Below, in pieces: positions 1-36,674 of a stretch of 36,674 bases of DNA. Origin of the DNA: an uncultured Bacilli bacterium (lineage in GTDB: Bacteria > Bacillota_I > Bacilli_A > RFN20 > CAG-449); NCBI GenBank assembly GCA_947632435.1, contig CANRPC010000016.1, forward strand, positions 1-36,674, written 5' to 3'. The notes under the pieces were generated by a model. That model saw nothing but the letters and a program-made list of their open reading frames with translations. It did not search any database and was not told where the DNA came from. Numbering within the stretch: position 1 is the first letter of the stretch; each line of letters opens with the position of its first letter. The translations under genes and the position numbers were made by a program.

Positions 1-107
1 TATTTGAGGTTGTAAATTCATTGCTTAATGAAGTTTCAACTTTAAAAGAAAAAATAGAAAGCTTGGAAACAAGGTTAACTGCATTAGAAGGAGGAACTAA
101 TCAATGA
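1..107 (+). CDS. C-terminal end of a coiled-coil protein (5' partial), phage element
   Basis: An open frame read from base 3 gives 34 residues and ends in TGA at 105-107. It runs off the left edge, so only the C-terminus is seen. The peptide has a heptad-like pattern (LLNEVSTLKEKIESLETRLTA), typical of a short coiled coil. Its stop overlaps the start of the next gene in an ATGA arrangement, and the Shine-Dalgarno of that gene (GGAGGA, 90-95) lies inside this frame, so the two are probably translationally coupled. From context it belongs to the same phage virion module. The family cannot be named from so little sequence. Confidence 0.6.
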   Translation, partial: FEVVNSLLNEVSTLKEKIESLETRLTALEGGTNQ

Positions 108-1009
108 GTTCATGGTTTGACAAATATAAAGAGAAAATAGGCGGTTCAACAAATAATATCAATGAAAATACAAAAAATAATAATAATTCAAATAATACTA
201 ATAGCAATAGTTCAAATTCAAATAATTATTATCAAATGGCTCGCGATCAAGAATATTCAGCACTTTTGGATAAAGAAATCGAGCTTGAAACAGCCAAGCA
301 AAACGCTATAAAATATACTAACAATCAACTAGCTTCAAGAGGCTATGATTCACAAGGTTATGGATCAAGCATGAACAGCGGTATCTATAATCAATATATG
401 AATGCTTTAGGCTCTGCAAAAAGAGATTATCAATCTAATATGAATAATATTAATTATCAAGAACAACTAGATAATGATTCAAAAAACAATGAAAAATTTG
501 GATCTATTATTTCCATGATGGAACAAGGAGCAGGCAATCAAGACTTAGTAAATAAAATGTTAGAAGATTATCAACTAGGAACAATTGATGATAAGGGTAA
601 TTTCATTTTTGGTGAAAAGCCAGAAGGAATGAGTGATGATGTTTGGGCTCAAATTAAATATGCTTACAATATTCAACAGGATGCATTGCAAACGCAACAA
701 AATGCTACTAGTACATTTTATAAAAATAAAGATGATTTTATTAATACTGCTTCATTTACTAAAAAAGATGGTACATCAGGACTTATCTCTGAAAATTTTA
801 AATATGAAACAAAAGCATTATTAGAAAATTATGAAAATGGAACTTATGCTGATGGAACTGTAATTATGTTGCAAAACGGAAGTCACGAAATTGTTTATGT
901 AAAAGTTGATAACGGCGGTTTGAGACTTTCAAATCAACAAGAATATAATCAAGCAACAAATCAAGGAAATTCAGCTTACTTAATTTGGAAAGTAAATGTA
1001 AAAAAATAA
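104..1009 (+). CDS. Asn/Ser-rich phage-associated protein, unknown function (301 aa)
   Basis: I do not recognise a family. After about 15 residues there is a low-complexity Asn/Ser-rich linker (residues about 16-42), then a polar, probably helical stretch (about 44-160), then a mixed region with short beta-like segments at the C-terminus. There is no signal peptide, membrane segment or obvious catalytic motif. The start is supported by GGAGGA eight bases upstream and by ATGA overlap with the preceding frame. It lies 24 bases before the giant virion protein, in the same orientation and with its own AGGAGG site following, so the two look co-transcribed. A minor structural or internal virion role is inferred from context only. 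Confidence 0.7.
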   Translation: MSSWFDKYKEKIGGSTNNINENTKNNNNSNNTNSNSSNSNNYYQMARDQEYSALLDKEIELETAKQNAIKYTNNQLASRGYDSQGYGSSMNSGIYNQYMNALGSAKRDYQSNMNNINYQEQLDNDSKNNEKFGSIISMMEQGAGNQDLVNKMLEDYQLGTIDDKGNFIFGEKPEGMSDDVWAQIKYAYNIQQDALQTQQNATSTFYKNKDDFINTASFTKKDGTSGLISENFKYETKALLENYENGTYADGTVIMLQNGSHEIVYVKVDNGGLRLSNQQEYNQATNQGNSAYLIWKVNVKK

Positions 1010-1033
1010 AATAAAACAATTTAGGAGGTTAAT

Positions 1034-4000
1034 ATGGCGTATACACAAGAAGATTATTTAAAAGCACTTCAAAGAATGCGAAATAATTACCAAAATAATG
1101 GTAATGCTTTAATCGATACAAGAGATGATTCTACCTATGTTGGAGAAGAATTATCTTCTTTTGCTTACATGGATACGCCAACTCCTAAAATGGTTAATAA
1201 TGATTTAGAAGATTATAAAAAAAATAGAAATGGTTGGCAAAGAACTATGGATACGCTCGAAGAAGGGCGTAGCAATGTTGTAAAAGGAGCACTCAATTTT
1301 TTAGATTCTATTGGAGATTTTTTTATTGGTGCATTAGGAGAAGTTGGTTCATGGTTTGGAGGTGATTCTCAATGGGCGGAAGATGCCATACAATATGATT
1401 GGGTAAGTCAAGCAAATGAATCCATATCTATATTAAATCCGTTTGACATTTTATCAGGAGATGTTTTTTCCACAGATTATTGGAAAGAATACGGAGAAAT
1501 TTTTAAAAGTCCAAAAAAAGCACAAGAAAGAGAACAACAATTACATCAGGGATCATGGATTTCAAATACCAATGAAGGATTTCAAAAAGGATATCAAAAT
1601 GTTACTGAGGGAATTGGTGAATTACTTCCAAGCATTGCAGTTGCAGGATTAACAGGTGGGTCATCATTATGGGCTCAAGCTGCTGTTCAAGGTGGAATTG
1701 CAACTGTTAGAACCGCAGGACAATCTACAGAAACAGCTTTACAAGATGGTGCAGATTTACATGGAGCAATGAGATATGGATTAGCTAAAGGAGCTATATC
1801 TGGAGTGCTTACAAGTGCAACAATTGGAATCGGAGGTTCTGTACTATCAAAAAGTGGGCAAGGAGTAGTTTCTAAACTTTCTGGAAAAATTGGAGAAAAA
1901 ATAGGTGGATTATTTACTAATAGTTCTACTGCAGAAGTAGTAGCAACTAAAGTTACAGAAATATTTTTTAGAGCAGGAATAGATTCATCAAGTGCAGGTG
2001 CTCAAACACTAATAGATCCAGTGATAAAACAAATAACTTATGATAGTGAAGCAATTCAAAATGCCTATGGTTCAGATGAAGCAATTCAAAATACATTAGC
2101 TAATATGGGGAATGCAATGTTACAAGCTGGAATTACAAGTGCAATTGTGAGTTCAGGCAAAGAATTGACATCTAGAGCAAAAGCAGGTTCTTTTGAAAAA
2201 TATAAAGAGGATTTTTATTATAAAAAGCATTCAGCTGAAATAGCAGAAGATGCAACACGAGCTAACAAATATATAAAAGAATATGAAAAACTTTACAAAG
2301 AATATAAAAATAAAATTGGATTAGATAAAGGATATACTGTTAGTGAAGAAGAATTTATAAAGATTACAAATGATTATTCGAAAAAGATTTTAGCATTAGA
2401 AAATAAGTATAAAATTAATGATGTTTTAGAGCATGTTACAGATGGAAATACTTATGAAGGTACAATAAGTGAAAAACATGCAGATACTATTGGAAAAGCT
2501 AAAAATAATATTGAAAATTTAATTAATTCCAAAAAGAATCATGAAGTTGAAAAATCAATAGTGTTAGATTTCATGAAGAATAAAGGCTATAAATTCAATC
2601 AAGATTCTAATGGAAAATGGAGTGCATATAAAGAAACATCAACAACTAATTATGCAAATGAGCAAACAAATACTGAATTTTCTAATGGTACAATAAAAAT
2701 TAATTACAATGAAAAAAATGGAGCTGCAACATTAACAACTCCATATAATCCAAGCAGTCCAATTAACATTATTTCAAGCAATAATACTATATCTCTTTCA
2801 TTAAATGAACCTCATCAAATAGCAGCAATTATTGAAGCAATGCAACATGGCAATCAATCAAGATTACCAGATACTTTTATTTACGATGGAAAAAAGAGAG
2901 CAGTATCATTTGAAAATTTAAGAATAGCACAAAAAAATTTAGAAAACAAAGATAATGATTTATATGGCTTAAAAGATGGAGAATCTGCATTAAAATATTT
3001 AAATCATAACTATTCAGAAGATGAAATTCGATATTTAAATAATTCAAAATCAAAACTAATTTCTAATGATAATGAATTAAAGGAATATATTTATCAAGTT
3101 TACAATAATTATGATAAAGCAATTTGCCAAGCAATTATCGGCAGAATTGATAACAAAACATCAATAAGATTAAAAAATGATACAAAAACTGATTTTAATA
3201 ATTTTTCACTCGCTTATAATAAAGTATATTTAAAACACATAGAAAGAAAACATATTACAAATTCAAAAGAAAATATACCTGTAACATATAACGATTTATT
3301 AAAATATCCTTTTATTTTAAAAAATTATGATAAAGCATATATTGAAAATGGAAAATTAATAATCACAAAATGGATAGATGATAACTATCAAATTGCAGTT
3401 GAATTTTCTAAAAAAACTAAAAATTTAGTTTTAAATTCTATGTACAAAATAAAAAAAGAGAGGAATAAATCTCTCCCAACCTCTCATGATTCCAATGAAT
3501 CCCTACCAAGCTTTACGTCCGAAACGCCATCTGGGGTATCTTCTTCCTCTAAAAATATTATATTACAAAACGATGAGAAAAATACAACAAATATTGAAAA
3601 TAAATCTTTAAAAGCATACAATAAGATTAAGAAAAGAGAGCGTTTAGATGAGTTTAGAAGAATTCAAGAAGAAAGTTTGGGATTGCATGAAGAAGAGATA
3701 TCCGAATATCATGGCGGAAAACGAACGCTTGATGAAACTTTACGAAGACGACTTTCCAGAGCTTATGAGTTGGAATTGCACTCCAGAAGAAGCGGTCGGA
3801 ATTATACACAGCGGACTTTATTAAATCCTAAGACTAATACTAACGTACAAATACTTGAAAATGTTGATGGACAAGTATTCCATGACATTTTTGAAATAAA
3901 TAGAAAATATTTAAAAAATGGTGAATTAGTAGATTTACATGATAATTATGATGATTGTACTTGCTATTTAAGCGAAGATGGCTTAAGTGGTTTTGTTATT

Positions 4001-7000
4001 ACTAAAGAAGGAGACTTAGTTAGTGTTTTTAGTTTATCAAAAGAAGGTGGATTTTTAAAAACGATAGCTCCTATTGTTAAGGATAAAGCAAAAACACTAG
4101 ATTGCTATGCCTCACCACTTCAAGATTTACAAGTAATGTATTCCAAAATCTTCGGTTTTAAAACCGCTTCAATAATGGATTACAATATGGAATACGACCA
4201 TGATAACATTGCTAAAAATCATGATATGCCTCAAGTTGCATTTATGGTCAATACCGATAATAATGTTGAAACAAAACATTTTAATAAAGATCAATATGAT
4301 GAATCAAAAGCATATCAATTATCTTTTTTTGAAACAAATGATTTAAATATATCACCTAAAGGACATGATGTTCAATTGGTAAAAGATAGTGCTAATCTTC
4401 GAAAAGATAAAGTATATTCTATTATAAGTACAACAGGCATTTTAAAAAATACTTTAATTAACTTGAAAAGTATGTTACCTGATGGTGCAGAAATCAAATT
4501 AGTAGGAACAAAAAAGAACATCATTCAAAAAACTTTTGAAGAAATTAATTTATCAAAAGATATTACAACTGTAGTTGATAATTTAGTAAATACTATAATT
4601 AATTCTAAGGTTTATATAGATAAAGGAACAGAGGATGAAAAAGTATTTATCTTAAAAACATATGTTGATGATAGTTTAAAGAAAGATTTATTTAATTCTT
4701 TATATGATCTTATTGAGCATAATGGTTCAGAATCATATATTAAAAAATTATATGAAAATTATAAGTATATTGTTTCAAAATTAAATAAAGAAATAAAAGA
4801 ACAAAAAGCAAGAGGTCATTTTGCAAAAGTTTATACTAATTTAAAAAATAAATTACCAAAATATTTAAAGAAAGATTTAGAGATTACAAATGATAATGAA
4901 ATTTACCATCAATCTTCATTATTGTTAGATCCATTAATTTTATCTTCTAATAGCACGAATTCTTATTATGATGGTGGATTAAAACAAAAAATCTCTGATT
5001 TGCTTATAAAATATAAGCCTATTGAATTAGATGATAATGGTGAATTTAAAGAAGGCTTTTCTTTGTTTGATGAAAATATTAAAAATGAATATCAAGTTCT
5101 TTATGATATGCTTCCAGATTCAAAAGGAGAAAATTATTCATTAAATAGTGCTCAATTAAAGCAAGTTGTTAAACTTTTAAGAATGATATCATCTACTTCA
5201 AAATCTTCTATAGATACATTTAAGACAAAAATTGCACCATTTGCGATTGAAACAATTAATTCTATTAATAGTAATGGAAAAATGCCATTATTAAAAGGAT
5301 TAGAAGCACGCTGGGATGTTATTCGTGCGATGTTAGGTGATTCTTCTCTTTCTAATGAGATGACAAATCTATATCGACAAAAAAATGGAGAAGCAACATT
5401 AAAAGCAAGTTTAATTAAAGATAAAGTTTCTAAGTATATTAAAGATAATAAAATTACAAAAATTCTTCATAATAAAATTGATTTTTATGGAAATAAAATT
5501 CCTATTGGTTCTTTAGTAACAACATATGCTCAATTATTAACTCCTGCAGATTATGAACAAATAGATTTAGGTGGTTTATCCTATACAAATTATAAAGGAA
5601 AAAGAATTCAAGGATTACAAAACTTGACAAAAGGAAAAGCCGAAGAAATTAAGAATTATTTGGAGACAAATCTTCCAGAAGAAGCAAAAAAATATGCTAT
5701 TTTTATTAAAGATATTTTGAACAATGAATTAAAATCAGATTATGCAAATTTTTATAAAGAAAAATATGGAGTATCTGATGCTAATGTAATGGAAGATTAC
5801 ATGTTTTTATCAAGACAAATAGATAAATTATCAAGTGCAGAATCTTTATTAAGTGCTCCTAAACTTTTTGGCAATGAAAAAACAAGAGTTCGCAAATCAA
5901 GTGAAGCAATTAAAATAGTTGATTTAACTGATTCTTTAGAAAAATATGTCGATAATTTATATAACCAAATATATGTTATGCCTTTGTATAGAGATATTTT
6001 GCAAGTTTTGAATACAAAGATTTATCTAAATGGAAATAGAACAAATGTTATTTCTGCATTTAAAGATAAATACGGGGACAAAGGATTTGAAATATTAAAA
6101 AATACAATGGATGGTATAGCAGGTATACCAAGAAAAAATAATGCTTTTATTAGATTATTTAATGGATGGTATAAATCAACATTAGGAGCTAAATGGACAA
6201 CTATAATTAAACAAAACTTTTCTAAATTTATAAGCAATTTTACATTATCTAAAATTACACGTGCAGAAATAAAGTTAATGTTTGGATCTAAAGAATTTAA
6301 ATCTATATTAAATCAATTTGAAGAGTCAATAGGGGAATATATTACTAGAGAAAAAAGCACAAGAACAATTAAATATGAAAGTAATAATAATTTCATAAAT
6401 AAATTAGATAAATTTACTGATACATTTATGATTGGTATTTCCAAAATGGATAAAGCCACGATTAGAACAGGATTGTCTGCTTCTATTCTTTCTGCTTTTG
6501 ATAATGGGTTAGATTCAGCAGATGAAGATTTTTCCCAAGTTGTAATTGATAATTTTACTGAATTTGTTTTAACACAAATTAATAATGATGTATTAGGAAG
6601 AAGTGAATTAGGCGATACGAATATCGGACAAATATTTGTGTTTCAAGGTCCTGCAAGAGTTGCTTTAGCGACAATTAACAACAAAATTAGATTATGGCAT
6701 AAATATCATAATGTTTCTCAAAAAGAAATTGATGGTGCTATATCAAAAGCTACTGAAGAAGAAAAAGAAGCAGAAACTAAATACCTAAATGCAGAACAAG
6801 AACTTGAAAAAGCAATCGAATCCTTTGAAAATGAAAAAGAAAAAATCAAAAAAAATTCCTCACTTTCTGATGATAAAAAGAAAATATTAATTGAAGAAGC
6901 TCAAAAAGATGTTAAAGAAAAACAAGAAAAATTTTATGAATCTTCTGATAATTTACACATGAAAAAAGCTTCTACAAACAAAGCAAGAAATGATAAAAGA

Positions 7001-8167
7001 AATTTTTATAGATATCAAAATATGGGTGGCAAAAAAACTTTATTTTCTATTTTATCTGGATTGCTTGTAATGGGTGTTGGATTAACTGTAGTTAATGAAT
7101 TAGATCAACGTATTAAAGGAAAAAAGAAATGGGATGAATTTGATTTAGATAATGCTTTAAAACAAACTATTTACAATTCTTCTTTATCTTGGATTCCAAT
7201 TGTTAATACTGTTTCAAATTCAGTATTAAATGGATATGATGTTTCTTTGCCAAGTGCAACAATGGTTAATGATCTTACTGATATGCTTTCTAGTATTTAT
7301 GAATTATGCAAAGGTGATTTTAGTGATTCGAACATAAAAACAATTATTAGAAATATGATTAATGGTATTAGCACTGTAAGTGGTATTCCGTTTAAAACTA
7401 TCTATGATTACATTGTCGGTGCAATTACACAATTTGATCCTGTGACAGCTTTAAAAATTAAAAATATTTTTTACACACTTAATTCTGCAACTGCTACGAA
7501 AGCATACAATGAATACGTTTCTGAGAATTGGGAAAGTCAAGCAAAGGCACAATTGCTTTATAATTCAAAATATTTTAAAAGTGGTGTTATTGATGAAAAT
7601 ATCGCAAATGAAATTTATGTATTATCAAAGTATGGATATAATGTAATCCCAAAAAATACTTTAACTTCTTATGATGATGTTGATGGCACTAGAATAAATT
7701 TAACAAAAAAACAAATTGAAGAATTTTCTTTAACTTATAAAGAATCTTTAAATGAAGTTAATAATTTGCTTAAAATAAGTGATTATTCATCAAGCAATTA
7801 TGAAGTACAATCTAAGTTAATCAAAAAGCTTTATGATTCTTATTATGATTATGCAAAAGCAAAAATTACAGGTATAAGTCCAAGTAATAAGATTGCAAAT
7901 ATTTTATTACTTACTAATGGTAAACTTGGATTATCAAAATTTATAATTGGAATTAATGCCTTATCTGATATTACAGCTACAAAAAATGTTTCAAGAAAAG
8001 AATTAGTTTTAGCACAGATAAATAAAATGTCCAATTTTACAAAAGCTGAAAAATTACTTTTAGTATATTTTCTTGGTTTTTCTATAAGTGATAAAAATAA
8101 ACAAACATTAGCATCTTATCTTTCTAATTTAGGTGGTTCTTATAAGGAAATATTTAATGCCATATAA
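1034..8167 (+). CDS. Giant phage polyvalent virion/ejection-type protein with PBECR-like nuclease domain (2,377 aa)
   Basis: This is a very large multidomain protein of the phage polyvalent type, thought to travel in the virion and enter the host with the DNA. Seen in order: Gly/Ala-rich hydrophobic segments (residues about 87-109, 195-226, 249-273); a PBECR-like domain at about 715-850 with LKHIERKH (H735, H740) followed by a Ser/Thr-rich tail; an acetyltransferase-like module at about 945-1070 ending HDMPQVAFMVN; long helical regions resembling large polyvalent-associated domains; a charged coiled coil at about 1897-1980; and a membrane segment at about 2003-2022. The start follows AGGAGG (1023-1028). 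G+C rises sharply between the two enzyme-like modules, suggesting domain exchange. Domain names come from recognition of family motifs and the ejection role is inference. Confidence 0.75.
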   Translation: MAYTQEDYLKALQRMRNNYQNNGNALIDTRDDSTYVGEELSSFAYMDTPTPKMVNNDLEDYKKNRNGWQRTMDTLEEGRSNVVKGALNFLDSIGDFFIGALGEVGSWFGGDSQWAEDAIQYDWVSQANESISILNPFDILSGDVFSTDYWKEYGEIFKSPKKAQEREQQLHQGSWISNTNEGFQKGYQNVTEGIGELLPSIAVAGLTGGSSLWAQAAVQGGIATVRTAGQSTETALQDGADLHGAMRYGLAKGAISGVLTSATIGIGGSVLSKSGQGVVSKLSGKIGEKIGGLFTNSSTAEVVATKVTEIFFRAGIDSSSAGAQTLIDPVIKQITYDSEAIQNAYGSDEAIQNTLANMGNAMLQAGITSAIVSSGKELTSRAKAGSFEKYKEDFYYKKHSAEIAEDATRANKYIKEYEKLYKEYKNKIGLDKGYTVSEEEFIKITNDYSKKILALENKYKINDVLEHVTDGNTYEGTISEKHADTIGKAKNNIENLINSKKNHEVEKSIVLDFMKNKGYKFNQDSNGKWSAYKETSTTNYANEQTNTEFSNGTIKINYNEKNGAATLTTPYNPSSPINIISSNNTISLSLNEPHQIAAIIEAMQHGNQSRLPDTFIYDGKKRAVSFENLRIAQKNLENKDNDLYGLKDGESALKYLNHNYSEDEIRYLNNSKSKLISNDNELKEYIYQVYNNYDKAICQAIIGRIDNKTSIRLKNDTKTDFNNFSLAYNKVYLKHIERKHITNSKENIPVTYNDLLKYPFILKNYDKAYIENGKLIITKWIDDNYQIAVEFSKKTKNLVLNSMYKIKKERNKSLPTSHDSNESLPSFTSETPSGVSSSSKNIILQNDEKNTTNIENKSLKAYNKIKKRERLDEFRRIQEESLGLHEEEISEYHGGKRTLDETLRRRLSRAYELELHSRRSGRNYTQRTLLNPKTNTNVQILENVDGQVFHDIFEINRKYLKNGELVDLHDNYDDCTCYLSEDGLSGFVITKEGDLVSVFSLSKEGGFLKTIAPIVKDKAKTLDCYASPLQDLQVMYSKIFGFKTASIMDYNMEYDHDNIAKNHDMPQVAFMVNTDNNVETKHFNKDQYDESKAYQLSFFETNDLNISPKGHDVQLVKDSANLRKDKVYSIISTTGILKNTLINLKSMLPDGAEIKLVGTKKNIIQKTFEEINLSKDITTVVDNLVNTIINSKVYIDKGTEDEKVFILKTYVDDSLKKDLFNSLYDLIEHNGSESYIKKLYENYKYIVSKLNKEIKEQKARGHFAKVYTNLKNKLPKYLKKDLEITNDNEIYHQSSLLLDPLILSSNSTNSYYDGGLKQKISDLLIKYKPIELDDNGEFKEGFSLFDENIKNEYQVLYDMLPDSKGENYSLNSAQLKQVVKLLRMISSTSKSSIDTFKTKIAPFAIETINSINSNGKMPLLKGLEARWDVIRAMLGDSSLSNEMTNLYRQKNGEATLKASLIKDKVSKYIKDNKITKILHNKIDFYGNKIPIGSLVTTYAQLLTPADYEQIDLGGLSYTNYKGKRIQGLQNLTKGKAEEIKNYLETNLPEEAKKYAIFIKDILNNELKSDYANFYKEKYGVSDANVMEDYMFLSRQIDKLSSAESLLSAPKLFGNEKTRVRKSSEAIKIVDLTDSLEKYVDNLYNQIYVMPLYRDILQVLNTKIYLNGNRTNVISAFKDKYGDKGFEILKNTMDGIAGIPRKNNAFIRLFNGWYKSTLGAKWTTIIKQNFSKFISNFTLSKITRAEIKLMFGSKEFKSILNQFEESIGEYITREKSTRTIKYESNNNFINKLDKFTDTFMIGISKMDKATIRTGLSASILSAFDNGLDSADEDFSQVVIDNFTEFVLTQINNDVLGRSELGDTNIGQIFVFQGPARVALATINNKIRLWHKYHNVSQKEIDGAISKATEEEKEAETKYLNAEQELEKAIESFENEKEKIKKNSSLSDDKKKILIEEAQKDVKEKQEKFYESSDNLHMKKASTNKARNDKRNFYRYQNMGGKKTLFSILSGLLVMGVGLTVVNELDQRIKGKKKWDEFDLDNALKQTIYNSSLSWIPIVNTVSNSVLNGYDVSLPSATMVNDLTDMLSSIYELCKGDFSDSNIKTIIRNMINGISTVSGIPFKTIYDYIVGAITQFDPVTALKIKNIFYTLNSATATKAYNEYVSENWESQAKAQLLYNSKYFKSGVIDENIANEIYVLSKYGYNVIPKNTLTSYDDVDGTRINLTKKQIEEFSLTYKESLNEVNNLLKISDYSSSNYEVQSKLIKKLYDSYYDYAKAKITGISPSNKIANILLLTNGKLGLSKFIIGINALSDITATKNVSRKELVLAQINKMSNFTKAEKLLLVYFLGFSISDKNKQTLASYLSNLGGSYKEIFNAI

Positions 8168-8275
8168 ATGTAAGGGAAAAATTTTACAATTTATGCAAAT
8201 CAGTGTAATTTAAAGCAAATTAAATACTCTAAAAACCAAGTAAATACACGTTTTTACATAATTTGCGAGTGTCAC

Positions 8276-8298
8276 TTTAATTCCGATAGACGGCACCA
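8276..8298 (+). other. Probable phage attachment site: 3' end of a tRNA-Leu-like gene
   Basis: The 23 bases read as a T-loop (TTTAATT, near the usual TTCRANT), a T-stem 3' strand CCGAT, an acceptor 3' strand AGACGGC, discriminator A and CCA. The acceptor end resembles tRNA-Leu genes. The five bases before the loop (GTCAC) do not pair with CCGAT, so this is a fragment and not a working tRNA. A tRNA 3' end with its terminator, sitting where the phage genes stop, is the expected footprint of an integrase that uses a tRNA gene. The intact tRNA and integrase should lie to the left, outside the window. An old tRNA pseudogene is the alternative. Confidence 0.5.
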
Positions 8299-8310
8299 TT
8301 TGATTTAAAT

Positions 8311-8335
8311 ATGCCAATAAAATGGCATTTTTTTT
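8311..8335 (+). terminator. Rho-independent terminator after the tRNA-Leu fragment
   Basis: ATGCCA (8311-8316) pairs with TGGCAT (8323-8328) around a six-base A-rich loop, followed by seven T residues. It lies 13 bases beyond the CCA of the tRNA fragment, so it was probably the original tRNA terminator. It now also closes the phage late transcript. Confidence 0.7.
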
Positions 8336-8510
8336 ATACTTTTTTTAGGTTTTGTGATTTTTAATTATTTTTGATACAAGTATTTTTTATTTTTATTTTA
8401 TTTAACAAATAATTTCGTTTAAAACGATTATTATTACCTCTTGTTTTTTCATTAGATTTTGTAAAAAAACAATTATCTTCATTAAAAGTTGAGATATATG
8501 AAAAGAAAGA

Positions 8511-8544
8511 AAAAAAGTTTTAAAGACTAAAAAATCTTTAAAAC
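8511..8544 (-). terminator. Rho-independent terminator for ligD
   Basis: A perfect 10-bp inverted repeat, GTTTTAAAGA (8517-8526) and TCTTTAAAAC (8535-8544), with an eight-base loop. Read on the minus strand it is followed by a run of six T residues (A run at 8511-8516). It lies about 110 bases past the ligD stop and points the right way to end that transcript. Confidence 0.75.
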
Positions 8545-8653
8545 AAATATAATAAATAAATTTTTTTGTTGCATATTAATTTAAATAAATATATCCTTTT
8601 TCAGAATAAATAGCAAACTTATTAATATAGAGAAAATAATACAATATTAAAAT

Positions 8654-10930
8654 TTATAATAAATTTTGTTTCTTTTTTACCGCAAAAAAATTTTTCCATG
8701 AATTTTTCTTTAGCATTTTATCTACATTAAAAATATTACAATCCGATGGATTAATTGTTTCTAAATCTTTCCACGAAATAGGAAATGATATTGCTCCTTC
8801 TTTTTTTGCTCTTAAAGAATAAGGAGCAACACAAGTAGAACCTTTTTTATTTCTAAGATAATCAATAAATATTTTATCTTTTCTTTTAATTTTATTCATG
8901 TTTGTTATAAATAAATTTGGGTATTTATTTTCCATCATAAGCGCAAAATTATGAGCAAAAGAAGTTAAAACATCCCAATTTTTTACCTCATTAAAAGGAA
9001 CAATAATATGATATCCTTTATTACCACTTGTTTTTAAAAAAGCTTGCAAATTAATTTTTTTTAACTCTAATTTAACTTTTTTTACTCCAAGTTTTAATTT
9101 ATCTAATGATAATTCTTCATCAGGATCTAAATCAAAAATTAAATAATCTGGTGTATTAATTTTTTGATATTCAAAATTACAAATGTGAAATTCAATAGAG
9201 CCATATTGTACTTCATTATATATACCCATTTCATTTAAAATAGCAAAATATTGTTTCTTATTTGAATTTTTATCTTTTAAATCAAAAATTACTATTCCTT
9301 CTTTTTCTTTATCTGGATGTCGCTTTAAAAAAACATTTTTATTACATCTTAAAACAGATAAAGGTCTATTTATAATATATGGCAACATTTTTGCTGCAAC
9401 CTTTTTATAATAATCAAAAATATCTTCTTTAGTAATTTTATTTTTTGAGAAAACAATTCTATTAGGATTAGTTATTGTAATAGTTTCTAAATCATCAATG
9501 CTTTTATCTTTTCTTAAAGTTTTAAAACTAGCTTGTCTTATCTTATTTGATGAAGTAAACTCTGAATATTCAACTTCCGCTAAAAAAGAAGGTTTTAAAA
9601 AATTAATATCTTTAAAATCAGCATCATAAAAAGGAGATTGATTTATTTTATTAGTCTTAAATTCTGAAATTAATTCTAAGGAATTTTCTTGATTAAATCC
9701 AGTTCCAACTTTTCCAATATATATTAAATTGTTATTAATATATTTTCCCAAATAAAGTGCTTTAATTTGCTTATTTTTCTTTTGAGATAATTCATATCCA
9801 CCAATTATAAATTCATCAGATTTCCGACATTTTATTTTAATCCAAGAATCTGTTCTTTTTCCAACATAATAAGAATTTATTTTTTTTGCAATTATGCCTT
9901 CTAAATTTAATTCTTTGACTTTTTGAAATAATTCTTTACCTTTATCATATATATATTTACTACATTTAATATTTTCTGGGGAATTTTTTAATATTTTATC
10001 TAATATTTTTTTCCTTTCTATTAAGGTTTTATTTCGTAAATCATTTCCTTCATAAGCCAATATATCAAAAACCATATAACATAAAAAAGTATCATCTTTT
10101 GATTTTAAAGCTTGTTGTAAAAGTGAAAAATTACTTTTTCCATATTCATCAATATAAATTATTTCACCATCTAAAATTAAAGTTTTATTTTTAAAATACT
10201 TTTTCAAATTAGAAGCTATAGTTTCAAATTTTTTGGTGTAATTTTGATAATTTCTTGTATATAAATTTACATTATTTTTTTCTATTTCCGCAATGATACG
10301 ATAACCATCATACTTTAATTCATAAATCCAATCTTTTCCAATTGGTACATCTTCTTTTAATGTTGCAAGTTGTACATTTTCTTTATGAAATGGATTTTTT
10401 ATTTCCTTATTTTTTAAAATACTTTTTTTAATATTTTTTATTAATGATGTTTTTTTACAATATTTATCTTGTTCTTTTATTAATAACCAATTATTTTCTT
10501 TCATCTTAATAAGTGCAAATTGTCCTTTTAATTTCTCACCCTTAATAATAAATTTTAAATTTCCAGCTTTTAAACTTTTTTTTACATCATTTAAAGGAAT
10601 CCAAAACCCTGAATCAGAAAGTGTAACTTTACCTCCACCATATTGACCTTTTGGAATATCACCTTCAAAAAGTAAATAATCAAATGGATGATCCTCTACT
10701 TTTACAGCAAGCCTTTTATCTTTAGGATTTAATGAAGGTCCTTTAGGAATTGCCCAACTTAATAAAATTCCATCAAATTCTAGACGTAAATCAAAATGGT
10801 CTTTACTTGCTTCATGAAATTGTAAAGAATAATTAAGTTTTTTAGGATTTGATTTTCTTTTTTTACCTTTTGGTTCATTTGTTTTGTTAAAATCTCTTTT
10901 GTTTTTATATGTTTTTAATTTATCTTCCAT
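8654..10930 (-). CDS. ligD: Multifunctional NHEJ DNA ligase LigD (phosphoesterase-ligase-polymerase)
   Basis: LigD seals double-strand breaks with Ku. Three domains are visible: 3'-phosphoesterase (about 10-150) with H39, H45, D47, R49, R73, H81 and Y85, in the spacing known for the family; ATP-dependent ligase (about 185-465) with catalytic K206 in KYDGYR and later motif EGIIAKK; primase-polymerase (about 480-750) with metal-binding DLDP (D600, D602) and KTSGNKGYH. The order matches Pseudomonas LigD, not Mycobacterium. I chose the ATG at 10930 because MEDKLKTYKNKRDF aligns with usual LigD N-termini and a TATAAT on this strand (10966-10961) would start RNA near 10954. An in-frame ATG at 10987 would add 19 residues. 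Neither start has a good ribosome site. It is divergent from ku. Confidence 0.95.
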   Translation of the reverse strand: MEDKLKTYKNKRDFNKTNEPKGKKRKSNPKKLNYSLQFHEASKDHFDLRLEFDGILLSWAIPKGPSLNPKDKRLAVKVEDHPFDYLLFEGDIPKGQYGGGKVTLSDSGFWIPLNDVKKSLKAGNLKFIIKGEKLKGQFALIKMKENNWLLIKEQDKYCKKTSLIKNIKKSILKNKEIKNPFHKENVQLATLKEDVPIGKDWIYELKYDGYRIIAEIEKNNVNLYTRNYQNYTKKFETIASNLKKYFKNKTLILDGEIIYIDEYGKSNFSLLQQALKSKDDTFLCYMVFDILAYEGNDLRNKTLIERKKILDKILKNSPENIKCSKYIYDKGKELFQKVKELNLEGIIAKKINSYYVGKRTDSWIKIKCRKSDEFIIGGYELSQKKNKQIKALYLGKYINNNLIYIGKVGTGFNQENSLELISEFKTNKINQSPFYDADFKDINFLKPSFLAEVEYSEFTSSNKIRQASFKTLRKDKSIDDLETITITNPNRIVFSKNKITKEDIFDYYKKVAAKMLPYIINRPLSVLRCNKNVFLKRHPDKEKEGIVIFDLKDKNSNKKQYFAILNEMGIYNEVQYGSIEFHICNFEYQKINTPDYLIFDLDPDEELSLDKLKLGVKKVKLELKKINLQAFLKTSGNKGYHIIVPFNEVKNWDVLTSFAHNFALMMENKYPNLFITNMNKIKRKDKIFIDYLRNKKGSTCVAPYSLRAKKEGAISFPISWKDLETINPSDCNIFNVDKMLKKNSWKNFFAVKKKQNLL

Positions 10931-11007
10931 AATACTATTATGAGAAAAAGAAATTTTTTTATTATAAAAACAAATTGTTATAAGCATACTAATTTTGAGG
11001 TTTATTT

Positions 11008-11793
11008 ATGGCATATAGTTTTAAAACAAATCTAAGTTTTGGTTTTGTATATATTCCAGTTACATTACATTTAGTTGCAAAAGATAATAAAATTTCTTTT
11101 CGATTATTTGATAAAAAAACTAAATCTAAAATTCAATATAAAAAAATTTCAGAAAATAATTCTAAAAATGAAGTCAAAAATGAAGATATCGTTAAAGGTT
11201 ATGAATATGAAGATGGAAAATATGTTTTATTAGAGGATGAAGATTTTGAAAAAATAAAAACCCCAAAAGATAAAAATATATCTATTGAAGGTTTTATAAA
11301 TTTAAATGAAATTAATCCTTTATATTATGATAAATCTTATTACATATATCCAACAGGTGCAATTAAGGCATATACTCTTTTAGTAAAAGCTTTAACTGAA
11401 ACCAAAAAAGCAGGTTTTGGTAAAACTGTACTTGGATTTAAAGAAAATTTAGTTATCGTTAGGCCACAAGAAGATTATCTTATTTTATCAACTTTATTTT
11501 TTAAAGATGAAATAAAAGACTATCCTGAAACTATAGAAAAAGTTAGCATTAACCCTTCAGAATTAAAACTTGCAAAATTATTAATTTCAGAAATGTCTCA
11601 AAAATTTAATATTTCACAATATGAAGATAATTATCAAAAAAAGATTGAAGCTTTAATTGATAAAAAAATTAAAGGAAAGAAAATCTTATTACCTAAAAAA
11701 CAAGAACCAGTTCAATTAATGGATCTTATGGATGCTTTAAAAACAAGTATAAATCTAGCGGAAAAGCAAAAAAGGAGTAGAAAAACTAGCTAA
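11008..11793 (+). CDS. ku: NHEJ DNA end-binding protein Ku
   Basis: Bacterial Ku forms a homodimeric ring on broken DNA ends and recruits LigD. The 261-residue length and the whole pattern fit: N-terminal SFKTNLSFGFVYIPV, the RLFDKKTKSKIQYKK strand, the ED-rich segment GYEYEDGKYVLLEDEDFEKI, and the central VLGFKENLVIVRP. A short basic C-terminal tail (KQKRSRKTS) matches the usual lysine-rich extension. The start has GAGG nine bases upstream. It is divergent from ligD, with about 77 bases between the chosen starts. Its last eight bases overlap the end of the convergent membrane protein gene, and there is no terminator between them. Confidence 0.95.
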   Translation: MAYSFKTNLSFGFVYIPVTLHLVAKDNKISFRLFDKKTKSKIQYKKISENNSKNEVKNEDIVKGYEYEDGKYVLLEDEDFEKIKTPKDKNISIEGFINLNEINPLYYDKSYYIYPTGAIKAYTLLVKALTETKKAGFGKTVLGFKENLVIVRPQEDYLILSTLFFKDEIKDYPETIEKVSINPSELKLAKLLISEMSQKFNISQYEDNYQKKIEALIDKKIKGKKILLPKKQEPVQLMDLMDALKTSINLAEKQKRSRKTS

Positions 11794-12400
11794 TTTTATC
11801 AGCATTTTCATTTTCAATTGAAATATATTGATTTTGAATAAAATTTATTGCGAAGGAAATAAGCGCACATAAATTTGCCATTAAAATAAATAAATATGCA
11901 TCATAAAGTGAAGCATTTGCTTCATCAAATAAAGCATAGTTTAATTGAATATTCATTATAGTATCCATAATATAAATACCTATTAAAACAAACATAGCAA
12001 TGGTTGCCCATCTCTTCTTTTTTAAAGCAAAGATTGCTGCAACAATAAATAATGCTATTATCATTAAATTAAATAATTCAGAATTAAACATACTAGTTTC
12101 CACTACATCAGAAACCCTGCTATTTAATGCAAAAATAATCCAGAAATAATTTACTGATATAGTTTGAATACAAAAATAATAAAGAAATATTGGAATTAAC
12201 AAAAGCATTCTTTTCATTCCTTTATTTAAAAAGAGTAATGGAATAAATGATATTAATGCAATAACTCCCATGATTAAAATCAAACCAATTTGATTAAAAT
12301 CTTCTCCTGATAATGTTTTAATTCCAAAAATTAATAAAATAACACCTATAAGAGCAATTATTGATGCAATTATTTTAAATACTAATATTTTTTTATTCAT
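11786..12400 (-). CDS. Multi-pass membrane protein, unknown function (204 aa)
   Basis: No family recognised. The protein is almost entirely hydrophobic, with about six predicted membrane helices and short charged loops, and ends with a polar tail (SIENENADKIS). The ATG at 12400 is preferred over the in-frame GTG at 12409, because AAGGAAGG lies nine bases before the ATG but abuts the GTG. The start overlaps the stop of the upstream membrane protein gene by eight bases, so the pair is an operon and probably coupled. The 3' end overlaps ku by eight bases, tail to tail. No enzymatic motifs are visible. It could be the membrane part of an unrecognised transport or stress system. Confidence 0.75.
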   Translation of the reverse strand: MNKKILVFKIIASIIALIGVILLIFGIKTLSGEDFNQIGLILIMGVIALISFIPLLFLNKGMKRMLLLIPIFLYYFCIQTISVNYFWIIFALNSRVSDVVETSMFNSELFNLMIIALFIVAAIFALKKKRWATIAMFVLIGIYIMDTIMNIQLNYALFDEANASLYDAYLFILMANLCALISFAINFIQNQYISIENENADKIS

Positions 12401-12917
12401 TTGAAACACCTTCCTTTTTAAATAATGAAAACAATAAATTAATTAATAAAAATATTATACTAATTGAAATAGGAACAAATAAAATTACACTTTTCAAAAA
12501 AAGTAACATTGTTGATAAAGTAAATACAACAACTAGTAATTTATATTTACTATTAATCAAATATAAAGCATAAGAAATTAATAAAATTATAACAACAGCA
12601 AATTGAAATAAAATGGTCCAACGTTGAACATCGCTAGCAAAAATATCAGCTAACGAACAAATGCAACAACTTGCTATTGCAAAAAAATTACTAATTGCTA
12701 AATTCTGTTTAGTTAAATTTTTCTTCATTGCAAATATAAGACCAATAATGCCTGAAGCAATCGCACATCCGCTTGAAATCCAATAACATAATTTAGTTGA
12801 ATTACTTAAAAGGTTTCCTTCATCAAGAAGAACTGCTATCATTATTGAAGCAAAAACAATTCCAATTGATGAAAAAATTAACCATAAACTATTAAATTTT
12901 TCTTTAATTATTTTCAT
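12393..12917 (-). CDS. Multi-pass membrane protein, unknown function (174 aa)
   Basis: A hydrophobic protein with about five membrane helices, beginning with a short basic N-terminus (MKIIKEKFNSLW). I recognise no family. A strong ribosome site (AAGGGGG) lies just upstream of the ATG. It is the first gene of a two-gene unit with the 204-residue membrane protein and overlaps it by eight bases. Cysteine clusters in one helix (ASCCICS) are unusual but do not define a function. The two proteins have similar size and topology and may be diverged paralogues or partners in one complex. That is inference. Confidence 0.75.
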   Translation of the reverse strand: MKIIKEKFNSLWLIFSSIGIVFASIMIAVLLDEGNLLSNSTKLCYWISSGCAIASGIIGLIFAMKKNLTKQNLAISNFFAIASCCICSLADIFASDVQRWTILFQFAVVIILLISYALYLINSKYKLLVVVFTLSTMLLFLKSVILFVPISISIIFLLINLLFSLFKKEGVSNE

Positions 12918-13138
12918 AAAATCCCCCTTAAATATTATTATAAATTAATATAAGAAAAAATGATAGATAAAATATAATAATTATGCATAAAATTTTTTTG
13001 TTTTATTTAATTTTGATTTAAATAAAGTAAAAAGATTTAATTTTTTTTAATGATATTAATTGATTTACATAAAAATCTACAAAGATAAATCATTTATTTT
13101 AATATTATGCCTAATTACTAAATAAATTTAACAACTAA

Positions 13139-13405
13139 TTAAAGTATTTGAGCAAAAATTACAACAAGTAAAATAATGAATAGAATAATTGCCCAAGATA
13201 TCAAAATATATATTCTTTCATTTTTCATTAAAAAATTATATATAATTTTAAAGATTGATACTTCTTCTTCTAAATCATAATTATCAATTAATCCATCAGA
13301 ATAAAATACTTTATCTTTGTATTCACAAGAAAAAGAAATCTTAATTTTGATTCCATCAACTTTTAAAATATCATTCTTTTTATTTATATAAGTTTTTTTA
13401 TCCAT
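13139..13405 (-). CDS. Small tail-anchored membrane protein (88 aa), unknown
   Basis: The N-terminal 60 residues are soluble and charged, with a strand-like segment (VDGIKIKISFSCEYKD) and an acidic patch (DNYDLEEE). The last 24 residues are one very hydrophobic helix, so the protein is probably anchored by its C-terminus. AAGGAG sits about ten bases before the ATG. I recognise no family. It is separated from the two membrane protein genes downstream by about 220 AT-rich bases, so it may be its own unit. Its upstream region carries a consensus -35 followed by a ten-G tract, described separately, which could make expression variable. Confidence 0.65.
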   Translation of the reverse strand: MDKKTYINKKNDILKVDGIKIKISFSCEYKDKVFYSDGLIDNYDLEEEVSIFKIIYNFLMKNERIYILISWAIILFIILLVVIFAQIL

Positions 13406-13439
13406 GATAGTATTCTCCTTAAAATAATATTGTAAAAAA

Positions 13440-13482
13440 TATCTTTCAATTTATTTTCCCCCCCCCCGTACATATTTGTCAA
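13440..13482 (-). promoter_or_regulatory. Candidate promoter with G-tract spacer, 88-aa gene
   Basis: TTGACA at 13482-13477 is followed by nine bases, ten G and then AAAATAAAT. The best -10 there (AATAAA, four of six) sits 21 bases from the -35 with ten G, and would be at the ideal 17 with six G. A separate -10-like TACAAT about 42 bases after the -35 lacks a good -35. Functional use is inferred. Confidence 0.35.
13458..13467 (-). repeat. Homopolymer tract of 10 G (minus strand), possible phase-variation tract
   Basis: Ten C residues in a row on the plus strand, in a very AT-rich gap. I saw no other G or C run of this length in the window. On the minus strand it lies 53 bases upstream of the ATG of the 88-residue protein and begins nine bases after a perfect TTGACA (13482-13477). 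Tracts like this slip during replication. An assembly or sequencing error in the run length is possible. Confidence 0.8.
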
Positions 13483-13636
13483 TATTTAATTTTTTTTGAA
13501 ATGTTTTGTCATAAATTAAAAAAATTTATTAAACTTACTAAACAACATAAATGTTTAAAATATTATTTTAGTATTTAAGATTAATTTAATATATTTTAAA
13601 ATGTAAAATTGAAGTTTTAAGGAGATCTATATATTT

Positions 13637-14431
13637 ATGAAATTCCAAAGTACTAATAAACATCTATCATTACTAGAAGATTACTATAATCATTTTAGTG
13701 AAGATACACGTTTAGACAAAAAACATGGATATGTTGAATTTTATACTAATATGTTTTATATAAAAAAATATTTAAAAGGAAAAATGAAAATATTAGATAT
13801 TGGTGCAGGAACAGGTAAATATTCTCTAGCTTTAAAAAATTTAAATCAAGATGTAACCGCGGTAGAAATTTTAGATAAACATATTGAAATATTTAAAAAG
13901 AAAACAAATGATATACCAATATATAAAGCAAATGCGTTAAATTTATCCATTTTTAAAGATAAATCATTTGATAGAATTTTATTATTTGGCCCAATGTATC
14001 ATTTATTAAAAAAGGAAGAACGCATAAAAGCATTACAAGAAGCAAAAAGAATATTAAAAGATGATGGACTAATATTTATCTCTTATTGTATGAATGAATA
14101 TGCTGTAATAACTTATGGCTTTATAAAAGATAATATTAAAGAATGTATCAAAAATAATGAGTTAGATTCTCTTTTTCACACACAAGTTAGAGAAAATGAT
14201 TTATATTATTATGCAAGAATTGAAGATATAAATCAATATAATAAAATTTGTGGTTTAAAAAGAAAAGCTATCATTTCTAGTGATGGACCAAGCAATTATT
14301 TACGGCAAACTTTAAATAAAATGGATCAAGAAACTTATCAATTATTTTTAAAATATCATCTTATTACATGCCAAAGGAAAGATTTACTAGGTGCTAGTTC
14401 ACATCTTTTAGATATTGTTTACAAAAAATAG
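13637..14431 (+). CDS. Class I SAM-dependent methyltransferase (264 aa)
   Basis: A methyltransferase of the Methyltransf_11/25 type. The AdoMet-binding glycine motif is LDIGAGTGKYS at residues 53-63, followed by the acidic residue at the end of strand 2 (VTAVEILDKH) and the post-motif RILLFGPMYHLLKKEERIKAL, which is typical of this group. The substrate cannot be told from sequence. A small molecule is more likely than nucleic acid, given the absence of extra RNA-binding domains. AAGGAG lies 13 bases before the ATG. The next gene, the MarR regulator, starts 75 bases downstream with its own promoter, so this gene is likely separately transcribed. Confidence 0.85.
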   Translation: MKFQSTNKHLSLLEDYYNHFSEDTRLDKKHGYVEFYTNMFYIKKYLKGKMKILDIGAGTGKYSLALKNLNQDVTAVEILDKHIEIFKKKTNDIPIYKANALNLSIFKDKSFDRILLFGPMYHLLKKEERIKALQEAKRILKDDGLIFISYCMNEYAVITYGFIKDNIKECIKNNELDSLFHTQVRENDLYYYARIEDINQYNKICGLKRKAIISSDGPSNYLRQTLNKMDQETYQLFLKYHLITCQRKDLLGASSHLLDIVYKK

Positions 14432-14449
14432 TTTTTATATTTTTTTCTC

Positions 14450-14494
14450 TTGCACTTACTATAATAATGTTATACAATTCGTTAGTATGCTAAC
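14450..14494 (+). promoter_or_regulatory. Promoter and MarR operator of the ABC exporter operon
   Basis: TTGCAC (14450-14455), exactly 17 bases, then TACAAT (14473-14478) make a good sigma-A promoter. Immediately downstream is the inverted repeat GTTAG-TATG-CTAAC (14481-14494), lying over the expected transcription start. A palindrome there, upstream of a marR gene, is the usual layout for autorepression. The MarR protein would block the polymerase until a ligand releases it. Confidence 0.75.
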
Positions 14495-14506
14495 AAAGGA
14501 GAAAAA

Positions 14507-14944
14507 ATGACTGAGGAACATGGTATTGGTTGTTACATAAAATTTATAGGTAAAGAGTTTGAATTACGTAAAGAAGAACAACTAAAAAAATACAACTTAA
14601 CAAGTCAACAAGTAAATATTATATTTTATCTTGCAAAGCATAAAAATGAATTAATAAACCAAAAAGGTTTAGAAAATGTATTTTCTTTATCAAATGCCAC
14701 TATATCTGGAATTTTAAAACGCCTTGAACAAAAAAATTTTATTCAACGTAAATTCATAAATAGTAATAAAGAAAAATATATTTTTCTTGATCAAAAAGGT
14801 TTAGATATTGAACAAGATATTATAAATGAAGTTAAAAATATCGAAGAAAAATTATTAAAAGGATTTACTTTAGATGAAAAAGAAAAATTAATAAATTTCT
14901 TTAAAAGAATTAATGAAAATATTAAGGAGGTAAAAAATGATTAA
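14507..14944 (+). CDS. MarR-family transcriptional regulator
   Basis: 145 residues, the usual length. The winged-helix core is recognisable: TSQQVNIIFYLAKHK, then the recognition helix region LSNATISGILKRLEQKNFIQR, and a wing reading SNKEKYIFLDQKG. The N- and C-terminal helices would form the dimer. AAAGGAG lies eight bases before the ATG. It is the first gene of an operon with two ABC exporter subunits and overlaps the first by eight bases (ATGATTAA). It most likely represses its own operon through the palindrome just upstream and is released by a compound that the exporter handles. The ligand is unknown. Confidence 0.9.
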   Translation: MTEEHGIGCYIKFIGKEFELRKEEQLKKYNLTSQQVNIIFYLAKHKNELINQKGLENVFSLSNATISGILKRLEQKNFIQRKFINSNKEKYIFLDQKGLDIEQDIINEVKNIEEKLLKGFTLDEKEKLINFFKRINENIKEVKND

Positions 14945-16712
14945 AACAATTTTAAATTGCGTACGAGAATATAAAAAAGAATCTTGGCTTTCTGTTTTAT
15001 TTGTATCCTTAGAAGTAATCATGGAATGTGTTTTACCTTTTATGATGAAATTACTTATTGATCAAATGAATGCAAAAGAAATTGTCATTAATAAAATTTT
15101 GATATTTGCACTTATTTTATTAATTATGGCCTTTGCTTCATTAGCATTTGGGGCTTTAGCAGGAAGATTTTGCGCTATTGCATCTGCTGGTTTAAGCCGT
15201 AACTTAAGAGAGGATTTATACAAAAAAATATGTAGTTTTTCATTTTCTAATATAGATAGTTTTTCTTCATCTAGTTTAGTTACAAGAATGACTACCGATG
15301 TAACAAATGTTCAAATGGCGTATATGATGATAATAAGAACTGCAATTAGATCACCATTTATGTTAATTTTTTCAATTATCATGAGTTTTATTGTTTCTCC
15401 AAATTTGGCTTGGATATTTGTAATTGTTGTCCCTTTTTTACTTTTTGTATTTATATTAATTATTCGATTTGCTATGCCTCGTTTTAAGGCAGTTTTTAAA
15501 AAATATGATCGTTTAAATAATTCGATACAAGAAAATATTACTGCAATACGAACTGTAAAATCATATGTTCGTGAAGATTATGAAATAGAGAAATTTAATA
15601 CTGCCGCAAATGATGTAAAAAAAGATTTTACAACGGCAGAAAGAATAGTTGCTTTAAACCAACCAGCTATGCAATTATCAATTTATACATTAAATTTAGT
15701 AATTATCTTTTTAGGTGCAAATATTATAATGAAAACAGCAAAAATTGTTGATGGTGAAATAATTTTTGAATCTTTATCAATAGGTGGATTATCATCATTA
15801 ATAACTTATGGAATACAATCATTAATGAGTTTAATGATGCTTTCTATGATAATAGTAATGATAACAATGGCCGTAGAATCTCTACATAGAATTAAAGAAG
15901 TAATGGAAACAGAAAGTGATATCAAAAATTGTTCTAATCCTTTATATGATGTTAAAAATGGTGATGTTGAATTTAAAAATGTTTCCTTTAAATATAATAA
16001 AAATGCCTCAAAAATGGCTTTATCTAACGTATCATTTAAAATTAAATCTGGTCAAACAGTTGGAATTTTTGGATCTACAGGTTCTTCAAAAACAACTTTA
16101 GTAAATTTAATTTCAAGACTTTATGATGTTACAGAGGGTGAAGTTTTAGTTGGTGATAAAAATGTAAAAGAATACGACATCAAAACTTTAAGAAATCAAG
16201 TTTCTGTAGTATTACAAAAAAATCTTCTTTTTTCTGGAACAATAAAAGAGAATATGCGTTGGGGAAATGAATCCGCTACTGATGAAGAAATTCAAAAAGC
16301 CTGTATTGCTTCTTGTGCTGATGAATTTATACAAGGCTTCAAAGATAAATATGATACGCATATAGAACAAGGTGGTAGTAATGTTTCAGGTGGACAAAAA
16401 CAACGTCTTTGTATCGCAAGAGCATTGCTTAAAAATCCAAAAATTTTAATTCTCGATGATTCAACATCTGCTGTTGATACAAAAACAGATGCATTAATCC
16501 GTAAATCTTTAAAACAAGAACACGCTGAAATAACTAAAATTATTATTTCACAAAGAATATCATCGTTACAAGATAGTGATCTTATTTTAATCATGGATAA
16601 AGGAAATTTAATTGCTCAAGGAACACATGAAGAGTTATTAAAATCATGCACAGTTTACAAAGAAGTATATGCTTCTCAAAATAGTATTCAAGGAGGTAAT
16701 CAAAATGCGTAA
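14937..16712 (+). CDS. ABC exporter subunit, degenerate-site half of a heterodimer
   Basis: 591 residues: six membrane helices (about 1-320), then a nucleotide-binding domain. The Walker A is GSTGSSKTT (379-387), with Ser where the third glycine normally stands. The signature is intact (VSGGQ, 483-487). The Walker B ends in DD (507-508) in place of D-E, so the catalytic glutamate is missing, and the H-loop reads SQR in place of AHR. This set of changes is typical of one half of heterodimeric exporters such as BmrC/LmrC/TM287-type proteins. The partner is the next gene, overlapping by eight bases. AAGGAGG precedes the start. A role in drug or lipid export is likely, but the substrate is unknown. 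Confidence 0.93.
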   Translation: MIKTILNCVREYKKESWLSVLFVSLEVIMECVLPFMMKLLIDQMNAKEIVINKILIFALILLIMAFASLAFGALAGRFCAIASAGLSRNLREDLYKKICSFSFSNIDSFSSSSLVTRMTTDVTNVQMAYMMIIRTAIRSPFMLIFSIIMSFIVSPNLAWIFVIVVPFLLFVFILIIRFAMPRFKAVFKKYDRLNNSIQENITAIRTVKSYVREDYEIEKFNTAANDVKKDFTTAERIVALNQPAMQLSIYTLNLVIIFLGANIIMKTAKIVDGEIIFESLSIGGLSSLITYGIQSLMSLMMLSMIIVMITMAVESLHRIKEVMETESDIKNCSNPLYDVKNGDVEFKNVSFKYNKNASKMALSNVSFKIKSGQTVGIFGSTGSSKTTLVNLISRLYDVTEGEVLVGDKNVKEYDIKTLRNQVSVVLQKNLLFSGTIKENMRWGNESATDEEIQKACIASCADEFIQGFKDKYDTHIEQGGSNVSGGQKQRLCIARALLKNPKILILDDSTSAVDTKTDALIRKSLKQEHAEITKIIISQRISSLQDSDLILIMDKGNLIAQGTHEELLKSCTVYKEVYASQNSIQGGNQNA

Positions 16713-18618
16713 ACCACCTTTAAACTTAAAAAATATTAATAAAAGTGCAACTTTAAAACGTTTACTAAAATATCTATTCCGTTATTACAAATTAAGGATA
16801 TTTATTGTTATAATTTGCTTAATATTCTCTGCAGTAGGAGGTATTTCAGCATCTATTTTTATACAACAAATAATTGATAATGTAATTAATCCAGGAATTA
16901 TAAATGGTTTTGAAAGTGTAAAAGAAACATTTATCACATTATTAAGTGTCATGGCAACAATCTATGCGCTTGCCTTAATTTCAAATACTTTATTTAATCA
17001 ATTAATGGCAATAATTACTCAAGGATTTTTATGTCAAGTAAGAAAAGATATGTTTAAGAAAATGGAAACATTACCAATTTCTTATTTTGATCAAAATCTT
17101 CGTGGAGATATTATGTCAACGTATACAAACGATGTTGACGCTTTAAGGCAAGTAGTTTCTCAAACTTTACCCCAATTATTAAATACTTTAATGATGGTTA
17201 CAGGAATATTCTTTTTAATGTTATCATTCTCTATTTATTTGACACTTATAGTATTATGTTCAGTTTTGTTTATTTTATTTGCAACCAAAAAAATAGGTGG
17301 TAATAGTTCTAAATACTTTATAAAACAGCAAAAAAGTATTGCAAAAGAAGAAGGATTTATTGAAGAAATGATGCATGGGCAAAAAGTAGTTAAAGTATTT
17401 TGTCATGAGGAAAAAAGTATTGAAGATTTTAAAATAATTAATGACCAATTATTTAATGATTCTATGAAAGCAAACTCCTATGCAAATATTTTGGGGCCAG
17501 TTATTCACAACATAGGTAATATTTTATATGTTGTAGTTGCAATTGTTGGTACTATTTTATTTGTTTTAAATGTTCCTAACATTTCTCTTCAAGGCATTAA
17601 AAAATTAGATATTGGTATTGTTGTTTCCTTTTTAACTATGTCTAGACAATTTGCTAATTCTTTTAACCAAGTTTCACAACAAATAAATTCTTTAGTTATG
17701 GGACTTGCAGGTGCTAGCCGTATCTTTAATTTATTAGATGAAAAAAGTGAAACTGATGATGGATATGTAACTCTTGTTAATGCTGAAATAAGTGAAGATG
17801 GAACAATCACAGAAACTGATCATTATACTTCTCATTGGGCATGGAAACATCCTAAAAAAGATGGACAATTAGTTTATACAGAATTAAAAGGTGATATTCA
17901 ATTATTCAACGTTGATTTTGGTTATAACAAAGATAAATTAGTTTTGCATGATATATCAATATACGCAAATCCAGGTCAAAAAATTGCTCTTGTGGGAGCT
18001 ACAGGTGCTGGAAAAACAACTATTACAAATCTAATTACTAGATTTTACGATTTAGCAGATGGTAAAGTACGTTATGATGGAATAAATATTAATAAAATTA
18101 AAAAAGCAGATTTAAGGCGGTCAATAGCGTTTGTTTTACAAGATACTAATCTTTTTACAGGAACAGTTAAAGATAATATTCGTTATGGTAAATTAGATGC
18201 TAGTGATGAAGAAGTTTATGAAGCTGCAAAAATTGCTAATGCTTATGACTTTATAATGCGCTTGCCTCAAGGATTTGACACTATGTTAACAAGTGATGGA
18301 GCAAATTTATCACAAGGACAAAGGCAATTACTATCTATTGCTCGAGCAGCTATTTTAAACGCTCCAGTTTTAATTCTTGATGAAGCAACATCTTCAATTG
18401 ATACAAGAACAGAAAAACTTGTCCAAGATGGTATGGATAAATTGATGAATGGAAGAACGGTGTTTGTTATTGCTCATAGATTATCAACTATTCAAAATTC
18501 AAATGCAATTATGGTAATGGACCATGGTAGAATTATAGAACGAGGGAATCACGATTCACTTATAAAAGAAAAGGGCACATATTATCAGTTATATACAGGT
18601 GCATTTGAACTAGAATAA
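16705..18618 (+). CDS. ABC exporter subunit, catalytic half of the heterodimer
   Basis: 637 residues from the ATG at 16705, chosen because AAGGAGG (16690-16696) lies just upstream. An in-frame start at 16669 lacks a ribosome site. Six membrane helices come first, then a linker insertion of about 60 residues (including TDHYTSHWAWKHPKKDG) that is common in this subfamily. The nucleotide-binding domain is canonical: Walker A GATGAGKTT (431-439), Walker B LDEATS (D559, E560) and H-loop AHR. The signature reads LSQGQ (535-539), a common variant here. It should supply the active Walker B/H-loop residues, while the first subunit supplies the intact signature. It ends the operon and is followed by a terminator. 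Confidence 0.93.
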   Translation: MRKPPLNLKNINKSATLKRLLKYLFRYYKLRIFIVIICLIFSAVGGISASIFIQQIIDNVINPGIINGFESVKETFITLLSVMATIYALALISNTLFNQLMAIITQGFLCQVRKDMFKKMETLPISYFDQNLRGDIMSTYTNDVDALRQVVSQTLPQLLNTLMMVTGIFFLMLSFSIYLTLIVLCSVLFILFATKKIGGNSSKYFIKQQKSIAKEEGFIEEMMHGQKVVKVFCHEEKSIEDFKIINDQLFNDSMKANSYANILGPVIHNIGNILYVVVAIVGTILFVLNVPNISLQGIKKLDIGIVVSFLTMSRQFANSFNQVSQQINSLVMGLAGASRIFNLLDEKSETDDGYVTLVNAEISEDGTITETDHYTSHWAWKHPKKDGQLVYTELKGDIQLFNVDFGYNKDKLVLHDISIYANPGQKIALVGATGAGKTTITNLITRFYDLADGKVRYDGININKIKKADLRRSIAFVLQDTNLFTGTVKDNIRYGKLDASDEEVYEAAKIANAYDFIMRLPQGFDTMLTSDGANLSQGQRQLLSIARAAILNAPVLILDEATSSIDTRTEKLVQDGMDKLMNGRTVFVIAHRLSTIQNSNAIMVMDHGRIIERGNHDSLIKEKGTYYQLYTGAFELE

Positions 18619-18625
18619 AAGCTTT

Positions 18626-18653
18626 AAATGGTATTTAAAAAATACCATTTTTT
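18626..18653 (+). terminator. Rho-independent terminator of the MarR/ABC operon
   Basis: AAATGGTATT (18626-18635) and AATACCATTT (18641-18650) form a 10-bp stem with a five-base loop, followed by TTTATT. It sits eight bases after the second ABC gene and runs up to the stop of the convergent permease gene. The T tract favours the plus strand; the reverse direction has only a weak one. Confidence 0.8.
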
Positions 18654-19476
18654 ATTCTTCGATAATTGTTTTTTTATGCTTATGTTTTCTAAAACGAATA
18701 CTTTTTTCAATAATACTTATTGTTTCATACATTAAAAAAGCAATAAGAGCTAAAATTATAACACCCATCATAACAAGATCTAAACGAAATACCATTCCAC
18801 CATACATAAGTAAATATCCTATACCATTTTTAGAAACTAAAAATTCACCAACAATAGTTCCAATCCATGATAATCCTACATTAATTTTTAATATAGCAAG
18901 AATATTTGCCACATTGCTTGGTAAAATTACTCTAAAAAGAATTTGTCTTTTATTAGCGTTTAAAACGCGCATTAATTTAATAAGATTTTCATCAGTTAAT
19001 TGAAAATATGAATAACTAGAAATGATAGTTATGATTAAAGATAAAGAAACACTTACTAGAACAATTCCTTTCATATTAGTTCCTGCCCAAATAATTAGAA
19101 TAGGAGCTAAAGCAGTTTTTGGAAGAGCATTTAAAACTGTAAGATATGGTTCTAAAATTTTATATAAAGTTTTAGAAAAATATAAACCTATTGCTATTAT
19201 TAAACCTAAAGAGCTTCCAATTATTAAACCAATCAAAGTTTCTAAAACTGAAACATAAATATGCGTAAATAAACTATTACTTTCAATATAACTTAAAAAT
19301 AAAATAAAAATTTTGCTTGGTTTAGAAACTAGAAATTCATTTAAAAAATTTATATTAACAAGTAATTCCCAAAATAAAAAAAATGCAAAAAGTATTAAAA
19401 ATTGGATAGAAATAATTTTAATTTTTTCTCTTTTTTTGTTTTTTTGATATTCTTGATAATTTTTTGGATTTTTCAT
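18652..19476 (-). CDS. ABC transporter permease, NitT/TauT (SsuC/TauC/ThiX-like) family
   Basis: 274 residues with a basic N-terminus, six membrane helices and the binding-protein-dependent permease pattern. The segment LNALPKTALAPILIIWAG is the hallmark of the nitrate/sulfonate/taurine/thiamine-precursor group, and the EAA-like loop reads LMRVLNANKRQILFRVILPS. GAGGT lies upstream of the ATG. The ATPase gene is 69 bases upstream on the same strand. The substrate-binding protein that normally completes such an operon is absent here, so the substrate (sulfonates, pyrimidine precursors of thiamine, others) cannot be assigned. It may be encoded elsewhere. Confidence 0.88.
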   Translation of the reverse strand: MKNPKNYQEYQKNKKREKIKIISIQFLILFAFFLFWELLVNINFLNEFLVSKPSKIFILFLSYIESNSLFTHIYVSVLETLIGLIIGSSLGLIIAIGLYFSKTLYKILEPYLTVLNALPKTALAPILIIWAGTNMKGIVLVSVSLSLIITIISSYSYFQLTDENLIKLMRVLNANKRQILFRVILPSNVANILAILKINVGLSWIGTIVGEFLVSKNGIGYLLMYGGMVFRLDLVMMGVIILALIAFLMYETISIIEKSIRFRKHKHKKTIIEE

Positions 19477-19545
19477 AAAACATACCTCAACTAATTTAAT
19501 ATATTTAAAGTGTTATTTTTAGTATGTTTTTTTGCCCACTTTTAT

Positions 19546-20280
19546 TTAATAATGTAATGTATTAAAAACATCATTAAAATATTGTGAAAAAGAATTATCT
19601 TTTCTTCTTAAAGAAGGTAATAAAGAATTATCATAAGATAACTTTAGTTCTTTTTTTATTTTTAAAGGTCTTGGAGATAAAATTAATACTCTTTCAGAAA
19701 GTGCAATAGCTTCTGAAATATCATGAGTAACTAAAAGTGAAGATAATTTTTCTTCAAGAATAATTGATTTAACATCTTCTTGGACAAATAAACGAGTTTG
19801 TGAATCTAAGGCAGAAAATGGTTCATCTAATAATAATAATTTTGGTTTAAGTGATAAAGTACGTATTAAAGATACTCTTTGTCTCATTCCACCAGAAAGC
19901 TCTTCAGGATAATATGAAGCAAACTTACTTAATCCATATTTTTTTAAAAGTGAAAATGTATAATCTTCGCTTTCTTTTGATTTACGTTTTTTTATTTCTA
20001 AACCAAGCATAATGTTTTTATAAACTGTTAACCATGGTAAAAGATTGTCTTTTTGAAACATATAACCAATTTCACAATTTGTAATTATATTGCCTTTGTT
20101 TAAATTTTCTAATTTCGCTATTAAATTTAAAATTGTTGACTTGCCACATCCTGAAGGTCCAATTAATGAAACTACTTCATTTTCAAAAACTTTAAAACTC
20201 AAATTATCTATAACTTTAGTTTCTCCTTCATCGCTAAAAAATGTTTTTTCAACATTATTTAAACTTAATAATTCTTTCAT
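19546..20280 (-). CDS. ABC transporter ATP-binding protein, NitT/TauT (SsuB/TauB-like) family
   Basis: 244 residues from the ATG at 20280, chosen because GAGGTG lies just upstream. A longer frame to 20334 has no ribosome site. Walker A GPSGCGKST, Q-loop (GYMFQKDNLLPW, typical of this family), signature LSGGMRQRV, Walker B LLLLDEPFSALD and H-loop VTHD are all intact. MFQKDNLLPW and the tail (ILSPRPLKIKKEL) are characteristic of the SsuB/TauB/ThiZ group. It energises the permease encoded just downstream. It is divergent from the unknown gene at 20386, with 105 bases between them. Confidence 0.9.
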   Translation of the reverse strand: MKELLSLNNVEKTFFSDEGETKVIDNLSFKVFENEVVSLIGPSGCGKSTILNLIAKLENLNKGNIITNCEIGYMFQKDNLLPWLTVYKNIMLGLEIKKRKSKESEDYTFSLLKKYGLSKFASYYPEELSGGMRQRVSLIRTLSLKPKLLLLDEPFSALDSQTRLFVQEDVKSIILEEKLSSLLVTHDISEAIALSERVLILSPRPLKIKKELKLSYDNSLLPSLRRKDNSFSQYFNDVFNTLHY

Positions 20281-20385
20281 ATTAGCACCTCTAAATATAT
20301 TTATTCGTAAGAAAAAAATAAGTGCATTTTTCAAAATTATTTATCTTTTTAAATATCTATGCTACGATTAAACAAGGTGAAAAGT

Positions 20386-20970
20386 ATGAAAAAAGAAATA
20401 GAAAATTTTATAAATTTATTTTCAGATGATAAAAAAATTGTATATGAAGCTTTATTAGAAAAAAAAGATTTAATTAACAATTATTTTTATGCCGATTATT
20501 CATTTACTAAACACCTAGAAAACGGAAAAGAAATATATGATGATTTATTTTCTTTATTAAATAGATCTCTTTTATTTAAAGAAAATGATAATTTTGCTTA
20601 TCGATATTTTAATAAAAATCCTAAATATATTAAAAAAGAAGGACATTTTATAGTGAAATTTAATTTTGCTAAAATTGATGAACAAACTTATAAAGATTTT
20701 TTTGCAAATTTTTATCCATGTATAAAAAATGAGGATAAAGTGATTTTTAAAGAAGAAATTATGAACAAACTTTTTTCATTGATGATATCTAATGATTTTG
20801 ATTATGTTTTAATTCTTGATAAATATAAATTAATAAATAATGCTTATCCTATTAATGTAATAGATGAAATTTTATATGACAAAAATTATCTTACAAAAGA
20901 TAAAATTGAAACTTTAAAAGAAATTTCGCAAAATTTAAATGTTAAATTAAAGGAGATAATAAATGGATAG
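20386..20970 (+). CDS. Hypothetical protein (194 aa), first of an overlapping pair
   Basis: Family not recognised. The protein is soluble, rich in Lys, Asp and Phe/Tyr, with probable alternating helices and strands, and has no signal peptide or membrane segment. The ATG at 20386 has AAGGTG seven bases upstream; the in-frame ATG at 20359 has none and would add nine residues. It overlaps the next gene by eight bases (ATGGATAG), with that gene's AAAGGAG inside its 3' end, so the two are coupled. No catalytic motif is visible. The function may be shared with its downstream partner. Confidence 0.75.
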   Translation: MKKEIENFINLFSDDKKIVYEALLEKKDLINNYFYADYSFTKHLENGKEIYDDLFSLLNRSLLFKENDNFAYRYFNKNPKYIKKEGHFIVKFNFAKIDEQTYKDFFANFYPCIKNEDKVIFKEEIMNKLFSLMISNDFDYVLILDKYKLINNAYPINVIDEILYDKNYLTKDKIETLKEISQNLNVKLKEIING

Positions 20971-22057
20971 TAAAGAAGTATTTCACCACATTTTTGTAAG
21001 AAAAAATTATCCATCAATAGTTGATGAAGATTATGTTTTTGACATTTTCGAAAAATGTATTTATGAATTATCACCAAGAATTGAGCATCAATTTAATGAA
21101 GGAATACCAAATCCGCATGTACTTTTGTCTTATATTGTGGAAGAATATTTATTTTTAATGACACCATTAAATAAAAATATGCAAAATCAATTGTTACATG
21201 ATGAAGAATTGAAGCAAAGATTAGTACATAGCATTAGTGATAAAATCTTTTTTAATGAATATATTGCATATAAAGCTAGACCATTAATATCAAAATATAA
21301 TCCTATGATATCCTCATTAAGATTTTATTTAAATTTTGTTTTGGAAAGAATTGTAAATATTACCTCGAATAATGAAAATGAAACTCTTTTAATAGACATG
21401 TTAAGAAAAACGTTTTTATCGTGTCTTGGAGTAACATCACTTCTTATTGAAGGATTTGAAACGGAAGCCTTTTCTACTTGGCGTACAATACATGAAACAG
21501 AATGCATAATTAAAATACTTTTTGAAAATCAATATGTAATTGATACTTATAGACATCATATTGAATATAATATGGCTTTTAGAAATGAATTAAATGATAA
21601 AGTATTGCAACAAAATTTGATAGATGAAATAAAGATGCATTTAAAAGAACATTCTTTAAAAAATAAAGATTTAAAAAAATATATCGAATATGGTTGGTTA
21701 TATTCCATTAAAAATTATGAAAAAAATTATCCTTTATTAAAACTTAATTTCCGCAATGGAGTAGAATATGTAGCAAATTTGAATGAATATACTTATCTTT
21801 ATGAAATGTCAAGTGAAATATCTCATGCTTCACCAATACTAATTTATTATAATAAACCTTTCTTTTTAAACATCAGTTTAATATGTTTATATGAATCTTT
21901 TTTTAGAATAGAAAATATTTTTGTCGAATTACTAAAAAAGCAAAAAAAAGAGGAAACAAATGCATATTTTAACATGCGTTCCTCTTATTTAAATGAATTA
22001 AAAATAATACTTGCTAAAGAGAAATTAGAATTTCAAAAAATTAGCAAAAAGAATTAA
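20963..22057 (+). CDS. DUF5677-like helical protein (364 aa), function unknown
   Basis: Probably all-helical and soluble. The middle reads like the DUF5677 family: a helix ending in SLLIEGFETEAFSTWRTIHE, a segment CIIKILFENQYVIDTYRHH, and later a conserved SSEISHAS motif with Ser/His residues. That assignment is from motif resemblance and is tentative. The family has no firmly established function. The gene starts inside the preceding one and is preceded by AAAGGAG. Its stop codon directly abuts the stop of the convergent nucleoside kinase gene, with no spacer or terminator, so the transcripts probably overlap. Confidence 0.7.
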   Translation: MDSKEVFHHIFVRKNYPSIVDEDYVFDIFEKCIYELSPRIEHQFNEGIPNPHVLLSYIVEEYLFLMTPLNKNMQNQLLHDEELKQRLVHSISDKIFFNEYIAYKARPLISKYNPMISSLRFYLNFVLERIVNITSNNENETLLIDMLRKTFLSCLGVTSLLIEGFETEAFSTWRTIHETECIIKILFENQYVIDTYRHHIEYNMAFRNELNDKVLQQNLIDEIKMHLKEHSLKNKDLKKYIEYGWLYSIKNYEKNYPLLKLNFRNGVEYVANLNEYTYLYEMSSEISHASPILIYYNKPFFLNISLICLYESFFRIENIFVELLKKQKKEETNAYFNMRSSYLNELKIILAKEKLEFQKISKKN

Positions 22058-23704
22058 TTATACATCTTGGAAACAAGAACCACCTATAAATTCTCGCATT
22101 AAAGAATTACAAGGAACAAAATCTTCATCCATATCAACAAAATATTTCAAAAATTTAATCAAAGCATTTGCACTTATAAAATATGGACTATTTTGATCAA
22201 TTTGTTTTAAAACAGGAAGCGCATATTTTTTCATAACCGCTAATTCATAAGGTAAAAAAGAGTTAAATACAAAATCGGCATCTTCTTGGCCATTATAAAT
22301 CCATTTAAATTCCCCTCTACGAACACTGCTCCACATAGACAATGTTTCTTCTGCGGAGGAATTTCTAAATTTTTTATCTCTCACAATACGTCGTAACAAT
22401 CTTAAATCAGTTAATGAGATTGGATTATGATTATCTAAATTAATTTGTGCCTGAGGAGCAATATAAATTTTAAATTTTTGATGCTTTGGAACAAGCGAAG
22501 TAAGTTTTTCATTTAAGGCATGAATTCCCTCAATAATAATAGGAGCATTATAATCAACTTTTAAAAGTTTTCCTTCTTCTCTTTTTCCTGTTTGAAAATT
22601 ATAATGTGGTAATCTAACTTCTTTACCCTGTATTAAATCAGAAATATTTTCATTAAACAATTCAACATCAAGCGCATCTATAGTTTCTAAATCATATGTG
22701 CCATCCTCTTGCAAAGGTAAATATTGTTTTTCTATATAATAATCATCAATTGAAATTTTTATAGGGAAAATGCCTTTTGATAAAAGTTCACATCTTAATC
22801 GATTAGAAAAAGTAGTTTTTCCTGAAGAAGATGGACCTGCTATACAAATTAATCTTATATCTTCTAAATTATTTTTTATTTGATTTCCTAAATCTGAAAG
22901 CATATTACTATGGAAAGATTCACACATATTAATAAAATCAATCGGTCCTCTTTCCTCGATATATTTATTAATTTTAGCAATAGAATCTACACGGCATTCT
23001 TTAGACCAATTAGAAGAATTTTTTAAAGTTTTGCCAAATTTAGGTGAATCTTGAAATACAGGAATTAATCCATCACAATCACTTCTTGGATATTGAATAA
23101 TAAATCCTGGCGCATATAAACGAATTTTGTAATCTTTAATATATCCAGTTGATGGAGTCATATGAGAATACATGTAATTCATATAACCATTACATTCATA
23201 AATATGCACAGTCTTTTCAGGACGATATTTTAATAATTCTATTTTATCATCTAAATTAAATTTTTTATACATCTCTAAAGCTTGATCATTAGAAAGAATA
23301 ATTTGATTAATTTTATAATCTTTTTGAACAATTCTATCAACTTCTAATTTTAATTTTTGTACAAAATCATTATTTAAAGGTTCTTTCATATTTAAAAAAA
23401 GCCCAAAGGTTGAACGAGATATATTATTTGAAAATTTAACATGCAATGTTGGATCTATATTATAAATAGCCATAGCTACAATATATCTCAATGTTGCTTC
23501 ATAAACTCTCATAGCTTCATTATCTTTAACCGTTAAAAATTGAACATCCGCATTATAATAAACATCATAATTCAAACTTCTTAAACGATTATTAACTTTA
23601 GCGCAAATAAAACTTTTATCATTATTTTTGATTAAATCAACAAGTTTTACTTTTTTTAAATATGTTTCAGAGTTATTAAAACAATTTATAATAAATTTTT
23701 CCAT
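22058..23704 (-). CDS. Uridine kinase-like nucleoside kinase with ThrRS-like N-terminal domain (548 aa)
   Basis: The C-terminal part (from about 280) is a uridine kinase/phosphoribulokinase-type P-loop kinase: GPSSSGKTT at 290-298 (K296), then ISIDDYYIEK, DALDVELF and IIIEGIHALN. The N-terminal 270 residues resemble the TGS/second additional domain of threonyl-tRNA synthetase, a fusion known from Firmicutes nucleoside kinases. It probably phosphorylates a pyrimidine nucleoside in the cytoplasm; the exact substrate is unproven. The ATG at 23704 is preferred, with AGGAG 12 bases upstream; an in-frame TTG at 23728 includes that site and is unlikely. A good promoter overlapped by a cre box lies upstream. 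Confidence 0.88.
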   Translation of the reverse strand: MEKFIINCFNNSETYLKKVKLVDLIKNNDKSFICAKVNNRLRSLNYDVYYNADVQFLTVKDNEAMRVYEATLRYIVAMAIYNIDPTLHVKFSNNISRSTFGLFLNMKEPLNNDFVQKLKLEVDRIVQKDYKINQIILSNDQALEMYKKFNLDDKIELLKYRPEKTVHIYECNGYMNYMYSHMTPSTGYIKDYKIRLYAPGFIIQYPRSDCDGLIPVFQDSPKFGKTLKNSSNWSKECRVDSIAKINKYIEERGPIDFINMCESFHSNMLSDLGNQIKNNLEDIRLICIAGPSSSGKTTFSNRLRCELLSKGIFPIKISIDDYYIEKQYLPLQEDGTYDLETIDALDVELFNENISDLIQGKEVRLPHYNFQTGKREEGKLLKVDYNAPIIIEGIHALNEKLTSLVPKHQKFKIYIAPQAQINLDNHNPISLTDLRLLRRIVRDKKFRNSSAEETLSMWSSVRRGEFKWIYNGQEDADFVFNSFLPYELAVMKKYALPVLKQIDQNSPYFISANALIKFLKYFVDMDEDFVPCNSLMREFIGGSCFQDV

Positions 23705-23742
23705 AAAATATTTATTCTCCTGTCTCAAAATTAACTATATCC

Positions 23743-23780
23743 ATAATAATTTAAATTATGCTTTTTTGCAAGCGCTTACA
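23743..23780 (-). promoter_or_regulatory. Nucleoside kinase promoter overlapped by a CcpA (cre) box
   Basis: On the minus strand, TTGCAA (23771-23766), 17 bases, then TATTAT (23748-23743) form a promoter about 40 bases before the kinase ATG. TGCAAGCGCTTACA at 23767-23780 matches the cre consensus TGNAANCGNWNNCA at every fixed position and covers the -35. CcpA bound there would repress. This suggests catabolite control of the kinase. The match is seen; the regulation is inferred. Confidence 0.6.
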
Positions 23781-23872
23781 TTGCTTTATTTTCTTTGAAA
23801 ATAATTTAATTTAAAAGTTTATTTAACTTGCTTATATCTTATTATTTTTTAATTTTCAAATTTTAAAAATAT

Positions 23873-23901
23873 TTGACATGAAATTTAATATAAATTAGAA
23901 T
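23873..23901 (+). promoter_or_regulatory. Strong orphan sigma-A promoter
   Basis: TTGACA (23873-23878), exactly 17 bases, then TAGAAT (23896-23901): a full-consensus -35 and a five-of-six -10. No convincing gene follows for over 300 bases until tRNA-fMet, which has its own promoter. It may drive an untranslated RNA running antisense to the minus-strand small frame at 23947-24117. Confidence 0.6.
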
Positions 23902-23946
23902 CCCAACAACCTAATAAGAATGTTTTTTTGTTTGTGGTATAGAAAA

Positions 23947-24117
23947 TTAAACATTATTAAAAATAAAAAAATGTGAGCAACTTACGTTCCCACTTTGAAT
24001 AAATCTAACGATATATTCAGTTTCGGATAAACCGACATTTCTATTGTATGCAACTAAAACAAAAAAAACTAAAATCGAAGAAAAAATTAAACATGATATT
24101 GACAGACTAAAAGTCAT
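23947..24117 (-). CDS. Possible small hydrophobic protein (56 aa), doubtful
   Basis: An ATG frame of 56 residues with one N-terminal membrane-like helix (about 4-24, SLSISCLIFSSILVFFVLVA) and a polar remainder (including YNRNVGLSETEYIVRF). A promoter-like ATGACA-N16-TATAAG (24150-24123) would start RNA at about the ATG. A hairpin followed by T residues on this strand (23993-23961) lies before the stop codon, which argues against a full-length protein. A plus-strand frame over the same bases also looks protein-like, so this may instead be a decayed gene. Treat it as a candidate only. Confidence 0.2.
   Translation of the reverse strand: MTFSLSISCLIFSSILVFFVLVAYNRNVGLSETEYIVRFIQSGNVSCSHFFIFNNV
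23961..23993 (-). terminator. Possible minus-strand terminator in the 23.9-24.1 kb region
   Basis: On the minus strand, GTGGGAAC and GTTGCTCAC form an imperfect stem (one mismatch, one bulge) closed by a short loop, followed by ATTTTTTTATTT. It could end an RNA of about 155 bases starting near 24117. The pairing is modest. Confidence 0.35.
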
Positions 24118-24192
24118 TTCGCCTTATATAAACTGAATTTACTTTGTCATTTAACTTATAAAACTTATTACATATAAATTTTCAAATTTTTC

Positions 24193-24224
24193 TTGCATTA
24201 ACAAGCTATTTTTGATATTATAAT
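24193..24224 (+). promoter_or_regulatory. Promoter of tRNA-fMet
   Basis: TTGCAT (24193-24198), 17 bases, then TATTAT (24216-24221), overlapping a perfect TATAAT at 24219-24224. Transcription would start within a few bases of the mature tRNA 5' end. Confidence 0.6.
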
Positions 24225-24231
24225 TACACAT

Positions 24232-24308
<77 letters not shown>

Positions 24309-24320
24309 AAAAAAATAAGT

Positions 24321-24345
24321 AGGCACTAAATATGGTGCTTTTTTT
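24321..24345 (+). terminator. Terminator of tRNA-fMet
   Basis: AGGCAC (24321-24326) pairs with GTGCTT (24335-24340), including one G:T pair, with an eight-base loop and a run of T residues to 24345. It separates the fMet transcript from the Asp/Phe pair. Confidence 0.65.
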
Positions 24346-24438
24346 ATATTAAAAATCTATAAAATTAATAAATTTTAACTTTAAGAACAAAAATTCTTGC
24401 ATTTTGCTTTGCTATCAATGATAATAATAAAGCGACTT

Positions 24439-24514
24439 GGATCAGTGGTGTAGCGGTTAACATGTCTCCCTGTCACGGAGAAGATCGCGGGTTCGATTCC
24501 CGTCTGATCCGCCA
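24439..24514 (+). tRNA. tRNA-Asp (GTC)
   Basis: 76 bases with encoded CCA. Acceptor GGATCAG pairs with CTGATCC, the anticodon loop CTGTCAC gives GTC, and the T-loop is TTCGATT. It lies four bases upstream of tRNA-Phe, so the two are co-transcribed. Confidence 0.97.
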
Positions 24515-24518
24515 GTGT

Positions 24519-24594
24519 GGCCCGATAGCTCAGTCGGTAGAGCAAGGGACTGAAAATCCCTGTGTCGCCAGTTCGATTCTGGCTTGGGCCACCA
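24519..24594 (+). tRNA. tRNA-Phe (GAA)
   Basis: 76 bases with encoded CCA. Acceptor GGCCCGA pairs with TTGGGCC (one wobble), the anticodon loop CTGAAAA gives GAA, and the T-loop is TTCGATT. It is followed by a terminator 15 bases downstream. Confidence 0.97.
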
Positions 24595-24609
24595 TTAAAG
24601 CATAGTGCT

Positions 24610-24642
24610 GGGATTGATAAATTATTATCAGTCCCTTTTTTT
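24610..24642 (+). terminator. Terminator after tRNA-Phe
   Basis: GGGATTGATA (24610-24619) pairs with TATCAGTCCC (24626-24635), with one T:G pair and a six-base loop, then seven T residues. It closes the Asp/Phe tRNA unit 51 bases before trpS. Confidence 0.85.
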
Positions 24643-24692
24643 GAATAAAAGAAAAATCAAAAACTATTTTAAAATGATAGGAGAAAGAAATA

Positions 24693-25784
24693 ATGAAAAA
24701 AGTTATTTTAACTGGTGATAGACCAACGGGTAGATTACATATTGGTCATTATGTAGGTTCTTTAAAAAGACGTGTAGAATTACAAAATTCAAATGAATTT
24801 GATGAAATTTACATTATGATCGCGGATTCACAAGCTTTAACAGACAATGCCGAAAATCCTGAAAAAGTACGTGAAAATATTTTACAAGTAGCATTAGATT
24901 ATCTTGCCTGTGGGATAGATCCTAATAAAACAACAATTTTAGTACAATCATCTATTCCTGCTTTATGTGAACTTAATATGTACTATTTAAATTTAGTTAC
25001 TGTTGCCCGTTTACAAAGAAATCCAACTGTAAAAAACGAAATTAAAATGCGAGATTTTGAAGCTACTATACCAGTAGGTTTTTTTACCTATCCTATTTCT
25101 CAAGCTGCAGATATTACCGCATTTAATGCCACAACTATTCCTGTTGGAGATGATCAGCTTCCAATGATTGAGCAAACTCAAGAAATTGTTCATAAATTTA
25201 ATTCCATTTATGGAGAAACATTAACTTTACCAAAAGCATGTTTACCAGATGATGAATCTTGCTTCCGTTTAGTTGGTACAGATGGAAAAGCAAAAATGTC
25301 AAAATCATTAAATAATTGTATTTATTTAAGTGATGATACAAATACAGTTAGACAAAAAGTTATGTCAATGTATACAGATAAAAATCATCTTCGTATTGAA
25401 GATAAAGGTAATACTAAAGACAACCCTGTATTTATATATTTGAGTTGTTTTGCTAAAGATGAACACTTTGCAAAATATCTTCCTGAATATCATAATCTTC
25501 AAGAGATGAAAGAGCATTATGAAAGAGGAGGACTTGGTGATATTAAGTGCAAGAAATTTTTATTCGCGGTCCTAGAAGATGTTTTAACACCTATTCGTGA
25601 AAGAAGAAAATATTACGAAGATAGACTTGATGAAGTTTATAATATTTTACTAAACGGATCTAAAAAGGCAAATGAAGTGGCAAATAAAACTTTAGAAAAA
25701 GTTAAAAAAGCCATGAAAATTGACTATTTTTCTGATTCATCTTTTATTCAGGAAATGAAGAATAAATTTTCAACAAATAAGTAA
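24693..25784 (+). CDS. trpS: Tryptophanyl-tRNA synthetase
   Basis: A class I synthetase that charges tRNA-Trp in the cytoplasm. The two ATP-binding signatures are present: HIGH at residues 16-19 (within GRLHIGHYVGSL) and KMSKS at 201-205. The tryptophan-pocket region GDDQLPMIEQTQEI is also typical. At 363 residues it is slightly longer than the usual 330-340, with the extra length in the C-terminal helical part (NGSKKANEVANKTLEKV is conserved). AGGAG lies about ten bases before the ATG. The short leader (50 bases) after the tRNA terminator leaves no room for a T-box. It appears to be a single-gene unit. Confidence 0.96.
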   Translation: MKKVILTGDRPTGRLHIGHYVGSLKRRVELQNSNEFDEIYIMIADSQALTDNAENPEKVRENILQVALDYLACGIDPNKTTILVQSSIPALCELNMYYLNLVTVARLQRNPTVKNEIKMRDFEATIPVGFFTYPISQAADITAFNATTIPVGDDQLPMIEQTQEIVHKFNSIYGETLTLPKACLPDDESCFRLVGTDGKAKMSKSLNNCIYLSDDTNTVRQKVMSMYTDKNHLRIEDKGNTKDNPVFIYLSCFAKDEHFAKYLPEYHNLQEMKEHYERGGLGDIKCKKFLFAVLEDVLTPIRERRKYYEDRLDEVYNILLNGSKKANEVANKTLEKVKKAMKIDYFSDSSFIQEMKNKFSTNK

Positions 25785-25834
25785 ATATTAAATATTTATT
25801 TATTATTTTATTGTTTTAAAAAATTAAAAAATCA

Positions 25835-25864
25835 TTGCATAAGTCTTTATTGTTCTTTTATACT
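25835..25864 (+). promoter_or_regulatory. Promoter of the ZIP transporter gene
   Basis: TTGCAT (25835-25840), 18 bases, then TATACT (25859-25864). Transcription would begin at about 25870-25872, only about ten bases before the ATG at 25881, giving an extremely short leader. Confidence 0.55.
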
Positions 25865-25880
25865 AAATAAAGATTTGGAG

Positions 25881-26684
25881 ATGATTTTTATTTTTAGTCT
25901 TTTACTTACATCTTTATTATCTAGTTTATTGCCTTTAATTTTAGGCATGTTTATAGCTATTTTATTAAAAAGCAAAGCATCGTTAATTAAATACTTATTA
26001 TATATCTCAGCAGGAACAATTCTTGCTTTAGTATGTTATGATTTATTCCCTGAGCTTTTAGAAACAGCTAATGCTACTTTTAAAAATTTTGGAATTTTGC
26101 TTATATTTGTCGTTATTATCTTGACAATATTATTAATGTTTTTATTGCATATTTTAATTTCTAAAATGCAAAATTTAAATCACAATCATAATAATGAACC
26201 AAGTCATATTGAAGCCTTTTTAAATAATAAAAATAATTCTTTTTTTAAAGCGGGAATTTTACTTTTTATATCTTTACTTTTGCATAATTTCCCTGAAGGT
26301 ATTTCTCTTGGCTTTATTCTAAAAAATAATTTCTCTGAAGGTGTTTCTCTTGCTATATTTTTAGCTATACATAATTTAACAATGGGTACAAGTTTAACAA
26401 TTCCACTTCTTTTAGCAAATACTAAAAAAAAGAATATAATTTTATTTATATTATTAACTTATTTACCATCTTTATTAGGTTCAATTTTAGGTTATTCTTG
26501 CTATGAGATAAATAAAGTTTTAATGTTCTTTGTTTTTGCTATTGTTTCGGGAATATTAATTTATGTGGTTTTAGAGGAATTAACTTCTTTAATACATGTT
26601 AAAAAAACAAAACACAGAATTATTTCTATATTTTGTTTTTTAATTAGTTTTCTTGCTTTTGCTTTATTAAATCTTTTTATTTAA
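25881..26684 (+). CDS. ZIP-family divalent metal transporter
   Basis: 267 residues and about eight membrane helices. The metal-path motif HNFPEG is at residues 135-140, and the matching helix carries HN at 164-165 (HNLTMG, where the family usually has HxxPEG). A His/Asn-rich cytoplasmic loop (LNHNHNNEPSH) lies between helices three and four, as in zinc or manganese importers. The ATG at 25881 is chosen; a TTG two codons earlier is possible. GGAG directly abuts the ATG, too close for normal use, and the promoter predicts a near-leaderless RNA. The 3' end overlaps the convergent acyl-CoA ligase gene by eight bases. Confidence 0.87.
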   Translation: MIFIFSLLLTSLLSSLLPLILGMFIAILLKSKASLIKYLLYISAGTILALVCYDLFPELLETANATFKNFGILLIFVVIILTILLMFLLHILISKMQNLNHNHNNEPSHIEAFLNNKNNSFFKAGILLFISLLLHNFPEGISLGFILKNNFSEGVSLAIFLAIHNLTMGTSLTIPLLLANTKKKNIILFILLTYLPSLLGSILGYSCYEINKVLMFFVFAIVSGILIYVVLEELTSLIHVKKTKHRIISIFCFLISFLAFALLNLFI

Positions 26685-28281
26685 TTTTTTTAGAAAGAGC
26701 AACATAATCAATTTTGCCAACATTTGTTAATTGAAATTTTTCTTCCAAAATTATATGATCTGGAATTTCATAACTTTGGATGTTGCTTTTTAATTCTAAA
26801 AGAAGTTTATTTTCAATTTCTTTTTTATCGAAAGTTTTATCATTTGGAACAACAAAAAGATATGTAATTTCTTCTTTTCCATTATTTTTTGATAAATACG
26901 CACATTCACTTATATAAGGTAAAGAAGAAACAAGTTTTTCAATTCCTAAAGGGAAGATATTAAATCCTCTTTTTTTAATAACTCTTTTTTTCCTTGATAT
27001 AAAATATAAATAATTATCTTCATCTAAATAACCTATATCACCAGTTTTCACATATTTTTTATTTTTTATAAATATAAATGGATTTTCATCTTCTAAATAT
27101 CCTTCCATTAAAGTATCACCTGCTACTGCAATTTCACCTTTGACATGATATGGTAAAATATTATTTTTTTCATCTAATATAATTACTTCTATACCTTTTA
27201 AAGGTTTACCGACACTTCCTTTTCGATGCTCTTTTAAAGTATTTACACTTAAAACGGTAACCGTTTCTGTTAAACCATATCCTTCAAGAAGCAATCCTTT
27301 AGAGCCATTATTTTTTAAGCATTCATTGAATCGTTGAAGTAACGATGGAGAAATAAAATCACCACCGATAAAACAAGTATCAATATTTTTTAAATTCTCA
27401 TTAGCAAAATTAGGATTTTTCAATAATGCCTCAAACATTAAAGGAACACCTATAATATAATTTGCTCTATTTTGTTTAATAAGTTTAATAACAGGATTAG
27501 TATTAAATTTTGCAAGAAGAGATACTTTTCCACCATAATTTAAAACAGCTAAGATACCCATTACTAAACCAAATCCATGAAACATCGGTAATGCTGCGAC
27601 CATTGATTTTGTTTTAATTTCTTCAAGCGGAATATTTAAAATAGTATCTACTTTTTTTATAAGTGAACAAAGTGCAAAATCAGAAAGAACAATAGTTTTA
27701 GGCATAGAAGTTGTTCCTCCAGAAGATAAATAAATTCTTCCTTTTAATGGATTATAATCTTTGAATTTATCATTTGTGGTTTTGTAATCATCATACTTAT
27801 ATATTTTTTTGTCTTTAAAGTACGTTTTTAAATCCTTTTTATTAATTCTACTAAAAGCAAAACGTTTAATAAAATTTAAAGAAGATGCTGGATTTAAAAC
27901 AAAAATAGGAATATTCATTTTTAAAATATTTGGGTAATTATTTAAAAACAAAGAAACACATATAAATAATTTTGATTGTTTTTCTTTTAATTCACGAATT
28001 AAAATTTTTTCGTTTGTTAAAGGATGTAATAAATGTATTTTTAAATCAAGCATACTTGCAGCATAAAAACAAGCAACGCTTTCAGGAGTATTAGGTGCGA
28101 CTAAAGTAATTAAATCATCTTTTTTCAAATGAATGCTTTGAAAAAATGCACTGACACGATAAATTTTTTGTAAGAATTCACCATATGTTATGCTTTTATC
28201 CTGAAAATAAATCGCGGTACGATTTATATTTTCTTTAGCACAATTTTTAAAATTAACAAATAAATTAGCTCTTACATCCAT
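26677..28281 (-). CDS. AMP-forming acyl-CoA ligase/synthetase family protein
   Basis: 534 residues of the ANL adenylate-forming family. The phosphate-binding loop is SSGGTTSMPK (186-195), followed by GYGLTET, then KTGDIGYLDEDNYLYFISRKKR at the hinge, and the adenylation lysine near the end (K523 in VGKIDY). The overall pattern is that of fatty-acid-CoA or related ligases that activate a carboxylate with ATP. The acid and acceptor (CoA or a carrier protein) are not determined. GGAGG precedes the ATG. It lies 21 bases after a DUF1624-type membrane acyltransferase gene on the same strand, so one may supply activated acyl groups to the other; this is inference. Confidence 0.9.
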   Translation of the reverse strand: MDVRANLFVNFKNCAKENINRTAIYFQDKSITYGEFLQKIYRVSAFFQSIHLKKDDLITLVAPNTPESVACFYAASMLDLKIHLLHPLTNEKILIRELKEKQSKLFICVSLFLNNYPNILKMNIPIFVLNPASSLNFIKRFAFSRINKKDLKTYFKDKKIYKYDDYKTTNDKFKDYNPLKGRIYLSSGGTTSMPKTIVLSDFALCSLIKKVDTILNIPLEEIKTKSMVAALPMFHGFGLVMGILAVLNYGGKVSLLAKFNTNPVIKLIKQNRANYIIGVPLMFEALLKNPNFANENLKNIDTCFIGGDFISPSLLQRFNECLKNNGSKGLLLEGYGLTETVTVLSVNTLKEHRKGSVGKPLKGIEVIILDEKNNILPYHVKGEIAVAGDTLMEGYLEDENPFIFIKNKKYVKTGDIGYLDEDNYLYFISRKKRVIKKRGFNIFPLGIEKLVSSLPYISECAYLSKNNGKEEITYLFVVPNDKTFDKKEIENKLLLELKSNIQSYEIPDHIILEEKFQLTNVGKIDYVALSKKIK

Positions 28282-28302
28282 TTTATTTCCTCCACTTATT
28301 AA

Positions 28303-29133
28303 TTAAAAGCGATATCCTACACATAAACATATTAATCCCACAATGATAGATAATACCACTTGATGAAAAAGATAAAACCATATTGAATTTCTACCAACAA
28401 AACAAAAGCATTTATTCCATTTGCCATCTAATTTTGCTAATTTTGATTTTTTATCTTTATATAAAGTATCGCCTAAAAAAGATCCTATAAAAATAAATCC
28501 TATATAAGGAACTATGCCAAAACAATCAGAGCCAAATCCAGCTTTAGAAATTAAAATACTTGGAATAATTTCAAATGATATTTCATCATAAAAATTTTCA
28601 ACATCGACTTGAGCAAATTGATTAAAAATAAATCCTAAGATTATAATTACACTTCCTAATATTAAACAAATGTATTTATTATACGGTATTTTTTTTAAAA
28701 AACTTAAGATTAATGTTCCAATTCCTAATGGCATTAAAACATTAAAAATCATTCTAACATCAATACCTTTATTACTAATAAAATAAATTAAATATGTTAT
28801 TAAATCTAAAACGCAGCAAGCTCCTAAAATTAAAAATCCTCTTTTTAAATTATTTTTAGAAAATGAAGAAGATATACCTGAAATTAAAAAGAACACCGCG
28901 ACAAAAATGCAATGAAAAACATAACGTGTAAAAGAATTATTAACTTTGAAAGCAAAATCACTTAAATTTAAAAATATCTCATTGTAACTAGAAGTAGCAA
29001 AAAAATTTGGAAACATTGCTAAATCATAACATAAATGATCTAGAATCATTAATATAATCGCTAAACCTCTAAAAAAATCTATTTCCCAAATTCTTTTTCT
29101 TTTCTCTTTTTTTTCCTCAACTAGTGAATCCAT
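28303..29133 (-). CDS. DUF1624-type membrane acyltransferase (heparan-glucosaminide acetyltransferase-like)
   Basis: 276 residues with about seven membrane helices. The N-terminus reads WEIDFFRGLAIILMILDHL, the signature of the DUF1624/acyltransferase_3-like group, with the conserved histidine in DHLCYDL. Members move an acyl group across or onto sugars at the membrane; the substrate here is unknown. Later segments (GLICLCVGYRF at the end, HQVV in the last helix) also fit. It heads a two-gene unit with the acyl-CoA ligase. The ATG is preceded by only a weak purine stretch (AAAAAGGA). It is divergent from the cardiolipin synthase gene. Confidence 0.85.
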   Translation of the reverse strand: MDSLVEEKKEKRKRIWEIDFFRGLAIILMILDHLCYDLAMFPNFFATSSYNEIFLNLSDFAFKVNNSFTRYVFHCIFVAVFFLISGISSSFSKNNLKRGFLILGACCVLDLITYLIYFISNKGIDVRMIFNVLMPLGIGTLILSFLKKIPYNKYICLILGSVIIILGFIFNQFAQVDVENFYDEISFEIIPSILISKAGFGSDCFGIVPYIGFIFIGSFLGDTLYKDKKSKLAKLDGKWNKCFCFVGRNSIWFYLFHQVVLSIIVGLICLCVGYRF

Positions 29134-29330
29134 TTTCTAATCCTTTTTCTAAAATTATAATTTATTTTAAAAACTAAATAAAGTTTTATTACTAAAACAA
29201 ATAATATATTATTTGATTTTTTAAATCCTAAATTTAATTTGCATTTTTTTAAAATAGCAATAAGATAATAATAAGATAAAATTAAATTTTTCATATTTTT
29301 TTATTTTATAAAAAAAGCTATACTAATATT

Positions 29331-30881
29331 ATGAAATACGCTAAAGAAAGAAAAACAAAATCACTATTTGGAAAAATATTCGCGGTAATTTTTATAATTA
29401 TCTCTTTGATAATTCAATTAGTTTTTTATTATTTTTTAATTTTTGGTATTTATATATTTCCAAATTCAGCAGTTTTTGATGTTTTAAATGCTTTTATTAT
29501 GGCTATTTCTCTTATTGTCGTTGCACAAATCTACAATAGGAATATTAATACATCTTTTAAATTAACTTGGACTATTTTAATTTTATTGTTTCCTTTATTT
29601 GGCATGTTCTTTTATTTATTTTATGGTAATCATCATTCAGTACCAAAAAAGAAAAGTAAATTAATTAGAGATTATTTAAGTAAACGTGAAAAAATAATAT
29701 CTCCTAAATTATTTAATGTCGATAAAGAAACAGAAAATATAATAACTGGATTAGAAAAAACTACTCAATTAAATTGCTATAAAAATACAAATACCGAATT
29801 TTTTAATGATATAATTTTTAAATATCAAAATTTAAAAGAAGATTTGAAAAAAGCCAAAAATTATATCTTTTTAGAATTTTTTATTTTAGCAGAAGGAAAA
29901 ATGTTAGATGAAATCTATCAAATCCTTAAAGAAAAAGGAAATAATGGAGTTAAAATTTATATAATTTATGATGATGTTGGAAGTAAACCTACATTTTCAA
30001 ACAAGACTAAAGAAAAATTTAAAAATATTGAAAATCTAAGAATTAAAACATACGCTCCTTTTGGTAATCGATTCAGCCTTACAATGAATTATCGCGACCA
30101 TCGTAAAATTGTCGTTATTGATGGTATTATTGCCTACTGCGGAGGTGATAATCTTGCCGATGAATATATACATGAAAAACAAAGATTTGGTTTTTGGCGC
30201 GATAATGCCTTAAAAATCGAAGGAGAAGCAGTTGAAGGCTTTGTGAGAATGTTTTTAGAAATGTGGTATATGACTTGTAAAGAAAAACTTTCTTTAGAAC
30301 AATTTATTAATAAAGAACAAAATATAAAAAACGATAATCTTGTGATGCCTTATGCTGATGGTCCAACTTATTTAGAACATCCATCTTATTCCTTATTTTT
30401 AAATTTAATCGCTAGTGCTAGAGAAACAATTTATATTTCCACTCCATATTTTATTATTGACCAAGAATTTATTAATGCATTATGTCGTGCATTATATAAT
30501 GGAGTAAAAGTTATAATAATGACTCCTTCTATTCCAGATAAAAAAAGTGTTTATTACTTGACTAGAGAACATTATAAAGATATTTTAAAAAATGGTGGTA
30601 AAATTTATGAATTCTCACCTGGTTTCAATCATGCAAAAAATATTATTATCGATAATAAATATGCTTTTGTTGGAACTGTAAATATTGATTATCGTTCATT
30701 CTTTTTGCATTTTGAATGTGGTGTGGTATTAATGCATAATAAATGTATAGAGGAAATAAAAAATGACTTTGAAAATACATTGTTAAAATGTGAAGACATA
30801 ACAAAAGAAAAATGGAACAAAAGACCAATTTATCAAAGAATTATTGCCTTTTTACTTTCCTTTTTCTCACCATTATTTTAG
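29331..30881 (+). CDS. cls: Cardiolipin synthase (phospholipase D family)
   Basis: 516 residues. Two N-terminal membrane helices, a short PLDc_N-like segment (FPLFGMFFYLFYG), then two HKD motifs: H257, K259, D264 (HRKIVVID) and H434, K436, D441 (HAKNIIID). These are the paired catalytic sites that condense two phosphatidylglycerols into cardiolipin at the membrane. Its length is normal for bacterial Cls. No ribosome site precedes the ATG, and a TATACT (29319-29324) lies just seven bases before it, suggesting a leaderless RNA. The rqcH gene follows after nine bases, likely co-transcribed. Confidence 0.93.
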   Translation: MKYAKERKTKSLFGKIFAVIFIIISLIIQLVFYYFLIFGIYIFPNSAVFDVLNAFIMAISLIVVAQIYNRNINTSFKLTWTILILLFPLFGMFFYLFYGNHHSVPKKKSKLIRDYLSKREKIISPKLFNVDKETENIITGLEKTTQLNCYKNTNTEFFNDIIFKYQNLKEDLKKAKNYIFLEFFILAEGKMLDEIYQILKEKGNNGVKIYIIYDDVGSKPTFSNKTKEKFKNIENLRIKTYAPFGNRFSLTMNYRDHRKIVVIDGIIAYCGGDNLADEYIHEKQRFGFWRDNALKIEGEAVEGFVRMFLEMWYMTCKEKLSLEQFINKEQNIKNDNLVMPYADGPTYLEHPSYSLFLNLIASARETIYISTPYFIIDQEFINALCRALYNGVKVIIMTPSIPDKKSVYYLTREHYKDILKNGGKIYEFSPGFNHAKNIIIDNKYAFVGTVNIDYRSFFLHFECGVVLMHNKCIEEIKNDFENTLLKCEDITKEKWNKRPIYQRIIAFLLSFFSPLF

Positions 30882-30890
30882 GAAATTTTT

Positions 30891-32450
30891 ATGAGTGTAA
30901 GTGAATATGTTATTAAAAAATTATACGAATCAGATAAAGAAATAATTATCGGTTCTCGTATAGATAAAATATTAAAAATTGATGATAAAAATTTTGCTTT
31001 TATTATTTATCAAAAAAATAAAAGTTATACTTTATTATTTTCACTTGAAGCAAATTTACCAATTTATCTTCTAGGTGATAATTTAATTTCCTTTGTTCAA
31101 GAAACAAATGGTTTCTTTTCTATTTTAAAAAAATATTTAGAATACGGACAAATTTTACAATTTGAAAAAATAAAAAATGATCGCATAATTAAACTTAAAA
31201 TTAAAAAAAGATTACCTAATTATCTATATAAAATTACAACTTTAGTTTTTGAAATGATTCCATTAAGAGCTAATGTAATTTTATTAGATGAAAATGACAT
31301 AATTATTGATGCGTTTCATAAATCTGATAGTTTGGATGCAAAATACCTTCTTATTAAAGGTATAAAATATAAAATAGAAGAAAATGTCTCTAAAACGATA
31401 AATATTGATGAAACTCTTGATTCGATAAAATTTAAAGTTTCAAGAAGAGAATATCAATATTTAGCATCTTTAAATAAAGATGAATTTCAAAATACTCTTA
31501 AAAATTTATTAAAAAGTGATAATTATTATTTAACTGAAAATGATATTTCGTGTATACCACTTAATAATAACCCTTTAAAAAAGGATGAACTATTTTCATC
31601 TTTAATAAAAAAAAGAGAATATTTAGGAAGAAAAAAACATTATCAACAACTTATATCATTTATTGAAAAGAAATACATTTCTTTAAAAAAGAAAAGTCAA
31701 AATCTAAAAAATGATTTGCAAAAATGCAATGAACATTTAAATTACAAAGATATAGGAAATTTATTATATTATGGTGCTTCCTGTTATGAAAAAGGTGCTT
31801 CAGAAATAATTATTGATGGAATTAAAATAAAATTAAATCAAGCTAAAAATTTAAGTGAGAATGCAAATGAATATTTTAAAAAATACAAAAAAGCTAAATC
31901 TGGAATACAACAATTAACAGAGCAAATTGAATTAACAAACAAAGAATTATCATATTTTGAAGAATTAAAATTACAAATTATTTATGCAGATGATGAAGCA
32001 TATAACCAAATTAAAAATCAATTAGAAAATGATGGCTATTTAAAAGCAAAACATTCAAATAGCAAAAAGAGTAAAAATATAAAAATATTTAATCCTCACA
32101 TTATAAATTATCAAAATGTAAAAATTGGATATGGCTTATCGTCTTTTCAAAACGATTATCTAACATTTACTCTTGCACATAAAAATGATATTTTTTTGCA
32201 TATCAAAGATTATCATGGGCCACATATAATTATTTTTGATGAAAATCCAAGTGAAGATGTACTTTTGTTCGCAGGGGAAGTTAGTTTATATTTTGCAAAC
32301 CAAATTACTGGTGATGTTCAGTATACAAAAAGAAAAAACATAAAAAAAATTCCAGCAAAAACTGGAATGGTTGAATTAATAGAATATAAACTAATGCATA
32401 TTAATAAGATTCGTAAAGAAACGAAGCAAATTCTTGAAAAGTTACGTTAA
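30891..32450 (+). CDS. rqcH: Rqc2 homologue RqcH (NFACT family), ribosome quality control
   Basis: 519 residues with the NFACT layout: N-terminal NFACT-N domain, a helix-hairpin and long coiled coil in the middle (about 245-385), and a C-terminal NFACT-R domain (DIFLHIKDYHGPHIIIF, then DVQYTKRKNIKK). The Asp-Arg pair at residues 97-98 (KNDRII) occupies the same place as the D97/R98 tRNA-binding pair known in Bacillus RqcH. RqcH adds alanine tails to peptides stalled on large ribosomal subunits. Older names are fibronectin-binding protein or FbpA. AGGAA precedes the ATG. It follows cls by nine bases and overlaps the convergent lipoprotein gene by four. Confidence 0.93.
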   Translation: MSVSEYVIKKLYESDKEIIIGSRIDKILKIDDKNFAFIIYQKNKSYTLLFSLEANLPIYLLGDNLISFVQETNGFFSILKKYLEYGQILQFEKIKNDRIIKLKIKKRLPNYLYKITTLVFEMIPLRANVILLDENDIIIDAFHKSDSLDAKYLLIKGIKYKIEENVSKTINIDETLDSIKFKVSRREYQYLASLNKDEFQNTLKNLLKSDNYYLTENDISCIPLNNNPLKKDELFSSLIKKREYLGRKKHYQQLISFIEKKYISLKKKSQNLKNDLQKCNEHLNYKDIGNLLYYGASCYEKGASEIIIDGIKIKLNQAKNLSENANEYFKKYKKAKSGIQQLTEQIELTNKELSYFEELKLQIIYADDEAYNQIKNQLENDGYLKAKHSNSKKSKNIKIFNPHIINYQNVKIGYGLSSFQNDYLTFTLAHKNDIFLHIKDYHGPHIIIFDENPSEDVLLFAGEVSLYFANQITGDVQYTKRKNIKKIPAKTGMVELIEYKLMHINKIRKETKQILEKLR

Positions 32451-32926
32451 TTTATAATATATGTATCAAAAAAAAGTGAAAAATATGATGAATCTTGCTC
32501 TCCATTTATATAAACACCATTTTGAAACAAAGCATAAAATGGTGTGCCTTTCATTTGATCTTTAAAAAGAGGTTTAACTTCATTTACGTAATATTCTTTA
32601 TATTCATCATCTTGTCTATCTAAACTTCCTATATCAATTCCATAAATAATATAATTATGTTTTTCTAAATATGGATTTAAAAAATTTTCTTCACTTTCAA
32701 AACAATGTGAACAATATTGAGAATGAACATAAAGCATAAAAGTATCTTGATTTTCTACTTTAAGAATTACTTCTGAAGGTTTTAATTCTTTTAATTCTCC
32801 TGAAGTTGATGCTGAATTTTCTAATTCAATATAAGGTTTTTTTACTCCGTAACGGAAATATGATTTTGAACATCCTGTGCTAAGTAAAGAAATTAAAGAG
32901 AATAAAATAATTTTTTTATATTTCAT
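32447..32926 (-). CDS. Thioredoxin-like lipoprotein (159 aa)
   Basis: The N-terminus is a lipoprotein signal, MKYKKIILFSLISLLSTGC, with the lipidated cysteine at 19, so the protein is probably anchored outside the membrane. The rest is a thioredoxin fold: CSHC at 72-75 after a beta strand (FMLYVHSQY), and the cis-proline loop GTPFYAL. The redox partner is unknown; disulfide handling of surface proteins or peroxide defence are possible. It overlaps trmL by four bases (ATGA) with GGAGG inside the trmL end, so the two are coupled. The 3' end overlaps rqcH by four bases. Confidence 0.85.
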   Translation of the reverse strand: MKYKKIILFSLISLLSTGCSKSYFRYGVKKPYIELENSASTSGELKELKPSEVILKVENQDTFMLYVHSQYCSHCFESEENFLNPYLEKHNYIIYGIDIGSLDRQDDEYKEYYVNEVKPLFKDQMKGTPFYALFQNGVYINGEQDSSYFSLFFDTYIIN

Positions 32927-33438
32927 TTTTTGCCTCCTATAAAATTCATACCTTTAATTGTTTCATACGTTGAAAGTGAAAAATAATCTTGTTGACGAGC
33001 AATTTCATAACATACAATTGCAACACAATTTGCCAAATTAAGTGATCTAGCTTCTGGTTTCATTGGTATTCTTAAACACTGATTTTGATTATTTTTTAAT
33101 AAATCATATGGCAATCCAGATGATTCTTTTCCAAACATCACATAATAGTCTTCATATGGTGAAGAAAAATCTTTATCTGAATATATATTTTTCCCATAAC
33201 GAGTAATAAAATATATTTTATCTAATTTATGTTTTGTAAAAAATTCATCTAAATTTTCATAAAAAATAATTTCACAAAAATTAATATAATCCATAGATGC
33301 TCTTTTTAATTCTTTATCATCAAAAGAAAAACTAAGTGGTTTAATAATATGAACCTTAGCACCAATAGATGAAGCAGTTCTGATAATATTTCCAGTATTT
33401 GAAGGCTTTTCAGGTTGAAATAAAACTATGTTAATCAT
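32923..33438 (-). CDS. trmL: tRNA (cytidine(34)-2'-O)-methyltransferase TrmL
   Basis: 171 residues of the SPOUT (SpoU) family. Motif 1 is NTGNIIRTA (14-22, with R20), motif 2 FGKESSGLP, and motif 3 PMKPEARSLNLANCVAI, which forms the knot that binds AdoMet. The small size and the SLNLANCVAI ending are typical of TrmL (also called CspR or YibK), which methylates the ribose at the wobble position of certain leucine tRNAs. It ends in TGA, one of the clearest signs that the standard bacterial code is used. It is co-transcribed with the downstream lipoprotein. Confidence 0.93.
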   Translation of the reverse strand: MINIVLFQPEKPSNTGNIIRTASSIGAKVHIIKPLSFSFDDKELKRASMDYINFCEIIFYENLDEFFTKHKLDKIYFITRYGKNIYSDKDFSSPYEDYYVMFGKESSGLPYDLLKNNQNQCLRIPMKPEARSLNLANCVAIVCYEIARQQDYFSLSTYETIKGMNFIGGKK

Positions 33439-33479
33439 CTTAATTCCTCTTTAAAATATTTTACTTTGCTTAAGATTTA

Positions 33480-33511
33480 TTGTAAATAAAAAAGAGAAAT
33501 AATTCTCTTTT
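33480..33511 (-). terminator. Terminator of the SleB-like hydrolase gene
   Basis: A nine-base-pair stem, 33490-33498 with 33503-33511, and loop ATAA. Read on the minus strand, it is followed by a T-rich tract. The stem begins within the stop codon of the hydrolase gene, so the RNA ends almost at the last codon. Confidence 0.75.
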
Positions 33512-33929
33512 ACAAATTGCACCTTTTCGTGGAATCTAAATTATAGAAGCAATGGTTTTTGAATCGCCCTGCAAAAGGGCCCCAAAATCGTTTTTTGCAT
33601 GGTTTATTACGGCCTGGATATTGAAAATAAACTGCTCTATACGCTGGATAAGCTCGCCAAAATTTTATACAATCTAATGCCAATTTTCTTTCTTTACTAG
33701 TTGCTTTAGCATAAAAAAGAGGAATTTTTGTTCCTTCAAATTGCCCTTTTTGAAATATCACATTATATATTGTTTTAACTTTTTTAAAATCGCCACATGT
33801 TGTAACCGCTCGATTGACAACAACATTGCCAACAAGTTTCATTCCAAATAATCCTTCTCCTTGAGCTTCCGCTCGCATAATTCTTCCCAAAGCATCGACA
33901 TCAACATCTCTATAACGTACTCTAGACAT
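33510..33929 (-). CDS. SleB/CwlJ-type cell wall hydrolase (139 aa)
   Basis: The full length is one Hydrolase_2 (SleB) domain. The catalytic glutamate is E21 in MRAEAQGEG, and VVVNRAV, FQKGQFEG and the closing FWGPFAGRFKNHCFYN match the family. These enzymes are lytic transglycosylases that cut peptidoglycan; in spore formers they act on the cortex. There is no signal peptide, transmembrane segment or wall-binding domain, so how it leaves the cytoplasm is unclear. GAGGTGA precedes the ATG. The neighbours are not sporulation genes, and it is a single-gene unit. Confidence 0.88.
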   Translation of the reverse strand: MSRVRYRDVDVDALGRIMRAEAQGEGLFGMKLVGNVVVNRAVTTCGDFKKVKTIYNVIFQKGQFEGTKIPLFYAKATSKERKLALDCIKFWRAYPAYRAVYFQYPGRNKPCKKRFWGPFAGRFKNHCFYNLDSTKRCNL

Positions 33930-34122
33930 TATTTCACCTCAATTAATTATATTAATTTACTTAATTTTTTTAACCTAAATTATTTTTTAATTTTTTATTT
34001 TATATAAAAAAGCTCTAAAAAGTATGTTTTTTTCAAAAAATGTAGCAAATTTTTAATTTTTATTGATATCAAATTTTTTTATGAGTAATATAATTTTATA
34101 AATTGTGAGGTTTAAAAAAAGC

Positions 34123-34698
34123 ATGACAAAAAAAGGATTATTAATTGTCCTATCTGGTCCATCAGGAGTTGGAAAAGGAACAATAAGAAAAAAGCTTTTT
34201 AAAGATAAGTCATTAAATTTAGCTTTCTCAATTTCTATGACTACTAGAAATCCTAGAAAAAAAGAGCAAAATGGTATTGATTACTTTTTTGTAACTGAAG
34301 AAGAATTTAAATCTAGATTAGAAAAAGATGATTTTTTAGAACATGTATATTTCGTCGGTAATTATTATGGAACTTCTAAAGAATATGTCGAAAAGCTTAG
34401 AAATGAAGGAAAAAACGTTTTTTTAGAAATTGAAGTCGAAGGCGCTAAGCAAATTATGGATAAGTGTCAAAATGAAAATTTAGTATCAATTTTCTTAATG
34501 CCTCCATCTTTAACTGAATTAGAGCGAAGAATTCGTGGTAGAAAAAGTGAATCAGAAGAAATTATTCAAGAAAGACTTCAAAAAGCTAGAAGAGAAATTA
34601 ATTTAAAAAGCAATTATCAATATGTTGTTTATAACAAAGATTTATATAAAGCAACTGAAGAAATAAAAGAAATTATTAAAAATAGAATGAATTCTTAA
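34123..34698 (+). CDS. gmk: Guanylate kinase
   Basis: 191 residues from the ATG at 34123. GAGG (34107-34110) lies upstream, and a GTG six codons earlier would include it. The P-loop is SGPSGVGKGT, and the GMP-binding segment is SISMTTRNPRKKEQNGIDYFFV, with FLEHVYFVGNYYGT following. It converts GMP or dGMP to the diphosphate, an essential step. It is followed after 18 bases by priA, a linkage common in Firmicutes, where gmk, rpoZ, coaBC and priA often cluster; rpoZ and coaBC are not between them here. A TATAAT-like box ends about 23 bases before the start. Confidence 0.95.
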   Translation: MTKKGLLIVLSGPSGVGKGTIRKKLFKDKSLNLAFSISMTTRNPRKKEQNGIDYFFVTEEEFKSRLEKDDFLEHVYFVGNYYGTSKEYVEKLRNEGKNVFLEIEVEGAKQIMDKCQNENLVSIFLMPPSLTELERRIRGRKSESEEIIQERLQKARREINLKSNYQYVVYNKDLYKATEEIKEIIKNRMNS

Positions 34699-34716
34699 TT
34701 GAAAGGGGGATTCTAG

Positions 34717-36674
34717 ATGGTTTTAGCAGAGGTTATAATCGAATATCCTGCAAGTAGTTTAGATCGCCCTTTTTATTATGCTTATAATGAAAATAATAAT
34801 TTACAAAAAGGAGTAAGAGTTAAAATTCCTTTTGCAAATAAAGAAATTATAGGATATGTATATCAAGTTATAAAAAAAGAACAAACAAAAGAAGAATTTG
34901 AAAAAGAAAATGGTTATGTATTAAAAGATATAATTCAAGTAATAGATAAAGAACCAATCATAAATGAAGAGCTTTTTCTTCTTGCTAAAGAAATTTCAAA
35001 TTATTATTTTTCACCTTTAATCAGTGTTTTGAAAACTATGCTTCCTCCTTCCTTAAAGCCAAGTACAACTTCTTTATCAAAACCAAAAATTGCATATGAA
35101 CAATATTTAGAAGTAATTGAAAAAGATATAAGCTCATTAACTAATAAGCAGAAAGAACTTTACGAAACAATAAAAAGTCAAAAAAGAATTAAAAAAAGTT
35201 CTGTTTCATATTCAATTGCCATAAATCTTTTAAAAAAAGGCTTTTTAAAAGAAATTAAAGAAGAAAAATATCGTTTAATTACAAAAACAAACGAAAATAA
35301 AGATTTTAATATATTAAATGAAGAGCAAGAGAATGCCAAAAATGAAGTATTAAAAACGACTAATCAGATATTTCTTTTAGAGGGTATTACTGGAAGTGGA
35401 AAAACCGAAGTTTATTTACATTTAACAAAAGAATATTTAAAAAAAGGAAAAACTGTACTTATTTTGCTTCCTGAAATAAGTTTAACATATCAAGTAATTA
35501 AAATATTTTTAAATCATTTTTCAAAAATAGCTATTCTTCATTCTTCTTTAACAAATAGTGAAAAATATGATGAATATCGTAAAATTTCTAAAGGCGAAGT
35601 CGATATTGTTATAGGTGCAAGAAGTTCCATTTTTGCACCATTAAAAAACATTGGATTAGTTATAATTGATGAAGAACATTCTGAAACTTATAAACAAGAA
35701 ACAGCTCCTTATTATCACGCCTTAACTGTTGCAAAAATGCGTCAAAAACAACAAGAATTTAATATTCTTTTAGGTTCTGCAACACCATCTTTAGAATCTA
35801 GAGCTCGAGCTTTTAAAGGTACATATAAATTATTAAAGTTGACAAAAAGATACAAAACAAATCTACCTACCTGTAATATTGTGGATTTAGCATCATTAAA
35901 AGAAGTTGATGAAAAATCAATTATTGTTTCTAAAACATTAAGAGAAAAAATTAAAGAAAGATTAGCAAATAAAGAACAAGTATTAATAATGTTAAATCGA
36001 CGTGGTTATGCCACATATATAACTTGTCGTAGATGTTCCTATACATTTAAATGCCCAAAATGCAATTTACCACTTTCTTTACATATAGATGAAAATATAT
36101 TAAAATGCCATCATTGTGGCTACAATTCTAAAATGGTTTCTGAATGTCCAAAATGCAATTCACCATATTTAAGAACTGGAGGAATTGCAATTCAAAAAGC
36201 CGAGCAAGAATTAAATAAATTATTTCCTGAAGCAAAAATTTTAAGATTAGATTCAGATGTGGCTAAAAAAAGATTAGCAACAAAAGCTATAATCGATGAT
36301 TTTCAAAAAAATAAAGCAGATATTTTATTAGGTTCACAAATGATTTCCAAAGGATTAGATTTCCCAAATGTTACCCTTTCTTGTATTTTACTTGCTGATG
36401 TTGGATTAAATATTCCTTCTTTTAGAGCTTCAGAAAAAATATTTGCCTTATTAACTCAAACAATTGGTCGAGCTGGAAGAAGAAATAATGGAGAAGCTAT
36501 CATTCAAACATATATGCCTAATCATTACGCCATTCAATTAGCCGCTAAACAAGATTATGAAACTTTTTTTCTTACCGAAATGAAATATCGAAAAATTGCT
36601 TCTTATCCACCTTTTTCATACTGCGCTATATTAGAAATATCTTCAATTGATGAGAAAGAATTAATTTCTTCTTT
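34717..36674 (+). CDS. priA: Primosomal protein N' (PriA helicase), 3' partial
   Basis: The frame opens at ATG 34717 after AAAGGGGG and continues past the right edge, giving 652 complete codons. The N-terminal DNA-binding domain begins VLAEVIIEYPASSLDRPFYY. Walker A is GITGSGKT (223-230) and the DEAH-type box is DEEH (318-321). Eight cysteines from C437 onward form the two zinc sites (CRRC, CPKC, CHHC, CPKC). Late helicase motifs MISKGLDFPNV and QTIGRAGRR are intact. PriA restarts stalled replication forks by loading the replicative helicase. Only the last part of the C-terminal domain is missing. Confidence 0.95.
   Translation, partial: MVLAEVIIEYPASSLDRPFYYAYNENNNLQKGVRVKIPFANKEIIGYVYQVIKKEQTKEEFEKENGYVLKDIIQVIDKEPIINEELFLLAKEISNYYFSPLISVLKTMLPPSLKPSTTSLSKPKIAYEQYLEVIEKDISSLTNKQKELYETIKSQKRIKKSSVSYSIAINLLKKGFLKEIKEEKYRLITKTNENKDFNILNEEQENAKNEVLKTTNQIFLLEGITGSGKTEVYLHLTKEYLKKGKTVLILLPEISLTYQVIKIFLNHFSKIAILHSSLTNSEKYDEYRKISKGEVDIVIGARSSIFAPLKNIGLVIIDEEHSETYKQETAPYYHALTVAKMRQKQQEFNILLGSATPSLESRARAFKGTYKLLKLTKRYKTNLPTCNIVDLASLKEVDEKSIIVSKTLREKIKERLANKEQVLIMLNRRGYATYITCRRCSYTFKCPKCNLPLSLHIDENILKCHHCGYNSKMVSECPKCNSPYLRTGGIAIQKAEQELNKLFPEAKILRLDSDVAKKRLATKAIIDDFQKNKADILLGSQMISKGLDFPNVTLSCILLADVGLNIPSFRASEKIFALLTQTIGRAGRRNNGEAIIQTYMPNHYAIQLAAKQDYETFFLTEMKYRKIASYPPFSYCAILEISSIDEKELISS

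Follow-up and report, generated by a model that had tools for sequence, protein, structure and literature searches.

The ten-G tract upstream of a gene for an 88-residue membrane protein is probably the length-variable spacer of a sigma-70-type promoter that switches this gene, as judged from sequence features. The window, meaning the whole 36,674-nucleotide stretch of DNA that was analysed, is one contig of a low-GC host genome of 1.68 Mb in 42 contigs. The same arrangement was found at several more genes of the host and in roughly one-tenth of the sampled genomes of the class, so the window locus is very likely one of a set. We can read that genome-wide set with high confidence, as a matter of judgement, as a collection of poly-G switches.

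All elements of the window locus lie on the minus strand. A perfect TTGACA (-35 element, 13477..13482) is followed by nine bases, AATATGTAC (13468..13476), that form the first part of the spacer, and then by ten G (13458..13467), the presumed slippage element, whose length may be inexact in the draft assembly. Downstream come AAAATAAATTGAAAGATATTTTTTACAATATTATTTT, a Shine-Dalgarno-like AAGGAG (13415..13420), and the ATG (13405) of the 88-codon open reading frame. The TTGACA, nine bases and ten G, pointing toward a small membrane protein, are what the original prediction had described, and this was confirmed. The strand reads AAAATAAATTG after the ten G at 13467-13458. The candidate -10 element, GAAAAT (13453..13458), matches the consensus at four of six positions and overlaps the tract by one base, its first base being the last G. 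The homopolymer sits between the -35 and this candidate -10 (TTGACA-N9-G10-AAAAT), with a spacing of 18 at G10 and of 17 at G9, and TTGACA-18-GAAAAT (13482-13453, 10/12) gave the highest promoter score of the region. The claim that the tract is followed by the only nearby -10-like sequence proved too strong. A tract-independent promoter-like site, TTGAAA-17-TATTTT (13421..13449, minus strand, 9/12), lies downstream, and TACAAT is a further -10-like sequence downstream of the tract. Shuffles of this AT-rich region contained 11.7 promoter-like sites on average, and matches of 9/12 are common there, so TTGAAA-17-TATTTT alone means little. The rarity claimed for the G run held: GGGGGGGG is unique within the window and had 0 occurrences in dinucleotide shuffles; no second run of eight G is present in the window and none was produced by the shuffles.

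The presumed switched gene (13139..13405, minus strand) follows the AAGGAG and encodes a protein with one C-terminal hydrophobic segment, which fits the pattern of surface targets described below. The protein is an orphan in the genomes, plasmid records and Pfam families searched. A search of 40 related genomes returned neither a relative of the protein nor an orthologue of the window locus; plasmid records likewise contained no relative, and none of the Pfam families scored above the cut-off. Elsewhere in the window, a three-domain LigD (777 amino acids) adjoins Ku at 8654-11793, which makes up a bacterial end-joining repair pair in a genome of ∼1.7 Mb. A 2377-residue protein at 1034-8167 contains a PBECR3 nuclease-like domain at residues 706-812 and no other Pfam match, and is possibly part of a mobile element.

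The host genome contains 13 runs of seven or more G: one of seven, none of eight, four of nine, seven of ten and one of eleven. The gap at eight, together with 12 of the 13 being 9-11 long as against eight runs of exactly six, sets the long tracts apart as a separate class. Seven of the 13, including that of the window, carry a perfect TTGACA exactly nine bases before the tract, a sequence with a chance of 0.0003 per position. TATAAT, TATTAT or TATTTT directly follows the tract in five of these seven. The two exceptions are the tract of the window, with AAAATA, and the single seven-G case; the window tract is therefore the only host tract of nine or more G that has a perfect TTGACA and no TAT directly after it. 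The genes behind four of the five TAT-box promoters encode a DUF4190-like small membrane protein, a 150-amino-acid protein without a Pfam match, an Acyl_transf_3-family acyltransferase and a lipoprotein whose reading frame is truncated by a contig end; the fifth promoter leads to a contig end. At locus L043, near a contig end, the lipoprotein frame after TTGACA-N9-G10-TATAAT was seen by eye to turn markedly GC-rich within ∼60 bases; a horizontal origin or an assembly join is possible there.

Other host tracts lie within reading frames. In a gene for a secreted (surface) protein, G10 stops the frame at 111 residues and a 675-codon continuation follows in another frame; G9 leaves the frame of a family-2 glycosyltransferase gene open, and a further tract is located inside a helix-turn-helix gene. 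In pglX of a BREX locus (BrxC, PglX, PglZ; L034, G000:C1:102300-110300), G11 at L034:3985-3995 breaks the frame after ∼616 residues, whereas the tract of another species is G12 and the frame stays open for 867 codons. The host genome thus presents the features of a set of contingency loci (a phasome): multiple tracts, most of them at genes for surface or defence functions, located in promoters as well as in reading frames. At the BREX locus, more C-terminal pglX pieces follow, several of which end in DDWDSFETSWDFKKHPLI; these shared ends suggest that specificity domains may be exchanged in addition to the switching of the frame. At L039, inspected by eye only, a G10 tract at 4076 (minus strand) lies in a 23-codon frame that has a ribosome-binding site; downstream are a hairpin with a T run and, beyond it, the gene for a 629-amino-acid secreted protein. 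The 23-codon frame is possibly a frame-dependent leader peptide.

The arrangement recurs well beyond the host. Runs of nine G were present in 14 of the 18 genomes of the family. The 66 long tracts of the family were picked by G9 alone, without regard to TTGACA, and form an unbiased set; a perfect TTGACA was found within 20 bases of 26 and at exactly nine bases in 19, compared with an expectation of 0.02 for a single position. Outside the family, class loci were selected with the pattern TTGACA-N7..11-G8, which itself limits their TTGACA distances. This pattern occurred in 41 of 395 class genomes and the reversed-pattern control in none of the 395. The nine-base lead was common to 46 of the 70 perfect-TTGACA promoters collected, and the -10 abutted the tract in 60 of 77 promoter-like cases. 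Scanning one genome per species returned the fuller motif, among the matches listed, mainly from Bacillota, many of them gut assemblies, together with single cases in many other phyla. The host itself was placed, tentatively, in class Bacilli on the basis of the records carrying the motif and of weak DNA similarity. One locus outside the host, L235 (G400:C6:5000-24900), holds five copies of TTGACA-N10-G9-TATAAT within ∼15 kb, each preceding a related secreted protein (MKNLKMFAI...), and by its sequence looks like a phase-variable surface-protein array.

The targets of these promoters are biased toward the cell surface. By simple hydropathy rules, the first open reading frame with a ribosome-binding site after the promoter was called secreted, lipoprotein or membrane in 51 of 61 cases, compared with 29 of 72 for the other open reading frames in the same loci (Fisher, 4e-7). 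DUF4190-like small membrane proteins were noted by eye as repeated targets in distant families.

Tract lengths differ between species and between gene copies, the two levels at which they were compared, and promoter tracts overall span G8-13. An orthologous lipoprotein promoter in three species of one genus has G10, G10 and G12 within flanks that are 90-98% identical; a second promoter family, whose flanks are less alike, has G13, G13 and G11. Within a single genome, paralogous promoters sharing the same lead carry G9, G9, G10 and G10, and the two members of a paralogous coding pair carry G9 and G10. Spacing in the 77 poly-G promoter cases was mostly 18 or 19, with 19 in 30 of them. Promoters lacking a G run in the same DNA, small in number, had spacings of 16 (one), 17 (five), 18 (six) and 19 (none). 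The frequent spacing of 19 is as expected if many poly-G promoters were caught in a low state.

These data are consistent with a model in which a sigma-70-type promoter reads leftwards into the 88-residue membrane-protein gene and the G run gains or loses single bases by replication slippage. The distance between the -35 and GAAAAT would shift accordingly, to 16 at G8, 17 at G9, 18 at G10 and 19 at G11. For a TATAAT abutting the tract, the arrangement of the sister promoters, it would be 19 at G10 and 18 at G9. Cells of one clone would then transcribe the gene unequally, and the locus would be one of the poly-G contingency loci spread over the genome, in promoter spacers and reading frames, mainly of surface genes. 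We infer slippage within the population, the dependence of transcription on length, the use of this -10 at the window and which tract length would be ON. The phase switch proposed in the original prediction is strongly supported, as a class, by the recurrence of the anatomy in genome, family and class, by the empty reversed control, by the mostly surface-related targets and by the differing lengths of orthologous tracts; at the window locus itself it is weakened by the 4/6 match of the -10 and by the tract-independent alternative promoter. In the sister promoters, a good -10 is placed such that one-base changes carry the spacing through ∼17. Compared with them, the window promoter has a -10 matching at four of six positions and a spacing of 18 at G10. 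Given its poorer -10, this locus may represent a low-level member of the set, or one in decay.

In the stronger form of that idea, the switch has already decayed: the -10 has been lost (AAAATA in place of the TATAAT of the sisters), and the gene is read from TTGAAA-17-TATTTT or not at all. The window tract does stand alone among the host tracts of nine or more G with TTGACA in having no abutting TAT, and the alternative site scores 9/12. However, the -35 is still perfect and at its canonical distance, and GAAAAT, well spaced at 18 (17 at G9), retains the A of position 2 and the T of position 6; the score of the alternative site is of a kind that the shuffled region yields readily. We consider such decay unlikely. 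The contribution of the tract could also be of a different nature, with a regulator binding the G run and the -35 as an operator of fixed length, for example by untwisting a 19-base spacer, and with no slippage element at all. The constant nine-base lead and tract lengths of mostly 9-10 would suit an operator, as would the AC that precedes the tracts. In the genus of the host (g1; G000-G002), AC precedes 31 of 35 long G tracts and TA follows 25 of 35, in promoters and coding regions alike and exemplified by the window at 13456-13469; no such preference is seen at the G3-G6 runs of this genus, and long G tracts in other families have mostly pyrimidine flanks. A fixed operator is at odds with lengths that vary from 8 to 13, also between orthologues and paralogues with conserved flanks, and with like tracts setting the frame inside pglX, surface protein and glycosyltransferase genes. 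The motif also recurs in distant families with unlike leads, and this explanation appears very unlikely.

Two-colour sequencing chemistry is known to generate long G runs, and such an artefact or a collapsed repeat in the assembly might in principle account for the tract. Contig ends are indeed enriched in tracts of the family (six within 300 bases, 1.55 expected), but base-calling cannot produce an exact promoter geometry and a strand bias. Orthologous tracts are conserved in separate assemblies and the reversed control is zero, making an artefact highly improbable. The same excess at contig ends was considered as a sign of length mixtures causing assembly heterogeneity and was dropped as only modest. 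Loss of mismatch repair as the cause of slippage was also dropped, because each of the 18 family genomes has MutS; switching would then rest on the tract itself.

A slippage-tuned promoter therefore remains our preferred reading, and the mechanism itself is already known. Poly-G spacing switches in other bacteria, to which the original prediction had appealed, are established in Neisseria and Treponema. In porA of Neisseria meningitidis, surface expression is high at 11G, ∼2-fold lower at 10G and ∼13-fold lower at 9G (PMC3639595). The likeness lies in a poly-G between -35 and -10, in one-base changes that grade expression and in a surface protein as target. porA is a single well-studied gene of a Gram-negative pathogen, whereas here, in a Bacilli-like bacterium, the -35 is a perfect TTGACA and the arrangement occurs at seven loci of one genome. 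The tp0126 gene of Treponema pallidum also has poly-G between -35 and -10 and is transcribed best at a spacing of 17 (PMC7864442); it encodes a spirochaete OmpW-like outer-membrane protein, in contrast to the small orphan membrane protein in a Bacilli-like genome described here. Poly-G upstream of surface genes is also shared with tprL and tprE,G,J of T. pallidum, where its length affects transcription, and that of tprL varies in vivo (PMC7864442). In Bifidobacterium breve, a Gram-positive gut commensal, a replication-slippage switch is reported to turn sortase pili on and off (PMC9187656). The window element is probably a slippage-tuned promoter of the porA/tp0126 kind.

Reports of poly-G promoter switches in Bacilli or in uncultured gut bacteria were not found in the open-access literature searched. 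We tentatively propose, as a possibility somewhat short of even, that the stereotyped switch (TTGACA, nine bases, 8-13 G and an abutting TATAAT) constitutes a widespread and largely unreported multi-gene system of surface variation in uncultured gut Bacillota. In the genus of the host, the AC...TA border that tracts share in promoters and coding regions hints in addition at a sequence-dependent way to make or keep them. It is the breadth among uncultured Bacillota that gives the finding its interest. Metagenome reads that already exist contain the tract lengths, so many of the loci are testable without culture. The geometry is present in about one-tenth of the sampled class genomes, mostly at genes for small membrane proteins, secreted proteins and lipoproteins, which suggests that diversification of the surface within a clone may occur by this route in many uncultured gut bacteria.
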